From NCBI RefSeq assembly GCF_020216025.1, contig NZ_JAIWNC010000005.1, positions 124,001-188,000 on the forward strand: DNA of 64,000 nucleotides, given 5' to 3'. This stretch comes from Jidongwangia harbinensis (GTDB taxonomy: Bacteria > Actinomycetota > Actinomycetes > Mycobacteriales > Micromonosporaceae). The position numbers were made by a program, and so were the translations under genes. The notes below the pieces were generated by a model that searched no databases, was not told where the DNA came from, and worked only from the letters and a program-made list of their open reading frames with translations. Positions 1-64,000 of the stretch are shown in pieces. How positions within the stretch are numbered: position 1 is the stretch's first letter; every line of letters begins with the position of its first letter.

Positions 1-651
1 ACCGGCGGCGCGCAGACGGCAGGCCGTCCCACCCGGCTGCCGCGCTCGGCGCGCCGTAAGCAACTCCTGGCCGCCGCTCAACAGATCTTCGTCGCGCAGG
101 GTTACCACGCTGCCGCGATGGACGACATCGCCGAGCGGGCCGGCGTTTCCAAGCCCGTGCTCTACCAGCACTTCCCCGGCAAGCTGGAGCTGTACCTGGC
201 CCTGCTGGACACGCACTGTGACGCGATAATCGCCAAGGTGCGGAGCGCAATGCTCGCCACCCCGGATAACAAGGAGCGGGTGAAGGGCGCCGTGCAGGCG
301 TACTTCGACTTCGTCGACCACGAGAGCGAGGCGTTCCGCCTGGTGTTCGAGTCCGACCTGCGCAACGACCCGCAGGTACGGGAGCGGGTGGAGCGGGTCG
401 AACAGGGCTGCATCGCCGCGGTGACGGATACCATCATCTCGGACACCGGAGTCGACCCGGACAGCGCCGCGCTGCTCGCGGCCGGCCTGGTGGGCGCCGC
501 CGGACAGTCCGCGCAGTACTGGCTGGCGACCGGCCGGCGAATCCCCAAGGACGACGCCGAGACCCTGGCCGCGGCGCTGATCTGGCGGGGCATCGCCAGC
601 TTCCCGCTGCAGGGTGGGTCGTCACCGGGAACGCCGTCCGAAATCGGCTAG
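1..651 (+). CDS. TetR/AcrR family transcriptional regulator (5' end outside window)
   Basis: A one-component repressor-type regulator whose reading frame is open from base 1, so the true start lies upstream. The visible N-terminus (RKQLLAAAQQIF, then an ATG at 118 within MDDIAERAGVSKPVLYQHF) is the canonical TetR helix-turn-helix. Starting at 118 would cut off the first DNA-binding helix. The rest is the helical ligand-binding and dimerisation domain, whose ligand cannot be read from sequence. It ends 38 bases before the DUF3107 gene on the same strand, so the two may be co-transcribed. The family call is secure; the regulon is unknown. Confidence 0.9.
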   Translation, partial: TGGAQTAGRPTRLPRSARRKQLLAAAQQIFVAQGYHAAAMDDIAERAGVSKPVLYQHFPGKLELYLALLDTHCDAIIAKVRSAMLATPDNKERVKGAVQAYFDFVDHESEAFRLVFESDLRNDPQVRERVERVEQGCIAAVTDTIISDTGVDPDSAALLAAGLVGAAGQSAQYWLATGRRIPKDDAETLAAALIWRGIASFPLQGGSSPGTPSEIG

Positions 652-689
652 CCTTCATGGCGGTAGGCCAATTCGTTAGGGAGGACCCC

Positions 690-914
690 GTGGAGGTCAA
701 GATCGGCGTGCAACACGCGCCGCGCGAGCTGACGCTCGAGAGTGCGCAGACCCCGGCGGAGGTTGAGCAGTTGGTGAGCGAGGCCCTGGCCAAGGACAGC
801 GTGCTCGCGCTCACCGACGAGAAGGGCCGCAAGGTGATCATCCCGATCGCCAAGGTGGCCTACGTGGAGATCGCCGAGTCGTCCAACCGGCCGTTCGGCT
901 TCACCACTCGCTAG
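690..914 (+). CDS. DUF3107 family protein
   Basis: A 74-residue protein matching the actinobacterial DUF3107 family: VKIGVQ near the N-terminus, a central helix (TPAEVEQLV) and the C-terminal strand KVAYVEI. No biochemical role is known to me. I start it at GTG 690 because AGGGAGG at 678-684 is a good ribosome-binding site six bases upstream and the family begins with VEVKIG. An ATG at 657 would add 11 uncharacteristic residues. A very strong terminator follows directly. Confidence 0.85.
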   Translation: MEVKIGVQHAPRELTLESAQTPAEVEQLVSEALAKDSVLALTDEKGRKVIIPIAKVAYVEIAESSNRPFGFTTR

Positions 915-924
915 ACACACCGGT

Positions 925-962
925 CACGGCAGGGAACCCCGACCCCGGGGTTCCCTGCCGTG
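925..962 (+). terminator. Strong hairpin terminator after the DUF3107 gene
   Basis: A perfect 16-bp inverted repeat (925-940 against 947-962) with a 6-base loop begins 11 bases after the DUF3107 stop and is followed by TCTTCGG. The stem is GC-rich and the T-tract weak, as is usual in high-GC actinomycetes. It probably ends the TetR-DUF3107 transcript and insulates the helicase gene. Confidence 0.85.
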
Positions 963-1018
963 TCTTCGGTCCGAGGTGCGAGATCTCCTGGTCGGGTAGA
1001 CTGACCTTGTCGCGCCGA

Positions 1019-1070
1019 CGTCAACCCGTACAGGCCCGGACAGAACGTCATGATTCGGACCGGGTTGACG
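1019..1070 (+). promoter_or_regulatory. Long-range hairpin in the 5' leader of the DEAD-box helicase gene
   Basis: CGTCAACCCG (1019-1028) and CGGGTTGACG (1061-1070) are perfect complements. The region between them can extend the stem with further CCGG pairing. A TAGACT hexamer at 997-1002 could be a -10 element, placing the hairpin at the start of a roughly 180-base leader. Two near-identical 15-base segments (CGCGTGCGGCCCGCG and CGCGTGTGGCCCGCG) follow before the start codon. Helicase genes of this family are often autoregulated through leader structure; that role here is inference. Confidence 0.4.
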
Positions 1071-1188
1071 CCTCGCCGCCGCGACGCGCGTGCGGCCCGC
1101 GAGACCAAACTCGCGTGTGGCCCGCGCCCTACCCATACCGCGCCCAGGACTTCGACGGGCGCACCACGAGAGGCACCCGCAGAACTCC

Positions 1189-3039
<1,851 letters not shown>

Positions 3040-3116
3040 CCCGGCCCGCCCGGCCCGCCTCGGTGGGCGAACGGAGCGGGATCGAGGGCCGAGGACGGCA
3101 GGAGAAAACCGACGGG

Positions 3117-3416
3117 TCAGTGCCGGGGGTCGACGCCCAGGACGGCGCAGGCGTCGCGGTACATCCGGACGGCCTCGGCCCGGACCTGGCGGCGTTCGGT
3201 CAGACGTTCCGGGAACGGAATCCGGATCGGGACGGCGATACCGTCCACCGTGGCGTCGAAGTCCATGCCGTCGGGGTCCAGGCCGGACATCCGTGCCGCG
3301 GTGGCGGCCGGCGCGCCACCGAGACCACGGACGATCACCACGTTGTCGTCGGCGTGGTCGTCGTTCATGTGCCGGGCGATCTGCATCACCACGTCGGGCG
3401 GGAACGGGTCACTCAT
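3117..3416 (-). CDS. DUF2470 domain protein, partner of heme oxygenase
   Basis: A 99-residue protein with the DUF2470 signature near its N-terminus (IARHMNDDHADDN). This domain is also found at the C-terminus of HugZ-type heme-degrading proteins and binds heme or flavin-related partners. Its ATG overlaps the stop of the heme oxygenase gene by four bases (ATGA), which implies translational coupling and a joint role in heme iron release. The exact activity of a stand-alone DUF2470 protein is not established. Confidence 0.8.
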   Translation of the reverse strand: MSDPFPPDVVMQIARHMNDDHADDNVVIVRGLGGAPAATAARMSGLDPDGMDFDATVDGIAVPIRIPFPERLTERRQVRAEAVRMYRDACAVLGVDPRH

Positions 3417-4069
3417 GAGGTCCAACGCTCCGTTAATTCGGCCAGAACGGCAATATTCAGACGGTACGCCTCCCGCACCTCGGACAGGAACGCATCCTCG
3501 TCGGCCGACGACCAGGCGACGTCGTCCAGCATCTCGCGGTACCGGGCCCGAAACGACGGCGGCCGGATCCCGTCGAACACGAAGAACCGGTGCCCCTCGC
3601 CGTTCAGCCCGTACGCCCGGGCGATCGCCGGACCCAGGTACTGCCCGCCGGAGAGGTCGCCCAGGTAGCGCGTGTAGTGGTGTGCCACGAACGCCGGCGC
3701 CGAGTGGGCCGCGACCTCGTCGAGGCGGGTCTGGTAGGCGACGGTGGCGGGCAGTGCGACGATCCGTTCGGCGAAGTCCGGGCCGGCCAGGTGCCCCAGG
3801 TCGGCGGCGAGGGCCGGGACCCGCGCCAGCTCCGGCCGGACGAAGGGGCCGGCGACCGGGTCGGCCGACATCGGCACCGCGGCACTCTCCAGCGCCGAGT
3901 AGATGAACCAGTGCTGGGCGGCCAGGTCGACGTACGCGTCCCGCGGCAACCGGCCCGCGGCGAGCGCGTCCAGGAAGCCGCTGCCCTGCGCCGCGTCGTG
4001 ATCGGCGCTGGTGCCGGCCCGCACGCGCGCGGACAGACGCTGCGACTCGGACGGGTCGGCTACGGCCAT
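3413..4069 (-). CDS. hmuO: Heme oxygenase (HO-1/HmuO family)
   Basis: Cleaves heme to biliverdin, carbon monoxide and ferrous iron in the cytoplasm, for iron acquisition. The 218-residue length matches HmuO. The proximal heme ligand is His24 (SADHDAAQG) and the distal helix carries GDLSGGQ at 137-143, the diagnostic oxygen-activating motif. It is the first gene of a two-gene operon with the DUF2470 gene. A near-perfect DtxR/IdeR iron box lies 24 bases upstream, so iron repression is very likely. A leucine near the C-terminus is encoded by a rare TTA codon (3434-3436), which in streptomycetes brings dependence on the bldA tRNA. Confidence 0.93.
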   Translation of the reverse strand: MAVADPSESQRLSARVRAGTSADHDAAQGSGFLDALAAGRLPRDAYVDLAAQHWFIYSALESAAVPMSADPVAGPFVRPELARVPALAADLGHLAGPDFAERIVALPATVAYQTRLDEVAAHSAPAFVAHHYTRYLGDLSGGQYLGPAIARAYGLNGEGHRFFVFDGIRPPSFRARYREMLDDVAWSSADEDAFLSEVREAYRLNIAVLAELTERWTS

Positions 4070-4092
4070 CGTTCCGCACCTCGCTTCTGGGG

Positions 4093-4111
4093 TTAGGTCA
4101 GCCTAACAAGG
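4093..4111 (-). promoter_or_regulatory. DtxR/IdeR-type iron box upstream of hmuO
   Basis: TTAGGTCAGCCTAACAAGG matches the 19-bp DtxR/IdeR consensus TTAGGTTAGCCTAACCTAA at 14 of the first 15 positions. It sits between the heme oxygenase start (4069) and the divergent methyltransferase start (4159), where a bound Fe-repressor would cover the hmuO promoter. In corynebacteria hmuO is a known DtxR target, so site and gene agree. Confidence 0.85.
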
Positions 4112-4158
4112 TGATCGGGATTTCGAGATCCACACGTGGGCCGAGGCAGAATGGACGG

Positions 4159-5307
4159 ATGCCACAGCCGCTCGACACCGCCCTCGCCGAAGTACGCGAC
4201 CTGCTGCTCGACCCGGCCCTCACCCGGGCGGTCGCGGCCGGCCGGCGCCGCGGCCACATCCCGTCGGTGAACCGGGCGGAACTGCGGCCGGTCGCGCTCA
4301 AGGGCGGACCGCGGTTGCAGATCGTCACCGATGACGGCGCCCGCCCGTACACCCGGAATGTCGCCCCCGGCTCGGAGGCCGCGGCCGCGGTCGACGCGCT
4401 GCTCGCGGAGCCGTTCGGGAACTGGCATGTGGAGACCGCGTCGGCGACCGTGCAGGTCCGGGTCACCAAGAAGGGCGACGCCCAGGTGCACCGGGCCGCG
4501 GCCACCACCGCACCCGCGGCGCCGCAGCAGCACGACCGCACCAAGCAGTGGCTGCTGGACCCGGGTGATCCGCTGTTCGCCGTGGTGGGCGGGACGGCCG
4601 CGAAGCGCCGCCAGGTCGACGCCTTCCTGCGCGCGTTGGCCGCGACGCTGCCGGACGACCCGGCCAGTCTGCCGTCGCCGCTGCGGGTCGTGGACCTGGG
4701 CTGCGGCAACGCGTACCTGACGTTCGCCGCCTACCGCTACCTGACCGATCTGGGCGCGGACGTCCAGGTGGTGGGTGTGGACGTCCGCGACGATCAGCGG
4801 GTACGCAACTCGGCGGTCGCCGAACAGCTGGGTTGCGCCGACCGGGTCACGTTCGTGGCCGGCACGATCAGTGACGCCGAGGTGGCGTACCCGCCCGACC
4901 TGGTGCTGGCCCTGCACGCCTGCGACACCGCGACGGACCAGGCGCTGGCCCGGGCGGTGCACTGGAACGCCCGGTGGGTGCTGGCCGCCCCGTGCTGTCA
5001 CCACGACATCGCCGCCCAGCTCAAGGCCGGCACCGCGCCGCCTCCGTACGGCGAGCTGACCCGGCACGCCATCCTGCGCGAACGGTACGCCGATGTGCTG
5101 ACCGACTCGCTGCGGTCGGCGCTGCTGCGGTTGCGGGGGTACCGGGTCGACGTGGTCGAGTTCGTCGACTCCGCCCACACGCCCCGCAACCTGCTGCTGC
5201 GCGCCCGCCACACCGGGGCGGCACCCACCGACGAGCAGCGGGCCGAGTATGCGGCGCTGACCGCCCAGTGGGGCGTGACCCCCGCCCTGGCGAAACTCCT
5301 CCACTGA
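4159..5307 (+). CDS. SAM-dependent methyltransferase (class I, LHACDTATD type)
   Basis: A 382-residue protein with a C-terminal Rossmann methyltransferase domain: the SAM-binding strand VVDLGCGNAYLTFA at about 195, an acidic loop (VVGVDVRDDQ), and LALHACDTATDQAL with a following PCCHH motif. The latter two occur in a conserved family related to tRNA/rRNA methyltransferases of the Trm44/METTL25 type. The N-terminal 150 residues look like a separate domain. RNA is the likely substrate, but this is inference. I use ATG 4159; no strong ribosome-binding site is visible. It shares its upstream region with the divergent hmuO gene. Confidence 0.75.
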   Translation: MPQPLDTALAEVRDLLLDPALTRAVAAGRRRGHIPSVNRAELRPVALKGGPRLQIVTDDGARPYTRNVAPGSEAAAAVDALLAEPFGNWHVETASATVQVRVTKKGDAQVHRAAATTAPAAPQQHDRTKQWLLDPGDPLFAVVGGTAAKRRQVDAFLRALAATLPDDPASLPSPLRVVDLGCGNAYLTFAAYRYLTDLGADVQVVGVDVRDDQRVRNSAVAEQLGCADRVTFVAGTISDAEVAYPPDLVLALHACDTATDQALARAVHWNARWVLAAPCCHHDIAAQLKAGTAPPPYGELTRHAILRERYADVLTDSLRSALLRLRGYRVDVVEFVDSAHTPRNLLLRARHTGAAPTDEQRAEYAALTAQWGVTPALAKLLH

Positions 5308-5343
5308 CCGCAACCGCTCCCCCGACGACGGCCCGGACGCCGG

Positions 5344-6363
5344 TCAGCCGACCACGGCCGTCCAGGCCGCCGTGTGTACCCGGCCGGCGACCTTGAAGTC
5401 GAAGAACATCCGGTAGCGGCCGGGCCCCGGCGCGGCGAGCCAGAACTTCAGCTTGCCGTCGACCGGCTGCGCCTCCGGGTGGACGTGCACGTAGCCGAGG
5501 TCGCCCTCACGCAACACCACCAGATGCCCGAACGCCCCGAGGTACGGCTCCACCGCGGCCGGCCGCCCGTCGGCGGTGGCCACGGTCATCAGCAGCGGCT
5601 GGGTGGAGCCGGTGCTGGGCGTTCCTTCGTACCCGACCGTGAATCCGTCCACGGCCGCCTGCCGGACCGGTGCGGGCAGCGGGACCGGCGCGTAGTTTCC
5701 CGCGACCGTCAGGTCGACGCCCAGCGTGGTGGCGATCGGCCGACCGCCGACGATGGCGGTGAAGTCGGCGACGGCGCGGTAGCTGCCCGGCGCGGCGAGC
5801 GTGAGGTCGACGCTCCAGGTGCCGTCCGGCGCCATGGTCGGATGCAGGTGCTGGAAGCCGGTGAGGTCGCGCCGGATCACGATGAGGTGCAGCGGCTTGT
5901 CGTGCACGATGGCGTACGTGGTGATCGGCGCACCACCCGGCCCCGCGATGGCGAAGCGCAGCGGTTGCGCCCGGCCGGCCGGGAACGTGGTGCCGCGCGG
6001 GGTGATGGTCAGCCCCGCGGCGGTGACCGCCAGACCCCCCACGCCTTCCGCACCGGCCGTCTGCGCGCCGCCCACCGGAGTGACCGGCCCGGCGCCGCCG
6101 TGCTCGTGCGGCACCGTCCCGTCGCCGCCGTGCTCGTGCGGCGCCGTACCGGTGTCGTCGGGCACCGCCGCGCCCGCGCCGTCCCGGGCCGGCTCGCCGG
6201 CGGTCGCGCTCGCCTCCGGTGCGGCGTTGCCGGTGCCGCCCTCGCTCAACCGCCCGATGCCGTACGCCGTGAACAGCACGACCACCAGGACGGCGCCGAG
6301 CGCGGCGAGCCGGAAGTTCGTCCGGTCCCCGGCGGGCGGAGTCTCCTCGACCGTGTCAGGCAT
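5344..6363 (-). CDS. Membrane-anchored His-rich protein of the copper operon
   Basis: A 339-residue protein with a single N-terminal membrane segment (about residues 19-39), then a low-complexity linker with two HEHGG repeats, then two beta-rich extracytoplasmic domains. The domains contain GFQHLHP and GYVHVHP, each with closely spaced histidines fit for Cu or Zn binding. It overlaps the copZ stop by eight bases and lies third in a csoR-copZ operon, so a periplasmic-side copper-binding or delivery role is likely. No named family was recognised with certainty. No CopA P-type ATPase is present in this operon. Confidence 0.65.
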   Translation of the reverse strand: MPDTVEETPPAGDRTNFRLAALGAVLVVVLFTAYGIGRLSEGGTGNAAPEASATAGEPARDGAGAAVPDDTGTAPHEHGGDGTVPHEHGGAGPVTPVGGAQTAGAEGVGGLAVTAAGLTITPRGTTFPAGRAQPLRFAIAGPGGAPITTYAIVHDKPLHLIVIRRDLTGFQHLHPTMAPDGTWSVDLTLAAPGSYRAVADFTAIVGGRPIATTLGVDLTVAGNYAPVPLPAPVRQAAVDGFTVGYEGTPSTGSTQPLLMTVATADGRPAAVEPYLGAFGHLVVLREGDLGYVHVHPEAQPVDGKLKFWLAAPGPGRYRMFFDFKVAGRVHTAAWTAVVG

Positions 6364-6568
6364 CGGCGAGTGCGTAGCCGGCCTCGTCCACCGCGGCCCG
6401 GACCGCGTCGGCGGACAGCGGCTCCGCGCTGGTCACGGTGACCGCGCCGGTGCCGAGATCCACCTGCACGTCGGCCACGCCCGGAAGTTCGGTCAGTTCG
6501 GTGGTGACGGCATGGACGCAGTGCCCGCAGGTCATTCCGGTCACGGTGTAGGTGCTGGTGACTGCCAT
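6356..6568 (-). CDS. copZ: CopZ-like copper chaperone (heavy-metal-associated domain)
   Basis: A 70-residue ferredoxin-like HMA domain with the metal-binding loop GMTCGHC (Cys14 and Cys17), which carries Cu(I) in the cytoplasm. I start it at ATG 6568 (MAVTSTYTV) because GAAGGGA lies about six bases upstream; an ATG two codons earlier would be too close to that site. It is the middle gene of the csoR-copZ operon and overlaps the downstream His-rich gene by eight bases. Confidence 0.9.
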   Translation of the reverse strand: MAVTSTYTVTGMTCGHCVHAVTTELTELPGVADVQVDLGTGAVTVTSAEPLSADAVRAAVDEAGYALADA

Positions 6569-6724
6569 GGTCATTCCCTTCGGGCCCGGACTCGAGGTCC
6601 CGGCCATCGTCCCGCCGCGCGGCCGGATCGGGTGGTCTCTGTCGATTGTGGTCCCCGGTCAGGTCCGGCCGCTGCCCCGGTCACCCACCGGCCGGACGTG
6701 CCGCCTCATCTGCTCGCGACGGAC

Positions 6725-7033
6725 TCAGGACCGCACGAGGCGGGCAATCGCGTCCGATGCCTCCTTGACCTTGGCGCTCGGATCGCCGGCCCGCGCGGCG
6801 TCCACGACGCAGTGCGCGAGGTGGTCTTCGAGCAGCCCCACCGCGACCGAGTGCAGCGCGCTCTTCGCGGCCGAGATCTGGGTGAGCACGTCGATGCAGT
6901 AGGTGTCCTCGTCCACCATCCGCTGCAGTCCGCGGATCTGCCCCTCGATCCGGCGCAGCCGCCCGAGCAGCGCCTGCTTGTCTCCGGAGTAGCCGTGCGG
7001 TCCTGCGTGTGAGGTCGTGACGTCGTCAGACAT
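6725..7033 (-). CDS. csoR: CsoR-family copper-sensing repressor
   Basis: A 102-residue all-helical repressor that releases DNA when Cu(I) binds. The ligands are Cys46, His71 and Cys75, matching the C-x24-H-x3-C spacing of mycobacterial CsoR, and the N-terminal GRLRRIEGQIRGL helix is typical. It heads the operon csoR-copZ-His-rich protein. A G-tract pseudopalindrome of the CsoR operator type lies 10 bases before its start, suggesting autoregulation. The start is the ATG at 7033; upstream in-frame codons offer no alternative. Confidence 0.93.
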   Translation of the reverse strand: MSDDVTTSHAGPHGYSGDKQALLGRLRRIEGQIRGLQRMVDEDTYCIDVLTQISAAKSALHSVAVGLLEDHLAHCVVDAARAGDPSAKVKEASDAIARLVRS

Positions 7034-7042
7034 GCACGAAGC

Positions 7043-7059
7043 ATACCCCCCTCCCGTAT
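7043..7059 (-). promoter_or_regulatory. Candidate CsoR operator
   Basis: ATACCCCCCTCCCGTAT is a pseudo-inverted repeat with ATAC/GTAT ends and a G-tract core, the form bound by CsoR/RcnR repressors. It lies immediately upstream of csoR. The minus-strand GGGAGGGGGG may also serve as part of the translation start region, so repression could block both processes. Confidence 0.65.
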
Positions 7060-7195
7060 AAGGTGACACGTGACCGCCAAGCGTCGCTTTAGACCGTTTT
7101 GCATCGTTAGGTCCGGCGTGCCGTCTGGTCTGCCCATCCGCGGACCTGGACCGCCGCATCGCCGCTGCGGCCCGGCGTCTCGGAGTGACCGGAGG

Positions 7196-9361
7196 TCAGC
7201 CCGCCACTCCCAGGGCCAGCGGCAGCACGGCGGGAGCGCCCGCCCGCCGCAACGCGCGCCCGGCCAGCACCATCGTCCACCCGGAGTCGACCAGGTCGTC
7301 GACCAGCAGGACCGGCCCGTCCAGCTCGGCGAGGGCGGTCGCCATCTCCGGCGGCACCCCGAACGCCTCGTGTAACGCCCGGACCCGCTGCGCGCTGTTG
7401 CCGCGCGGCCCGGCATCCCCCACATGGGCCGACGTGAGCGTGCCTAGCAGCGGCAGGCGGCCGATCGTGGCCACCCGGGTGGCGATGCTCTGCACGAGTT
7501 CCGGGCGGCGGTGCGAGCCGACCGCGACCACCGCCGCCGGGCGTTGCGCCCACCGGTCGTCCCCGTGCGCCCAGGCCTTGAGCACCTCGACGACCGCGGC
7601 GACCACCTCGTCGGACACCGGGCCGTCCGGCGCCTCCGGCGCGACCAGTGCCCGCAGGCGGTCACCCCACCCCAGGTCGGACAGGCGCCCGACGGCGCGA
7701 CCCGGCGCGATCTGCTCGGCCGGCGCGATCCGGCCCTTCAGCGGTACGCCGACCGAGTCCATGCCGGTCGGCCAGAGCTTCTTGGGGGCGATCTCGACGC
7801 CGGGCCGGCCCAGGAACGCGTGCGCGGCGGCCAGCGAGTCCGCCGACACCTCCGCGTCGAACTGGGGCCCGGCACACCTGTCGCACCGCCCGCACGGCGC
7901 GGCGCCCGGGTCGTCGAGACTGCGCCGCAGGAACTCCATCCGGCAACCGGTCGTGCCGGCGTACTCGATCATGCTCTGCTGCTCGGCGGTCCGCGCCTCC
8001 GCGACCCGGCGCAGGCGCTGCGTGTCGTAGGTCCATGGTTCTCCGGTGGCCAGCCACCCGCCCCGGGTGCGGCGCACCGCGCCGTCCACGTCGAGGACCT
8101 TCAGCATCAGTTCGAGCCGGGCGCGGCGCAGGTCCACCAGCGGTTCCAGCGCGGGCGTGGACAGTGGCCGGTCCGGTGAGAGGTTGGCGAGGACCGAGCG
8201 GACCTGCTCCTCCGGCGGGAACGCCAGCGAGGCGAAGTAGCGCCAGATGGCCACGTCCTCCCGGCCGGGCAGGAGCACCACCTCGGCGTGCTCGACGGCC
8301 CGGCCGGCGCGGCCCACCTGCTGGTAGTAGGCGATCGGCGAGGGCGGCGCGCCCAGGTGCACCACGAAGCCCAGGTCGGGCTTGTCGAAGCCCATGCCGA
8401 GCGCGGACGTCGCCACCAGCGCCTTGATCTTGTTGTCCAGCAGGTCCTGCTCGGCCGCACGCCGGTCCGCGTCCTCGACCTGACCGGTGTAGGAGGCCAC
8501 CGGGAAGCCCCGCGACCGCAGGAACTCGGTGGTCTCCGCGGCCGCGGCCACGGTCAGCGTGTAGACGATGCCGGAACCCGGCAGCCGCTCCAGATGATCG
8601 GCGAGCCAGGCCAGCCGGTGCGCCGCCTGGGGCAGCTCCAGGACGGCCAGGCGCAACGAATCGCGGTCCAGTGGGCCGCGCAACACCAGCGCATCACCCA
8701 GTTGGTCGGCGACGTCGGCGGTGACCCGGGCGTTGGCGGTGGCGGTGGTGGCCAACACGGGGGTACGCCCGGAGAGGCCGGCCAGGAACGTCCGCAGTCG
8801 CCGGTAGTCGGGCCGGAAGTCGTGGCCCCAGTCCGAGACGCAGTGTGCCTCGTCCACGACCAGCAGGCCGGTGGTCGCGGCCAGGCCGGGCAGCACGTTG
8901 TCGCGGAAGTCGGGATTGTTGAGCCGCTCCGGGCTGATCAGCAGGACGTCCACCGCACCGGCCCGGATCTCGGCGGTGATCTCGTCCCACTCGTCGAGGT
9001 TGGCCGAGTTGATGGTGCGGGCCCGGATGCCGGCGCGCGCCGCCGCCTCCACCTGGTTGCGCATGAGGGCGAGCAGCGGCGACACGATGACGGTCGGGCC
9101 GGCCGGTGGCTCCCCGGCCTCGGCGGTCACCCCGTCGCGCAGGAGCGCGGTGGCGACGAAGTAGACCGCGGACTTGCCCCACCCCGTGCGCTGCACACAC
9201 AGCACCCGCCGGCGGTCGACCACCAGCGCCTCGATCGCGCGCCACTGATCCTCCCGCAGCACCGCGTGCTCCCCGGCGAGCCTGCGCAGCACCTCCTCCG
9301 CGCACTCCCGCACGGCGGCGCGCTCCGCCTCACCCACTGCCCCTTGCGTCATCTCGGCCAC
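7196..9361 (-). CDS. RecQ-family DNA helicase fused to a phosphoribosyltransferase-like domain
   Basis: A 721-residue superfamily 2 DNA helicase. Visible motifs are Walker A TGWGKSAVYF (about residue 60), DEAHCVSDWGHDFRP (RecQ-specific), the aromatic-rich loop region, QQVGRAGRA (motif VI) and a Zn-binding cluster around CGRCDRC. After a winged-helix-like part, the C-terminus contains GPVLLVDDLVDSGWT, the PRPP-binding loop of type I phosphoribosyltransferases. This architecture recurs in actinobacteria, but the role of the last domain is unknown. The GTG at 9361 and the ATG at 9352 are both possible starts. Two DnaA boxes lie just upstream. Confidence 0.88.
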   Translation of the reverse strand: MAEMTQGAVGEAERAAVRECAEEVLRRLAGEHAVLREDQWRAIEALVVDRRRVLCVQRTGWGKSAVYFVATALLRDGVTAEAGEPPAGPTVIVSPLLALMRNQVEAAARAGIRARTINSANLDEWDEITAEIRAGAVDVLLISPERLNNPDFRDNVLPGLAATTGLLVVDEAHCVSDWGHDFRPDYRRLRTFLAGLSGRTPVLATTATANARVTADVADQLGDALVLRGPLDRDSLRLAVLELPQAAHRLAWLADHLERLPGSGIVYTLTVAAAAETTEFLRSRGFPVASYTGQVEDADRRAAEQDLLDNKIKALVATSALGMGFDKPDLGFVVHLGAPPSPIAYYQQVGRAGRAVEHAEVVLLPGREDVAIWRYFASLAFPPEEQVRSVLANLSPDRPLSTPALEPLVDLRRARLELMLKVLDVDGAVRRTRGGWLATGEPWTYDTQRLRRVAEARTAEQQSMIEYAGTTGCRMEFLRRSLDDPGAAPCGRCDRCAGPQFDAEVSADSLAAAHAFLGRPGVEIAPKKLWPTGMDSVGVPLKGRIAPAEQIAPGRAVGRLSDLGWGDRLRALVAPEAPDGPVSDEVVAAVVEVLKAWAHGDDRWAQRPAAVVAVGSHRRPELVQSIATRVATIGRLPLLGTLTSAHVGDAGPRGNSAQRVRALHEAFGVPPEMATALAELDGPVLLVDDLVDSGWTMVLAGRALRRAGAPAVLPLALGVAG

Positions 9362-9397
9362 GCCGCATGTCTACCAGCCCGGCCCGACAGAAAGCGG

Positions 9398-9427
9398 TTG
9401 TCCACAGGCCGACGGCAGTTATCCACA
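9398..9427. promoter_or_regulatory. Pair of DnaA boxes, 21 bp apart
   Basis: TTGTCCACA (9398-9406) and TTATCCACA (9419-9427) fit the DnaA-box consensus TTATNCACA with one and zero mismatches. They have the same orientation and are exactly two helical turns apart, each within a repeated TCCACAGGCCG. They lie in the promoter region between the RecQ-type helicase gene and the divergent DUF3052 gene. Confidence 0.6.
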
Positions 9428-9479
9428 GGCCGGAGGAAAGTGGGATCCGATCCGGGCGGCCCGTGAAATCGTGAGCGGC

Positions 9480-9878
9480 ATGAGCCAGACGATCGCCGAG
9501 AAACTGCAGATCAAGCCGCACACCACGGTCTGGGTGTCGGACCCCGCGCACACGGCACTGCTGACGCCGATGCCGGACGGGGTCCGCGAGACCGACAAGC
9601 TGGTCACCGCGAGCACCGCGGTGATCTTCGTGGAGGACGCCGCCTCGGCGCGCCGGATCCTCGCCGAGCACGCGGCCGACCTGCACGCGCCGGGCGTGCT
9701 CTGGGTGGCCTACCCGAAGGGGAACCGGAGCGACGTCAACCGGGACAGCCTGTGGCCCGTCGTGGCGGAGTTCGGCATGCGGCCGAACGGTCAGGTCGCG
9801 ATCGACGACCGGTGGTCGGCGCTGCGGTTCCGCGCGAACCGGGAGGGCGAGGAGCCATTCACCGGCGCCGGCCGATAG
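9480..9878 (+). CDS. DUF3052 family protein
   Basis: A 132-residue protein resembling the actinobacterial DUF3052 family: AEKLQIKPHTTVWV at the start, PDGVRETDKL, GVLWVAYPKGN, and a C-terminal VAIDDRWSALRFR. The biochemical function is unknown. I use ATG 9480; a GTG three codons upstream is also possible. It is divergent from the helicase gene and followed by a tandem-repeat region. Confidence 0.75.
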   Translation: MSQTIAEKLQIKPHTTVWVSDPAHTALLTPMPDGVRETDKLVTASTAVIFVEDAASARRILAEHAADLHAPGVLWVAYPKGNRSDVNRDSLWPVVAEFGMRPNGQVAIDDRWSALRFRANREGEEPFTGAGR

Positions 9879-9999
9879 ACGCGAGGCCGCGCGGGCAGGC
9901 AGGCAGACCGAGGTGCGTGCGAGGACACGGCACGTTGATCAGAGCGGGCCGGGAAGGCTGGAAGGGCGACCGGCATTTGGGCCTGAAGCACCGCACGGT

Positions 10000-10149
10000 G
10001 ACCGACGCGGGCCGGAAAGGTCGCAAGGAGACCGACACGGGCCGAGGAGGCTGCGGGGAGACCGACACCGGCCGGAGAGGCCGCAAGGAGACCGACACCG
10101 GCCGGAGAGGCCGCAAGGAGACCGACACCGGCCGGAAAAGCCGGCCCGG
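10000..10149. repeat. 30-bp tandem repeat (about 5 copies) between convergent genes
   Basis: The unit GACCGACACCGGCCGGAGAG plus GCCGCAAGGA (30 bp) starts at 10000, 10030, 10060, 10090 and 10120. The middle copies are nearly identical and the outer ones diverged. More decayed copies can be traced back through 9890-9999 (AGGCAGACCG and GGGCCGGGAAGG blocks). It fills the whole 277-base gap between the ends of the DUF3052 gene and the SDR gene. No convincing gene is encoded. It shares a core with the repeat at 50106-50318. Confidence 0.85.
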
Positions 10150-10155
10150 CGAGCG

Positions 10156-10881
10156 TCAGCGGCCCAGCACCGAACCGCCGTTGACGTTGATGATCTGCCC
10201 GGTGACGAAGCTGCCGCCCGGGCCGACCAGCCAGCGCACCGCCTCGGCGATGTCGTCCGGCACCCCCGCGCGCCCTACCAAGGTGGCCGCGACCCGCTGC
10301 CGGTGTCCCTCCTCGGTCATCCGCCCGGCGAAGAACTCGCTGTCGGTCACGTATCCGGGCGCGATCACGTTGGCCGTGATGCCCTCCGCGCCCAGCCGCG
10401 CGGCCAGGTCCAGGCCGTAGCCGTGCAGGGCGGCCTTCGCGGCGGAGTACGGGCCACCGCCGCCCCGCTGAGCGGCGATCGAACTGGTCAGGATGATCTT
10501 GCTGCCCGGGCGGCGGAGCAGCGGGTACAGGGCCTCGGTGAGCAGCACGGCGGTGAGTACGTTGGAGTCGAAGGCGGCGTGCCAGCGCGCGGCCAGGCCG
10601 GCCGGGGTGCTGTCGTCCCCGCCGACGAACGCGCCCGCGTTGTTGACCAGCACGTCGACCGCGCGGCCGGCGACCGCGTCCGCCACGGCGCCGACCTGGT
10701 CCGGGTCGGCCAGGTCGGCGGTGACCGCGAACGCCTGCGGGCCGATCCACTTCACCGCGTCCGCGAGCACCTCGGCCCGGCGGCCCACGATGATCACGTC
10801 GTAGCCCTCGCCGGCGAGCATCCCGGCTGTCGCCCGGCCGATGCCGGTTCCGCCCCCACTGACCACCGCTAGCCTCGCCAT
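10156..10881 (-). CDS. Short-chain dehydrogenase/reductase
   Basis: A 241-residue classical SDR, an NAD(P)-dependent oxidoreductase of unknown substrate. The cofactor motif is GGGTGIGRA near the N-terminus, the structural motif is NNAG, and the active site is Ser in LTSSIAAQ with Tyr-x3-Lys in YSAAK. The C-terminus (GQIINVNGG) is standard. It is transcribed alone, with its own start about 120 bases from the next gene, and its stop abuts the 30-bp tandem repeat. Confidence 0.9.
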   Translation of the reverse strand: MARLAVVSGGGTGIGRATAGMLAGEGYDVIIVGRRAEVLADAVKWIGPQAFAVTADLADPDQVGAVADAVAGRAVDVLVNNAGAFVGGDDSTPAGLAARWHAAFDSNVLTAVLLTEALYPLLRRPGSKIILTSSIAAQRGGGGPYSAAKAALHGYGLDLAARLGAEGITANVIAPGYVTDSEFFAGRMTEEGHRQRVAATLVGRAGVPDDIAEAVRWLVGPGGSFVTGQIINVNGGSVLGR

Positions 10882-11002
10882 GACTGCGACCTTAGGCGAC
10901 GCGGTCCGGTCACGTCGGATCCGGGCGGAGATCGCGGAGACCGCCCAGACCTGCCGGCGCGCGGCCGCATGCCGGGCGACCGCCCGCCGACCGGGGACCC
11001 GG

Positions 11003-12391
11003 CTACCGCTGTGCTGCCGGGTCCCGGAACTCGTCCGACGCAGCAGCCAGCGAACGCCAGGCGCCGACGGCCACCAGCCCCATCGCCGCGGCCGCCGTCC
11101 AGAACGTGGCCACGATGCCGTACGCCTGCGCGATCAGGCCGCCCAGCAGCGATCCGAGCGCCGCGCCGCCAAGGTCCATGAGTGCGTACGCGCCGGTCAC
11201 CCGGCCGAACAGGGCCGACGGCACGGCGCGCTGGCGGATCGTGGTGATCACGACGCCCCAGACCACGGTGTGTATGCCGAAGACGACGATCATCGCCCCG
11301 GCGACCAGGGGTGCCGTCGTCGCCGCCAGGGTGGCGTGCAGCGCGACCTCGACAAGCAGTCCGATCCGCAGCAGGGTGCTCGCCCCGGCCCGGCGGAGCA
11401 GCCACGGCGCGGTGACCGTGCCGGCCAGGCCGCCCAGGGCGAACGCGGTGAGCAGCACGCCGTATCCGACGCCGGACAGGCCGAGTCGCTCCCGGCTGTA
11501 CAGCACGAAGATCGCGAACGCGGCGCAGAAGACGAGGTTGCCGAACGCCATCGTCAGGGCGAGCGTGCGCAGCAGCCGGTGCGCCCACAGCCAGCGCACA
11601 CCTTCGGCGATGTCCGTCCACAGCGACCGCCGTGCCGCGGCGACCGGCCCGTCCACCGAACCAGCGCCCGCCGGACCAGCCACCGCCCCAGCGGCAACCG
11701 GCCCGTCCACCGAACCAGCACCCGGCCCAGCGTCCACCGGCCGAGCCACCGGACCAGCCACCGGACCAGCCACCGAACCAGCGCCCGCCGGACCAGCGCC
11801 CACCGGCCGCCGCACCGACCGGATTCCGGCGATCAGCGCCGCGGAAGCCAGGAACGACGCGGCGTTGAGCCCGAACGGCAACGCCGCACCCATCACGAAC
11901 AGCCAGGCCCCCAACGGCTTGGCGGCGAACTGGTTCGCCACCGTGAACGTCCCGGTCAGCAGCGAGTTCGCGGCCGGCAACCGCTCGACCGGCACGATCG
12001 CCGGCACGAACGAGGCCGACGCCGTGTCCACCAGGGTCTCGCCGACGCCCAGCAGGAACGACACGGCATAGATCAGGGGTACCGACGCCTCGCCGGTGGC
12101 CACCGCCACGGTCAGCACCGCCATGATCGTGGCGCGGCAGACGTTGACCGTGACGACCAGGCGCCGGCGGTCGACCCGGTCCGCCCACGCCCCGCTGATC
12201 AGGGCGAACAGCAGCCAGGGCAGTTGGGTGGCGAACGCCGCGCCGGCCACGGCGGCCGGGTCGGTGGTGAGCGACGCGACCAGCAGTGGACCGGCCACCA
12301 TGGTCACGCCGTCGCCAAGGTTGGAGACCGCGGACGCGGTCCACAGTTTGGTGAAGTCCGCGCCGAGGCGCGCGGAAGTCAGGGCACGCAA
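11003..12391 (-). CDS. MFS efflux transporter, DHA3/Mef-like
   Basis: A 462-residue, roughly 12-helix exporter of the DHA3 group that contains Mef macrolide pumps. The N-terminus reads RLGADFTKLWTASAVSNLGDG, and the loop-2 motif is GAWADRVDRRRL. I start it at TTG 12391 because GAGGAG lies six bases upstream. The much longer open frame above it is an opposite-strand shadow. A 60-residue Ala/Gly/Pro/Val-rich insert sits in the central cytoplasmic loop. A 17-codon leader ORF and a hairpin with a T-rich tail precede the gene, suggesting drug-responsive attenuation. Substrate unknown. Confidence 0.85.
   Translation of the reverse strand: MRALTSARLGADFTKLWTASAVSNLGDGVTMVAGPLLVASLTTDPAAVAGAAFATQLPWLLFALISGAWADRVDRRRLVVTVNVCRATIMAVLTVAVATGEASVPLIYAVSFLLGVGETLVDTASASFVPAIVPVERLPAANSLLTGTFTVANQFAAKPLGAWLFVMGAALPFGLNAASFLASAALIAGIRSVRRPVGAGPAGAGSVAGPVAGPVARPVDAGPGAGSVDGPVAAGAVAGPAGAGSVDGPVAAARRSLWTDIAEGVRWLWAHRLLRTLALTMAFGNLVFCAAFAIFVLYSRERLGLSGVGYGVLLTAFALGGLAGTVTAPWLLRRAGASTLLRIGLLVEVALHATLAATTAPLVAGAMIVVFGIHTVVWGVVITTIRQRAVPSALFGRVTGAYALMDLGGAALGSLLGGLIAQAYGIVATFWTAAAAMGLVAVGAWRSLAAASDEFRDPAAQR
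11640..11812. repeat. In-frame degenerate repeat within the MFS transporter central loop
   Basis: Overlapping copies of CCGGACCAGCCACCG and CCCGTCCACCGAACCAGC encode an AGPVAGPV/GSVDGPVAA-like stretch of about 58 residues between transmembrane helices 6 and 7. The block is absent from typical members of the family and looks like slippage-expanded sequence tolerated in a cytoplasmic loop. Confidence 0.75.
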
Positions 12392-12412
12392 AAGGAACTC
12401 CTCAAGCCTGGG

Positions 12413-12433
12413 AAGAAACGGTCGGACCGACCG
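12413..12433 (-). terminator. Attenuator-type hairpin between leader peptide and MFS gene
   Basis: On the minus strand CGGTCGG and CCGACCG (12419-12433) form a tight stem, followed directly by TTTCTT (12413-12418). It lies after the leader ORF stop and before the TTG start and its ribosome-binding site, so transcription must read through it to express the exporter. Confidence 0.6.
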
Positions 12434-12462
12434 CCCCGGGCGAGGAAGCGCTAACCGCGCAG

Positions 12463-12516
12463 TTACGCGGCGGGTCCTCGCGTCGAGGCGAAGACCGTCA
12501 CCATGCCGAGGTGCAT
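12463..12516 (-). CDS. Candidate leader peptide of the MFS exporter
   Basis: A 17-codon ORF, MHLGMVTVFASTRGPAA, opens 125 bases before the transporter start. It has an excellent ribosome-binding site (AAGGGGG, about six bases before the ATG). Its 3' part can pair with the following RNA (GCGAGGA with TCCTCGC, and GGACC/CGCC with the 5' arm and loop of the hairpin at 12419-12433). This is the usual layout of antibiotic-responsive leaders, in which a drug-stalled ribosome prevents terminator formation. Mef genes elsewhere carry such leaders. Translation of the peptide has not been shown. Confidence 0.6.
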   Translation of the reverse strand: MHLGMVTVFASTRGPAA

Positions 12517-12619
12517 CACATCCCCCTTCTGAGGAGTGGATCAGGTCACGGTATCCGGTTCGCACGACGGTGGGTACCGCGGGATCGGCGGGCAATTGTC
12601 GCCGCCAGGTGGTATGACC

Positions 12620-13990
12620 ATGGTCGACACGAGCGGACGGAGGTACCGGGTGCGCAAGCGCTCCCCGTGGCGGTATCCCGCCCGGATCGTGCCGATCGCG
12701 TTTCTCGGTGCGGTGGCCGTCGGCACCGCGCTGATGATGCTGCCCGCGGCGCGCGCCGACCCGGGGCACGCGCCGTTCGTGACCGCCCTGTTCACCGCCA
12801 CCTCGGCGGTCTGCGTGACCGGCCTCGCGGTGGTCGACACCCCGACGTACTGGTCGACGTTCGGCCACGTGCTGATCACCGTGCTGTCGCAGATCGGCGG
12901 CTTCGGCATCATGACGCTGGCGACGCTGCTGGGCCTGCTGGTCTCGCGCCGGCTGGGGCTGCGCAGCCGGCTGATGGCGCAGACCGAGAGCAACGGGCTG
13001 TTCGACGGCAACGTGGGCGGCGTGCTGATCCGGGTCGCCCTGGTCATGCTCGTCACCGAGGGCGCCATCAGCGTGGTGCTCACGCTGCGGTTCTGGCTCG
13101 GGTACGACTACTCGTTCGGCCGCGCCGTCTGGGAGGCGGTCTTCCACGCGGTGCAGGCGTTCAACAACGTCGGCTTCGCGCTGTACCCGGACAGCCTGGT
13201 GCGCTTCGTCGGCGACTGGTGGATCTGCATGCCGCTGGCGCTGGGCGTGTTCACCGGGGCGATCGGCTTTCCGGTGCTGTTCGAGCTGGCCCGGGAGTGG
13301 CGCAAGCCGGGCTGCTGGTCCACCCACACCCGGCTCACCGTGTGGGGCACCGTGCTGCTCAGCTCGCTCGGCTTCCTGATCTTCCTGTCCTTCGAGTGGT
13401 CCAACCCGAACACGCTCGGCCCGCTCGGCACGCCCACCAAGGTGCTGGCCGCGTTCACCCAGGACATCATGACCCGGTCGGGCGGCTTCAACAGCATCGA
13501 TCTGGGCAGCATGAACGCCGAGACGGTCGCGGTGACGAACGCGATGATGTTCATCGGCGGCGGCAGTGCCAGCACCGCGGGCGGCATCCGGGTGACCACG
13601 TTCCTGCTGCTGGCGTTCGTGATCTGGGCCGAGGTCCGGGGTGAGCCGGACGTGGTGATCAGCAAGCGGCGGATCGCCGAGGAGACGCAGCGGCAGGCGG
13701 TCACCGTGGCCCTGCTCGGCGTGGCGCTGGTCGCGTCCGGCACCCTGGGGCTGATCGCGCTGACCGACGACGTGCCGTTCGACCGGGCGCTGTTCGAGGT
13801 CACCTCCGCGTTCGCCACCACCGGTCTGAGCACCGGCATCACGCCGACACTGCCGCCGTCCGGGCAGATCCTGCTGACCGTCTTGATGTATGTCGGCCGG
13901 GTCGGCACGATCGCGGTGGGCACCGCGATCGCGCTGAACACCCGTCGCCGGTTGTACCGCTATCCCGAGGAGCGACCACTCGTTGGCTGA
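12620..13990 (+). CDS. ktrB: Potassium uptake channel subunit KtrB/TrkH
   Basis: The membrane subunit of a Ktr-type K+ uptake system, with four pore-loop repeats whose filter segments are visible: SAVCVTGLA, AFNNVGFA, TRSGGFNS and FATTGLSTG. About 456 residues is the normal KtrB length. I prefer ATG 12620 (MVDTSGRRY), seven bases after AGGTGG; ATG 12614 is nearly equivalent and an earlier in-frame start at 12536 has no support. The downstream ktrA overlaps it by eight bases, so the two subunits are made together. Confidence 0.93.
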   Translation: MVDTSGRRYRVRKRSPWRYPARIVPIAFLGAVAVGTALMMLPAARADPGHAPFVTALFTATSAVCVTGLAVVDTPTYWSTFGHVLITVLSQIGGFGIMTLATLLGLLVSRRLGLRSRLMAQTESNGLFDGNVGGVLIRVALVMLVTEGAISVVLTLRFWLGYDYSFGRAVWEAVFHAVQAFNNVGFALYPDSLVRFVGDWWICMPLALGVFTGAIGFPVLFELAREWRKPGCWSTHTRLTVWGTVLLSSLGFLIFLSFEWSNPNTLGPLGTPTKVLAAFTQDIMTRSGGFNSIDLGSMNAETVAVTNAMMFIGGGSASTAGGIRVTTFLLLAFVIWAEVRGEPDVVISKRRIAEETQRQAVTVALLGVALVASGTLGLIALTDDVPFDRALFEVTSAFATTGLSTGITPTLPPSGQILLTVLMYVGRVGTIAVGTAIALNTRRRLYRYPEERPLVG

Positions 13991-14657
13991 CAAGGACAAG
14001 TACGCACGCGACGACAACGTCGTGGTGATCGGCCTGGGCCGGTTCGGCGGCGCGGTGGCGGAATCCCTGATGAACCTGGGCCACGAGGTGCTCGGCGTCG
14101 ACGCCGACGCGCGCATCGTGCAGGACTGGGGCGACCGGCTCACCCACGTGGTGGAGGCGGACGCCACGGACACCGACACGCTGCGCCAGCTCGGCGTGCA
14201 CGAGTTCGGCCGGGCCGTGGTGGGCATCGGGACGAACCTGGAGACCAGCGTGCTGACCGTCCTGACGCTGAACGAGATCGGCGTGCCGGAGATCTGGGCC
14301 AAGGCGACCAGCACCAAGCACGGGAAGATCCTGTCCCGGGTCGGCGCCCGCCACGTGATCTATCCGGAGTCGGAGATGGGCGAGCGGGTGGCGCATCTGA
14401 TCACCGGCCGGATGCTGGACTACATCGAGTTCGACGACGGCTTCGCCATCGCCAAGGTGCGCGCGCCGAAGGACGCGGTGGGGCGGTCGCTGTCCGACAT
14501 CGGCCTGCGCAGCAAGTGGGGGGTCACGGTGGTGGGCACCAAGCTGCCGGGTGAGGACTTCACGTACGCCCGTCCGGAGACGGTGGTGCCGGAGGGGTCG
14601 ATCCTGATCGTGGCCGGCGACACCGCCAAGGTGGAGCACTTCGCCGCGAGCACCTAG
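13983..14657 (+). CDS. ktrA: Potassium uptake regulatory subunit KtrA/TrkA
   Basis: The cytoplasmic gating subunit: an N-terminal RCK/Rossmann domain (VVVIGLGRFGGAVAESL, with the acidic residue of DADARI at the end of strand 2) and a C-terminal TrkA-C domain (about 135-220) that in KtrA proteins binds c-di-AMP. It starts at TTG 13983, ten bases after GAGGAG and overlapping the ktrB stop. Its end lies three bases from the convergent kinase gene, with no room for a conventional terminator. Confidence 0.92.
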   Translation: MADKDKYARDDNVVVIGLGRFGGAVAESLMNLGHEVLGVDADARIVQDWGDRLTHVVEADATDTDTLRQLGVHEFGRAVVGIGTNLETSVLTVLTLNEIGVPEIWAKATSTKHGKILSRVGARHVIYPESEMGERVAHLITGRMLDYIEFDDGFAIAKVRAPKDAVGRSLSDIGLRSKWGVTVVGTKLPGEDFTYARPETVVPEGSILIVAGDTAKVEHFAAST

Positions 14658-14659
14658 GT

Positions 14660-16525
14660 TCAGACCGCGACGGAGAACCCGCCCGCCCGGCGGGGCTCCA
14701 GCTCCGACGGCTTCTCCAGCGGCCGCGCCGGCGGTGCGGTCGGCGGACGGGACGGCGCCGGGGTCGGCCGGACGGTCGGCGCTGCCGGGGCCGGCGGTGG
14801 CGAGGCGGGCGACTTGCGGACGGACGTCGTACCCCGTCGGGGTTTGGCTTTGGGCGGGCGGCGGCGGTCCGCCTGGGTCTCCGCCACCGGCACCGTGGCG
14901 GCGCCGAGGATCTCCGCCTCGCAGGGATGGCCGTCCAGGCGGAACGCGATCGGGAGCGGATTGCGGCTGCGGTACGCCCCGCGCAGCGTCATCGTCACGG
15001 ACCGTCCGGCGGCCAGGTCACCGCTCCCCCGCACCACGATCCGGCGGCCCTTCTGGGTCACCGCGTCGGCCGGGCGGGTGAGGCGCTGGGTGCCCGGGTA
15101 GGCGAACTCCATCCGCCAGTCCTCCACCGCCTGCCCACCGGTGTTGACCAGGGTGAGCCGCGCCTCGAAGTCACTTCCGGTGTCCCGTTCCACCTGGTAG
15201 CGGACCTTGCAGGCGGCGCGGTGCAGGACCCCGGAGGCGGCGCCGGTTCCGGCCGCGGCGGCCTGGGCGGGACCGACCTCGGCGGGTTCCCGGTTGGACA
15301 CCCAGGTCGCACCGACCACGGCGAGCAGGGTGCCGGTGAGCGCGACCGCCTGCACCCGGTGCCGGCCGGCGACCAGGGCCTCTCCGGCCCGGCCGCCGGT
15401 GAGCAGGTCGCGGGGGACGCGCCCGCCGACGAACAGGCCGCCGCCGAGCGGTTGCACGCCGCCCAGCCTTAGCGCGGCGGCCACCCGCAGCCCGAGGCGC
15501 AGGCGCATGGCCCGCCCGGGCACCGACGCGCTCAGCCGGCGCAGGACCCCGGCCGCCCGGTGCGACGCCAGGTCCCGCCCGGCCGCCCGGTCCGCCGGGA
15601 ACCACGACGCCAGCCGCCCGCCCGGCGGCCGGTGCGCCGGCAGCAGCGAGGCCGGGGCGCGCACGGGTGCGTCGGCGATGATCGCCGGCAGGCCCACCAC
15701 GGCGGCCAGCCGGTGCGCCACGTCCGCCGCGGCCGGCCGGTCGCCGGGGTCCTTGGCCAGGCAGCTCAGGCAGAGGTCGGCCACCCCGGCCGGCATCCCG
15801 GGCAGGGCCGGCACCGGTTCCGGGTCGGCGTACAGGTGGGCGCGCAGCGCCTCGGTGGTGTTCTCGGCCGGCCACGGCAGCCGGCCGGTGAGCGTGCGGT
15901 AGAGCAGCAGGCCCAGCGCGTACACGTCGGTGGCCGGCGACACCGGGCGGCCGCCGAGACGTTCCGGCGCCAGGTACGCGGGCGTGCCGAGCAGGCTGCC
16001 GTCCGGGGCGGCGTCACGCTGCCCGACCAGGGCCGAGATGCCGAAGTCGACCACCTTGGCACCGGCACTGGTGAGCATCACGTTGGCCGGTGTGACGTCG
16101 CGGTGCACGACGCCGCGGGCGTGCGCGGTGGCCAGCGCGGACGCCACCTCGGCGACCATGGTGACCGCGTCCCGCCAGGGCAGCGGCCCGTCGCGGTTCA
16201 CCCGGGCGGCGACGGACTCGCCCTCGTTCAGTTCCATCACCACGTACGGCACGGTGAGCCGCTCGGACAGCGGGGATTCGCCGAAGTCGAAGATCCCGGT
16301 GATGTGCGGGTGGCACAGCCGGGCCGCGGCCAGCGCCTCCTGGCGGAGCCGGTCCCGGAACGTGTGGTCGCGGGCGAGTTGCGGGGTGAGCACCTTGACG
16401 GCGACCGCACGGCCGAGGATCTCGTCGTAGCCGCGCCAGACCACCGACATGCCGCCGGTGCCGAGCTTCTCGACGAGGCGGTAGCGGTCACCGATGCGCT
16501 GCGCGCTTCGCCACATCCGCCCCAT
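14660..16525 (-). CDS. Membrane serine/threonine kinase with extracellular CBM2-like domain
   Basis: About 621 residues. The N-terminal Hanks-type kinase domain has GTGGMS, Lys44, the catalytic loop HRDVTPANV (141-149), DFG at 160 and YLAPE. The catalytic-loop lysine is replaced by Thr, as in some actinobacterial kinases, so activity should not be assumed. After a long juxtamembrane stretch and one membrane helix (about 393-412) comes a beta-sandwich resembling carbohydrate-binding module 2 (about 440-545): paired cysteines, NTGGQAVEDWRMEF and a C-terminal FRLDGHPC. A Pro-rich tail follows. It likely senses polysaccharide outside the cell. ATG 16525 is preferred over GTG 16567. Confidence 0.82.
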   Translation of the reverse strand: MGRMWRSAQRIGDRYRLVEKLGTGGMSVVWRGYDEILGRAVAVKVLTPQLARDHTFRDRLRQEALAAARLCHPHITGIFDFGESPLSERLTVPYVVMELNEGESVAARVNRDGPLPWRDAVTMVAEVASALATAHARGVVHRDVTPANVMLTSAGAKVVDFGISALVGQRDAAPDGSLLGTPAYLAPERLGGRPVSPATDVYALGLLLYRTLTGRLPWPAENTTEALRAHLYADPEPVPALPGMPAGVADLCLSCLAKDPGDRPAAADVAHRLAAVVGLPAIIADAPVRAPASLLPAHRPPGGRLASWFPADRAAGRDLASHRAAGVLRRLSASVPGRAMRLRLGLRVAAALRLGGVQPLGGGLFVGGRVPRDLLTGGRAGEALVAGRHRVQAVALTGTLLAVVGATWVSNREPAEVGPAQAAAAGTGAASGVLHRAACKVRYQVERDTGSDFEARLTLVNTGGQAVEDWRMEFAYPGTQRLTRPADAVTQKGRRIVVRGSGDLAAGRSVTMTLRGAYRSRNPLPIAFRLDGHPCEAEILGAATVPVAETQADRRRPPKAKPRRGTTSVRKSPASPPPAPAAPTVRPTPAPSRPPTAPPARPLEKPSELEPRRAGGFSVAV

Positions 16526-16627
16526 AAGCCGATTGTGAGGGGAACTCTCGTCGCCGGGATGCCGCACCGGAAAACCCGTCCGGGCGGCGGCGGCGTTATG
16601 CGGCGCGGTGTGCCCGGACGGCCGGTT

Positions 16628-18142
16628 TCAGCCCTGCAGCAGCTGGTCCACCGGGGCGTAGTCGTCGGTCAGCACCCGGGCCCCGTCGATGAACCGGGTG
16701 AGGTCGGCACCGCTCAGCAGCGTCACCGGCTCGTCCACCAGGTCGAGGCGCTGGCGGATCTGGTCCAGCCGCAGCGGCGACCGGGACGCCACGATGACGA
16801 AGTTGGAGCCGGTCTCACCGGCCAGCGCGGCCGGCGGCGCCACCAGCGCGACGTGCGGGAACACGTCGGCCACGGTGGCCAGCTCGGCCCGGATGAACCG
16901 GTTCGGCGGGTAGTCGATGACGTTCTGCGCGTAGATGCCGTCGGCGCGCAGCACCCGGGAGATGTCCGCGGCCATCTCCCGGGTGGCCAGGTGCCACGGG
17001 ACCACCAGGTGACCGAACGCGTCGCCGATTACCAGGTCGTACCCGCCGGTGGGCTCCTCGGCCACGTGGACCCGGGCGTCGCCGACCCGGACGCGCAGGT
17101 CCGGACCGGTACGCAGGCCGAGCAGTTCCCGGTCCAGCTCGACCAGTTCGCCGTCCAGCTCCAGCACCACCTGGTCACTGCCGGCCCGGGTGGTCCGCAC
17201 GTACGTGGGCACCGTGAACCCGCCGCCGCCGATGTGCAGCGCGTCGATCGGGGTGCCGGGCAGCCGCACCATGTCGGTGATCGCGCCGAGCCACTGCGTG
17301 TACGCGAACTCCAGGTGCGTCGGGTCGTTCAGGTCGACGTACGAGTGCCGCGCCGAGTTCAGGATCAGCAACCGTCCGCCGGGCGCGTCGCGGTCGTTCG
17401 TGACCTGGGCGCAGTGGTACGCGGTCTCCACGTCGCACGGTGTCGGCGCCACCGCGCCCAGGCCGGCACCGGCCAGCCCCACGGTGGCCAGCACCGCCCG
17501 GGTGCGCGCCCGGCCGGGCAGGCTCGCCGCCGGGTCCTGCCGCCGCAGCCACCAGCCCAGTCCGAACCCGGCGACGGCCAGCACCGCGGCCAGCGTCAGC
17601 AGGATCCAGCTGCTCGGCATGGCGGCGACCACGACGAAGCCGGTGCCGAGCGTGGCGGTGATCGCGCCGAGCGTGCCGACGCTGGACAGCCGGCCCACCA
17701 CCTGACCGGTCCGGCGCAGGTCACCGAGCTGCAGCTTGACCACCAGCGGACTGATCGCGGAGAGCAGGAACGCGGGCAGGAACACCGCCATCGCGGCGAG
17801 CAGCAGGACCGCGGGCGCGGCACCGCCGCGGAGCACCTCCCCGCCCCAGCGGACCAGCGGCAAGGTGACCGCGGTGCCGATCGCGGCGAGGATCAGCGCC
17901 GGAGCGAGCAGCAGGCGCGGGTCGAACCGGTCGGCGAGCCGGCCGCCGAGCCAGGTGCCGTACGCGATGGCGCCCAGCGCGATGCCGATCACCGAACTGC
18001 TCACCTGCAGCGTCACGCCGACGTACGGACCGACCAGGCGCAGCGCCACGATCTCGAGGACCAGGACGGCACCGCTGGCGAAGAAGACCAGGGCGGTGGC
18101 GAGCTTGTTCGGCAGGGCACGCGGGGGTTCGGTGGTGTCCAT
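16628..18142 (-). CDS. Membrane-fused spermidine-synthase-like protein
   Basis: A 504-residue fusion of an N-terminal block of about six to seven transmembrane helices with a C-terminal spermidine-synthase/methyltransferase fold. The latter shows IDALHIGGGGFTVPTY (the usual SAM/decarboxylated-SAM loop), an acidic strand end VVLELDGELVELD, and VIGDAFGHLVVPWHL. Proteins of this layout are common in actinobacteria, and their substrate is not established. Classical catalytic Asp residues of polyamine synthases are only partly recognisable, so aminopropyl transfer is unproven. It ends about 100 bases from the kinase start. Confidence 0.78.
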   Translation of the reverse strand: MDTTEPPRALPNKLATALVFFASGAVLVLEIVALRLVGPYVGVTLQVSSSVIGIALGAIAYGTWLGGRLADRFDPRLLLAPALILAAIGTAVTLPLVRWGGEVLRGGAAPAVLLLAAMAVFLPAFLLSAISPLVVKLQLGDLRRTGQVVGRLSSVGTLGAITATLGTGFVVVAAMPSSWILLTLAAVLAVAGFGLGWWLRRQDPAASLPGRARTRAVLATVGLAGAGLGAVAPTPCDVETAYHCAQVTNDRDAPGGRLLILNSARHSYVDLNDPTHLEFAYTQWLGAITDMVRLPGTPIDALHIGGGGFTVPTYVRTTRAGSDQVVLELDGELVELDRELLGLRTGPDLRVRVGDARVHVAEEPTGGYDLVIGDAFGHLVVPWHLATREMAADISRVLRADGIYAQNVIDYPPNRFIRAELATVADVFPHVALVAPPAALAGETGSNFVIVASRSPLRLDQIRQRLDLVDEPVTLLSGADLTRFIDGARVLTDDYAPVDQLLQG

Positions 18143-18170
18143 CGCCGGAAGAGTACCTATCCGGGTCCGG

Positions 18171-19187
18171 TCAGATGACGGACAGGTGCACGTGGTTCGT
18201 GTGGGTGGCGTTCGGGCCGCCGGACCCGCTGTACGAGGTCCAGCCGTTGCTCGGATGCCAGATCTGCCGGTACCAGATCACGTACAGCACGCCGAGCCGG
18301 TCGGCGTTCTTCACGTAGTACGCCGCCAGGTTGTTGCCGTACGTGCGGTCGCCGCCGGAGGCGTTGACGTTCTCGAAGCCGCCGGGTGCGGCGGAGTGGT
18401 CGCAGGCACGTCCCTTGGGATGTTCGCCGGAGGACCGCTGGCTGAAACAGGACGTGTACCGCTTGAAGCCGGCCGCGCGGGCCTGCTGGTAGGCGTGCAG
18501 CAGCCGCGGCGTGATGCAGCCGGACGTGGTCGGGTCGTTCACCGTGCAGGATTCCTTGGGCCAGGAGCCGTCGGAGTTGCGGGGCGCCCGCTTGGCCAGC
18601 GGTGAGTTGGCGTTGACGTAGCCGCCCGCGACCTGGCCGCCGCCGACGCTGGCCAGCGCCAGTTCGGCCTCCCTCTTCTTCTTGGCCAGCACGGTGACCT
18701 GCTTCTGCTGCTCCTTGACCTCCCGGTCGAGCGCGGTCTTGGCGCGGGTCTGGGTGTCCAGGGCCTGGCGGTAACGCACCAGCGTGCGGCCGTCGAGCTG
18801 GGCCATCATGTCCAGGTTCTGCGCGCGGTCCAGGAAGACGTCCGGGGTGCTGGCGTTCAGCAGCATCGACATGGCGTTGTACCGGCCCAGGCGGTAGGAC
18901 CGGTTGGCGACCTCGGCGACCCGGACCTGCATCTGCTTCACGTCCAGCTGCGCGGCGACCAGCGCGGTCCGCAGCTTCTTCTGGCGCTTCCTGGAGTTCT
19001 CCAGGCGGTTCTTCGCCTCGATGTGGCCGCGGGCCGCGGACTCCAGGGCAGCGCGCAGCGTCTTGCTGCCGCCCTCCGGGTCGTCCGGCTCGGCCCCGGC
19101 CGGGGTTCCGGGCGCCACCGCCAACGCGGAAGCCGCAACGAGCAGAGCGACGGCAGCCGTCAGCCGTCTGAGAAGCGTCGCCGCCAC
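18171..19187 (-). CDS. Secreted coiled-coil protein with M15-like peptidase domain
   Basis: A 338-residue exported protein: signal peptide (hydrophobic core AAVALLVAASALAV, cleavage near AGAEP), a long coiled coil (about 45-200) and a C-terminal domain of the ARB_07466/VanY type. The domain holds SSGEHPKGRACD (the S-x2-H-x2-G-x-A-x-D zinc motif) and NHVHL (HxH), so peptidoglycan cleavage or binding at the cell surface is likely. I start it at GTG 19187, six bases after GGGAGG. Similar proteins often assist cell-wall remodelling during division or spore formation. Confidence 0.8.
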   Translation of the reverse strand: MAATLLRRLTAAVALLVAASALAVAPGTPAGAEPDDPEGGSKTLRAALESAARGHIEAKNRLENSRKRQKKLRTALVAAQLDVKQMQVRVAEVANRSYRLGRYNAMSMLLNASTPDVFLDRAQNLDMMAQLDGRTLVRYRQALDTQTRAKTALDREVKEQQKQVTVLAKKKREAELALASVGGGQVAGGYVNANSPLAKRAPRNSDGSWPKESCTVNDPTTSGCITPRLLHAYQQARAAGFKRYTSCFSQRSSGEHPKGRACDHSAAPGGFENVNASGGDRTYGNNLAAYYVKNADRLGVLYVIWYRQIWHPSNGWTSYSGSGGPNATHTNHVHLSVI

Positions 19188-19253
19188 GATCGACCTCCCA
19201 AGTCGTGAAGCGGTGGCGACTCTACCCGGCGGGCGCACCTGGATACAGCACGC

Positions 19254-20024
19254 TCAGGTCGCCGAATATCCACCGTCGACGAAGAGTGTTTGCCCGGTAA
19301 CCGCAGCGCTCGCCGGGCCGGCCAGGAAAACGACACAACCGGCAAAATCCTCCGGTACGCCGTTCCGTCCGATCATCGTGCGGGCGGCGTGCCCCGCCGC
19401 CTTCTGAGGATCGGCGAAGACCGCCTCGGTCAGCGGCGTGTGCACCACCCCGGGCGCGACCGCGTTGCAGCACACGCCGCTCCGCGACCACGCCTCGGCC
19501 TGCGATCGGGTCAACGCCACCAGGCCCGCCTTGGACACGCCGTACGCGCCACTGTTGCCGTAGGCACGGAACGCCTGCTGCGAGACGACATTGATGATGC
19601 GCCCCCAGCCGCGCTCCGCCATCGCCGCGCCGAACGCCTGCCCGAGCAGGAACGGGGCGGTGAGGTTCGCGGCCAGGGTGACGTCCCAGTCGTCGTCGGT
19701 GAGCTGGTCCAGCGGCGGGCGCCGGTTCACCGCGGCCGCGTTGACCAGGACGTCCGGGGCGCCGTACCGGGAGATGCTGTCGATCGCGGCCGCGACACCG
19801 GCCCGGTCGGCGAGGTCCGCGGTGACCGCCGCCGCCTCCGCGCCGTGCCCGGCGAGTTCCGCCACCGTCTCCGCCAGCGGCCCGGCCCGCCGGGCCACCA
19901 GCACGACCCGCGCGCCGGCCCGCCCCAGCGCGACCGCCATGGCACGGCCGATCCCGGAACTGCCTCCGGTCACCACCGCGAGGCGCCCGCCCAACCCGAA
20001 AAGCCCATCAAGGTACGCCGACAT
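19254..20024 (-). CDS. Short-chain dehydrogenase/reductase
   Basis: A 256-residue classical SDR with GGSSGIGRA, the NAA motif (VLVNAAAVN), the catalytic Ser in NVVSQQ and Tyr-x3-Lys in YGVSK, and a C-terminal GQTLFVDGG. Its substrate cannot be read from sequence. It lies directly behind the inositol-monophosphatase gene, 10 bases apart, probably as the last gene of that operon. ATG 20024 and GTG 20030 are both possible starts; neither has a clear ribosome-binding site, in keeping with coupled translation. Confidence 0.88.
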   Translation of the reverse strand: MSAYLDGLFGLGGRLAVVTGGSSGIGRAMAVALGRAGARVVLVARRAGPLAETVAELAGHGAEAAAVTADLADRAGVAAAIDSISRYGAPDVLVNAAAVNRRPPLDQLTDDDWDVTLAANLTAPFLLGQAFGAAMAERGWGRIINVVSQQAFRAYGNSGAYGVSKAGLVALTRSQAEAWSRSGVCCNAVAPGVVHTPLTEAVFADPQKAAGHAARTMIGRNGVPEDFAGCVVFLAGPASAAVTGQTLFVDGGYSAT

Positions 20025-20034
20025 GCGCACGAAT

Positions 20035-20829
20035 CTAGGGGAACAGCGTCTCGTTCACGGTGTGCCACACGTCCGGATTGGACGCCACAAGAAGGCCACG
20101 TTCGCGGTCGGTGGGGCGGTACTCGCTGCCGTCCAGGTGCAGCACCGTGCCGCCGGCCTCGCGCAGGATCAGCGTGCCCGGCAGGTGGTCCCACGGCAGA
20201 ATCCGCCAGAACAGTGCGAACTGCTGCTCGTCGGTGGCGACCGCGGGGTATTCGTACCCGGCGCAGTGGTGTCCCGCGCTGACGCCGGCGAACCGCGGAT
20301 AGTTCGGCGCGGACCGCTCCCGCAGCTCGGCCGGGAGATATTTGTGCGCGACCACGCCGCGCAGCGCGGCCGGGCCGGGGTCGTCGGTCCGGGTCTTCAC
20401 CCGGACCCCGTCGATGTACGCGCCGCTGCCGGCCTCGGCGACGGTCATCCGCTCGTCGACCACGTCCAGGATCCACGAGGCGGCCGGTTCGCCGTCCCGC
20501 AGCAGCGCCACCATCACCGCGAACGGGGTCTTGCCGGCGGCGAAGTTGTTGGTCCCGTCGACCGGGTCCACGATCCACACCGCGCCGCGGTCACCGACCC
20601 GCTGCAGCACCTCGGGGTCGGCGGCCACGGCCTCCTCGCCGACCACCTGTGAGCCGGGCAGCAGGGCGGTCAGGCCACGGGTCAGCGCGCGTTCGGACTC
20701 CTGGTCGGCGATGGTGACCATGTCACCCGGGGACTTCTGCTCCACCTCGTCGTCCCGCAACCGCCGGAAGCGCGGCAGCACGATGGTGGCCGCCACCTCC
20801 CGGATCAGATCGGCTACCTGGTCAAGCAC
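20035..20829 (-). CDS. Inositol monophosphatase family protein
   Basis: A 264-residue Mg-dependent phosphatase of the FIG/IMPase/CysQ family. The metal sites are visible in [17 protein letters not shown] and [17 protein letters not shown]. The substrate may be inositol phosphate, histidinol phosphate or PAP. It overlaps the response-regulator gene upstream by eight bases and so belongs to the signalling operon, although a functional link is not obvious. The start is GTG 20829. Confidence 0.9.
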
Positions 20830-21273
20830 GGGGCGGCAGTTTCACGACGCTGACGAAGAACTCGTCGATCTGCCGGATCACCGCGATGAAGCGCTCGAAA
20901 TCCACCGGCTTGGTGACGTACGCGTTGGCGTGCAGCTGGTAGCTGCGCAGGATGTCCTCGTCGGCCGCCGACGTGGTGAGCACCACCACCGGGATGCGGC
21001 CCAGGTCCTCGTCCTGCTTGATCTCCTCGAGCACCTCCCGGCCGTCGCGCCGCGGCAGGTTGAGGTCGAGCAGGATCAGGTCGGGGCGGACCGAGTCCGC
21101 GTACCGGCCCTCGCGACGCAGGTACGCCAGCGCCTCGGCACCGTCGGACACCACGTTCAGGCGGTTGCGTACCTTGTGCTCCTCGAACGCCTCCTGGGTC
21201 ATGAGCACGTCGCCCGGGTCGTCCTCGATCAGCAGCACCTCGATCGGCGTGCCGTCCTGGCGTGTCGCTCCGG

Positions 21274-21277
<4 letters not shown>
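20822..21277 (-). CDS. Single-domain response regulator (Rcp1/CheY-like)
   Basis: A 151-residue stand-alone receiver domain. It shows [11 protein letters not shown], the phospho-acceptor Asp in [13 protein letters not shown], Thr-Thr-Ser in VLTTSA, and a conserved Lys in YVTKPVD. Its long alpha-4 region and lack of an output domain place it with the regulators that pair with CHASE3/phytochrome-type kinases. It starts at GTG 21277, directly after a perfect AAGGAGGT site and overlapping the kinase stop by four bases, so phosphorelay from that kinase is the natural inference. Confidence 0.9.
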
Positions 21278-22856
<1,579 letters not shown>

Positions 22857-22860
<4 letters not shown>

Positions 22861-24059
22861 CGGCCGCCGCCGCGGGCGATCAGCAGCATCGCGACGTCGT
22901 CCGCGAGCGGGCCGCCGTTGCCCTGCTCGGCGCGGCCGACCAGCCAGGCCGGCAGCCCGTCCAGCGGCATGCCGCGGCCCTCCGGTTCGTCGAGCAGCCC
23001 GCACAGGCCGTCCACGTCGAGGCGTTCTTTGCCCACACCGGTGTGGCCCTCGATCAGCCCGTCGGTGTACATCAGCAGGGACCAGTCATCGGCCGGGAAC
23101 TCCACGTCGGTGGCGGGGGTGGGGGTGGGTCGTACGCCGAGCACGATGCCGGTGCGCGCGTTGACCGGGGCGGCGCGGCCCTGAGCCAGCACGACCGGCG
23201 GCGGATGGCCGGCGAGCCGGACGGTGGCCCGGTCGGCCGCCAGGTCCAGCACCACGAACGCCACGGTGGCGAACACCTCGCGGGCCCGGCGTTCGGTCAT
23301 CAGCACCTGTTCGAGCGCGGGCAGGATGCGGTCGTCCGGCACGCCGGCCAGCACCAGGGCACGCCAGGCGACCCGGAGTTCGACGCCGAGCGCGGCCTCG
23401 TCCACGCTGTGCCCGCAGACGTCGCCCACGATGACGTGCAGCCGGTCCTCGCCGACCTGGACGACGTCGAAGAAGTCGCCGCCGAGCAGGCCGAGCGCCC
23501 GGCCGGGCCGGTAGAACGTGTGCACCGCGACCCGGGTGGTGTCCATCAGCGGCTGGGGCAGCAGACCGCGTTCCAGGCGGGCCGACTCGTCCTGGCGCAG
23601 TTCCACCTCGCGCAGCCGGCGGGCGTTCTCGTCGGATCGCTTGCGCTCCACCGCGTACCGCAGGGCCCGGACCAGGAGCACGCCGTCCACCTGGCCCTTG
23701 ACCAGGTAGTCCTGGGCCCCTTCGGCCACCGCGGCGACGCCCAGGTGCTCGTCGGAGCGTCCGGTCAGCACGCAGACCGCGGCGCTGCCGGCCATGGCCA
23801 GCAACCGGCGCAGCCCGTCGATGCCCTCGGCGTCCGGCAGCCCGAGATCGAGCAGCACGCACTGGACGCCGGTCATGCTGGTGGCGGCCTCCCGCATGCT
23901 GGTGGCGATGGTCAGCTCGAACGGCGCCTCGGCCTCGCTCAGCAGTTCGCGTACCAGAAAGGCGTCGCCCTCGTCGTCCTCGACCAGCAGGACGCGCAGG
24001 CGCTCGGGCGCCGCGCCGGCCCCCGGGTACGTCCGGGGCGCGACCGACCGTTCAGTCAT
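22857..24059 (-). CDS. Response regulator with SpoIIE/PP2C-type phosphatase output
   Basis: A 400-residue protein with a receiver domain at the N-terminus (VLLVEDDEGDAF, acceptor Asp in LLDLGLPDAEG), a coiled-coil linker and a SpoIIE-type PPM phosphatase domain (LLGGDFFDVV, IVGDVCGHS, LLMYTDGLIEG, DDVAMLL). Such proteins usually dephosphorylate an anti-anti-sigma factor, linking a two-component input to a sigma factor; no STAS/anti-sigma gene is adjacent here. It is the first gene of the four- to five-gene minus-strand operon running down to 19254. Confidence 0.9.
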
Positions 24060-24164
24060 GCCGATACCCCACTCGACTGTTCCGGGCGTGACCCGCTGAT
24101 CGTGTACCAACCCGCGCGGGCGCACAACACCGACCACCCGTCCGGCGATCATGTGGAGCGAACC

Positions 24165-24521
24165 TCATGTTCCCGGACCCGGGACGTCGTCGCCGTGTGC
24201 GTCCGCGATCCGCCGCGCGTGCTGGGCGATCACCTGGCCGAGGATGCCGTGCAGCCGCCCGCAGTCCTGGCAGTGCAGGTTCTCGTCGAGCCGGTGGCCA
24301 CCGCAGTTGGTGCACCTCCCGCGGTCGTCCGGGTCGTGGTAGGCGACCAGCGCACGGCACATCGCCCGGACGACGTGATCACTCATCGGGTACACGCCCT
24401 CACCGAGCGCGGTGCGGACTCCGACCACGGCCACCGGGGCGGCGTCCGGCGCGGGGTCGTACTGTCCGACCCGGGCGATGAACTCCGCCACCACGGCGGC
24501 TGGATCGAGCGGCACGGTCAC
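24165..24521 (-). CDS. Hypothetical protein with a small zinc-ribbon-like cysteine cluster
   Basis: A 118-residue protein of no recognised family. In its second half CTNCGG and CQDCGR form a CxxC-x12-CxxC arrangement that could bind one zinc ion, flanked by helices. It starts at GTG 24521, overlapping the acyltransferase stop by four bases. It is therefore the last gene of the sigma-factor operon; codon usage is normal for the region. Confidence 0.6.
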   Translation of the reverse strand: MTVPLDPAAVVAEFIARVGQYDPAPDAAPVAVVGVRTALGEGVYPMSDHVVRAMCRALVAYHDPDDRGRCTNCGGHRLDENLHCQDCGRLHGILGQVIAQHARRIADAHGDDVPGPGT

Positions 24522-25618
24522 GCGTCAACGCTATGCCACCGGCCGGACCGCGCTGCCGGGTACCCGGCGCTCAGCATCATGGTGTGCAGTCGGCGGCCCA
24601 GGGGCCGCTCGACGTAGTGGTGCACCAGCCAGGCCAGGCCGAGCATCAGCACGGTGGTGGCCGCGACGGCCTGCCACACCGGGATCGGGGTGTGCCGGTA
24701 CGCCGCCCGGATGATCGTGTGACCGATCTGCGCGTGCAGCAGATACAACGGGTACGTCAGCGCGCCGGCCGCCGTCAGCCGGCGCCAGCTGATCCGGTCG
24801 GTGCGGCCGAGCGCCACCATCAGCAGCACCAGATAGCACAGCGTGATGATCACCAGGCCCGGCCAGCCCGGGACCGGGAACCCCGCGTTGACCTCGGCCA
24901 TCCGGTCCTCGACCCGGGACAGGCAGACCAGCCAGGCGAAACCGGTGATGCCGCAGAGCAGCGGGGTGGGACCGAACCGGTGGATCAGGTAGAGCGCGAT
25001 GCCCCCGATGAAGTACGGCGCGTAGTCACTGATCGTCAGCGCCTCGAGGATCGGGCTCTGCAGCGAGGGCACCAGCACCGCCACCGTCATCCATCCGGCG
25101 CACAGCAGCACGGCCCGCCGGTACGTCAGCCCCCGGATCAGCACCACGGCCATGATCAGGTAGAACTTCAGCTCCACCAGGAGGGTCCAGTACACGCCGT
25201 CGACCGCCGGGTGGCCGAGCGGCTGCTGCAGCATGGTCCAGTTGATCATGATGTCGACGACGGTCGGCCGCTCCGGGTCGCCCACCCCGCCGGTGAGCGG
25301 GAACGCGAGTGCCACGGCGCCGGTGAGCAGGACCGCCGCCCAGTACGCCGGGTACAGCCGGCTCACCCGGGACGCGAAGAACTGCCCGAGCGTCCGGCCC
25401 CAGCTGCTCCGGCAGATCACGAATCCGCTGATCAGGAAGAACAGCTCCACGCCGAGGAAGCCGTAGACCGTGACGTGCACGGTCCGCGGCAGGAAGTACT
25501 CCGGCAGCCGGACCCCGTCGATCCGCCACGCGACCGTGTAGTGGTAGGCCAGGACGGCGAGGGCCGCGACGAGGCGGAGGCCGTCCAGCACCGCCAGCCG
25601 GGACCGGGACGGTTCCAC
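24518..25618 (-). CDS. Acyltransferase 3 family membrane protein (OafA-like)
   Basis: A 366-residue integral membrane acyltransferase with about ten transmembrane helices. It opens with LDGLRLVAALAVLAYHY (the catalytic-site helix, His in AYHY) and contains GFLGVELFFLISGFVI and RVSRLYPAYW, the family fingerprints. These enzymes O-acylate surface glycans, antibiotics or lipids; the target is unknown. It follows a membrane protein encoded next to a sigma factor without a gap (TGAGTG junction), which suggests stress-controlled envelope modification. Confidence 0.88.
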   Translation of the reverse strand: MEPSRSRLAVLDGLRLVAALAVLAYHYTVAWRIDGVRLPEYFLPRTVHVTVYGFLGVELFFLISGFVICRSSWGRTLGQFFASRVSRLYPAYWAAVLLTGAVALAFPLTGGVGDPERPTVVDIMINWTMLQQPLGHPAVDGVYWTLLVELKFYLIMAVVLIRGLTYRRAVLLCAGWMTVAVLVPSLQSPILEALTISDYAPYFIGGIALYLIHRFGPTPLLCGITGFAWLVCLSRVEDRMAEVNAGFPVPGWPGLVIITLCYLVLLMVALGRTDRISWRRLTAAGALTYPLYLLHAQIGHTIIRAAYRHTPIPVWQAVAATTVLMLGLAWLVHHYVERPLGRRLHTMMLSAGYPAARSGRWHSVDA

Positions 25619-26170
25619 TCAGATCCCGGTGAGCTTGATCGCGTACACGTCGGCCTGGGCCGTCATGTCGAACCGGACGCTCACCACGCCCGACCTGGTC
25701 AGGGCGAACTCGTAGTCACGGACCACGCCGTCGTCCGAGCAGGCCACGGTGTCCTGGTGCTGGACCGCGCCCAGGTACACGATCTTCAGGGGCAGCGGCG
25801 CCGACCCGAGGCAGCCCACGCTGAGCCGGTAGCGGCCCTGCGCGACGTCGGCGAACACCGGTTCCGCGTTGCTCGCCACCAGGTTCACGTGGGTCGCGCC
25901 GGGCACCAGGCTGCCGGCGACCGACACGGACTGGTTGATCGACTCGCTCGGCGACGCGGCCGGCACCTGGTCCCGATCGGGTCCACGTTGCGTGCCGGCG
26001 AACGTCGCGCCCGCGGCCAGGATCAAGGCCGCGGCCGTCCCCGTCACCATCGACGTGGCGACCCGGCGCCGGCGGACCGTCTGGTGCGCGGCCACGGCGC
26101 CGGGCGCCTGCACCTGCGGGATCGCCCGGCCGCGCAGGTCCGCGAAGAGCGGGGTGAACTCGTCAGGCAC
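25619..26170 (-). CDS. Single-pass membrane protein, possible anti-sigma factor
   Basis: A 183-residue protein with about 37 cytoplasmic residues, one transmembrane helix (about 39-58) and an extracytoplasmic beta-rich domain that includes a Cys pair (VGCLGS, VACSDD). Its GTG start overlaps the sigma-factor gene by eight bases, the position and topology typical of anti-sigma factors. No zinc-binding HxxxCxxC motif of ZAS-type anti-sigmas is present, so this role rests on context only. Confidence 0.6.
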   Translation of the reverse strand: MPDEFTPLFADLRGRAIPQVQAPGAVAAHQTVRRRRVATSMVTGTAAALILAAGATFAGTQRGPDRDQVPAASPSESINQSVSVAGSLVPGATHVNLVASNAEPVFADVAQGRYRLSVGCLGSAPLPLKIVYLGAVQHQDTVACSDDGVVRDYEFALTRSGVVSVRFDMTAQADVYAIKLTGI

Positions 26171-26672
26171 GGGGAACCTCCGGGTGGTCCGGACGCAGCT
26201 GGGCGGCGAGGCCGGTACGGCCCCGGTGCAACCACGACTTGACGGTGCCGACCGCGACGTTCTCCCGGTCGGCGATCTCGGCGATGCTCAGGTCGCCCAG
26301 GTAGTGCAGCACCATCGCGCGGCGCTGGGTGGCCGGCAGCGTGGCCAGCGCGTCCACCAGCGCCACCCGGTCCGTGTTCGGCCCGTCGACCTGCGGCTCC
26401 TGGCGGCGTTGCCGGCGCAGGAACGACATCGCGGTCCGCGAGCGCCGCCAGCGGCTGACCGCGAGGTTCCACGCCACCCGGCGCACCCAGGCCACCGGGT
26501 CGTCGTACCGCGACACCGAGGACCAGCGGCGCAGCGCCCGGCAGAACGCCTCCTGCACGACGTCCTGGGCCTCCTGCAGGTCGCCGAAGTACGCGTACAG
26601 CTGCACCGTCAGGTCGGCGTACTGGGCGGCGTAGACCTCGTCGAAGCTCGTGGGGGAATCGGCCGCCGGCAT
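26163..26672 (-). CDS. SigE-family ECF RNA polymerase sigma factor
   Basis: A 169-residue sigma factor of the actinobacterial SigE (ECF) family with region 2 (FDEVYAAQYADLTVQLYAYF, DVVQEAFCRAL) and region 4 (LPATQRRAMVLHYLGDLSIAEIA, then GTVKSWLHRGR). It directs RNA polymerase to a small envelope or stress regulon. I start it at ATG 26672, about six bases after AAGGGGG; an upstream ATG (26717) in the same frame lacks a ribosome-binding site. It is followed in overlap by a membrane protein that may be its anti-sigma factor. Confidence 0.88.
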   Translation of the reverse strand: MPAADSPTSFDEVYAAQYADLTVQLYAYFGDLQEAQDVVQEAFCRALRRWSSVSRYDDPVAWVRRVAWNLAVSRWRRSRTAMSFLRRQRRQEPQVDGPNTDRVALVDALATLPATQRRAMVLHYLGDLSIAEIADRENVAVGTVKSWLHRGRTGLAAQLRPDHPEVPRA

Positions 26673-26771
26673 CGTCGGCCCCCTTCCCCTCCGTGCGCTC
26701 TCCGTGGTGCTCGTCATGCGCACTACACGTCGTACCGGCAAGGAAGGTTGCACACACGATTGAATGAGGCC

Positions 26772-29138
26772 ATGCCTACCGCGGCCGACAGCGCCCTCGT
26801 CCGTCCCCGGCGCCGCCTGGTGGCCGCGCTGGCCGCCACCGTGCTGCTGGCGCTCGCCGGAGCGGCGGCCCTGGCCGCGGTGCGCCCGCCGGCCGCACGC
26901 GACGCCGGCGCGCCGGCCGGCGAGTTCAGCGCGGCCCGCGCGTTCGAACAGGTCCGCACGATCGCCACCGAGCCGCACGTGGCGGGCAGCGCGGCCAACG
27001 ACCGGGTACGCGACCATCTGCGTACCGTGCTGCGCGGTCTCGGTCTCGACCCGCAGGTGCAGGACACCGTCTCGGTCCAGGGGGCCGACCTGTCCGCCAG
27101 CGCCGGCGGCGTCGGGCTGGCCCGGGTACGCAACGTGGTCGCCCGGATTCCCGGCAGCGCGCCCACCGGCCGGGTGTTCCTGGTGGCCCACTACGACTCG
27201 GCGCAGACCGGGCCGGGCGCCAACGACGACGCGGCCGGCACCTCGGCCCTGCTGGAGACGGCCCGCGCGCTCAGCACCGGGCCCCGGCCACGCAACGACG
27301 TGGTGCTGGTGTTCACCGACGCCGAGGAGGCCTGCCTGTGCGGCGCCAAGGCGTTCGTCGACCAGCACCCGCTGGCCCGGGGCGGCGGCGTGGTGCTCAA
27401 CGTGGAGGCGCGCGGCAGCCGCGGGCCGGCGATCATGTTCGAGACGTCGCGCGACAACGCCGGGCTGGTCGGTACGTACGCGGACGTGCCCGCCCCGGTC
27501 GGCACCTCGTTCGCCGTCGAGGTGTACCGGCTGCTGCCCAACGACACCGACTTCACGCCGTTCCGGGAGGCCGGTTTCGCGGGACTGAACACGGCGTACA
27601 TCGACGGGTCCGCGGTCTATCACGCGCCCACCGACGTGCCGTCCGCCATGGACACCGACAGCCTGCAGCACCACGGCGACAATCTGCTGTCGCTGACCCG
27701 GTCGTTCGGTGGCCGCGACCTGGCGACGGTGGACGCCGGCGGGGACGCCACCTACTTCCCGGTGCCCGGCCTGCTGGTGCACTACCCGGGCGCGCTGACC
27801 TGGCCGCTGGCCGGCCTGGCGGTGCTGGCCGTGCTGGTGCTGGCCGGCCTGGTCCGGCGCCGCGGGATGGCCGGCGCCGGGCGGCTGGCCGGCGGCTTCC
27901 TGCTCGCCCTGGTACCGATGGTCGCCGCGCCGGTGCTCGCCCAGGTGCTGTGGTGGCTGCTCGGCCGGATCCGGCCCGGCTACGGGCAACTGCCCATCGA
28001 TCCGTACCGCCCGCTCTGGTTCCGGCTGGCCGTGGTGGCCCTGACCGCGGCCGTGGTGTTCGCCTGGTACGCCCTGCTCCGCCGCCGGATCACCCCGGTG
28101 GCGCTGGCCGTGGGCGGCCTGGGCTGGCTGGCCGTGCTCGCCCTGGCGCTGGCCGCGTTCGCGCCGGGCGGCTCCTACCTGGCCGCGCTGCCGGCACTGG
28201 CCGGCGCGCTCGCCGGGCTCGCCGCGATCGCGGGGCGCGGCGGCTGGGGCGCGGTCCTCGCGGTCACCGCGGGCGGCGCCGTGGCCCTGCTGGTCCTGGC
28301 GCCCACCGTGGTCATGCTGTTCCCGGCGCTCGGGCTGAATCTGGCCGGAGCCGGCGCGTTCCTCACCGTGCTGCTCGGGCTCGCCCTGCTGCCGGTGATC
28401 GACCTGTGGCATCCGGCGGCCGGCGGCCGGCGCGGCCTGGCGGTGCTACGGGCCCGCCGGGCCGGTGCGCTGCCCACCCTGGTCGCGGCGCTGGCCGTGG
28501 TCGGGTGCGCCGCGACCGGCCTGGCCGTGGACCGGTTCGACGCGGCCCATCCGTCGCTCACCCACCTGATGTACGCGCTGGACGCCGACACCGGCCGGGC
28601 GCAGTGGCTGAGCGGGGAACGCACGCTGCACCGGTGGACCGCGCAGTACGTCGGCGGCGCGCCGGGCCGGGTCACCGACGTCCTGCCGGCGTTCGGCGAC
28701 GAGAAGGTGCGCACCCGGGCCGCGGAGCCGGCGGCGACGCTCCCCGCGCCGACCGTGACCGTGCTGAGCGACACCCGGTCGGGCGCCAGCCGCACGGTGC
28801 GCGTGCGGCTGGCGCCCCAGCGCCCGGTCCGGCTGGTCGCGTTGCACGTGGGCGCGGACACCCCGGTCACCGCGGCCACCGTGGGCGGGCGACCGGTGCC
28901 CACCGACCGGACCGCGGGCGGGCCGTGGGGGTTCGGCTTCGTCTTCCATGCGCCGCCGCCGGCCGGCGTCGAGGCGGTGCTCACGGTGCGGGCCGCCGGG
29001 CCGGTCCGGCTGCGGGCGATGGACGGCAGCGACGGCCTGGGCGCCCTCCCCGGTTTCCGGCCCCGCCCGGCCGACGTGGGCGTCCTCGGCTCACACACCT
29101 CCGAGCTGGTGGCGGTGGCCCGGACGTACCCGGTCTAG
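26772..29138 (+). CDS. M28-family membrane metallopeptidase
   Basis: A 788-residue protein: one N-terminal membrane helix, an extracytoplasmic zinc aminopeptidase domain of family M28 (about 60-310) and about eight further transmembrane helices, then a soluble C-terminal domain. The zinc ligands are in VAHYDS, the GPGANDDAAG motif (Asp), the catalytic Glu pair in TDAEEACLCG, and YHAPTDVP. The layout is that of the vacuolar Pff1-like peptidases. The start is ATG 26772; the frame is open for 300 codons upstream, but only as a shadow of the minus-strand operon. Confidence 0.87.
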   Translation: MPTAADSALVRPRRRLVAALAATVLLALAGAAALAAVRPPAARDAGAPAGEFSAARAFEQVRTIATEPHVAGSAANDRVRDHLRTVLRGLGLDPQVQDTVSVQGADLSASAGGVGLARVRNVVARIPGSAPTGRVFLVAHYDSAQTGPGANDDAAGTSALLETARALSTGPRPRNDVVLVFTDAEEACLCGAKAFVDQHPLARGGGVVLNVEARGSRGPAIMFETSRDNAGLVGTYADVPAPVGTSFAVEVYRLLPNDTDFTPFREAGFAGLNTAYIDGSAVYHAPTDVPSAMDTDSLQHHGDNLLSLTRSFGGRDLATVDAGGDATYFPVPGLLVHYPGALTWPLAGLAVLAVLVLAGLVRRRGMAGAGRLAGGFLLALVPMVAAPVLAQVLWWLLGRIRPGYGQLPIDPYRPLWFRLAVVALTAAVVFAWYALLRRRITPVALAVGGLGWLAVLALALAAFAPGGSYLAALPALAGALAGLAAIAGRGGWGAVLAVTAGGAVALLVLAPTVVMLFPALGLNLAGAGAFLTVLLGLALLPVIDLWHPAAGGRRGLAVLRARRAGALPTLVAALAVVGCAATGLAVDRFDAAHPSLTHLMYALDADTGRAQWLSGERTLHRWTAQYVGGAPGRVTDVLPAFGDEKVRTRAAEPAATLPAPTVTVLSDTRSGASRTVRVRLAPQRPVRLVALHVGADTPVTAATVGGRPVPTDRTAGGPWGFGFVFHAPPPAGVEAVLTVRAAGPVRLRAMDGSDGLGALPGFRPRPADVGVLGSHTSELVAVARTYPV

Positions 29139-29155
29139 AGGGCCGCGGCGCTTCG

Positions 29156-30376
29156 TCAGGACTTGCGGGGGGAGACGAAGATGATGTTCGTGCACATCTC
29201 GTCGCTGGTGCCGTCGCCCCACACCACGTAGCGGGGCGGCAGCTTCTTCAGCTGGGGCAGTTGTTTGCGCAGCCCCGCGTCGTGCGTACACGTCGCCCGC
29301 AGCGTGTCCCCCGGACCGATGTCCACCGGCGACGGCAGCTTGATCAGCCGCTGGGCGTCGAAGTCGAACTTCGGTACGTCCAGCAGGACCCTGGCCTTCG
29401 GCGTACCCGGGTTGAGTTCGAGCTTGATGGACCGCCCGAGATAGTGCATGTGGCTGTAACCGCCGTACAGCGTCGCCGGCTCCTCCACCTCCTCGTCGCA
29501 GGTCTGGGTGTTACCGGGCTTCGGCTTGCCGCCCGGGGTGCACTCCTCCACCTGACGGTCCGCCATGGTGCCGACGTCCTCCCCGAACCGCTTCGTCACG
29601 TCCGCGATCGAGGCCGCCCGGTCGCAGAGCGGTCCCGACTCGTCGGCGGTGCAGGGCAGCTCGGTCGGTGCGTCGAGCGTCCACGTTTCGAGTGCCCGGG
29701 TCTTGGGCGTGCCGTCCTTCAGCCGCAGCCGCACCGCCGAGCGGTCCGGCTCGGCCGGCTTGCCGTCGAGCGCGAGCAGGTTGTAGTGGGTCTGCAGGAT
29801 GAGCAGGCTGCCCGGCCCCACCTTGTGGCCGACGTCCTGGTCGAACAGGTCCTCCGGGCCGCCCGGGAACCAGGAGTTCACCCACGTCGCGGTCTCCTGT
29901 TCCCACTCGTAGCCGGGGACGCCGGTCCCGCCGAAACACTGCCAGCCGACACCGGGGGTCTTCGCGTCGTGCTCGCGCGCCGCGGCAGCGCCCTTCGCCG
30001 GCACCGCGTACACGTTGGCGTGGTGCGCGATGGCGACGTTCGACGGTGTGAACAGGGTCCCGGTCAGGAACTGCGTCTTGGTCAGGCCCGGATCGATGAT
30101 CTGGCACCGGTACTCGTCCGAGCCGCCACCCTCCGGGGGTGCGGGCGCGTAGGCCTCGGGCACCTTCAGGTCGACGAACCGCTCGCCGGCGCGCAGCGGC
30201 TGCTGTGGAGCCGGCGCCGCGCCCGCGTGCGCGCTGTGCGAGCCGGGCGCAGCGGGCGCCGGACTCTTGTCGGCATCTGATCCGCAGGCGGCGACGGCAG
30301 TGAACGCCGTCGCCAGCGCCATGGTGGCCGCTCCGAACTTCCACGCCGGTCCGGACGGCCTTGCGTTGACTGCCAT
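29156..30376 (-). CDS. PHM-like copper type II monooxygenase domain lipoprotein
   Basis: A 406-residue exported lipoprotein (lipobox VAAC near residue 30, then a His/Ala/Pro linker). The body resembles the two-domain peptidylglycine hydroxylating monooxygenase fold. Candidate CuA ligands are the His pair in AIAHHANVY and His in LQTHYNL; candidate CuB ligands are HxH in YSHMHYLG and Met in GTSDEMC. These spacings and local words match the ascorbate-dependent Cu monooxygenase family. The substrate is unknown. AGGAGG lies seven bases before the ATG. It is transcribed alone, convergent with the M28 peptidase gene. Confidence 0.72.
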   Translation of the reverse strand: MAVNARPSGPAWKFGAATMALATAFTAVAACGSDADKSPAPAAPGSHSAHAGAAPAPQQPLRAGERFVDLKVPEAYAPAPPEGGGSDEYRCQIIDPGLTKTQFLTGTLFTPSNVAIAHHANVYAVPAKGAAAAREHDAKTPGVGWQCFGGTGVPGYEWEQETATWVNSWFPGGPEDLFDQDVGHKVGPGSLLILQTHYNLLALDGKPAEPDRSAVRLRLKDGTPKTRALETWTLDAPTELPCTADESGPLCDRAASIADVTKRFGEDVGTMADRQVEECTPGGKPKPGNTQTCDEEVEEPATLYGGYSHMHYLGRSIKLELNPGTPKARVLLDVPKFDFDAQRLIKLPSPVDIGPGDTLRATCTHDAGLRKQLPQLKKLPPRYVVWGDGTSDEMCTNIIFVSPRKS

Positions 30377-30513
30377 CGATAGCCTCCTGCATACGGGTTA
30401 CGTCGCTTGTCCGATGCATATGCCTATCGAGCGAATCTGAGACGACCGTTAAAACAGCACTCAGGCCGGTTGGTCGAACCGCCTGCCGTCAATCACCGAC
30501 CGCGCAACAGCGA

Positions 30514-30798
30514 CTAGCGCCGGCGCCGGCCGCGGTCCTGGCCGGAGGCGAACCGGAAGTGGATGAAGAGCCGGCCCCAGTTGTCGCCGTCCTTCTCCAC
30601 CCGGTGGTAGAGCTGCTTGATCTCCTTCTGGTCCAGGAAGCGCAGCACCTTCTTCTTCAGCTGCCCGCTGCCCTTGCCCGGGATGATCTCGACGAGCGTG
30701 GCCTTCTTCTCGATCGCCTCGTCGATGATGCCGCGCAGCGCCTTGTCGATCTCGGTGCCCTTGTTGAAGATGTCGTGCAGGTCCAGCTTCAGCTTCAC
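30514..30798 (-). CDS. Smr-domain protein
   Basis: A 94-residue stand-alone Smr domain (the MutS2 C-terminal nuclease-type fold): LDLHDIF, the GKGSGQLKKKV motif and a terminal Arg-rich tail (GQDRGRRRR) likely to bind nucleic acid. The family includes endonucleases acting on branched DNA or on stalled ribosomes and mRNA. The start is GTG 30798; the TPR-protein gene ends 16 bases upstream on the same strand, suggesting a two-gene unit. Confidence 0.82.
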   Translation of the reverse strand: MKLKLDLHDIFNKGTEIDKALRGIIDEAIEKKATLVEIIPGKGSGQLKKKVLRFLDQKEIKQLYHRVEKDGDNWGRLFIHFRFASGQDRGRRRR

Positions 30799-30814
30799 CG
30801 CGCGATCCTATGCG

Positions 30815-31201
30815 TCACTGCGCCCCGCCCGCGTCGGCGCCGGACTTTCCCAGCCAGGCCTCGGCCCGGCGGACCGCCTCGGCGTAGTCGTCGTCCCGCT
30901 TCATCGCCGCGGCCAGCCGCAGGTGCGGCAACGCCTCCCGGAACCGGCCGCCGCGCTCCAGCGTGCGGCCGAGCACGTGATGCGCGTAGTGGTCGGACGG
31001 GTCGCGCTCGATCAGCGCCCGTAACTGCGCCTCGGCACCGGCCAGCTGCGCCGAGTTGAAGTACGCCCGGGCCAGCAACTGCCGGACCGCGGTGTTGTCC
31101 GGTTCGGCCTCGACAATCGGTTCGAGCAGCCGGGCGGCGCCCAGCGGATCGCCCGACTCGAAGAACATGGTCGCTCTGCGGTAATCCCCGAGAAGATCCA
31201 C
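30815..31201 (-). CDS. Small tetratricopeptide-repeat protein
   Basis: About 128 residues made almost entirely of TPR helices (AARLLEPIVEAEPDN, AEAQLRALIERDPSDHYAHHVLGR, REALPHLRLAAAM), a scaffold for protein-protein contact. I start it at GTG 31201 (VDLLGDYRRAT) because GGGGAG lies seven bases upstream; in-frame GTG codons a few positions earlier are alternatives. It precedes the Smr gene and is divergent from the secreted glycosidase-like gene. Confidence 0.8.
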   Translation of the reverse strand: MDLLGDYRRATMFFESGDPLGAARLLEPIVEAEPDNTAVRQLLARAYFNSAQLAGAEAQLRALIERDPSDHYAHHVLGRTLERGGRFREALPHLRLAAAMKRDDDYAEAVRRAEAWLGKSGADAGGAQ

Positions 31202-31336
31202 GAACACGCTCCCCACGCTCGCGTCGCCGACAAGGTTCCACGCTGGCACAACATCGACCGATCGGCGAGTGTTCCGTCTCCCCAGCTTCCTGACAATTCC
31301 CCGCATATTGCAACCGTGGCGGCGGAGAATGCCGTT

Positions 31337-33517
31337 GTGGGGGACTTTCCGGGTCATCTGGTCCAAGCGCCCGAACGACACCGGTACGGGCCGGTCAAGG
31401 CCGCCGTCATCGGCGTCGTCACGCTCGCCATGTGCCTGACCCTGGCCGGCGCGACCCCGATGCCGGTGGAGACCACCCCGGACATCGCCGTGGCCGGTCT
31501 GGAGGGCATCGCGCCGCCGCCGGACGAGCCGTCGTGGGCGCCCGCGCACCGGCGCGTGGCCGGCCTCGACACGCTCGCCACCGCCGCGGACGGCCGGCTG
31601 GCCCTGCATACCGTGAGCGGCGACGCGACCTTCCTGCCCGGCATCAACCTGGGCAGCACCACGCCTGGACACCAGCCAGGTGAGCTGTCCGTCGGCGCCG
31701 AGCAGTACCGTGCCTGGTTCGCCGCGATGGGCTGGCTCGGCATCCGGGTGCTGCGGATCTACACCATCCACCCGCCGGCGTTCTACCGGGAACTGGCCGC
31801 CTACAACCGGGCCAACCCGGCCCGCCCGCTGTACCTGATGCACGGCGTCTACCTGCCCGACGAGTCGTACGTGACCAAGGGCGACCTCTACGACGCCGCG
31901 GTCACCACGGCGTTCCGGCAGGAGTTGCGGGACGCCGTGGCCGCCGCGACCGGCACGCTGCGCCGGGCCGAGATGCGCGGCCGGGCCAGCGGCGCCTGGG
32001 ACACCGACGTGACGCCGTGGCTGGCCGGCTGGATCATCGGCGTCGAGTGGGACCCGGACGCGACCCACCGGTCCGACCGGCGCAACGTCCGCGCCCCGGC
32101 CGTCGCCGGCCGGTACTTCCGGAGCACCGCCGCCGCCAGCCCCACCGAACGGTGGCTGGCCGCCCGGATGGACGAGCTGGCGACGGCGGTGGCCGAGCGC
32201 GGGCTCAGCCACCCGATCGCGTTCGTCAACTGGCCCACCACCGACCCGCTGCGGCACCCCGACGAACCACTCGCGCAGGAGGACCTGGTCGGGGTGGACG
32301 CCAACCACGTCCTGCCCACCGCGCGCTGGCCGGGAGGCACGTTCGCCAGCTACCACGCCTACCCCTACTACCCGGACTTCCAGCGGCACGAGCCCGCGCT
32401 GCGCGACTTCCGGTACGCCGGCCGCGCCGACCCGTACGCCGGCTATCTGACCGCCCTGCGCCGGCACCACGGCGACCTGCCCACGGTGGTGACCGAGTTC
32501 GGCGTGCCGTCGTCCATCGGGTCCGCGCACCACGGCCCGCTCGGCCGCTCCCAGGGTGACCACAGCGAGCGGGACGCGATGCGGATCGACGCCGAGATGC
32601 TGCAGCTGATCAAGGACCAGGGGCTGTCCGGCGGTTTCCTGTTCGGGTGGGCCGACGAGTGGTTCAAGTTCACCTGGAACACGATCGGCCACCAGGACCC
32701 GGAGCGCCGCCAGCTGTGGCACGACGTGTTCACCAACGAGCAGCACTTCGGCCTGCTCGCGATGGATCCGGCCGGGCAGCCGGAGGCACCCGCCGACTTC
32801 CGGTACGACACCGCCGGCGGCTGGCCGGCCCGCCGGGTCACCGGCCGCGTCGACGAGTCGTACGTGCATCTCCGGATCGGCCTGGGCGACGCCCCGCCCG
32901 GCGCCCTGACGCTCGGCTTCGACGTGCTGCCGGCCATGACCGGGCCGCCGCCGCCCGGCTCCGGCGACGGGCGGGCCGACGCGGCGCTGCGGCTCGACCT
33001 GGTGGGCCGGACCGGGCAGGCGTACCTGCGTGACCAGCTCGACCCGATGCCGCTGGACTACCGGGTACCGGCCACGCTGCGCGGAGCGGCGGTGACCGGC
33101 TGGAAACCGTTCGAGCTGATCGTCAACCGCGACCTGGTCGTGCCCACCACCGGGCAGCGGCTGCCGGTGGAGATCCAGAACGCCGGTGCGCTGCGGTACG
33201 GCGACCCGGCCGACGACAGCCGCGCGCTGTGGTGGCACGACGGCGAGGACGTCGTGGTCCGGGTGCCCTGGGCGATGCTCGGGTTCGCCGATCCGTCCTC
33301 GCACCGGGTCGGCGTGCCGCAGTCCACCACGGCCCGGGTCGCCACGCTCGCCACCCGGGTCAGCCCGGGCATCGGCGTGGTCCTGTCCGCCTCCGGCACC
33401 GACCAGTTCACCGGCGACGTCACCTGGGAGAACTGGAACCGGCCGTACTGGACCGAACGCCTCAAGTACGGCGCCGGGCAGTTCCGCGACGCGGCCTTCG
33501 CGGTGGCCCGGCGATAG
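31337..33517 (+). CDS. Secreted glycoside-hydrolase-like protein
   Basis: About 726 residues with an N-terminal membrane/signal segment (VIGVVTLAMCLTLAG). A beta/alpha-barrel-like region follows (LPGINLGSTT, GIRVLRIYTIHPPAFY, WIIGVEWD, TVVTEFGVPSS, GFLFGWADEWFK), resembling GH5/GH2-clan enzymes; the glutamates in VEWDP and VTEFG are candidate catalytic residues. The C-terminal 200 residues form a beta-rich domain. The exact family and substrate are not recognised. GTG 31337 follows GGAG by about nine bases; GTG 31316 is also in frame. It lies just before a two-component pair. Confidence 0.68.
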   Translation: MGDFPGHLVQAPERHRYGPVKAAVIGVVTLAMCLTLAGATPMPVETTPDIAVAGLEGIAPPPDEPSWAPAHRRVAGLDTLATAADGRLALHTVSGDATFLPGINLGSTTPGHQPGELSVGAEQYRAWFAAMGWLGIRVLRIYTIHPPAFYRELAAYNRANPARPLYLMHGVYLPDESYVTKGDLYDAAVTTAFRQELRDAVAAATGTLRRAEMRGRASGAWDTDVTPWLAGWIIGVEWDPDATHRSDRRNVRAPAVAGRYFRSTAAASPTERWLAARMDELATAVAERGLSHPIAFVNWPTTDPLRHPDEPLAQEDLVGVDANHVLPTARWPGGTFASYHAYPYYPDFQRHEPALRDFRYAGRADPYAGYLTALRRHHGDLPTVVTEFGVPSSIGSAHHGPLGRSQGDHSERDAMRIDAEMLQLIKDQGLSGGFLFGWADEWFKFTWNTIGHQDPERRQLWHDVFTNEQHFGLLAMDPAGQPEAPADFRYDTAGGWPARRVTGRVDESYVHLRIGLGDAPPGALTLGFDVLPAMTGPPPPGSGDGRADAALRLDLVGRTGQAYLRDQLDPMPLDYRVPATLRGAAVTGWKPFELIVNRDLVVPTTGQRLPVEIQNAGALRYGDPADDSRALWWHDGEDVVVRVPWAMLGFADPSSHRVGVPQSTTARVATLATRVSPGIGVVLSASGTDQFTGDVTWENWNRPYWTERLKYGAGQFRDAAFAVARR

Positions 33518-33596
33518 CGGGCGCGGCGCCCACAGCTGGTACACAGGAAGCGGAAAGCCGACGCAAAGCCGGGCCCGCGACAGTGGGAGCATGACG

Positions 33597-34328
33597 ATGG
33601 CGAACGCCGAGACCGGCAGCGAGATCCGCCGTCCCGACGGCACCCCGGTCCGGGTCCTGGTGGTGGACGACGAAGCGACCCTGGCCGAGCTGCTGTCGAT
33701 GGCCCTGCGCTACGAGGGCTGGGAGGTACGCAGCGCGCCCGACGGGCTCACCGCCGTGCGGACCGCCCGGGACTTCCGGCCGGACGCCGTCGTGCTGGAC
33801 ATGATGCTGCCCGACATCGACGGGCTCGAGGTGCTCCGCCGGCTGCGCGGCGAGACACCGGACGTACCGGTGCTGTTCCTGACCGCCAAGGACTCGGTGG
33901 AGGACCGGATCACCGGGCTCACCGCGGGCGGGGACGACTACGTCACCAAGCCGTTCAGCCTGGAGGAGGTGGTCGCCCGGCTGCGCGGGCTGATGCGGCG
34001 GACCGGCCGCTCGGCGATGCGGACCGGGTCCCAGCTGGTGGTCGGCGACCTCACGCTGGACGAGGACAGCCATGAGGTACGCCGCGGCGACACCCTGGTC
34101 CCGCTCACCGCCACGGAGTTCGAGCTGCTGCGGTACCTGATGCGTAACCCGCGCCGGGTGCTCAGCAAGAGCCAGATCCTGGACCGGGTGTGGAACTACG
34201 ACTTCGGTGGCCAGGCCAACGTGGTGGAGCTGTACATCTCGTACCTGCGGAAGAAGATCGACGCCGGCCGCACCCCGATGATCCACACGATGCGCGGGGC
34301 CGGTTATGTCCTCAAGCCCGCCGACTGA
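33597..34328 (+). CDS. OmpR/PhoB-family response regulator
   Basis: A 243-residue regulator with a receiver domain (VLVVDDEATL, acceptor Asp in VVLDMMLPDIDG, KPF switch Lys) and a winged-helix DNA-binding domain (TATEFELLRYL, SKSQILDRVW, VVELYISYLRKKID, IHTMRGAGYVL). I start it at ATG 33597, seven bases after GGGAG; ATG 33591 is too close to that site. The next gene, its kinase, starts 23 bases before this one ends. Confidence 0.93.
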   Translation: MANAETGSEIRRPDGTPVRVLVVDDEATLAELLSMALRYEGWEVRSAPDGLTAVRTARDFRPDAVVLDMMLPDIDGLEVLRRLRGETPDVPVLFLTAKDSVEDRITGLTAGGDDYVTKPFSLEEVVARLRGLMRRTGRSAMRTGSQLVVGDLTLDEDSHEVRRGDTLVPLTATEFELLRYLMRNPRRVLSKSQILDRVWNYDFGGQANVVELYISYLRKKIDAGRTPMIHTMRGAGYVLKPAD

Positions 34329-35913
34329 GGCGCCGGCGACACCCGCCCGGCGCGGGCCGGGCGGGTGGTCGCTGCGTACCCGCCTGGTCGCCGTCATCAT
34401 CGGCCTGCTGTCGGTGCTCGGCCTGGTCGTCGGCGGCACCGCCGAGATCTACCTGCATGCCTCCCTGTACGACCGCCTCAACGCCCAGCTGGCGGAGATG
34501 GCCCAGCGCGTCACCGGCGGCCCCGGGTCCAGGCCCGGACCGTGGCCCGGCCGGCCCGTGCTCGCCGACTCCCCGCCGCCCGGGGTGCCGCCCGGTTCGG
34601 TGGTCCTGACCAGGATTGACACCGGCGATCCGGACACCGCCGTACTGATCGGTGGCCTGGTGGTGTTCCGGCCGGGCGACACCGACCCGGTGGGCTCCGG
34701 GCCACAGCCCCGCCTGGACTACGAGACCCTTTCCGACGCCGCGGTCGCCACGCTGGCCGCGGTGCCGCCCGGCGCCCGGCCCGTCGACGTGGACCTCGGC
34801 ACCGGCGTCGGCGACTACCGGGTGGTCGCCGGCACCGGCGCACGCGGCGCCGTCGTGGTGGTCGGGCTGCCGTTGGCCGAGACCCAGAAGACGCTCCTCC
34901 AGGCCGCCGCGGTCACCGGCGGGGTGGTGCTGCTGGCGCTGCTGGTGGCCGGCTGGGCGGGGGCGGTGATCGTCCGCCGTACGCTCGCGCCGCTGGAACG
35001 GGTGGCCGCCACCGCGACCCGCGTCTCGGAACTGCGCCTGGACCGCGGCGAGGTCGATCTCGCCCAGCGGGTGCCGGAACCCGACGCCGACGCGCGCACC
35101 GAGGTCGGCCAGGTCGGCGCCGCGCTGAACCGCATGCTGGACCACGTCGGCAGCGCACTCGCCGCCCGCCACCGGAGCGAGACCCAGGTACGCCAGTTCG
35201 TCGCGGACGCCAGCCACGAGTTGCGCACCCCGCTGGCTGCGATCCGGGGGTACGCCGAACTGAGCCGGCGCAGCCGCCGCCCGGTCCCGGACGAGGTGGC
35301 GCACGTGCTGCGGCGCGTCGAGTCCGAGGCACACCGGATGACCACGCTGGTCGAGGACATGCTGCTGCTCGCCCGGCTGGACGCCGGCCGCCCGCTCGCC
35401 CACGAGCCGGTGGACCTGACCATGCTGACGGTGGACGCGGTCAGCGACGCCCATGCCGCCGGGCCGCGACACGACTGGCAGCTCGCCCTGCCCGAGGACC
35501 CGGTGGTGGTGGTCGGCGACGGCGCGCGGCTGCATCAGGTGCTGGCCAACCTGCTGGCCAACGCGCGCACCCACACGCCCGACGGCACCACGGTCACGGT
35601 GGGCGTACGCGCCGACGGCGACGTCGCCCTGCTCACCGTCACCGACGCCGGCCCGGGCATCCCGGCACCGCTGCTGCCGCACGTGTTCGAACGGTTCGCC
35701 CGCGGCGACGGCTCCCGATCGCGGTCGGCCGGCAGCACCGGGCTGGGCCTGTCGATCGTGCACGCGGTGGTCAGCGCGCACGGCGGGACGGTGTCGGTCG
35801 ACTCCGCGCCCGGGCACACCGAGTTCCTGGTCCGGTTGCCGCTGAACCGGCAACCGCCGGCCGCGGAGATCCTGGCCGCCAGTCCCGATCCGGGACCTGG
35901 CCGGCCCGCCTGA
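34306..35913 (+). CDS. Two-component sensor histidine kinase (HAMP-HisKA)
   Basis: A 535-residue membrane kinase: helix 1 (about 25-45), a 130-residue extracytoplasmic sensor rich in Pro/Gly, helix 2 (about 202-222), HAMP, HisKA with the phospho-accepting His in DASHELRTPLAAI, and HATPase_c (NLLANARTHTP, DAGPGIP, STGLGLSIVHA). It forms a translationally coupled pair with the OmpR-type regulator upstream. The signal is unknown; the adjacent secreted glycosidase-like gene is a possible target. Confidence 0.92.
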   Translation: MSSSPPTEAPATPARRGPGGWSLRTRLVAVIIGLLSVLGLVVGGTAEIYLHASLYDRLNAQLAEMAQRVTGGPGSRPGPWPGRPVLADSPPPGVPPGSVVLTRIDTGDPDTAVLIGGLVVFRPGDTDPVGSGPQPRLDYETLSDAAVATLAAVPPGARPVDVDLGTGVGDYRVVAGTGARGAVVVVGLPLAETQKTLLQAAAVTGGVVLLALLVAGWAGAVIVRRTLAPLERVAATATRVSELRLDRGEVDLAQRVPEPDADARTEVGQVGAALNRMLDHVGSALAARHRSETQVRQFVADASHELRTPLAAIRGYAELSRRSRRPVPDEVAHVLRRVESEAHRMTTLVEDMLLLARLDAGRPLAHEPVDLTMLTVDAVSDAHAAGPRHDWQLALPEDPVVVVGDGARLHQVLANLLANARTHTPDGTTVTVGVRADGDVALLTVTDAGPGIPAPLLPHVFERFARGDGSRSRSAGSTGLGLSIVHAVVSAHGGTVSVDSAPGHTEFLVRLPLNRQPPAAEILAASPDPGPGRPA

Positions 35914-35922
35914 GGCCGCCGC

Positions 35923-36327
35923 TCACCGGCCCTGGCGGATGCCCTCCATCAGCACGTCACGCAGGTCGTCGAGCAGTTCGCGGGCCGCGTCGCCGTCGCT
36001 GACGTGCATCTGCAGCGGCACCGACTCCCGGTCCCGGCCGACGATGACGTCCAGCGCGCACAACGCCCGGCCGGCCAGCTCGCTGCTCACCCCGGGCAGC
36101 GCCGCCGCGGCGAGGCGGTCGTCCCGCCAGGCCCGCCCGTACGACTCCGGCACCCCGGCCGCGATCACCGCGATCGCCGCGAGCGCCTGGGCCGGCGGGA
36201 TCTCCTGGAGCAGCACCGTCGGCGTCTCCCAGACCCGCAGCACCACCTGGGAGACGGCCCGGCGCCGCTCGCTCGGGGCCAGCACGGCCAGGGCGTCCAG
36301 CACGTCCGGGGCGCTCACGTCCGTCAT
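35923..36327 (-). CDS. Hypothetical cytoplasmic protein
   Basis: A 134-residue, mainly alpha-helical protein without signal peptide or membrane helix. Ala/Leu-rich segments (LAAIAVIAAGVPESYGRAW, LAGRALCALDVIVG) recall the DUF4259-type family, but I could not match it with confidence. ATG 36327 (MTDVSAPDV) or ATG 36336 may be the start. It is convergent with the preceding kinase gene and divergent from the aromatic attenuator region. Confidence 0.5.
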   Translation of the reverse strand: MTDVSAPDVLDALAVLAPSERRRAVSQVVLRVWETPTVLLQEIPPAQALAAIAVIAAGVPESYGRAWRDDRLAAAALPGVSSELAGRALCALDVIVGRDRESVPLQMHVSDGDAARELLDDLRDVLMEGIRQGR

Positions 36328-36388
36328 GGCGACCATCTGATCACAAGGGCGGGCCGATTCCTATCCGGTCATCCGCTAGGATGGTCAC

Positions 36389-36454
36389 GTGTCCCGCATG
36401 TATCCGTGGTTTACGAGGCCGGCTCAGTCCGGTGCCTCGGCCATGCACGCATGA
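36389..36454 (+). CDS. Aromatic leader peptide of the DAHP synthase attenuator
   Basis: A 21-codon ORF (GTG 36389; internal ATG 36398) containing the codon run for MYPWF: Tyr 36401-36403, Pro, Trp 36407-36409, Phe 36410-36412. All three aromatic amino acids are read within four codons, exactly what a sensor for the end products of the shikimate pathway needs. TAGGAT (36377-36382) is a plausible -10 element; it would place the transcript start at about the GTG itself, i.e. a leaderless mRNA. The stop (36452-36454) lies 25 bases before the terminator stem. Confidence 0.85.
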   Translation: MSRMYPWFTRPAQSGASAMHA

Positions 36455-36485
36455 CCTGAGACACCCGCCAGAGCCGGCCAAGGCA
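36433..36485 (+). promoter_or_regulatory. Antiterminator pairing in the DAHP synthase leader
   Basis: TGCCTCGGCC (36433-36442) can pair with GGCCAAGGCA (36476-36485), nine of ten bases, which would capture the 5' arm of the terminator. A second, competing stem joins GGCCGGCTC (36417-36425), just after the aromatic codons, with GAGCCGGCC (36471-36479), perfect over nine bases. A ribosome stalled at the Tyr/Trp/Phe codons would block the second stem and favour the antiterminator; one that reaches the stop codon would cover 36433-36442 and allow termination. Confidence 0.75.
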
Positions 36486-36512
36486 GCGACGACCGTCGCT
36501 GCCTTTTCGTTT
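36480..36512 (+). terminator. Attenuator terminator upstream of DAHP synthase
   Basis: AAGGCAGCGAC (36480-36490) and GTCGCTGCCTT (36495-36505) form a perfect 11-bp stem with a GACC loop. TTCGTTT follows, an unusually T-rich stretch for this genome. It lies between the leader peptide stop and the DAHP synthase start, as expected for a transcription attenuator. Confidence 0.9.
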
Positions 36513-36578
36513 GCGACGAGCAGCCGGCTCACGCACGGGGCACCGGCCCCCGGGCGACCGGCGGAAGGATCGACAGCC

Positions 36579-37685
36579 GTGACCGTGTCGCCCAAGCGGC
36601 TCCGCCACACTGCCAGCACCGGAGACGTGTCCAACGGGCACCGGGTCCGGGACCAGCGCATCGAGACCGTCGTACCGCTGATGAGCCCGGCGCTGCTCCA
36701 CCACGAGCTCCCGCTCACCCCCGACCTGCAGGACACCGTGCTGGACAGCCGGCATCAAGTGGAAGACGTGCTGACCGGCCGAGATCCCCGGCTGCTGGTG
36801 GTGGTCGGCCCGTGTTCGGTGCACGACCCGGTCGCCGCCGGCGAGTACGCCACCCTGCTGCGCGCCGAGGCCGACCGGCTCGCCGACGACCTGCTGATCG
36901 TGATGCGGGTGTACTTCGAGAAGCCCCGCTCCACGGTCGGCTGGAAGGGCCTGATCAACGACCCGGCGCTGGACGGCACCGGCGACGTCGGCACCGGCCT
37001 GCGGATCGCCCGCAACCTGCTGCTCGAGGTGGTACGCCACGGCCTGCCGGTCGCCGTGGAGTTCCTCGACCCGATCACGCCGCAGTACATCGCGGACACC
37101 GTCGCCTGGGGTGCGATCGGCGCCCGTACCGTCGAATCCCAGGTCCACCGCCAGCTCGCGTCCGGCCTCTCCATGCCGATCGGCATGAAGAACCGCCCGG
37201 ACGGCAGCATCTCCACCGCCATCGACGCGATCAACGCGGCCGCCGCGCCGCACGTCTTCCCCGGCATCGACTTCTCGGGTACGCCGGCGATCCTGCACAC
37301 CAGCGGCAATCCCGACTGCCACCTGGTGCTGCGCGGCGGCGGCGGCAAGCCGAACTACAGCGCGGCCGACGTCGCCGCGTCACTCGAGCTGTTGCGCCGC
37401 GCCGAGCTGCCGGAGCGGCTGGTCATCGACTGCTCGCACGGCAACAGCGGCAAGGACCACCTGCGCCAGCCGCTGGTCGCCGACGACGTGGCCGGTCAGG
37501 TCGAGGCCGGCGAACGCGGCATCAGCGGCGTGATGCTGGAGAGCTTCCTGGTGCCCGGACGGCAGAACCTGGGCGGCGACCTGACCTACGGCCAGTCGGT
37601 CACCGACGCCTGCATGGGGTGGCAGCCCACGGTCGACGTCCTGGAACGCCTGGCCACCGCCGCCGCCAAACGCCGCACCGCCTGA
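36579..37685 (+). CDS. 3-deoxy-7-phosphoheptulonate synthase (DAHP synthase, type I)
   Basis: Catalyses the first step of the shikimate pathway, condensing phosphoenolpyruvate with erythrose 4-phosphate. Family motifs: VVVGPCSVHDP, YFEKPRSTVGWKGLINDP, SGNPDCHLVLRGG, and IDCSHGNSGKDH (metal-site His). About 368 residues fits the AroFGH-type class rather than the longer type II enzyme common in actinobacteria. I start it at GTG 36579, after GGAAGG; GTG 36585 is an alternative. The frame stays open back to 36381 across the attenuator, but that extension is unlikely to be used. Expression is probably controlled by the aromatic leader. Confidence 0.93.
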   Translation: MTVSPKRLRHTASTGDVSNGHRVRDQRIETVVPLMSPALLHHELPLTPDLQDTVLDSRHQVEDVLTGRDPRLLVVVGPCSVHDPVAAGEYATLLRAEADRLADDLLIVMRVYFEKPRSTVGWKGLINDPALDGTGDVGTGLRIARNLLLEVVRHGLPVAVEFLDPITPQYIADTVAWGAIGARTVESQVHRQLASGLSMPIGMKNRPDGSISTAIDAINAAAAPHVFPGIDFSGTPAILHTSGNPDCHLVLRGGGGKPNYSAADVAASLELLRRAELPERLVIDCSHGNSGKDHLRQPLVADDVAGQVEAGERGISGVMLESFLVPGRQNLGGDLTYGQSVTDACMGWQPTVDVLERLATAAAKRRTA

Positions 37686-37722
37686 CCCCACCCCCGCCCC
37701 CCTCTCCCCGCCCTCTCGTGAC

Positions 37723-37797
37723 GTCGATCTTGGACTTGTGGTGCCTGTCTTGTCGGTGCGACGCGGCTTATGTCACCACCACAAGTCCAAGATCGAC
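37723..37797. repeat. 21-bp perfect inverted repeat (hairpin element)
   Basis: The arm beginning GTCGATCTTGGACTTG (37723-37743) is matched exactly, inverted, at 37777-37797, with a 33-base spacer. It starts 37 bases after the DAHP synthase stop and could act as a terminator-like hairpin. The length, perfect arms and lower GC content make it look like a REP/MITE-type dispersed element instead. Confidence 0.7.
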
Positions 37798-38030
37798 GGA
37801 CTCGGACGCGGTGGCTGTCCCGGGTCGAGGGGTAGGCCATGACCGGCTCACGCGGGGCTTGACCGCCTGACCACAGGCCCTGACCGGCTCGCGCGGAGCG
37901 GCACGAACCAGCGGTGGACCCTGCGGGTTTTTGGTGGTTGAAGCAGACTCGACTTTCGAGCTTTGAGCGCGGGCAGTAGCAGGTCCGCGCCGCTCGCGCA
38001 GTGCCACAGTTCCTTCAGCGCACCAATGGT

Positions 38031-38242
38031 GCGTGTGGAGTTCGGGTGCGGTGGGTGCCGCACATCCGCACAGCCTGCAGCCACCATCAGCACGTGCGGA
38101 CTTCCGGCGCGGTGGCCGCCGCACATCCGCACAGCCTGCAGCCACCATCAGCACGTGCGGACTTCCGGTGCGGTGGCCGCCGCACATCCGCACAGCCTGC
38201 AGCCACCATCGGCACGTGCGGACTTCCGGTGCGGTGGCCGCC
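38031..38242. repeat. 61-bp tandem repeat, about 3.5 copies
   Basis: The unit begins GCACATCCGCACAGCCTGCA and recurs at 38060, 38121 and 38182, nearly identical, with a partial, diverged copy before the first and a truncated copy after the last. It includes the palindromes GCACGTGC and CTGCAG. Because 61 is not divisible by three, the repeat cannot encode a repeated protein. Confidence 0.9.
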
Positions 38243-38551
38243 GGGAGTCCACACGTAGGGCAGGCTGGAGCTGACGCGACTCGGCTTCCCCGCCGCCGAC
38301 CAGTCGTCCGGCCCCCGCCCGGCTCCCCGCCGGCTCGGGCGGAAGAGGCGGTCCGGTCGTGGCGAACGCGCCAGCCACCACCGCGCGGGTTCCCGCAAAC
38401 GGCTCCGCGCCTTTCGCATGTCCTCTCGGGCGTCACGCGATCACCCGGAAGCGACTGTCCACAACGGTCGGTGACGGCTGACTGGACGATAGGTAGTCGG
38501 CACGGAAAAAGGCACATCCGGACGCATCCCTACTGACCAAGGGGGGTAACA

Positions 38552-38590
38552 ATGGAGATCGACCGGGATGATTTCTTGCCCGATCCATGA
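38552..38590 (+). CDS. Possible 12-residue peptide ORF upstream of DUF3040 gene
   Basis: ATG 38552 opens MEIDRDDFLPDP and is preceded by AAGGGGGG about five bases upstream, a far better ribosome-binding site than most genes in this window have. It ends 36 bases before the DUF3040 start. It could be a translated upstream ORF, a remnant of a gene start, or chance. Confidence 0.3.
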   Translation: MEIDRDDFLPDP

Positions 38591-38626
38591 CACTCAACCG
38601 GCTGTGGGACCGGGGAAGGTGGCGAC

Positions 38627-38926
38627 ATGTTGAGCAAGGAACACAGCCGACGGCTGGCGCAGCTCGAGCGTCAGCTCCGGCACGACGACCCGGACTTCTG
38701 TGCCCGCATGGCGGGCGAGCCGGTCCGGGAACGCGTCCCGCTCTCGGTGGCCCTGGCCGCGACCGTGATCTGGGCGACCGCGTTGCTGCTCGCGCTGGCC
38801 GGGTGGTGGATAGCCGCGACGATCGCCGCGCTGTGGGCGACCGTGCTGGTCGGCGCGCTGGCGTACCGCTGCCGGCCGGCGCGCTACCGGCCTGCTGACT
38901 CGGAGCCACTGCCGCCGGCCTGGTGA
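38627..38926 (+). CDS. DUF3040 family membrane protein
   Basis: A 99-residue protein with the DUF3040 N-terminal helix (LSKEHSRRLAQLERQLRHDDPDF) followed by two adjacent transmembrane helices (about 42-80). The family is restricted to actinobacteria and has no known function. GGAAGGTGG lies just before the ATG. It stands alone after the gene-free region and is convergent with the winged-helix protein gene. Confidence 0.85.
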   Translation: MLSKEHSRRLAQLERQLRHDDPDFCARMAGEPVRERVPLSVALAATVIWATALLLALAGWWIAATIAALWATVLVGALAYRCRPARYRPADSEPLPPAW

Positions 38927-38952
38927 GGGCCCCGCCCCGCGGCCCGTCGTAG

Positions 38953-40056
38953 TCAGCTGAAACTCACTCGCGCCTCGGTCACGCCACGCGCCCGCGCCAC
39001 CTCCCCCGCCTCGGCCTCCACCGCCTTCCGCACCTTGGCCGGCATCGACCCGAACGGCGTCACGGTCAGATCGACCCGTTTCCGGCCGGCTGTCTTGGAC
39101 CGCCACACCCCCGCGATCTCCCCGTCCCGCAGCACGACTCCCGGGTTGCCGAGCATCTTCCACACTTCCTTCTGCCGCGCCCGCTCCGGAACCAGCAGGT
39201 CACGGTCCCGCGCCTGCAGCAGTGCATCCATCGCGGGAAGCAACCGCACGCCGGGCACCGGCTTCGCCGACCTGAGGTCGGACAACGCCGGCGACGGCAG
39301 CCAGGACCTGCGCCCGTCGACCTTGACCTCCGTCAGGCCGTCCGGCCAAACCTTCTTGATCTCCGCCGCCGCACTGCCGAAGTACTTCGCGACCTCCACC
39401 GGCGTGGCCGGGCCGAGCATCGTCAGGTACAGCGTGATCAGCCGCTCGATGCCGTCGTTCCGGGTGGGCACGCCGGGCCAGCCCTCGATCGGCCCGAGAC
39501 TCGCATCCTTGCCGCGCGACTCGACCAGGACCCCGCCGGGCAGACCGGAGTGCTGCCAGACGTTGCCGGCGATGTGCCGGGCCTGGCAGGACCGGCAGTC
39601 GTACGTCAGCGAGGCCGGCACCCGCTTGCTCACCTCGGTGCTCACCTCGCCGCGCGGCATCGACCGGGTGACGACCTCACGCATGGCCTTGGCGGTCACG
39701 GTGAAGGCCTCGATGCCCAGCTTCATCCCCTCGGGAATCTGCTGGCTCTGAATCCGCGCCGTGGCATCGGCGTCGCTGAACGGCCACAGGGCCCGCGCCA
39801 ACGCGCGGAGATCCGTGCGCCGATGCAGGTGCGGCGCTCCCCGCGCGGCCCAGACCAGCAGCAGCCGGTCGTCGGACAGGTCGGCGGAGGTGCGGGCGGC
39901 GAGCGCAACCTGCACCGAGCCTGGCATGTATTCCTGCACGCCCAGATCGAGCAGGGGAAGGTCGCCCGGGCGTTCCTTGCCGCGCTCGGCCAGCCCCAGC
40001 GCTCGCACCCGGTAGGCCATTACCTGCGTCCGGTCCACCGTCACCTCGGCAGCCAC
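38953..40056 (-). CDS. Winged-helix DNA-binding protein of the AlkZ/HTH_42 superfamily
   Basis: A 367-residue protein with the tandem winged-helix fold of the AlkZ/YcaQ DNA glycosylase superfamily. Visible landmarks are the N-terminal VMAYRVRALGL, WAARGAPHLHRRTDL (the family's H-containing loop), VAKYFG and LLPAMDALLQARDRDLLVP. YcaQ-type enzymes unhook crosslinks using a QxQ or QxD motif; I cannot place the catalytic residues with certainty here, so a glycosylase role is possible but not shown. Monocistronic. Confidence 0.75.
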   Translation of the reverse strand: MAAEVTVDRTQVMAYRVRALGLAERGKERPGDLPLLDLGVQEYMPGSVQVALAARTSADLSDDRLLLVWAARGAPHLHRRTDLRALARALWPFSDADATARIQSQQIPEGMKLGIEAFTVTAKAMREVVTRSMPRGEVSTEVSKRVPASLTYDCRSCQARHIAGNVWQHSGLPGGVLVESRGKDASLGPIEGWPGVPTRNDGIERLITLYLTMLGPATPVEVAKYFGSAAAEIKKVWPDGLTEVKVDGRRSWLPSPALSDLRSAKPVPGVRLLPAMDALLQARDRDLLVPERARQKEVWKMLGNPGVVLRDGEIAGVWRSKTAGRKRVDLTVTPFGSMPAKVRKAVEAEAGEVARARGVTEARVSFS

Positions 40057-40094
40057 ACCGACCCTCCCGTCAGACCTGGTGCCCAGCGGCGTTC

Positions 40095-40709
40095 TCAGTT
40101 GCGTCGACCGTACCGCCGGGTTGCGACATTTTTGAGCCGCTCGAGCCGGCTGACCACCTGCGATTCGACCAGTTCCCAGGTGTCCAGGCTGCTCGGCCCG
40201 TACGGTCCCTCCTGCAGGATCGGCGGCTCACCGGTCAGCCGGAACCCGCACCGCCGGGCCACCGAGGTGCTGGCCGTGTTGGCCGGGTCGATGCGCAGCA
40301 GCAGTCTCCGCAAACCGAGGGTGTCCTGGGCGTACTCGGCGAGCAGCGACAGGGCACCCGACGCGAGGCCGCGCCGACGATGCGCGGCGCCGACCAGGTA
40401 CCCCAGCTCGGCCTCCTTGAGCCCGGAGTCCACGCCGAAGAGCAGCACCTCGCCGAGCGGCTTGCTCCCGTCCGCGGTGATCGCCAACTGGATCCGCTGA
40501 CCGTTCAGCCGGCCCTGGTGAGCGCGCTTCAGATAGGCGAGGCCCGCTTCGACGTCGAACGGTGACGGCATGGGCGTCCACCGGGCGATGTCCGGCTCGT
40601 CGAGCAGCTCGACGAGGTCTTCCAGGTCGTCCGGCGTCCACTCACGCAACTCGATGCCGTCACCGGTCAGAGAGATCGGAAAGGGCAGTAGATGCCGGGG
40701 GGAGGCCAT
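40095..40709 (-). CDS. GNAT-family N-acetyltransferase
   Basis: A 204-residue acetyltransferase. The acetyl-CoA-binding signature appears as LGYLVGAAHRRRGLASGAL (RRGxA loop), followed by the conserved strand LLLRIDPANTASTSVARRCGF, typical of the RimJ/RimL-like subgroup that modifies ribosomal or other protein N-termini. Substrate unknown. It lies 38 bases from the preceding minus-strand gene's start. Confidence 0.87.
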   Translation of the reverse strand: MASPRHLLPFPISLTGDGIELREWTPDDLEDLVELLDEPDIARWTPMPSPFDVEAGLAYLKRAHQGRLNGQRIQLAITADGSKPLGEVLLFGVDSGLKEAELGYLVGAAHRRRGLASGALSLLAEYAQDTLGLRRLLLRIDPANTASTSVARRCGFRLTGEPPILQEGPYGPSSLDTWELVESQVVSRLERLKNVATRRYGRRN

Positions 40710-40797
40710 GGTGCGATCCTGCCCGTAAGGAACCGGTTCCGGCCAGTAGCGCCACTTATGAAACGCGTGAGTGATTACTCATGTCCTGATTGCGGCA

Positions 40798-41601
40798 TTA
40801 TCCGGCGCCCCGCGCCACCGGCTGGGCGTCGAGTTGGGCCCAGTCGTTGCCGATGGCCGCCGCGGCGTGCAACAGCAGCGGAAGGTACTCCCCGGTCAGC
40901 TTCTCGACCGGCGTCTCGGCGGCGTGGACGGTGACGTTGATGGCGGCCACCACCCGGCCGTCGCCGTCGCGAACGCCCGCGGCGATCGATCGGACCCCGG
41001 GCGCCAGATCCTGGTCGGCCAGCGCCCAGCCCTTGGCGCGCACCTCCCGCAGGGCACGGTGCAGCTCGTTCGGCGTGGGACGCCAGCGAGGCACGATGCC
41101 CGAGCGGCTCGCCTCCTCCAGCACCTCGTCCACCTCGTCGGCGGTGAGGTCGGCGAGAAGCACCTTGCCCATCGAGGTGGCGACCGCCGGGAACCGCGTC
41201 CCGATGGTCACCGACAGCGTGACGATCTTCGGAACCGCCACCCGGGCCACATAGACGATGTCACTGCCGTCGAGCTGCGCCATCGAGGTCGACTCGTTGG
41301 TCTGCGCGACCAGCTTCTCCATGTGGGGCCGGGCGATGTCCCACATGCCCAGCGAGTTGATGTAGGTCATGCCCAGCTCGAGCACCCGGGGCAGCAGCGC
41401 GTACCCACGGTCGGCGGTGCGGACGTAGCCGAGGACCTCGAGGGTCTTCAGGATGCGGTGGACCGTGGGCCGGGCCAGCCCGGTCTCGGCGGCCACCTCG
41501 GCGAGCGTGGCCACCGGCCGGCCGGGCTTGAAGCTGCGGAGCACCTCCAGCCCCCGGGCCAGTGCCTCGATGAAGTCAGGACCGGCGTCATCGCGTGCCA
41601 T
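40798..41601 (-). CDS. IclR-family transcriptional regulator of the aromatic locus
   Basis: A 267-residue regulator with an N-terminal winged helix (LRSFKPGRPVATLAEVAAETGLARPTVHRIL, written here as the HTH region at about 20-55) and a C-terminal GAF-like effector domain (SMAQLDGSDIVYVAR, FPAVATSMGKVLLADL). Close relatives, PcaR, PcaU and PobR, regulate aromatic catabolism. It starts at ATG 41601 after GGAGG. It follows the amidohydrolase gene in the same direction and probably controls the divergent promoter region with its two 15-bp palindromes. Confidence 0.9.
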   Translation of the reverse strand: MARDDAGPDFIEALARGLEVLRSFKPGRPVATLAEVAAETGLARPTVHRILKTLEVLGYVRTADRGYALLPRVLELGMTYINSLGMWDIARPHMEKLVAQTNESTSMAQLDGSDIVYVARVAVPKIVTLSVTIGTRFPAVATSMGKVLLADLTADEVDEVLEEASRSGIVPRWRPTPNELHRALREVRAKGWALADQDLAPGVRSIAAGVRDGDGRVVAAINVTVHAAETPVEKLTGEYLPLLLHAAAAIGNDWAQLDAQPVARGAG

Positions 41602-41627
41602 CCTGCCTCCTTCGAGCGCCATGAGAC

Positions 41628-43073
41628 TCAATGCTTCCACTGGGCCGATCCGGCATTCCACTCGGTGTACGTGTAGGGGTTGTCCATCACCTTGGTCTCC
41701 GGGACGTCGGGGTTCATACCCTTCTCCCAGGCTTCCTCCCCCATGGCGCCGATCAGGTGCTCGATCGTGGCACCGACCTTCCGCCTCGCCGCGGCCAGAT
41801 CGATGTCGACCAGCCTGTGGGCCCGCTTGACCAGCTTTCCGTTGATCATGACGGTGTCGACGTCCCCGCGCTGCGCCTGGAACGCCACGTGGCCGTACGG
41901 GTTGAGGATCGGGAACATGACCGGCGAGTCGTCGTTCTTGAGCAGGACGATGTCCGCCTTCTTGCCGGCCTCGATGCTGCCGACCAGGGAATCCATGCCG
42001 AGCGCCCGGCTGCCGCCCCGGGTGGCCCAGTCGACCACCTGCTCGGCACGCAGGTGCAGGTGGGTGACCGTGTCGGCGCGGCTGTGCGCCTCCATGTGCT
42101 CCCGCGAACGGTCCGCGCCCAGCGTGGTCCGCATCGCCGAGAAGAGGTCCCCGCTCCACCACACGCTGGTGTCCATGGACAGCGAGACGCCGATGCCGTG
42201 GTCGCGGAGCGTCCAGGTGGGCGGGTAACCCTGGCCGGCGCTCTGCTCGCTCTCGGTGGAGACGGAGACCGACCCGCCGGTCGCGGCGATGCGGTGGTAC
42301 GAGTCGTGGGTCAGCGTCGCGGCGTGGACGTAGACGGTCTGCGGGGTCATGAAGCCGTTCTCGTGCATGAGCCGGATGCCGTCGTCGTTGGTGGCGCCCC
42401 AGACGCCGGCGTGGGTGGTGACCGGCACACCCAGCTCGCGGGCGACCTCGAAGGCGGCCCGCTCGGGAAACGTCGGGTCGCCGGTGACGTCGAACGCCAT
42501 CTGGAAGCCGAGCATGTCGTTGCCGGTGGAGATCCGGCGGCGGACGAAGTCACGGAAGCCGTCGCTCGTGGCCCACTCCCACGGGCCCTGCTGGATGTTG
42601 CCGTACGCCAGCACGAACCGCCCGGGCACGGACTGCAGCGCATCGACCGCGGCGTCCGCGTGCTGCGGCGTCTGCAGCCCGTGCGACCAGTCGACCGTGG
42701 TGGTCACGCCGGCGTCGACCGCCTCGATCGCGGCGAGCAGGTTGCCGGCATGGATGTCCTCGGGGCGGAACAGCTTGCCGGACTCGAGGTAATACCAGAC
42801 GAAGTACTGGGTGAGGGTCCAGTCGGCGCCGTATCCGCGCATCGCGGTCTGCCACATGTGCCGGTGGGTGTCGATCATCCCGGGCATCACGATGCCGCCG
42901 TCCGCGTCGATCTCCACCGCGCCGTCCGGCGCGGCCAGGCCGACGCCCACCTCGGCGATGCGGTCTCCGAGCACCAGCACGTCGGCCCGGGGCAGCACGC
43001 TGTACGCGTCGTCCATCGTGAGAACCAGCCCGTTGCGGAACAGCACGGGCCGGCCGTCGGTCATGTCAGTCAT
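41628..43073 (-). CDS. Amidohydrolase-superfamily enzyme (deaminase/chlorohydrolase type)
   Basis: A 481-residue metal-dependent hydrolase of the TrzN/AtzA/guanine-deaminase branch: a beta-sandwich N-terminus, PGMIDTHRHMWQ (metal-binding HxH), a central His (THAGVWG), and SMDTSVWWSG near the usual catalytic Asp, then GSIEAGKKADIVLL. It would hydrolyse a C-N (or similar) bond on an aromatic or heteroaromatic ring or an enamine. It is divergent from the CaiB-ligAB operon, which suggests that it prepares the substrate for ring cleavage. ATG 43073 follows GGGGAG. Confidence 0.8.
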   Translation of the reverse strand: MTDMTDGRPVLFRNGLVLTMDDAYSVLPRADVLVLGDRIAEVGVGLAAPDGAVEIDADGGIVMPGMIDTHRHMWQTAMRGYGADWTLTQYFVWYYLESGKLFRPEDIHAGNLLAAIEAVDAGVTTTVDWSHGLQTPQHADAAVDALQSVPGRFVLAYGNIQQGPWEWATSDGFRDFVRRRISTGNDMLGFQMAFDVTGDPTFPERAAFEVARELGVPVTTHAGVWGATNDDGIRLMHENGFMTPQTVYVHAATLTHDSYHRIAATGGSVSVSTESEQSAGQGYPPTWTLRDHGIGVSLSMDTSVWWSGDLFSAMRTTLGADRSREHMEAHSRADTVTHLHLRAEQVVDWATRGGSRALGMDSLVGSIEAGKKADIVLLKNDDSPVMFPILNPYGHVAFQAQRGDVDTVMINGKLVKRAHRLVDIDLAAARRKVGATIEHLIGAMGEEAWEKGMNPDVPETKVMDNPYTYTEWNAGSAQWKH

Positions 43074-43123
43074 CGCCGTCAACTCCCCAGAACTCAGCCA
43101 CATCGCGAGCCGGGCGGACAACC

Positions 43124-43138
43124 GTCCGTCAGGCGGTC
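43124..43138. promoter_or_regulatory. Candidate IclR operator 1 (amidohydrolase side)
   Basis: GTCCGTCAGGCGGTC is a near-palindrome (GTCCG-N5-CGGtC) 51-65 bases upstream of the amidohydrolase start. It shares the half-sites and spacing of a second copy at 43262-43276 in the same divergent intergenic region. Assignment to the local IclR protein is inference. Confidence 0.55.
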
Positions 43139-43261
43139 AAGTCGTGGCCGCCAGTTTCTGCCCGGTTACGAATCCCTGTCAAGGGTGTGGGTCAGGCTGT
43201 GGATAACTCCGGCATTGACATCCCCGCGCCACCCGGAGAACACTTGCCTCATCGGACACCC

Positions 43262-43276
43262 GTCCGTACAGCGGAC
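43262..43276. promoter_or_regulatory. Candidate IclR operator 2 (CoA-transferase side)
   Basis: GTCCGTACAGCGGAC is a perfect 5+5 palindrome with a 5-base centre, 19-33 bases upstream of the CoA-transferase ATG. One copy of this motif near each of two divergent starts suggests joint control of both transcripts by one regulator. Confidence 0.6.
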
Positions 43277-43294
43277 GTTTCTGAGAGGCGGCAC

Positions 43295-44419
43295 ATGGGA
43301 CCACTGAGCGGACTGCTGGTCGCGGACTTCTCGCGGATCCTCGCGGGACCGTATGCGACGATGCTGCTCGCTGACCTCGGTGCGCAGGTCGTCAAGGTCG
43401 AAAGCCCGGCCGGCGACGACACCCGCACCTGGATGCCCCCGGTCCGCGACAGCGTCTCCACCTATTACCTGGGCATCAACCGCAACAAGCGGTCGATCGC
43501 GCTCGACCTGAAGAACCCGGACGACGTGACCGTGGCGCAGAATCTCGCCGCCCGCGCGGACGTGATGATCGAGAATTTCCGGCCCGGCGGGCTCCGGCGT
43601 TTCGGGCTCGACTACGACACCGTCTCGACCGGCAACAACAAGATCGTGTATGCGTCGATCAGCGGATTCGGCACCGGCGCGGGCGCCGACTATCCCGGCT
43701 ACGACCTGATGGTGCAGGCCATCTCCGGCCTGATGAGCCTCACCGGCGACCCGGACGGTCCGCCCTACCGGGCCGGCATCTCGGTGTTCGACGTGATGGC
43801 CGGGCTGCACGCGAGCATCGGCATCCTGGCCGCCCTCCGCCATCGCGAGATCTCCGGCGCCGGGCAGCACGTCGAGGTGAACCTGCTGTCCTCGGCCCTG
43901 TCCGGGCTGGTCAACCACAGCAGCGGTTACGTCGCCGGAGGCACCGTCCCGTTCCGGATGGGCAACGCCCATCCCAGCCTCTTCCCGTACGAGCCATTGC
44001 CGACCGCCGACGGTGACCTGATCGTCATCACCGGCAACGACGGGCAGTTCCGCAAGCTGTGCCAGGTGCTCGACCTGCCCGACCTGCCCGACGATCCACG
44101 TTTCGGCCGCAACCAGGACCGCACCGCCAACCGTGCCGAGCTGCGGCCCCTCCTGGTGGAACGGCTGAGCAAGCGGACCAAGGACGAGTGGTTCCGTGAC
44201 CTGCTCGCGGCCGGCGTCCCGTGCGCGCCGATCAACACGATCGACGGCGGGGTGGCGCTGGCCGAGGAACTCGGCCTGGATCCGGTGGTGACGGTCGGGG
44301 ATGTGCCGGGAGTCCGCAACCCGATCACGTTCTCCGCGACGCCGGCCGGCTACGAGTTGCCCCCACCGGCCCTGAACGAACACGGCGAGGAGATCCGCGC
44401 GTGGCTGAACGAGAACTGA
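43295..44419 (+). CDS. CaiB/BaiF family CoA-transferase
   Basis: A 374-residue type III CoA-transferase. The N-terminus has GLLVADFSRILAGPYATMLLADLGAQVVKVE, here cited as the CoA-binding start (residues 4-34). A catalytic Asp is expected in YDLMVQA/DLM, and NRNKRSIALDLK and IENFRPGG are family words. It moves CoA between carboxylic acids. It starts at ATG 43295, six bases after GAGAGG, and is the first gene of a five-gene operon with a lyase and ring-cleavage enzymes. It probably activates a ring-cleavage product for C-C bond cleavage. Confidence 0.88.
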   Translation: MGPLSGLLVADFSRILAGPYATMLLADLGAQVVKVESPAGDDTRTWMPPVRDSVSTYYLGINRNKRSIALDLKNPDDVTVAQNLAARADVMIENFRPGGLRRFGLDYDTVSTGNNKIVYASISGFGTGAGADYPGYDLMVQAISGLMSLTGDPDGPPYRAGISVFDVMAGLHASIGILAALRHREISGAGQHVEVNLLSSALSGLVNHSSGYVAGGTVPFRMGNAHPSLFPYEPLPTADGDLIVITGNDGQFRKLCQVLDLPDLPDDPRFGRNQDRTANRAELRPLLVERLSKRTKDEWFRDLLAAGVPCAPINTIDGGVALAEELGLDPVVTVGDVPGVRNPITFSATPAGYELPPPALNEHGEEIRAWLNEN

Positions 44420-45198
44420 ACTTCCCCACCTCGCTCGGTACGTCCGACGAGAAGCAGATCCGTCTGCTCGGACAGGACCTCGCCGCCGATCTGATGGGCA
44501 AGGTCGGCTTCGGCGAGCTGGCGTACTGGCTGGTGGCCGGGCGCCGGCCCAGCCCCGGGGAGACCCGGGTGTTCGAGGCCGTCCTCGTCGCGCTGGCCGA
44601 CCACGGGTTCACGCCCACCGCGATCGCTGCCCGGCTGACCTACCTGAGCGCACCGGAGTCGCTGCAGGGTGCACTGGCGGCCGGCCTCCTCGGCGGCGGG
44701 TCACGTTTCCTCGGCGTCACCGAGGACTGTGGACGGTTCCTCGCCGAGACGCTCCGCGACGTGCCGGAGCTGCCGACGGACGACGACGGCTGGGACGCCG
44801 TCGCGCGGGAGGCGGTGACCACGGCGCGGGCGGCGAAGCGGTTCGTTCCCGGGCTCGGGCACCCGGTGCACAAGGTGCAGGATCCGCGGACACCGGTCCT
44901 GATCGGCATCGCCGAGGAAGAGGGGCTGCGCGGCCCGCACCTGCGGCTGTTCGAGGCCATCGGACGGGTACACCCGGAGATCCTCCGGCGGACCCTGCCG
45001 CTCAACGGCGCCGGCGTCTGTGGTGCCGCGCTCGCCGATCTGGGCCTGCCGATCGCTCTGCTGCGCGGTTTCGCCCTGCTGGCCCGTGCGGCGGGTCTGC
45101 TTGGGCACCTCGCCGAGGAACGCCGGAATCCGGTCGGCATGGACGTCTACCTCGCCGTGGACCGTAACGCGGTCTACCAATCCCCCACCGACCAGTAG
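44401..45198 (+). CDS. Citrate-synthase-fold lyase (citryl-CoA lyase-like)
   Basis: A 265-residue member of the citrate synthase superfamily, much shorter than citrate synthase (about 430), which matches single-domain citryl-CoA lyases. Superfamily landmarks include the catalytic-His region RFVPGLGHPVHK and a late Asp/Arg-containing segment GHLAEERRNPVG. Predicted reaction: retro-Claisen cleavage of a CoA thioester. It starts at GTG 44401, 19 bases inside the CoA-transferase gene, so the two are coupled and probably act in sequence. Confidence 0.82.
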   Translation: MAERELNFPTSLGTSDEKQIRLLGQDLAADLMGKVGFGELAYWLVAGRRPSPGETRVFEAVLVALADHGFTPTAIAARLTYLSAPESLQGALAAGLLGGGSRFLGVTEDCGRFLAETLRDVPELPTDDDGWDAVAREAVTTARAAKRFVPGLGHPVHKVQDPRTPVLIGIAEEEGLRGPHLRLFEAIGRVHPEILRRTLPLNGAGVCGAALADLGLPIALLRGFALLARAAGLLGHLAEERRNPVGMDVYLAVDRNAVYQSPTDQ

Positions 45199-45209
45199 AA
45201 GGAGCCGCC

Positions 45210-46073
45210 ATGGCCACCGTCGTAGCGGTGATCGCCTCCACCCACCATCCGTTCTTCTACAAGGCCAGCACCGCCACCGGCGAGAACCGACCACCCTTCG
45301 CCGACGAGTGGGTCCGCAAGATCACCGCCTTCCGGGAGACGCTGACCCGGGCCAATCCGGACGTTCTGGTGATGGTCGGCTCCGACCACTTCCACCAGCT
45401 CTGGCTCGACAACATGCCGCAGTTCCTGGTCGGCAAGGCGCCGTTCTACGACGCGAACTGGTACAACGAGGAACGCGAGTTCGGCATGCCGCGCATGCTG
45501 CTCAAGGGCGACGAGGATCTGTCCGCGCACCTGCTGCGGCAGGGCATCGACCGCGGCTTCGACCTGGCGTTCAGCAACGAGCTGCGGATCGATCACAGCA
45601 TCACCTGCCCGATCATCACGCTGCGGCCCGAGGCCGACCTGCCGATCGTGCCGATCTACACCAACATCTTCGCGCCGCCGCTGCCGCAGCCGAAGCGGTT
45701 CGTCCAGCTCGGCGAGGCGGTCCGGGAGATCGTCGAGTCGTGGCCGTCGGACCTGCGGGTGGCGATCATCGGCACCGGGCATCTCTCGCTGGAGCTGGGC
45801 GGACCCCGGCAGTTCGGACCGCACGGACCGGATCCGGAGTTCGACCGCAGGGCGGTCGAGTGGATCGCCTCCGGAGACCTCGAGGGCTGCCTGTCCGAGG
45901 TGACGCTCGACAGCCTGCACGCGCCGGGCAACGCCACCCACGGTTTCATGGACTTCATGCTGATGATGGGCGTGGCGGGCGCCGGAGCGAAGGCCGACTA
46001 CGTCGACAGCTTCGATCTCTTCCACACTATGGAGGCGTACTTCACCTGGTACCCGAACGGAGCTCCGCGATGA
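45210..46073 (+). CDS. Class III extradiol ring-cleavage dioxygenase, catalytic (LigB-like) subunit
   Basis: A 287-residue LigB-fold enzyme that opens a catecholic ring with O2 at a non-heme Fe(II). Candidate iron ligands are His in STHHPFF and SDHFHQLW, with a later conserved His in IGTGHLSLEL and Glu in NELRIDHS. Relatives act on protocatechuate (4,5-cleavage), gallate and similar acids. It lies 11 bases after the lyase gene; its stop overlaps the start of the small LigA-like subunit gene (ATGA). Confidence 0.88.
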   Translation: MATVVAVIASTHHPFFYKASTATGENRPPFADEWVRKITAFRETLTRANPDVLVMVGSDHFHQLWLDNMPQFLVGKAPFYDANWYNEEREFGMPRMLLKGDEDLSAHLLRQGIDRGFDLAFSNELRIDHSITCPIITLRPEADLPIVPIYTNIFAPPLPQPKRFVQLGEAVREIVESWPSDLRVAIIGTGHLSLELGGPRQFGPHGPDPEFDRRAVEWIASGDLEGCLSEVTLDSLHAPGNATHGFMDFMLMMGVAGAGAKADYVDSFDLFHTMEAYFTWYPNGAPR

Positions 46074-46429
46074 GCAAGTACCTGGTCAACAAGTTCCTGT
46101 ACACGGTGGACCGTGACCCCGAGCTGGTCGAGCGGTACCGCGACGACCCCGCGGGCACGGTCGAGTGGTGGGAGGCCGAGCGCGCCAACGCCGTACTGAA
46201 CTGCCACACCGGCGAGGCCAGCACCTGGCTGCGGTTCACCGACGAGGAGCGGGCGGCGCTGGCCGGCCACGACCATGTGAAGCTGTTCGAGCTGGGCGCG
46301 CATCCGTTCCTGACGCTGACCCTCTTCATCGCCATGTTCGAGCGCGACCACGGTCCGCTGGAATATCAGCTGGCGTTCGGGGCTCGGCTGAAGCACTTCG
46401 AGATGCCCTATCCGGACATCGCGACATGA
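46070..46429 (+). CDS. LigA-like small subunit of the extradiol dioxygenase
   Basis: A 119-residue all-helical protein of the LigA (protocatechuate 4,5-dioxygenase alpha chain) family: YLVNKFLYTVDRDPELVERY, ERAALAGHDHVKLFELGAHPF (family core at about 60-82). LigA caps the active site of LigB. Order and overlap (ligB-ligA, ATGA on both sides) show that this is the partner of the adjacent catalytic subunit. Having the LigA type rather than an AmnA type favours a protocatechuate/gallate-like ring acid as substrate. Confidence 0.88.
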   Translation: MSKYLVNKFLYTVDRDPELVERYRDDPAGTVEWWEAERANAVLNCHTGEASTWLRFTDEERAALAGHDHVKLFELGAHPFLTLTLFIAMFERDHGPLEYQLAFGARLKHFEMPYPDIAT

Positions 46430-47523
46430 TGCGCGCGGCCCTCATCCAGCAGTGCGGCGCGCCGCCGTCGGTCGGCAAGCGCGACGTTCCGGTTCCGGGC
46501 GCAGACCAGGTGGCGGTGCGGGTGACCGCGGCGTCGATCACGCCGCTGGACGTGCTCTGCGCCTCCGGCACCTCCTACTTCGGCGCACCCGCCACGCCGT
46601 ACGTGCCGGGGGTGCAGGGGGTGGGCACGCTGGACGACGGCACCGCGGTGTGGTTCGCCACGCCGGCCGGCATGCGCCCGGGTGACGGCAGCATGGCGGA
46701 GATGGCGGTGGTGCCCCGCCGGGACGTCGTGACGCTTCCGGACGACGTGGACCACCGGCTCATCGCGGCGCTCGGCCTGTCCGCGGTGGCCGCGCTCATG
46801 GCGCTGACCTGGCGTGGCGGCATGCAGGCGGGCGAGCAGGTGCTCGTGCTGGGTGGCGGCGGCGTGGTCGGGCAGGCCGCGATCCAGCTGGCGTTGCTCG
46901 GCGGAGCGCGGCGGGTGATCGCGGCGTGCCGGTCCGAGGCGGCCCAGTCCCGGGCACGAGCGGTCGGCGCCACGGCGGTCGTCCCGCTCGCCGACGCCGG
47001 CGGCCCGGCCACCCAAACCGACACCACCAGCCCGCTCGCCGATGGCGGCCCGGCCACCCGAGCCGACACCACCGGCCCGGTTGACGATGGCGGCGTGGCC
47101 GCCCGAGCCGACACCACCGGCCCGGTTGCCGATGGCGGCGTGGCCGCCCTGACCGCGCGCCTGACCGAGGCGGCCGACGGGCCGGTGGACCTGGTGCTCG
47201 ACCCGGTCTTCGGTGTGCCCGCGGCGGCCGCGCTGCGCACGCTGCGGCCCGGTGGCCGCCTGGTCAACCTCGGCAGCGCGGCCGGCGAGACGGCGCCCTT
47301 CGAGTCGGCCACGCTGCGCGGCCGTTCGCTGAACGTGCTCGGGTACACCAACAACGACCTGACGGCCGAGCAGCGCGCCGACGCGATCGGCGTGATCGCC
47401 GGGCACGTGCGGGCCGGCCGCCTGACCGTGGACTACGAGCAGGTGGCACTGGCCGCCGTCGGCGAGGCGTGGGACCGCCAGGCCGCCGGACGCGCCGGGC
47501 GCCGTCTCGTGGTGGTGCCCTGA
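46426..47523 (+). CDS. Zinc-independent MDR / quinone oxidoreductase-like protein
   Basis: A 365-residue medium-chain dehydrogenase/reductase without zinc-binding cysteines, with an N-terminal GroES-like domain (SITPLDVLCASG) and a Rossmann domain (LVLGGGGVVGQAAIQLA). It starts at ATG 46426, overlapping the LigA-like gene (ATGA), and ends the ring-cleavage operon. It may reduce an unsaturated or quinonoid intermediate. A three- to four-fold 15-residue repeat (ADGGPATRADTTGPV-like) is inserted in the Rossmann domain after the cofactor strand. Without it the protein would be of normal length, about 310-320. Confidence 0.82.
   Translation: MMRAALIQQCGAPPSVGKRDVPVPGADQVAVRVTAASITPLDVLCASGTSYFGAPATPYVPGVQGVGTLDDGTAVWFATPAGMRPGDGSMAEMAVVPRRDVVTLPDDVDHRLIAALGLSAVAALMALTWRGGMQAGEQVLVLGGGGVVGQAAIQLALLGGARRVIAACRSEAAQSRARAVGATAVVPLADAGGPATQTDTTSPLADGGPATRADTTGPVDDGGVAARADTTGPVADGGVAALTARLTEAADGPVDLVLDPVFGVPAAAALRTLRPGGRLVNLGSAAGETAPFESATLRGRSLNVLGYTNNDLTAEQRADAIGVIAGHVRAGRLTVDYEQVALAAVGEAWDRQAAGRAGRRLVVVP
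46987..47147. repeat. 45-bp in-frame tandem repeat inside the MDR gene
   Basis: GACACCACC anchors recur at 47020, 47065 and 47110, a 45-base period equal to 15 codons. About 3.5 copies encode a Gly/Ala/Thr/Pro/Asp-rich, probably disordered, loop. The phase is kept, so the gene remains open. Confidence 0.88.
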
Positions 47524-47558
47524 GTTCGTCGGTACCGGGCGGTGCATAGAGTTCGAGC

Positions 47559-48002
47559 ATGGAGATCACGCCGGCCGGGCGCGTACGGCAGCTGGCGCCA
47601 CTGGTGGGACGCTGGCGCACCTTCGGCACCGTGTTCGGCGAAGACGGTGCGCCGGTCATGTCGGTGGACGGCACCGACGAGTACGAGTGGATGCCGGGCG
47701 GTCAATGGGTCATCCATCGCGTCGACGTCGCGATGGGCAACGACCGGGCACGGGCTCTGGAGCTGATCGGCGAACCGGCCGACGACGGCACCTTCGCCAT
47801 GCGGGCGTTCGATTCGTCGGGCTCCTTCGACGAGATGCGGCTCACCGTGCACGGCCGGACGATGCTGGCCGAGGGCGACCGGGTCCGCAACACGCTGACC
47901 GCGGCCGACACCGGCCGGTCGATGACCGCGACCTGGGAACGCCAGACGGACGGCGGCGCCTGGATCCGGTGGATGGACCTGACCTTTCAGCGCATCCGGT
48001 GA
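47559..48002 (+). CDS. DUF1579-like small protein
   Basis: A 147-residue beta-rich protein of the DUF1579/lipocalin-like type: LAPLVGRWRTFGTVF near the start, DGTDEYEWMPGGQWVIHRVD, TWERQTDGGAWIRWMDLTF at the end. Function unknown; no signal peptide. Its last 32 bases, including the stop codon, lie inside a 67-bp sequence that is tandemly duplicated downstream. Confidence 0.7.
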   Translation: MEITPAGRVRQLAPLVGRWRTFGTVFGEDGAPVMSVDGTDEYEWMPGGQWVIHRVDVAMGNDRARALELIGEPADDGTFAMRAFDSSGSFDEMRLTVHGRTMLAEGDRVRNTLTAADTGRSMTATWERQTDGGAWIRWMDLTFQRIR

Positions 48003-48104
48003 CGGCCGTCCTCGCGCCCCGGTCGGCGGCGGAGCGAGGATGGACCTGACCTTTCAGCGCATCCGGTGACCGCCGGCCTCGCGCCCCGGTCGGCGGCGGC
48101 GCGA
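47971..48104. repeat. 67-bp tandem duplication spanning a stop codon
   Basis: GGATGGACCTGACCTTTCAG begins at 47971 and again at 48038, and the start of a third copy (GGATGG) appears at 48105. The two units differ at only a few positions, so the duplication is young. It repeats the end of the DUF1579-like gene and creates the upstream region, and perhaps the start codon, of the next gene. Confidence 0.9.
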
Positions 48105-48106
48105 GG

Positions 48107-48811
48107 ATGGAGGGCATGAGCGTCGATCCGCACCTCGCGCCGCACTGGCCCACGTCCGCGCTCATCACGATCGACGTGCAGCGTGACTTCCTGTCCGAGG
48201 GCCCGTTCGGTATTCCCGGCACCACCGAGGTGCTGCCCCTGCTGCGGGACCTCACCGCCGCATTCCGGGCCGCCGGCCGGCCGATCGTCCACATCGTCCG
48301 GCTGTACCCCGCCGACGGCGGCGACGTCGACCGGGTCCGGCGCACGCTGATCGAGAACGGCGCCGAGTTCGCCCGGCCCGGCAGCCCCGGCCGGCTCCTG
48401 GCACCCGGGCTCGCCCCGGCCCACGCCCCCGACCTGGACGACGACGTGCTGCTCAAGGGCGAACCACAGCCTCTGGGACCGGCCGAGTTCGCGGTCTACA
48501 AACCCCGCTGGGGCGCGTTCTACCGCACGCCGCTGGCCGGGCTGCTGGACGGCCTCGGCGTTGACACCGTGGTCTTCGCCGGGTGCAACCTGCCCAACTG
48601 CCCGCGGGCCAGCATCATCGAGGCGCACGAACGCGACCTGCGCGTCGTGCTGGCCACCGACGCGATCTCACAGGCCAGCGCGCAGGGGTTCCGGGAGATC
48701 GCGGGCATCGGCACCGTGCTGATGAGTACGCCGGACATCAGCACCGCGGTCCGCGAACGCCAGTCGGACGCGATGACATCCGGCCGGGTCAGTCCCGCGC
48801 CGGAGCGGTGA
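48107..48811 (+). CDS. Isochorismatase-family cysteine hydrolase
   Basis: A 234-residue hydrolase of the isochorismatase/nicotinamidase superfamily with the triad Asp (ITIDVQRDFL), Lys (VYKPRWGAF) and Cys (GCNLPNCPRASI). The cis-peptide region before the Cys (VVFAGCN) is typical. The substrate is probably an amide such as a ureido- or carbamoyl compound; unknown. ATG 48107 lies exactly at the edge of the duplicated 67-bp unit; ATG 48116 is an alternative. Its 3' end overlaps the convergent SnoaL-like gene by 23 bases. Confidence 0.85.
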   Translation: MEGMSVDPHLAPHWPTSALITIDVQRDFLSEGPFGIPGTTEVLPLLRDLTAAFRAAGRPIVHIVRLYPADGGDVDRVRRTLIENGAEFARPGSPGRLLAPGLAPAHAPDLDDDVLLKGEPQPLGPAEFAVYKPRWGAFYRTPLAGLLDGLGVDTVVFAGCNLPNCPRASIIEAHERDLRVVLATDAISQASAQGFREIAGIGTVLMSTPDISTAVRERQSDAMTSGRVSPAPER

Positions 48812-49157
48812 TCTCCGGCTGGTCCAGCAACCGCAACCAGGACCCGTCCGGCTGCCGGCGTACCACCTGCGCCCGCGCACCCGCCCCGTCCCCGGCCGGT
48901 GTCGCGGTCAGCCCCAGATCGCCGCTGACCAGCGTCGGCATCGGCGTCTCCGGCTCGAAGCGCGGCAGATGCGGCAACGCCTCCTCCCACAACGCGCGGA
49001 TCGCCTCCCGCCCGACGGTCTGCCGCCCCGGCGGGTACGCCATCACGGCACCCTCCTCGTACAGCGCCGCGAGGCCCTCGGCGTCCTTGGCGTTGGCGCG
49101 CTCCACGAACAGGCGGGTGATGTCCTCGGGCTTCCATGCCTTCTCCGGTTCGCTCAT
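48789..49157 (-). CDS. SnoaL/NTF2-like protein
   Basis: A 122-residue single-domain protein of the NTF2-like cone fold, often small isomerases, hydrolases or stress proteins. The typical start ITRLFVERANAKDAEGLAALYEEGAVM and GREAIRALWEE are visible. The substrate is unknown. ATG 49157 follows GGTGGAG. It is divergent from the LysR regulator with a LysR-type dyad between them, so it is the probable target of that regulator. Confidence 0.83.
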   Translation of the reverse strand: MSEPEKAWKPEDITRLFVERANAKDAEGLAALYEEGAVMAYPPGRQTVGREAIRALWEEALPHLPRFEPETPMPTLVSGDLGLTATPAGDGAGARAQVVRRQPDGSWLRLLDQPEITAPARD

Positions 49158-49197
49158 GACTCCACCCTCGGGCCGCCGGAGTGAGAAGTCCAACGCA

Positions 49198-49221
49198 TGA
49201 TTCTTCTTTTAACTAGAATCA
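49198..49221. promoter_or_regulatory. LysR-type operator between the SnoaL-like and lysR-type genes
   Basis: TGATTCT (49198-49204) and AGAATCA (49215-49221) form a perfect 7-bp inverted repeat containing the T-N11-A core of LysR-regulator sites. It ends six bases before the regulator's ATG and 41 bases upstream of the SnoaL-like gene start. It is AT-rich compared with its surroundings. Confidence 0.8.
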
Positions 49222-49227
49222 GCAGTC

Positions 49228-50112
49228 ATGGAACTCAGGCAGCTGGAGTACTTCGTGGCGGTCGCCGAGGAAGCCAACTTCACCCGGGCGGCGGAGCGCG
49301 TCCACATCAGCCAGTCCGGGGTGAGCGCCCAGATCCGGGCGCTCGAGGCGCACCTCGGCACGCCCCTGTTCGACCGCTCCGCCCGCACCGCCCGCCTCAC
49401 CGCCGCCGGCGCCGCGGCCCTGCCGCACGCCCGGGCCGCGCTGGACGCCGCCACGGCCGTGCGGCGCTCGGTCGACGAGATCAGCGGCGTGCTCCGCGGC
49501 CGGCTGACGGTCGGGATGATCACCGGATGCGAGGTGACGCCGCTGTTCGACGCGCTGGCCGCGTTCCACCGCGACCACCCCGGCATCGAGATCGCGCTGC
49601 ACGAGGACAACTCGGACCGGCTGGTCGAGCACACCCGCGCCGGCACGGTGGACATCGCGCTGGTCGGCGTCGCGGGCGAGCCGCCACCGGGCCTCGACAC
49701 CCACGTCGTGATCAGTGAGGGACTCGTCGCCGCGGTACCTCCGGATCACCCCCTCGCCCGGCGCGCCCGGGCCACGCTGGCGCAGCTCACGGCGTACCCC
49801 ATCGTGTCCTTGCCGCTCGGCACCGGCATCCGCGGCGTCTTCGACCAGGCGTGCGCGGCCGCGGGGGTGCGGCCGCGGATCGCGCTGCAGGCCACGGCGC
49901 CCGGTGCCGTCGCCGACCTGGCCGTGCGCGGGCTCGGCGTCGCGGTGCTGAGCGCGTCGATGGCCCGGGCCCACGCGGAGCTGCGCGCGGTGCCCCTGCG
50001 GGACGTCCGCATCCCGGCACTGCTGGCGCTGGTCTGGCGACCGGCGGCCGGTCCGGCGCTACGGGCGCTGCTGCCGCACTGCCGGGCGGCCTTCCCGCCC
50101 GGCCCGCACTGA
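49228..50112 (+). CDS. LysR-family transcriptional regulator
   Basis: A 294-residue LysR regulator: winged helix (LEYFVAVAEEANFTRAAERVHISQSGVSAQI at about 6-36) and a two-lobed effector domain (RLTVGMITGCEV, VAAVPPDHPLA). It probably autoregulates and controls the divergent SnoaL-like gene through the dyad upstream. Its last two codons and stop form the first unit of a 35/36-bp tandem repeat that continues downstream. Confidence 0.92.
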   Translation: MELRQLEYFVAVAEEANFTRAAERVHISQSGVSAQIRALEAHLGTPLFDRSARTARLTAAGAAALPHARAALDAATAVRRSVDEISGVLRGRLTVGMITGCEVTPLFDALAAFHRDHPGIEIALHEDNSDRLVEHTRAGTVDIALVGVAGEPPPGLDTHVVISEGLVAAVPPDHPLARRARATLAQLTAYPIVSLPLGTGIRGVFDQACAAAGVRPRIALQATAPGAVADLAVRGLGVAVLSASMARAHAELRAVPLRDVRIPALLALVWRPAAGPALRALLPHCRAAFPPGPH

Positions 50113-50318
50113 CGCCGCGGGCCGAGAAGGCAGACCGCCCGCACTGACGCCGCGGGGCGAGAAGGCAGACCGGTCCGCACTGACGCCGCGGGGCGAGAAG
50201 GCAGACCGGGCCGCACTGACGCCGCGGGCCGAGAGGGTGGACCGGCCCACAATCACGCCGCGGGCCGAGAAGGCAGACCGCCCGCACTGACGCCGCGGGC
50301 CGAGGGGGTAGGGCTGGC
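50106..50318. repeat. 35/36-bp tandem repeat (six copies) starting at the LysR stop codon
   Basis: Units beginning GCACTGACGCCGCGGGCCGA recur at 50106, 50141, 50177, 50213, about 50249 and 50284. Each copy repeats the TGA that ends the LysR gene. The core GCGGGCCGAGAAGGCAGACCG resembles the 30-bp repeat at 10000-10149 (GCGGGCCGGAAAGG...AGACCG). The repeat fills most of the gap before the M1 peptidase gene; no ORF of note lies in it. Confidence 0.9.
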
Positions 50319-50407
50319 CTTACCCCCGGCGGGGCCGCCAGCCGGGTTCTGGTGCGGGTCGCGATCTTCGATCCTGATGCGGTCCGTTCGATCGCAGAAG
50401 GAGCGTC

Positions 50408-51886
50408 ATGTTTCGCAGATCCAGGCTGATCGCGGCCACCATGGTGGCGGGCGTCGCCGGCACCCTCATCGCGGTGACCGGCACCTCGTATGCGCAGACC
50501 GCGCCGTCGCCCGGGTCGCCCGGCCTCGGCGACCGGTTGTATCCGATGCTCGGCAACGGCGGGTACGACGTGCAGAACTACGACCTGAGCCTGTTCCACC
50601 GCACCAAGAACCCGAAGCAGACCGTGTCCGGGGACGTCACCATCACGGCCGAGGCGACCCAGAGCCTGTCCCGCTTCAACCTCGACTTCACCGGTGACCA
50701 GGTCGCCGCGGTCTCGGTGAACGGCCGGCCCGCGGACTTCGCCCGCAGCGGCAGTGAACTGACCGTCACGCCCCGGCAGCACCTGCCGGCCGGCCGCCGG
50801 TTCACGGTCACGGTCGCCGGTTTCACCGCCACCCCGGCGCCGCCCGGGCCGGACTCGATGATGGGCTTCCTGACCACCCCGGACGGCACGGTGCTGGCCG
50901 GGCAGCCGGAAGCGTCGCAGCGGCTGTTCCCGAACAACAACCACCCGCGGGACAAGGCGACGTACACCATCAGCGTGACCGGGCCGGTGGGATGGACGGG
51001 TACGGCCAGCGGCGTCCTGCAGCACACCCGGAGCCGGAACGGTTACGTCACCTCGACGTACCGGGAGTCGCATCCGATGGCCAGTGAGCTGGTGCAGGTC
51101 GCGGTCGGCGACTTCGTGGTGAAGCGCCGCGCGCCGGTCGGCCGCACCGCGATCCGGGACGTGGTCCCGCGCCGGCTCGCCGCCGACCTGCTGCCCCGGC
51201 TCGACCAGGAACGGGCGCAGCTGGCGTGGATGGAGCGCAAGATCGGGCCGTACCCGTTCGAGAACTACGGCTCCCTGGTGGTCGCGGTGGAACTCGGCGG
51301 TGCGCTGGAAACCCAGACCCTGTCGCTGTACGACGCCGGGCTGTTCGCCGACGAGCACGCCGACGAGGCCAGCGCGATCATGGCGCATGAGCTGGCCCAC
51401 CACTGGTTCGGCAACAGTGTCTCCCCGTGGTCGTGGACCGACATCTGGCTGAACGAGGGACACGCACACTTCTACGAACTGCTGCACCAGGACGAAGCCG
51501 GAAAGTTCCAGGAGTCGTTCGGCGCTCCGGACCGGGAGACCTACTTCAAGGCGGTGTACGGGATGAGCAACCGGCTCCGCACCGAGCACGGCCCGGTCGG
51601 CGCCCCGCCGGACGCGACGTCGTTCTTCCACGTCTTCAACCCGAACGTCTACCTGGGCGGAGCACTGGTCCTGTACGCCCTCCAGGAGAAGATCGGCGCC
51701 GCGACGTTCGCGCAGGTGCAGCGGGCGTGGGTGTCGTCGTACCGCGGGAAGTCGGCCTCGACCCAGGACTTCATCGCCCTCGCGTCCCGGGTCGCCGGCG
51801 AGGACCTGGACCCGTTCCTGACCGGATGGCTGTACGGCGCGGAGACCCCGCCGATGCCGGGTCACCCCGACTGGACGGTCACCTGA
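50408..51886 (+). CDS. Secreted M1-family zinc metallopeptidase
   Basis: A 492-residue exported aminopeptidase-like protein: signal peptide (LIAATMVAGVAGTLIAVTG, cleavage near SYAQT), an N-terminal beta domain and a gluzincin domain with HELAHHWFGN and, 18 residues on, the third zinc ligand in WLNEGHAHF (most relatives have NEGFA). The GAMEN-like exopeptidase motif is not clear, so the specificity is open. AAGGAG precedes the ATG. It is shorter than full M1 aminopeptidases, as is common for actinobacterial secreted forms. Its end overlaps the convergent membrane-protein gene by 25 bases. Confidence 0.88.
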   Translation: MFRRSRLIAATMVAGVAGTLIAVTGTSYAQTAPSPGSPGLGDRLYPMLGNGGYDVQNYDLSLFHRTKNPKQTVSGDVTITAEATQSLSRFNLDFTGDQVAAVSVNGRPADFARSGSELTVTPRQHLPAGRRFTVTVAGFTATPAPPGPDSMMGFLTTPDGTVLAGQPEASQRLFPNNNHPRDKATYTISVTGPVGWTGTASGVLQHTRSRNGYVTSTYRESHPMASELVQVAVGDFVVKRRAPVGRTAIRDVVPRRLAADLLPRLDQERAQLAWMERKIGPYPFENYGSLVVAVELGGALETQTLSLYDAGLFADEHADEASAIMAHELAHHWFGNSVSPWSWTDIWLNEGHAHFYELLHQDEAGKFQESFGAPDRETYFKAVYGMSNRLRTEHGPVGAPPDATSFFHVFNPNVYLGGALVLYALQEKIGAATFAQVQRAWVSSYRGKSASTQDFIALASRVAGEDLDPFLTGWLYGAETPPMPGHPDWTVT

Positions 51887-52287
51887 CCACGGACCCCGGT
51901 GACCGCGATCGGTCCCGACGCGGTCAGGTCGACGTCGATGTCCGGCGGCACCTCGATGTCGTACCGCACCGAGCAGTCGACCGAGACGTACACCCCGGTG
52001 GGCGGTGTGCAGGCGGCCAGCAGGGTCAGCGCCGGGCCGTCGCGTCGTTCGACGAGCCACGGCCTGGTCATCGCCCACTCGAGGTGGTGACGCACGGTGA
52101 CCTGCGGGCCGCCGGCCCGAACCGTGATCCGCCCGCCGGGGTTCTGCACGATCAGGCGGCGCACCCCGGCGTGGTGCGCCGTCCCGTCGGTGCTCTGCCC
52201 GGTGAACGCGGAGGCGGCCACCACGCCGCCGATCAGCAACACGAGCACCGAGAACAACGATCCGCCGGTACGCCACCGCCCGCTCAC
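51862..52287 (-). CDS. Small membrane-anchored beta-rich protein (DUF4097-like)
   Basis: A 141-residue protein with one N-terminal membrane helix (LFSVLVLLIGGVVAASAF) and an extracytoplasmic beta-helix-like stretch with alternating short strands (LIVQNPGGRITVRAGG, IAVTGVRGQVTV). This resembles the start of DUF4097-type proteins but is shorter than usual and may be truncated. It starts at GTG 52287, overlapping the response-regulator stop by four bases: third gene of a two-component operon. Confidence 0.6.
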   Translation of the reverse strand: MSGRWRTGGSLFSVLVLLIGGVVAASAFTGQSTDGTAHHAGVRRLIVQNPGGRITVRAGGPQVTVRHHLEWAMTRPWLVERRDGPALTLLAACTPPTGVYVSVDCSVRYDIEVPPDIDVDLTASGPIAVTGVRGQVTVQSG

Positions 52288-52937
52288 GACCGGTCGCCGA
52301 TCTCCAGGTACCGCAGGACGGCGAGCACCCGGCGGTGATCGGTGCCGGCGGGCAGCAGGCCGAGCTTCGCGAAGATGTTGTTCACGTGTTTCTCCACCGC
52401 GTGCCCGCCGATCCCGAGCGTGTCCGCGATCGCCGAGTTGGACCGGCCCTCCGCCATGGCCGCCAGCACATCGGTCTCCCGCGGGGTGAGCCGGCGTACC
52501 GGGTTCGTGCGCCGGCGGGCGAGCAGCTGGGCCACCACCTCCGGGTCCAGCACCGTTCCGCCGGCCGCGACCCGGCGCACCGCCTCGAGGAACTCGTCGA
52601 CGTCGGCCACCCGGTCCTTGAGCAGGTAGCCGAGGCCGCCGGTGTGCTCGGCGAGCAGGTCGGCGGCGTACCGCTCCTCGACGTACTGCGACAGCAGCAG
52701 GACCGCGACCCGCGGCCACCGCTGCTTCAGCACCAGAGCGGCCTGCACACCCTCGTCGGTGAAGGTGGGCGGCATCCGGACGTCCACCAGGGCGAGGTCG
52801 GGCTGCTCCCGCTCGACCGCGAGCAGCAGGTCGTCCGGGCCGGCCACCGCGGCGGCCACCTCGATGCCGCCGCTGGCCAGCAGCTTGACCAGTCCCGCCC
52901 GCAGCAGCACCGAGTCCTCGGCGATCACGACCCGCAC
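52284..52937 (-). CDS. NarL/LuxR-type response regulator
   Basis: A 217-residue regulator: receiver domain (VVIAEDSVLL, acceptor Asp in LALVDVRMPP, Lys in YLLKDRV) and a LuxR-type helix-turn-helix (LTPRETDVLAAMAEGRSNSAIADTL, here residues about 150-175). GTG 52937 lies 13 bases inside the kinase gene, so the pair is translationally coupled. Targets are unknown; the downstream membrane protein is a candidate. Confidence 0.92.
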   Translation of the reverse strand: MRVVIAEDSVLLRAGLVKLLASGGIEVAAAVAGPDDLLLAVEREQPDLALVDVRMPPTFTDEGVQAALVLKQRWPRVAVLLLSQYVEERYAADLLAEHTGGLGYLLKDRVADVDEFLEAVRRVAAGGTVLDPEVVAQLLARRRTNPVRRLTPRETDVLAAMAEGRSNSAIADTLGIGGHAVEKHVNNIFAKLGLLPAGTDHRRVLAVLRYLEIGDRS

Positions 52938-54028
52938 GGCAGCTCCACCTCCACCAGCGTCGGCCCGCCGGGCGGGCTCTCGATCCGGAACGTGCCGTCG
53001 ACCGAACCGACCCGCTGGGCCAGCCCGCGCAGGCCACCGCCCGGCCGGTCGGCCGCGCCGCCCACACCGTCGTCCGCGACCACCAGCCGCAACCGTTCCC
53101 GGTCCCGGACCACGGCCACCTCGACCCGTTTCGCCCGGGCATGCCGGGTGACGTTGGTCAGCGCCTCGGACACCACGAAGTACGCGATCGCCTCGATCAC
53201 CGGCGGGCAGCGCCGCGCCACGTCCACGTGCAGCTCCACCGGCTGCGACAGCCCGGCGACCAGCCCGGAGAGGGCGGCGTCCAGGCCGCGGTCGTTCAGC
53301 ACGGCCGGGTGCAGCCCGCGGACGAAGTCCCGCAGTTCCGCCAGCGCCGCCTTGGCCTGCTGGTGAGCCTGCTCGACGGCCTCGCGGGCCGGGCCGTCCG
53401 GCACCTCCGCGCGGGCCAGGCCCAACGTCATCGCCAGCGACACCAGCCGCTGCTGGGTGCCGTCGTGCAGGTCCCGCTCGATCCGGCGGCGTTCGGAGTC
53501 CGCCGCCGCGACGGCCTCGGTCCGGGCCCGGGACAGCTCACCGAGGCGCGCGGTCAGCGCCTCGTTCGCGTTCGGCCCGAGCAACCGCCGGGCCAGCGCC
53601 GTGTCCAGCCGCGCCAGCCAGTGGGCCGCGATCACGGCAGCCACCAGCAGGCCCGCACCGGCCGCCGCGAACAGCGGACGCTGCAGGGCCGCGAACAGCA
53701 GCCCGAGACCGGCCGACGCCGCGCCGGCCACGACCGTGAAGGCGACCGCGGCGAACGGCACCGCCAGCAGGTGGAACCGGGTCTGCCGGCGCATCGCGGG
53801 CCGCCCGCCGACCTCCGGAATGCCGACGTTCAACAGCGCGGCGAACCGCTTACGCTGCGCCGCGGTGCGCCGCGCGACAACCGAGTGCAGGGGTACGGGG
53901 GACGCCACCGCCACCACCAGCGCGGGCAGCACCACCGCGGCACCGAGCAGCGCGACCGGCAGACCGGTCAGCACGTGCACCGTGGCCGGCCAGGCGCCGG
54001 GCCGGTGCGGGGCCTCTGCGGAGAACAT
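52925..54028 (-). CDS. NarL-type sensor histidine kinase (HisKA_3)
   Basis: A 367-residue kinase with an N-terminal putative sensor of about four transmembrane helices, dimerisation/phosphoacceptor domain ERRRIERDLHDGTQQRLVSL (His in LHDG), and HATPase_c (EALTNVTRHARA, VADDGVGGA, GGLRGLAQRVGSVDG). It heads a three-gene operon with the response regulator and a membrane protein. The stimulus, perhaps envelope stress as for similar LiaS-like kinases, is inference. Confidence 0.92.
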   Translation of the reverse strand: MFSAEAPHRPGAWPATVHVLTGLPVALLGAAVVLPALVVAVASPVPLHSVVARRTAAQRKRFAALLNVGIPEVGGRPAMRRQTRFHLLAVPFAAVAFTVVAGAASAGLGLLFAALQRPLFAAAGAGLLVAAVIAAHWLARLDTALARRLLGPNANEALTARLGELSRARTEAVAAADSERRRIERDLHDGTQQRLVSLAMTLGLARAEVPDGPAREAVEQAHQQAKAALAELRDFVRGLHPAVLNDRGLDAALSGLVAGLSQPVELHVDVARRCPPVIEAIAYFVVSEALTNVTRHARAKRVEVAVVRDRERLRLVVADDGVGGAADRPGGGLRGLAQRVGSVDGTFRIESPPGGPTLVEVELPCGS

Positions 54029-54085
54029 CGGTCACCACGGTAACCACCCGCCGCTCCACCCCGTGCGGTGTGATCACGGCATCGG

Positions 54086-54158
54086 TGGCCCAGGCGCGAA
54101 TCGAACGCGCGACACCCGCTTTAGGAGAGCGGTGCTCTATCCCCTGAGCTACTGGGCC
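54086..54158 (-). tRNA. tRNA-Arg (anticodon CCU)
   Basis: On the minus strand GGCCCAG...CTGGGCC form the acceptor stem, with a D-arm (GCTC...GAGC), an anticodon stem CCGCT/AGCGG enclosing the loop CTCCTAA (anticodon CCT), and a T-arm CGCGCGTTCGATTCGCGC. The length is 73 bases without an encoded CCA (CCG follows the discriminator A). It reads AGG. It lies between the kinase gene and the DUF429 gene with its own spacing. Confidence 0.95.
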
Positions 54159-54281
54159 ATGAGGGCAGGATACCAGTGGACCATGGCCCGGAGCCCGACG
54201 CGCACTCGGCGGCCGGTTTGCCCAGCTCAAGAACGTTCCACTCGGCGGCCGCCGGTCACCCTCGATGCGATCGGCCGCCAG

Positions 54282-55061
54282 TCAGGCACACGGCCCGGAT
54301 CGTGGCGCGGACGCCGGCGGAACCAGCTCGCCGAGGCGGCCGGTGGGCAGGGCGATCCATCCCTCGGTACGGGCCGCCTCCCGCTGAGTGGCGTCCGGTG
54401 CGAGCACTCGTCCGATCGCCGCGGCCCGGGCGGCGATCGCGGCGAGAACGGCGTCGAAGGCGTCATGGCTGCGCCGGCAGAGTTCCTCATGGGGTCCCCA
54501 GCTGAGCCACGGTGCCGCCGCCGCCAGCTCGTCGACCAGCGGACCGGGTCCGCTGCCACCGCCCGGCGTCTTGTATCCGCGGTGGGTCAGCCCCCATCGG
54601 CGCAGCGCCGCGGCCGGGTACACCTCCACCACCACGCCGTCGCCGCACCGGTCCACCGGTCGCCCCTCCGCGGCGAGGCGCGCCAGCAGGGCGGCGCACC
54701 GGAAGGCGGCGTGCGCGATGCGGTCTGCGGAGACGCTGAGCGGGACGAGCCCGGTCTCCGCGCGAACGATCTCGTCGGTCAACCGGTACGCCAGCGCACG
54801 TCGCCACCGGGCACCGTCGGTGTAACCGGGCGGCGGCAGCCGGCCGTGCTGCTGGGCGACGACGAAGGAGACGAACGTCGCCGGCCACCCCAGCGGACAG
54901 TCCAGTCCCACCTTGTCGGCCAGCCGGATCGCGTCGACGATCTGGTCGTCGGAGACGCCCAGCCGGGCCGCCTGGATCGTCGCCCGGCCGTCGGACCACT
55001 CCACGACGGCGATCGCGGTGCGGACGTCGGCGGCGGCGAGGTCCACTCCGAGCGTCCGCAC
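54282..55061 (-). CDS. DUF429 protein, predicted RNase H-like nuclease
   Basis: A 259-residue protein with the DUF429 pattern: an N-terminal strand with Asp (TLGVDLAAADVRTAIAVVEW), DCPLGWP, VVEVYPAAALRRWG, and HDAFDAVLAAIAARAAA. The conserved Asp/Glu set suggests an RNase H-like fold, and nuclease activity is predicted for the family. I start it at GTG 55061 because the family begins just before the first strand; there is no clear ribosome-binding site. Confidence 0.78.
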   Translation of the reverse strand: MRTLGVDLAAADVRTAIAVVEWSDGRATIQAARLGVSDDQIVDAIRLADKVGLDCPLGWPATFVSFVVAQQHGRLPPPGYTDGARWRRALAYRLTDEIVRAETGLVPLSVSADRIAHAAFRCAALLARLAAEGRPVDRCGDGVVVEVYPAAALRRWGLTHRGYKTPGGGSGPGPLVDELAAAAPWLSWGPHEELCRRSHDAFDAVLAAIAARAAAIGRVLAPDATQREAARTEGWIALPTGRLGELVPPASAPRSGPCA

Positions 55062-55140
55062 GCCTGCACCATAGACCGCCCGGCCGGGTGCCACGATCGG
55101 CGTCCGTCAGGACCCGCCGGATAGGGCGAAACCCGGCGAC

Positions 55141-55153
55141 GTGAGCGCTAACA
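55141..55153. promoter_or_regulatory. LacI-type operator-like sequence upstream of the AbfB-sigma gene
   Basis: GTGAGCGCTAACA is a near-palindrome around AGCGCT, the shape of LacI-family operators that control polysaccharide-use genes in actinomycetes. It lies 169-181 bases upstream of the sigma-AbfB gene. A second such sequence (GTGAGCGCTATCA) lies after that gene at 56828-56840. Confidence 0.45.
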
Positions 55154-55321
55154 ACCGGAAGCGACCAACCCGCCCGGAATGCGCACCTGCGATACCGGCC
55201 GAAAACCGTCCCCGCCATTCTCTCCGCAGGAAACCATGCCCTTGAATGGAATGCGGGACGGCCGTAGCATGTCGTCCCCGGACCGCCGCCACCGTCCGGG
55301 TTCCGGGACAGCGGTGAGGAC

Positions 55322-56728
55322 ATGCCAGCCACCCGTACGAACGAGACGAGGGTCGTCGCCGCGGCGCGGGCCGGGGATCGGCGCGCGCTGGAGGAGCTCG
55401 CGGCGACGCATCTGCCGTTGGTCTACACGATGGTGCGGCGGGCACTGGGCGCACACCCGGACGTCGACGACGTGGTGCAGGACATCATGGTGCGGGCGTT
55501 GCGGCGGTTGCCGTCCCTGCGTTCCGAGGAGAACTTCCGACCCTGGCTGGCCGCGATCGCGCTGCGGCAGATCGGCACCCACCTGCGCCGGAAGGACCGG
55601 GCCGCCCGGCGTACCACCGGCTTGGAGGAGGCCGCCCACCTCCCGGACCTGGACGTGCCGTCCGAGGACCTGATGGTCCTGCGGGTCGAGCTGTCGGATC
55701 AGCGCCGCCAGGCGGAACGGGCGAGCCGGTGGTTGGACCCGGACGACCGGGCGCTGCTGCCGTTGTGGTGGCTGGAACTCGGAAACTACGTCTCCCGGTC
55801 CGAGGTCGCGGCCGCGCTGGGACTGAGTGTGGCCCACGCGGGTGTACGCATCCAGCGCATGCGCGGGCAGCTGGAGGTCTGCCGTGCCGTGGTGGCGGCG
55901 CTCGAGACGCGGCCGAGGTGCGACGGGCTCGACGCCGCGGTCGCCGACTGGAACGGCGTGCCGAGTCCGCTGTGGCGCAAGCGGGTGGTCCGGCACCTCC
56001 GGTCCTGCGCCGTCTGCTCCCGGGCGACCGACCGGATGCTGCCCACCGACCGCCTGTTCCCGGCGTTCGCGCTGTTGCCGGTGCCGGACGCGCTGACCGG
56101 GACGTGGCTCGGCGAGACCGCGGCGCCGAGCCCGGCCGGATCGGTGAGCGTGGGACTGCAGACCGGCCTGCTGCACCCGGTCATCCCCGCCGTCGCGGCC
56201 GGCATCTTCGTCATCGGCGCGGGCGCCACCGCGGCGAAACTGTCGGTGCCGGAGCAGCCGGGCCCGGCGGACGGCCCGGCGGCCACCGCGCTGCGGGCCG
56301 GCCCGACCTCGCTGGAGGCCCAGAACGCCGCCGGCCGGTACGTCTCCACCGAAGCCGACCTGGGCGTGCTGGACCGGGTACGCCCGGGCAGCGCCGCCGA
56401 GGTCCGTACCGCCGCCACGTTCGACGTGGTTCCCGGCCTCGCCGACGCCGGCTGCTTCTCCTTCCGCGTCTCGGACGGCCGCTACCTGCGGCATGCCTCC
56501 TGGCGGGTACGCCTGGACCGGAACGTGGGCACCGTCCTGTTCCGTGGCGACGCCACCTTCTGCCAGCGCCCGGGCGCCGCCGCGGGCTCGCTGTCGCTGG
56601 AGTCGTCGAACTACCCGGGCTGGTTCCTGCGGCACCGGAACGGCCAGCTGTGGGTGGACCGGTCGGATCGCAGTGCCGCGTTCCGGGCGGACAGCTCCTT
56701 TGTGGTGCGGGCTCCACTGTCCCGCTGA
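55322..56728 (+). CDS. Sigma-70 factor fused to membrane anchor and AbfB sugar-binding domain
   Basis: A 468-residue multidomain protein. Residues about 10-180 are an ECF sigma factor: region 2 (VYTMVRRALGAHPDVDDVVQ), a DNA-contacting RPWLAAIALRQIGTHLRRK segment, and region 4 (SRSEVAAALGLSVAHAGVRIQRM). Then come a Cys motif HLRSCAVC like that of zinc anti-sigma factors (about 230), one membrane helix (about 283-303) and an outside beta-trefoil AbfB/CBM42 domain (about 325-468; GRYVSTEADLGVL, YLRHASWRVRL, WFLRHRNGQLWV). Sensor, anti-sigma anchor and sigma factor thus share one chain. ATG 55322 follows GGTGAGG. Confidence 0.85.
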   Translation: MPATRTNETRVVAAARAGDRRALEELAATHLPLVYTMVRRALGAHPDVDDVVQDIMVRALRRLPSLRSEENFRPWLAAIALRQIGTHLRRKDRAARRTTGLEEAAHLPDLDVPSEDLMVLRVELSDQRRQAERASRWLDPDDRALLPLWWLELGNYVSRSEVAAALGLSVAHAGVRIQRMRGQLEVCRAVVAALETRPRCDGLDAAVADWNGVPSPLWRKRVVRHLRSCAVCSRATDRMLPTDRLFPAFALLPVPDALTGTWLGETAAPSPAGSVSVGLQTGLLHPVIPAVAAGIFVIGAGATAAKLSVPEQPGPADGPAATALRAGPTSLEAQNAAGRYVSTEADLGVLDRVRPGSAAEVRTAATFDVVPGLADAGCFSFRVSDGRYLRHASWRVRLDRNVGTVLFRGDATFCQRPGAAAGSLSLESSNYPGWFLRHRNGQLWVDRSDRSAAFRADSSFVVRAPLSR

Positions 56729-56820
56729 AAAGTGTTATCCGCGGGGCGGGTTCGGAGTCGTCCCGCCGCGCATACTGGCGTGCCGGAGCAACGGGAACGG
56801 TCCGGTTATATGCGATGCGC

Positions 56821-56847
56821 TCGTGATGTGAGCGCTATCAATCACGA
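56821..56847. promoter_or_regulatory. Nested palindrome with LacI-type core
   Basis: TCGTGAT (56821-56827) and ATCACGA (56841-56847) are perfect inverted arms around GTGAGCGCTATCA, a LacI-operator-like core matching the site at 55141. It sits between two convergent genes (ends at 56728 and 56906), which is an unusual place for an operator; a hairpin terminator role is the alternative. Confidence 0.45.
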
Positions 56848-56905
56848 CTTTCGAACGGGGCGGGACAAGGCCGACTACGTGTACCGCAAATGTTGACCGC
56901 ACCGC

Positions 56906-58471
56906 TCAGCCGGCCGGGAACGGTTCCAGGTCCTGGGCGCACCGGGTGCCTTCCGGCGGCAGCTCGCCGTCGATCAGGTACCGGGTGTACCAGTTCGTGA
57001 CGCAGACGCTGTGGTTGCTCGTGTGACCGAAGCCGTCCAGCGTCAACAGCCGGGCATTGCCCAGCTGGCGGGTCATCCGGACGGCGAAGCTGTACCGCGT
57101 CGCCGGGTCGTACGTCGGGTTGACCACCAGGACGGTCCGGGCGGTGTCCGCGTTCCACGGCCCGGCGTAGCGCTCCTCGGTCCGGGGCCAGTTCGCGCAG
57201 CCGACCTCGCCGAACGCCTCGCCGCGGCCGAACGTCGGGTGGGCCGCCTCGAACGCCTCGGCGATCTCCGGATACTGCGCCGGATTGCGCGGCAGTGGCG
57301 CGTCCGCACAGTTCACCGCGTAGAACGCGTCGTTGCCGTTGTAGGTGTACGCGTCGGCCAGCCAGCCGCGGGCCGGCGGCACCTTCGGCAACGACGGCGC
57401 ACCGGCCGCGCGTGACGGGCGTGCGGTGGTCGCCTTGCCGGTGATCCCGTCGTACACGAACTGGAGGGTCTCGGCCGTGTCCGGGAAGGAGGCCACCTCG
57501 TACAGGGAGCCGTAGACGATCCCGTACAGCAGGTCGATGCTCACCGAGCCGAGACCGGGCAGCGTCACCGGTCCCTGCCGCAACCGGGTCTGGATCGCGG
57601 TGAGCTTGGCGCGCGCGTTCCCGGCGAACGCGCAGTTCGGCCCCGCCGCGTCGCACTCCGCGAGGAAGTGGCGCAATGCCAGCTCGAAGCCGCCGGCCCG
57701 GTCGAACTTGTTGGCCAGGCGCTGGTTGGTGCGCTGATCCGGGTCCACGTTGCCGTCCAGGATGATGGCGCGCACCCGGTCCGGGAACAGGTTGGCGTAC
57801 GTCGCACCGATCAGCGTGCCGTAGGAAAGGCCGAGGTAGCTGAGGCTGTCGTCGCCCACCGCCTGGCGGAGCAGATCGAGGTCCTTGGCGACGTTCACCG
57901 TGCTCATGTGGCGCAGCAGCGGCCCGGCGTTCCGCTTGCAGCTCTCGGTGTACGCGAGGTTCGCGCGTACCGTGCTCGTGATCGTCTCCTGGGTCAGCGG
58001 CAACAGCCGCATCTGCGCGAGCAGTTCCTCGGCCTCGGCATCGCTCGAGAAGCACTCAATCGGGTCGCTCGCCGCGACCCCCCGCGGATCGAAGCCGATG
58101 ATGTCGAACCGGGCGAGGACCTCCGGCGGGAAGAGCCCCGACCGTTCACTGACCAGACTGCGGCCTTCGCCGCCGGGGCCGCCGGGATTGAAGAAGATCG
58201 AGCCGATCCGGCGGGCCGGATCGTCGGCGGGGCGCCGGGCGAGCGCGATCGTCGTGGTGGCCCCCCGGGGCCGGTCGTGGTCGAGCGGCACCTCGTAGGT
58301 GGCGCAGCCGTACTCGACGAGCCAATCCTCGGTGCACGCCGCCCAGGTGATCGGCGCGACGGCCGGTGCGGCGACGGCCGCGCCCGGCACGGCGGCGGCC
58401 GCGACCAGAACGGCGAGGGCCACACCGGCCCGGGCGACGAGTGGGCTACGGACGGAAAAGCGGACGGCCAT
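56906..58471 (-). CDS. Secreted alpha/beta-hydrolase (tripeptidyl aminopeptidase family)
   Basis: A 521-residue exported serine hydrolase: signal peptide (VALAVLVAAAAVPGAAVAAP), oxyanion-region FFNPGGPGGEG, nucleophile Ser in GLSYGTLIG, catalytic Asp in NPTYDPATRY and His in DGFGHTSNH. The C-terminal TAP-like segment is typical of actinomycete tripeptidyl aminopeptidases (SlpD/E, Tap). AGGA lies seven bases before the ATG, and an AT-rich upstream region (about 58510-58545) may hold its promoter. Confidence 0.9.
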   Translation of the reverse strand: MAVRFSVRSPLVARAGVALAVLVAAAAVPGAAVAAPAVAPITWAACTEDWLVEYGCATYEVPLDHDRPRGATTTIALARRPADDPARRIGSIFFNPGGPGGEGRSLVSERSGLFPPEVLARFDIIGFDPRGVAASDPIECFSSDAEAEELLAQMRLLPLTQETITSTVRANLAYTESCKRNAGPLLRHMSTVNVAKDLDLLRQAVGDDSLSYLGLSYGTLIGATYANLFPDRVRAIILDGNVDPDQRTNQRLANKFDRAGGFELALRHFLAECDAAGPNCAFAGNARAKLTAIQTRLRQGPVTLPGLGSVSIDLLYGIVYGSLYEVASFPDTAETLQFVYDGITGKATTARPSRAAGAPSLPKVPPARGWLADAYTYNGNDAFYAVNCADAPLPRNPAQYPEIAEAFEAAHPTFGRGEAFGEVGCANWPRTEERYAGPWNADTARTVLVVNPTYDPATRYSFAVRMTRQLGNARLLTLDGFGHTSNHSVCVTNWYTRYLIDGELPPEGTRCAQDLEPFPAG

Positions 58472-58554
58472 GGTGCGTCCTCCGATCTGGGGCGGGATCG
58501 GCCGTCATCGTTCCATCCATTGACAAGTGTTGTTTTTAGATTGCGCGACGGGCG

Positions 58555-59844
58555 TCAGGCGCGCATGACGGACGCGATCGGGATGCGGGCCGCCCGCAGC
58601 GCGGGAACGAAACCGCCCAGAATGCCGGCGATCAGCCCGGCGACGATTCCGGCGAGGCCGGCGTCCCACGGATACTGCATGTTCTGCAGGAACGGTTCGG
58701 CGTCACCGAGCATCATGGACACCAGCTTGAGGCCGCCCACGCTGACCCCGATCGCCGCGGCCGCGGTGAGCAGGCCGGTCAGCAGCGTCTCGGCGAGCAC
58801 GATGCCGGCGAGCAGCGACCTCGGGGTGCCGACCGCCCGGCGCAGCGCGAACTCCTCGATCCGTTCGCCGACCGTGGCCAGGCCGACGTTGAGGATGCCG
58901 GCGACCCCGATCAGCAGGACCAGGCCGGCCATCGCCAGGAACACCAGGCGGATCAGCGCGAGTTCGTCCTCCTGCCGCTCGAGCGAGTCGACGGTCTGCA
59001 CGCCGACCTGCAGTCCGAGGCCGGTCAGCCGGGACGTCAGCACCTGCTCCACCGGGGTCGACCCGGTCATCAGCACCTGCAGCTCGCCGCCGGTGCCCGG
59101 GTCGGTCAGGGTGTTGACCGGCAGCCAGGTGACCAGCTCGTCCATCCGCACGTACGCCCGCGGTTGAATGTCGCCGTCGTCGATCACCCCGACGAACTGC
59201 GGTGTGATGTGCGCGATCGCACCGCGCACGCGCATCTCGGCGGGGACCCGATACCGCTCGAAGCCCTTGGCGGCCTCCAGGTTGAGGACCAGCCGCGGCG
59301 CCATCGCCGGCATCGTGGTGAAGTCGAGCCACTGCCCGTGCCGCGGCCGGTACGGCCGGTACGGCCGGAACGCGCGGACGTCGCCGGTCAGCGCGGTGAG
59401 CCGGACCTCCACGGCCTGCCCGGTCGGCTCGGGGTTGGGCTGGCAGGTCCCGTCCGGGAAACAGATCTCCCCGGAGGATCCCCAGTTCTCGTCGAACGGC
59501 GCGGCGCCCTCGTTGACCGGCCGGACGCCGGGCTCGCCGATGATCGCGGGCAGGACGATCATCGCCGTCGCGTCCGGCCGGCCCTCGACCGTGTCGAGGA
59601 CGGCGCTCGCCGCGCCCGGCTCCGGCGGGACGTAGAGGTTCTTGGTGCCGTCGATGCCGTTGGTCAGTTCCACGTTGGCGAGCAGCGCGCGTTCGGCGAT
59701 GCTCGCGCCGGCCTGGACCACCACCACGGCGAGCACACCGAGGAAGAGGCTCACCATCGACAGCAACGTGCGCAGCTTGCGGGCCCGGATCCCCTGCAGG
59801 CCGATGACCAGTGCCGAGCGGAACCGGCCGGACAGCCGCCTCAC
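58555..59844 (-). CDS. ABC transporter permease (MacB/FtsX type)
   Basis: A 429-residue permease with one N-terminal helix (LLSMVSLFLGVLAVVVVQAG), a large extracytoplasmic domain (about 45-290) and three C-terminal helices (VFLAMAGLVLLIGVAGILNVGL, a pair further on). This is the MacB topology for mechanotransmission export of peptides or antibiotics. EEFALRRAVGTPR is the FtsX-family coupling motif. GTG 59844 overlaps the ATPase stop by four bases. Last gene of a three-gene operon. Confidence 0.9.
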   Translation of the reverse strand: MRRLSGRFRSALVIGLQGIRARKLRTLLSMVSLFLGVLAVVVVQAGASIAERALLANVELTNGIDGTKNLYVPPEPGAASAVLDTVEGRPDATAMIVLPAIIGEPGVRPVNEGAAPFDENWGSSGEICFPDGTCQPNPEPTGQAVEVRLTALTGDVRAFRPYRPYRPRHGQWLDFTTMPAMAPRLVLNLEAAKGFERYRVPAEMRVRGAIAHITPQFVGVIDDGDIQPRAYVRMDELVTWLPVNTLTDPGTGGELQVLMTGSTPVEQVLTSRLTGLGLQVGVQTVDSLERQEDELALIRLVFLAMAGLVLLIGVAGILNVGLATVGERIEEFALRRAVGTPRSLLAGIVLAETLLTGLLTAAAAIGVSVGGLKLVSMMLGDAEPFLQNMQYPWDAGLAGIVAGLIAGILGGFVPALRAARIPIASVMRA

Positions 59845-60530
59845 GCCCGGACCCGCTCGGTCAGCACACCGTCGACCAGGTCGAGCGTACGGTCCATCCG
59901 GGCCGCGTGGTCGCGGTCGTGCGTGACCAGCACCAGACCGCAGCCGCGGGTGGTCGCGGCCAGCAACGCCTCGATGACCGCGGTGCCGGTCTCGGTGTCC
60001 AGGGCACCGGTCGGTTCGTCCGCGAGCAGCACCACCGGCCGGCGCACCAGGGCCCGCGCGATCGCCACCCGTTGCTGCTCCCCGCCCGACATCCGGGCCG
60101 GCCGGTTCTTCGCCAGGTGCGCGATGCCGACCTGGTCCAGCGCCTCCAGGACCCGGGCGCGTCGTTCCCGGCGGGGCAGCCAGCCCTGCCCGTTGACCAG
60201 CGCCATGGCCACGTTCTGCGCGGCGGTCAGATGCTTGAGCAGGAAGAACCGCTGGAACACGAACCCGAAGTGGGAGCTGCGCAGCTTCGCCGCCCGGCGT
60301 TCCGGAAGCCGGCTGATGTCCTGGCCGGCGAGCAGGTAACTGCCCTCGTCCGGCCGGTCGAACAGGCCCAGAATGCTCAGCAGCGTGCTCTTGCCGGAAC
60401 CGGACCGGCCGACGATGGCGACGCTCTCGCCGGCCCGTACGGTGAGGTCCACGCCGGACAGAATGGTGCGGTCCTGCTCCTGGCCCTTGAGCACCTTGGT
60501 GATGCCGGTCAGGTCGATGAGGACGGTCAT
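59841..60530 (-). CDS. ABC transporter ATP-binding protein (MacB/LolD type)
   Basis: A 229-residue ATPase with Walker A GRSGSGKST, Q-loop FVFQRFFLLKHLT, signature MSGGEQQR, Walker B VVLLADEPTGALD and H-loop LVTHD. It powers the adjacent MacB-type permease. It overlaps the adaptor gene by four bases (ATGA), giving the operon order adaptor-ATPase-permease. Confidence 0.95.
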   Translation of the reverse strand: MTVLIDLTGITKVLKGQEQDRTILSGVDLTVRAGESVAIVGRSGSGKSTLLSILGLFDRPDEGSYLLAGQDISRLPERRAAKLRSSHFGFVFQRFFLLKHLTAAQNVAMALVNGQGWLPRRERRARVLEALDQVGIAHLAKNRPARMSGGEQQRVAIARALVRRPVVLLADEPTGALDTETGTAVIEALLAATTRGCGLVLVTHDRDHAARMDRTLDLVDGVLTERVRA

Positions 60531-61534
60531 CCCGGCATCCCCGACGCCCCACCCTCGGCGTCGGGCGCAGCGGTCGGCAGGTTCGGCCCGGGGATCGCCA
60601 CGGTCTCGTTGCCCCGCAGGCCCTTCTTGATCTCCACGACCCGGCCGTCGGTGATACCGAGGACCACGTCGACGGTCCGCCGGGACCGGTCCGGGCCGAC
60701 CAGGTCGATCTTGCCCTTGCCCTGCGTACCGGCGATCGCCTCGACCGGCAGGACCAGGACGTCGTTCGCCTTGCCGGTGACCACGTCCAGGGTGACCGCG
60801 GCGCCGTTGATCAGCTTGATCTCGTCCGGCGGCACGCAGACCAGCCGCAGGCCGGTCGGCTCCGACCCGTCGCCGCCACCGGCCGGCGGGGCCGCCGGCT
60901 CCGGTACCGGATTGGTGGCCGCCTGACCCGAGGCCTGCGGGTCCGGCTTCTCCGGCGGCGGCTCCGGGATGGTCCCGGCCGGAAGGGCGGCGATGGTGCC
61001 GAGCGTGGTACACCGGAACGGACCCGGACCGTTCTTGATCTGGGCGCGCACGGTCTTCGCACCGCCGGAGATCCGGTAGGCCAGGGCACTGTCGATCTCG
61101 GCGACGATGCCGTACCCGGCGTGCCGCGCGGACACGACCGGCATCCCGGTGGAGACGTCCGCCCGGTCCTCCATCAGCCGGCCGGCCATGGTGGAGTCCT
61201 TGGGAATCTCGACCCGGTGCGGCTCGCCGTCCTCCCACACCGTCGCCACCCACCGCGGCTGGGAGGCCGGCACGCTGGACGGCGCCCGCTGCACGTAGCG
61301 GATCTCGCCGTCGGCCGGCGCCACGATCCCGAAGACCGGGTTGATGCTCACCTTGCCGTTCAGGCTGACCCGGTTGCTGAGATCCTGCCGGACCGGCTTG
61401 ACCGTGGTCAGGACGGTTCCCCGGGGTTCCAGGCCGGGCGTCTGCCCGTCCCCGCCCGATGAGGTGCATCCGGCCAGGACGGCGGCGATGGACACCACCG
61501 CGCCCGCGCGGAGCGGCAACCTGAGTCTGTGCAC
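60527..61534 (-). CDS. Lipoprotein adaptor of the MacAB-like efflux system
   Basis: A 335-residue lipoprotein (lipobox VLAGC at about residue 22) of the HlyD/RND-adaptor type found with MacB-like permeases in Gram-positive bacteria: GKVSINPVFGIVAPADGEI, a lipoyl-like region, and VLVLPVEAIAGTQGKGKIDLV with VEIKKGLRGNETVAI at the end. A Pro/Ala-rich insert (about 190-225) interrupts it. GTG 61534 follows GGGAG. It links the transporter to the cell surface; the substrate is unknown. Confidence 0.85.
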   Translation of the reverse strand: MHRLRLPLRAGAVVSIAAVLAGCTSSGGDGQTPGLEPRGTVLTTVKPVRQDLSNRVSLNGKVSINPVFGIVAPADGEIRYVQRAPSSVPASQPRWVATVWEDGEPHRVEIPKDSTMAGRLMEDRADVSTGMPVVSARHAGYGIVAEIDSALAYRISGGAKTVRAQIKNGPGPFRCTTLGTIAALPAGTIPEPPPEKPDPQASGQAATNPVPEPAAPPAGGGDGSEPTGLRLVCVPPDEIKLINGAAVTLDVVTGKANDVLVLPVEAIAGTQGKGKIDLVGPDRSRRTVDVVLGITDGRVVEIKKGLRGNETVAIPGPNLPTAAPDAEGGASGMPG

Positions 61535-61732
61535 CGGTTCTCCCGTGACGTGCTCGTCCGAACCGGCCGATCAGAGATGATCTCCGATCCGTCTCCGGCC
61601 CGGAGACGGTACATCGCCACCGCAAGTCCGCCCCGCCCGGTAGGGACAGAACGGACAGCCGGGCCCGATTCACGCCAGCGAATCGTAGCGTCGCCCCCCG
61701 GTGCGTTTGCCGGGGTACGCCAGGATCTGCGC

Positions 61733-62311
61733 ATGTACCCCGTGACACTCACCGGCCGCCGGATCACGCTGCGGGAGTTCCGCGACGGCGACGCGCCCGC
61801 CGCGCATGCCGTGCTGGGCGATCCGCTGGTCACCCGCTGGCTCGGTTTCGGTTACGCCGATCTCGCCGACGCCGAGCGGGCCCTGCGCGACACCATGGAC
61901 CGCGCCCGGCGGGACCCGCGCACCGAGTACCACCTCGTCGTCACGGCGCCGTCGGACGGTGTCGTCGGCCTGGTCCGGCTCTGGCTCGGCGGGGAGCGCG
62001 CCGGCGGAATCGGTTACGCGGTCCGGCCGGACCGGTGGGGCCGGGGGTACGCCACGGACGCCGCCCGGACCCTCGCCGGGTTCGCGTTCGGTGCGCTGGG
62101 TCTGCACCGGGTGCACGCCTCCGCGTTTCCGGACAACGTCGCGTCGCTTGCCGTGCTGGCCGGGCTCGGCATGACGTACGAGGGCCGGATCCGCGACGAC
62201 GCGCTGGTCGACGGCGAGTGGCGAGACTCGCTGCTGCACTCGGTGCTGGCGCCGGAGTGGCGGGCCGGGCTCAGCCGACCGCCGCGATCGGGCGCGGTGC
62301 CGCCGGGGTGA
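61733..62311 (+). CDS. GNAT-family N-acetyltransferase
   Basis: A 192-residue RimJ/RimL-type acetyltransferase: RRITLREFRDGDAPA at the start, acetyl-CoA loop RPDRWGRGYATDAAR, and HRVHASAFPDNVASLAVLAGLGM. The substrate is unknown. I use ATG 61733 (MYPVTLTG). Its last 41 bases overlap the 3' end of the convergent asnB gene. Confidence 0.87.
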   Translation: MYPVTLTGRRITLREFRDGDAPAAHAVLGDPLVTRWLGFGYADLADAERALRDTMDRARRDPRTEYHLVVTAPSDGVVGLVRLWLGGERAGGIGYAVRPDRWGRGYATDAARTLAGFAFGALGLHRVHASAFPDNVASLAVLAGLGMTYEGRIRDDALVDGEWRDSLLHSVLAPEWRAGLSRPPRSGAVPPG

Positions 62312-64000
62312 TGGACTTCTCCACGGTGATCGCGTGCCACAGGCAGAACATCGCCACGGTCCACACCTTGCGGGAGTAGTCGCCCTGTCCGGCCCGGTGC
62401 TCGCGGAGCAGCCGCTGCGCGTAGTTCAGGTCGAGCAGGTGACCGGCCTGCGAGTCGGCCATCAGCGCACCCGCCCAGTCCCCGATCTCGCCCTTGAGCC
62501 ACAGCCTGGTCGGGGTGGGGAAGCCCAGCTTGCGCCGCTCCCGGACGGACTCGGGCACGATCCCGCGCATCGCCTCGCGCAGGGCGTGCTTGGTGGTGCG
62601 CTCGCCGGCCGGCACCTTCAGTTCGGTGCACAGGCCGGCCGCGGCGGCGTACACGGCCTGGTCCAGGAACGGCACCCGCAGCTCCAGCGAGTGGGCCATG
62701 GACATCCGGTCGGCCTTGGTCAGGATGTCGCCGGGGAGCCAGGTGTGCAGGTCGACGTACTGCATGGAGGTGACGTCGTCGACGTCGGCGGTCTCCGCGT
62801 ACAGCGGGGCGGTGATCTTGGTGTGCGGGTCGGCGGTGAAGCGCATCAGGTCGGCCTTCTCGGCGGGCGAGAAGATCCGGGCGTTGCCGTAGTAGCGCTC
62901 CTCGATCGGGGTGGTGCCGCGTTCCAGGAAGCTGCGGCCGCGCATGCCCTCCGGGAACACCTGCGACAGGTTGTGCAGGCCGCGCTTCATGCCGTTCGGC
63001 AGCTTCCCGAGCTTGGCCAGCGACATCGGCTCGCGGTAGATCATGTAGCCGCCGAACAGTTCGTCGGAGCCCTCGCCGGAGAGCACCACGGTGACGTACC
63101 GGGAGGCGGTCTGTGCCAGGAAGTAGAGCGGGATCAGCGACGGGTCGGCCACCGGGTCGTCGAGCAGCTGCACGATGCGCGGCAGCTCGCGCAGCACGTC
63201 GTCCTCGGTGACGACGGTGGGCGTCAGGCGTACCCCGAGTTGCGCGGCCGTGTCCTGGGCGACCTCGATCTCCGAGTAGCCCTCGTGGGCGAAGCCCGCG
63301 GTGAACGCGTGCAGGTCCGGCTTCACCTCCCGGGCCAGCGCCACGATCGCCGACGAGTCGACGCCGCTGGACAGGAACGTGCCGACCGGCACCTCGGCGT
63401 GCAGGTGCTGGCGGACGCTGTCGCGCAGCGCGTCGCGGATGGCGTGGTAGGCGGCCTGCGGTTGCAGGTTGAGCGCGCGCAGCTGGGGCCGGAAGTACCG
63501 TTCCAGGCGCTGCCCGCCGGCCGGGGTCCAGGTGAGCCGGTGGCCGGGCGGCAGCCGCCGCACGTGGCGGTGCAGCGTCATCGGGTCCGGCACGTACTGC
63601 AGCGTCAGGTAGTGGGCGAGCGCGTCGGTGTCCAGGGCCGCGCCGGAGTCTCCGCTGAACGGCAGCAGCGCCTTGCGCTCACTGGCGAGGAAGAGCCCGT
63701 CCGCGGTCTCCATCAGGTACAGCGGCTTGATGCCGAACGGGTCGCGGGCCGCGTGCAGGGTGCCGGTCCAGTGGTCGTACGCCACGAACGCGAACATGCC
63801 GCGCAGCCGCGGCAGTGCGGCCGCACCCCAGTAGTGGAACGCGGCGGCGAGCACCTCGCTGTCGCCCTGGGTGGCGAACGTCGCCTGGTGCTGGCGGATC
63901 AGGTCGGCGCGCAGTTCCCGGTAGTTGTAGATCTCGCCGTTGAACACCATGGTCCAGCGCCCGGCCTGCGGGCCGTCGACCGGGTAGTGCACCGGCTGGC
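62271..64000 (-). CDS. asnB: Asparagine synthase, glutamine-hydrolysing (5' end outside window)
   Basis: The gene for an ATP-dependent enzyme making asparagine from aspartate and glutamine. The visible part covers most of the glutaminase domain (FNGEIYNYRELR, RDPFGIKPLYL) and the whole synthetase domain (SSGVDSSAIVAL pyrophosphate loop, SGEGSDELFGGY, KADRMSMAHSLELRVPFLD). The catalytic N-terminal Cys lies beyond base 64000. Its C-terminus is normal for AsnB. A role in primary metabolism is likely, although AsnB paralogues also occur in aminated natural-product pathways. Confidence 0.93.
   Translation of the reverse strand, partial: QPVHYPVDGPQAGRWTMVFNGEIYNYRELRADLIRQHQATFATQGDSEVLAAAFHYWGAAALPRLRGMFAFVAYDHWTGTLHAARDPFGIKPLYLMETADGLFLASERKALLPFSGDSGAALDTDALAHYLTLQYVPDPMTLHRHVRRLPPGHRLTWTPAGGQRLERYFRPQLRALNLQPQAAYHAIRDALRDSVRQHLHAEVPVGTFLSSGVDSSAIVALAREVKPDLHAFTAGFAHEGYSEIEVAQDTAAQLGVRLTPTVVTEDDVLRELPRIVQLLDDPVADPSLIPLYFLAQTASRYVTVVLSGEGSDELFGGYMIYREPMSLAKLGKLPNGMKRGLHNLSQVFPEGMRGRSFLERGTTPIEERYYGNARIFSPAEKADLMRFTADPHTKITAPLYAETADVDDVTSMQYVDLHTWLPGDILTKADRMSMAHSLELRVPFLDQAVYAAAAGLCTELKVPAGERTTKHALREAMRGIVPESVRERRKLGFPTPTRLWLKGEIGDWAGALMADSQAGHLLDLNYAQRLLREHRAGQGDYSRKVWTVAMFCLWHAITVEKSITPAAPRPIAAVG

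Follow-up and report, generated by a model that had tools for sequence, protein, structure and literature searches.

The window analyzed here is a 64,000-nucleotide stretch of the Jidongwangia harbinensis genome, and it carries a type I DAHP synthase (DAHPS) gene preceded by a short leader on the same strand (Table 1). The identity of the gene product, as given by the first-pass annotation, was confirmed by domain matches (DAHP_synth_1 and the aroFGH equivalog), and the PDB relatives closest to the protein included Phe- and Tyr-sensitive DAHPS. The 21-codon ORF that had been described upstream was found in its place, with Tyr, Trp and Phe as codons 5, 7 and 8 of VSRMYPWFTRPAQSGASAMHA.

Table 1. 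Positions of the DAHPS gene and its leader elements in the window
Feature	Positions	Strand	Remarks
-10 hexamer TAGGAT, predicted leaderless start	36377-36382	+	ends 6 nt before the leader GTG
Leader ORF VSRMYPWFTRPAQSGASAMHA	36389-36454	+	GTG start, TGA stop at 36452-36454, 21 codons
Tyr control codon TAT	36401-36403	+	
Trp control codon TGG	36407-36409	+	
Phe control codon TTT	36410-36412	+	closest to the stem; 4 nt to P1 in the window
Local hairpin past the codons	36414-36439	+	36414-36422 with 36429-36439
P1 5' arm (hub) GGCCGGCTC	36417-36425	+	
Helix B 5' arm, within P1	36431-36438	+	pairs with 36458-36465; loop contains the leader stop codon
5' arm of the antiterminator first annotated	36433-36442	+	pairs with 36476-36485, reaching the terminator 5' arm; 9/10 pair
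P1 3' arm GAGCCGGCC	36471-36479	+	terminator directly after, zero nt between
Intrinsic terminator	36480-36512	+	11-bp stem 36480-36505 plus T-rich tail
Type I DAHP synthase gene	36579-37685	+	GTG start; NCBIfam PRK12755/aroFGH and Pfam PF00793 above cut-offs

Class II DAHPS was also matched in the same genome, once at full length (L325, contig C48) and once as a split match covering family positions 4-168 and 226-433 (L326, contig C45), and therefore at least one more DAHPS enzyme is present beside the attenuated one. The 600 nt upstream of the full-length match showed no leader; the stretch scanned upstream of the split match lay mostly inside the gene. Just past the DAHPS gene of the window there is a 22-nt perfect inverted repeat (37722-37743 and 37777-37798, arms 33 nt apart) that may be a terminator or a mobile repeat, followed by a tandem array at 38032-38243 (61-nt unit, 3.5 copies, 94% matches).

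We searched relatives with the DAHPS protein, which matched in 323 of 354 family genomes, and fetched the upstream regions of part of the matching loci (175 regions, 136 of them family copies). A leader was scored where a short ORF had at least two aromatic residues within six residues near its start and a TANNNT motif 5-8 nt upstream of the start. This rule was satisfied in 145 of the 175 loci; the other 30 also gave no covariance model match at E <= 1. By our own grouping, leaders were present in 122/128 family copies and 23/39 loci from other families of the order, and in 0/8 divergent family copies. All 57 first copies fetched from the genus of the window had one.

The distance from the -10 motif to the start codon was 7 nt in 103 leaders, 6 nt in 41 and 8 nt in one. 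This spacing pattern supports leaderless initiation at the GTG, and the leaderless translation proposed earlier gained support from a TANNNT motif 6-7 nt before ATG or GTG in 144/145 leaders. An ATG at 36398 was rejected as the leader start because the conserved spacing fits the GTG. A scan of 36250-36650 found no sigma-70-type promoter, with no -35 match. A short leaderless ORF in which Tyr, Trp and Phe fall within seven codons appeared in 0/2900 shuffles of the 145 positive regions; the looser two-aromatics rule fired in 20/2900 shuffles, and the antisense strands gave 0/145. These rates are drawn from regions already picked as positive. A chance ORF was rejected on the 0/2900 result and on TATNNNTGGTTTA, which occurs once in the genome, at the leader locus.

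Removal of six identical leader ORFs reduced the 145 leaders to 139 distinct ones. All three of Tyr, Trp and Phe were present in 131 of these, while seven had no Trp and one had no Tyr; Trp thus occurred in 132/139 (131 with all three and one with Trp and Phe only), Tyr in 138/139 and Phe in 139/139. The aromatic codons were therefore kept in relatives, and a conserved short ORF with codons for the products of the pathway stands before the gene (145/175 loci, 131/139 distinct leaders), as in a ribosome-mediated attenuator. The order of the aromatic residues varied among the 128 distinct peptides, with YxWF in 24, WYxWF in 16, YWxF in 14 and WxFYWF in 13, and WYxxF also found.

Codon choice in the leaders was strongly biased. 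The Tyr codon was TAT in 140/146 cases, the last Phe codon was TTT in 136/139 leaders, and TTT accounted for 154/185 of all leader Phe codons. In contrast, 39 DAHPS genes of the same genus used TAT in 0/232 and TTT in 1/168 cases, and four genes of the window used each of them in 1/39 cases. Among the other leader codons (Met and Trp excluded), 660/2287 ended in A or T. In our reading, the TAT/TTT preference reflects selection for codons that are slow and sensitive to charging; alternatively, it could stem from a constraint acting on the U-rich stretch at the RNA level.

Among 80 loci from named organisms, 30 were assigned by us to Actinomycetota from their titles, and 26 of these 30 met the leader rule. 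The carriers included Paractinoplanes, Micromonospora, Kribbella, Pseudonocardia, Amycolatopsis and Mycobacterium, as well as Nocardia, Rhodococcus, Gordonia, Glycomyces, Streptomyces sp. 150FB and others. The covariance model matched 24 of the 30 at E <= 0.05, namely 23 of the 26 rule-positive loci (all except L237, L238 and L245) together with L244. Two Nocardiopsis loci (L241 and L272) and one MAG (L255) showed neither a leader nor a model match. Of the 50 named loci outside Actinomycetota, eight met the loose rule with unrelated peptides and none matched the model. The named loci and the other fetched loci are not independent sets because several share genomes; L231 and L009, for example, have an identical leader. 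The leader of Streptomyces sp. 150FB (L247, MSAVNRWYWRYEPAPGGAGGHVR) has Tyr at the usual position of the last Phe and contains no Phe codon.

The covariance model, which was built partly from the window site, scored that site at E = 2.1e-20, and the next site in the genome (E = 0.25) lay antisense beside the leader. Across the class, model R1 found one site in each of 69/394 genomes, which belong to 29/138 genera. The element was present in at least 12 families, ten by model R1 and two more with leaders found earlier. Downstream of it lies either type I DAHPS or a protein in which a chorismate mutase domain is joined to a weak DAHPS domain of the B. subtilis type, possibly degenerate; such fusions were found in one family and, within a second family, in a single genome (L229). 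The fusion domains were checked for L198 and L205, and the remaining fusions (L194, L196, L199, L201-L203, L212-L221 and L229) were assigned from tblastn alignments to L205, which in some cases covered part of the L205 length.

Trp was absent from the leaders before the fusions (0/18), which had Tyr in 14/18 and Phe in 18/18, and was present in 15/29 DAHPS leaders of the same class set; both sets were chosen by hand and left out L211, L212 and the window copy. L211 and L212, read from the alignments, also had no Trp. The Trp-less fusion leaders, which come from few lineages, fit the branch fed by chorismate mutase. One large genus also had no Trp before DAHPS. Ten loci from one genus of another family (L178, L179, L183-L186, L188, L189, L191 and L192) had RRYPYF-type leaders, likewise Trp-less, before type I DAHPS.

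The first-pass annotation had proposed that this leader senses all three products of the pathway at once, against a background in which attenuators sense one amino acid. That background was too narrow, as the Corynebacterium glutamicum aroF leader AroR is described with Phe-Tyr-Phe (Mentz et al., 2013, PMC4046766; the leader is also reported in PMC3890552) and the Streptomyces lividans ilvL leader with Ile, Leu and Val codons (PMC8079986). The leader may plausibly sense all three simultaneously. We suggest tentatively, with somewhat less than even confidence, that one leader senses the charging of tRNA-Tyr, tRNA-Trp and tRNA-Phe through rare U-ending codons that run counter to the usage of the genome, and that its codon set is edited to the place of the enzyme in the pathway, with Trp retained mainly before enzymes that supply all three branches and absent before the chorismate mutase fusion. 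It is also possible, though we lean against it, that the sensor in practice answers to Phe only, or perhaps also to Trp, with Tyr and the upstream codons carried along or of minor effect. The presence of Phe in all 139 distinct leaders agrees with this, as does the first GGCYN of the hub, which sits 4, 5 or 8 nt after Phe in 143/145 leaders, and so does the behavior of AroR in C. glutamicum, which is described in a review as rising under Phe limitation, with Tyr limitation without effect (PMC11802643; this review and PMC11525245 relay Neshat et al., 2014). However, Tyr is nearly as constant as Phe, and the bias toward its TAT codon matches that toward TTT, which is hard to explain for an idle codon, and Trp is kept in most leaders despite its shifting position.

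The secondary structure elements of the first-pass annotation were present in the window. The 9-bp stem after the aromatic codons consists of CGAGGC (36414-36419) paired with 36434-36439 and CGG (36420-36422) paired with CCG (36429-36431), with a 2-nt bulge. The 11-bp terminator was found where it had been placed, between the leader and the gene, with the tail TTCGTTTGCG, and it was the sole terminator-like site in 36250-36650 (shuffle mean 0.0). Conservation of the helices was counted in alignment A1, which holds 54 representative leaders picked by us from 123. The terminator helix was paired in 98.9% of cells with 7/9 pairs changed on both sides, P1 in 88.7% with 7/14, the equivalent of the local stem in 84.7% with 3/8, and helix B in 82.8% with 2/6. 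For P1, helix B and the terminator taken jointly, 0/500 shuffles reached the observed pairing, the number of both-side-changed pairs or the covariation score, in tests that ignore kinship. Sliding the partners lowered the pairing from 91.6% to 36-49%, a control that favors this set because the structure was derived from the same sequences. The duplex between the hub and segment 3 fell below the 1% shuffle level in 107/123 leaders.

The annotated antiterminator pairing, which does exist in the window, did not hold as a general helix. Its position was the best complement of the terminator 5' arm in 43/57 loci of the genus and was not common to other clades. Over the 54 leaders, 64.5% of its cells were paired against 61.4% after shuffling, and five pairs were changed on both sides against 6.1, with 474/500 shuffles as high; its covariation score (0.158 against 0.118) and its changed cells (25 against 15.2) both exceeded all 500 shuffles. 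Covariation was thus seen for the local stem but not, as an excess of both-side-changed pairs, for the annotated antiterminator, and this helix was rejected as the general one for that reason and for its clade-limited position. Judged from the alignment, the broadly conserved alternative helix is P1. The local stem and P1 use the same hub, and together they provide two mutually exclusive folds with evolutionary support.

P1 ends 0-1 nt before the terminator in most clades, by inspection. The script found a U-tract hairpin in 123/145 leaders; 14 of the others had no T tract, and eight had a similar hairpin on visual inspection, in L152 with a poor T run. These 22 leaders lie outside the counts for the hub duplex, the antiterminator position and the ribosome folding. 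In 15 related loci (the 14 without a scripted T tract and L148), the P1 3' arm is at the same time the 5' arm of a GAGCCGG...CCGGCTC hairpin, and the same arrangement was present in 10/10 named loci that we picked by leader type. P1 and this hairpin are mutually exclusive because they share the P1 3' arm. Elsewhere P1 only abuts the terminator, and a clear overlap was confined to the lineage without a T tract. A candidate conserved helix between GAGCCGG before and GCCGGCTC after the terminator (3:5) was visible by eye in several clades; its registers differed, and it was dropped except in the lineage without a T tract.

The presence of the parts and the conservation of the leader support the earlier claim of a ribosome-mediated attenuator before type I DAHPS. 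We consider the leader to be probably a transcription attenuator of the AroR kind that works through P1. Transcription would start at the GTG, and the ribosome would read the leader without a Shine-Dalgarno site. When Tyr-, Trp- or Phe-tRNA is short, the ribosome would wait at the TAT/TGG/TTT cluster, where it would cover the start region and the codons and disfavor the local fold, the putative anti-antiterminator. The freed hub could then pair with the stretch immediately preceding the terminator (P1 plus helix B). Lying flush with the base of the terminator, P1 would presumably prevent the terminator helix from forming within the polymerase, and DAHPS would be transcribed. With all three amino acids plentiful, the moving ribosome would be over the hub as the terminator emerges, P1 would not form, and transcription would stop. 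We infer both the leaderless start and the stalling.

The step in which P1 acts as the antiterminator is, taken alone, evenly balanced in our judgment. We prefer P1 in this role because its 3' arm joins the downstream hairpin in the lineage without a T tract, and because C. glutamicum ilvBNC has adjacent antiterminator and terminator bases. Folding calculations with the ribosome at different positions gave clade medians for the P1 core probability of 1.0 at Tyr, 0.6-1.0 at Trp and 0 over the hub; 14 loci in which the script found no 5-nt P1 core were skipped. With no ribosome, the median was 0.46 in the genus of the window, 0.96-1.0 in three groups and 0.01-0.34 in two groups. P1 forms without a ribosome in several clades, and the P1 model therefore requires the local fold to win kinetically. 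When the ribosome was assumed to cover 11 nt beyond the first base of the A-site codon, a stall at Phe abolished the lower portion of P1 (medians 0 to 0.42), and P1 still formed with the ribosome at the stop codon (about 0.99). Against the P1 model, P1 and the terminator have no paired bases in common in the window, and the terminator formed in every scenario tried in the six leaders folded to the end of the terminator. Masking of the terminator 5' arm by a stall was not found across clades, and a ribosome at Tyr or Trp left the arm less masked than it was in the absence of a ribosome. Equilibrium folding was not decisive as an arbiter of the switch.

In a classical version, which we regard as rather unlikely, the ribosome at the last Phe covers the hub, 36433-36442 pairs into the terminator 5' arm, and P1 serves as the protector. 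Compared with the best fold available before synthesis of the terminator 3' arm, forcing this antiterminator in the window cost 14.2 kcal/mol with no ribosome, 12.8 at Tyr, 8.2 at Trp and 0.6 at Phe, which fits the response to Phe but not Tyr reported for AroR; however, a ribosome at the stop codon also brought the cost down to 0.8. The same-place complement in most loci of the genus and the covariation score and changed cells above all shuffles speak for it, but the position is not common to other clades and its both-side-changed pairs are no more than in shuffles. It also gets the sign wrong in the lineage whose P1 arm belongs to the terminator-like hairpin. On these mixed folding results, both P1 and the annotated helix are candidate antiterminators.

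In the Rfam scan of the window, only a tRNA elsewhere reached the gathering score and the hits at the leader were weak and irrelevant, so neither a T-box nor another Rfam element was found there. Arrest of the ribosome by a peptide that binds a free aromatic amino acid (TnaC-like), or a riboswitch or T-box, is very improbable: the C-terminal end of the peptide is partly conserved within clades (RPAxAGASAM, APGGAGG), but it varies between clades along with the RNA helices, and the chain at codons 5-8 is too short for the tunnel elements of known arrest peptides.

Attenuators of the E. coli trpL and pheL type are also known (compare PMC11802643). In these, the control codons immediately precede competing helices and an intrinsic terminator. 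The window leader shares this layout, but it has codons for three aromatic amino acids, is predicted to be leaderless, and has a long-range helix that abuts the terminator rather than overlapping it. As described in PMC11857589, C. glutamicum ilvBNC has a near-leaderless peptide and anti-antiterminator, antiterminator and terminator hairpins, and the adjacent antiterminator and terminator bases, with a trinucleotide overlap, have mutational support; it differs from the window leader in its branched-chain codons and in that overlap, as P1 and the terminator have none. A Corynebacterium ilvB leader is also described in PMC10272879. The Acholeplasma aroF element uORFC-13-1 likewise has a short ORF containing Phe codons, located upstream of a terminator and a DAHPS gene, but it is reported from Acholeplasma only, with another consensus and a peptide described as having at least one Phe codon (PMC8632094).

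The nearest known relative of the window leader is AroR. Both have adjacent aromatic codons before a DAHPS gene, Tyr-Pro-Trp-Phe in the window; AroR has no Trp and reportedly ignores Tyr limitation, whereas the window type has Tyr, Trp and Phe (PMC4046766, PMC11802643). In its accessible text, Seliverstov et al. (2005) describe no conserved structures before Phe/Tyr genes in 20 actinobacterial genomes (PMC1262725), and the leaders listed in the accessible text for S. lividans (PMC8079986) and C. diphtheriae (PMC5784534) include none for DAHPS. Among the matches listed in our search of the open-access literature (subscription papers lay outside its scope), we noticed no report of a Tyr-Trp-Phe leader. 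The window leader appears to be a Tyr-Trp-Phe variant of the AroR-type switch that is widespread in actinobacteria. The single-species observation of AroR would then become a class-wide RNA family, without an Rfam match in the present scan, at the entry of the shikimate pathway in numerous actinobacteria, including producers of antibiotics. The three-codon cluster raises the question of one attenuator integrating several amino acids, and the reversed synonymous codon usage that of rare codons tuning the sensitivity to tRNA charging. The adjacent, non-overlapping geometry of helix and terminator bears on how much overlap attenuators need.

In a genus that we infer to be Corynebacterium, a set that does not contain C. 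glutamicum itself, 13/14 DAHPS loci had a leaderless leader, 12 of these with RFYF. Model R1 matched 10/14 loci at E <= 0.045 (best 4.1e-6) and did not match the other four, and the same order of hub, P1 and terminator was visible, so that AroR-type leaders and the window leader share the RNA architecture as well as the DAHPS position with adjacent aromatic codons. The start region of the window leader (36389-36393) can pair with 36460-36464 after the stop codon (helix P0). Similar pairing showed a modest excess in relatives, with 35/123 below the 5% level of the shuffle control, and was also seen by eye in several RFYF leaders.
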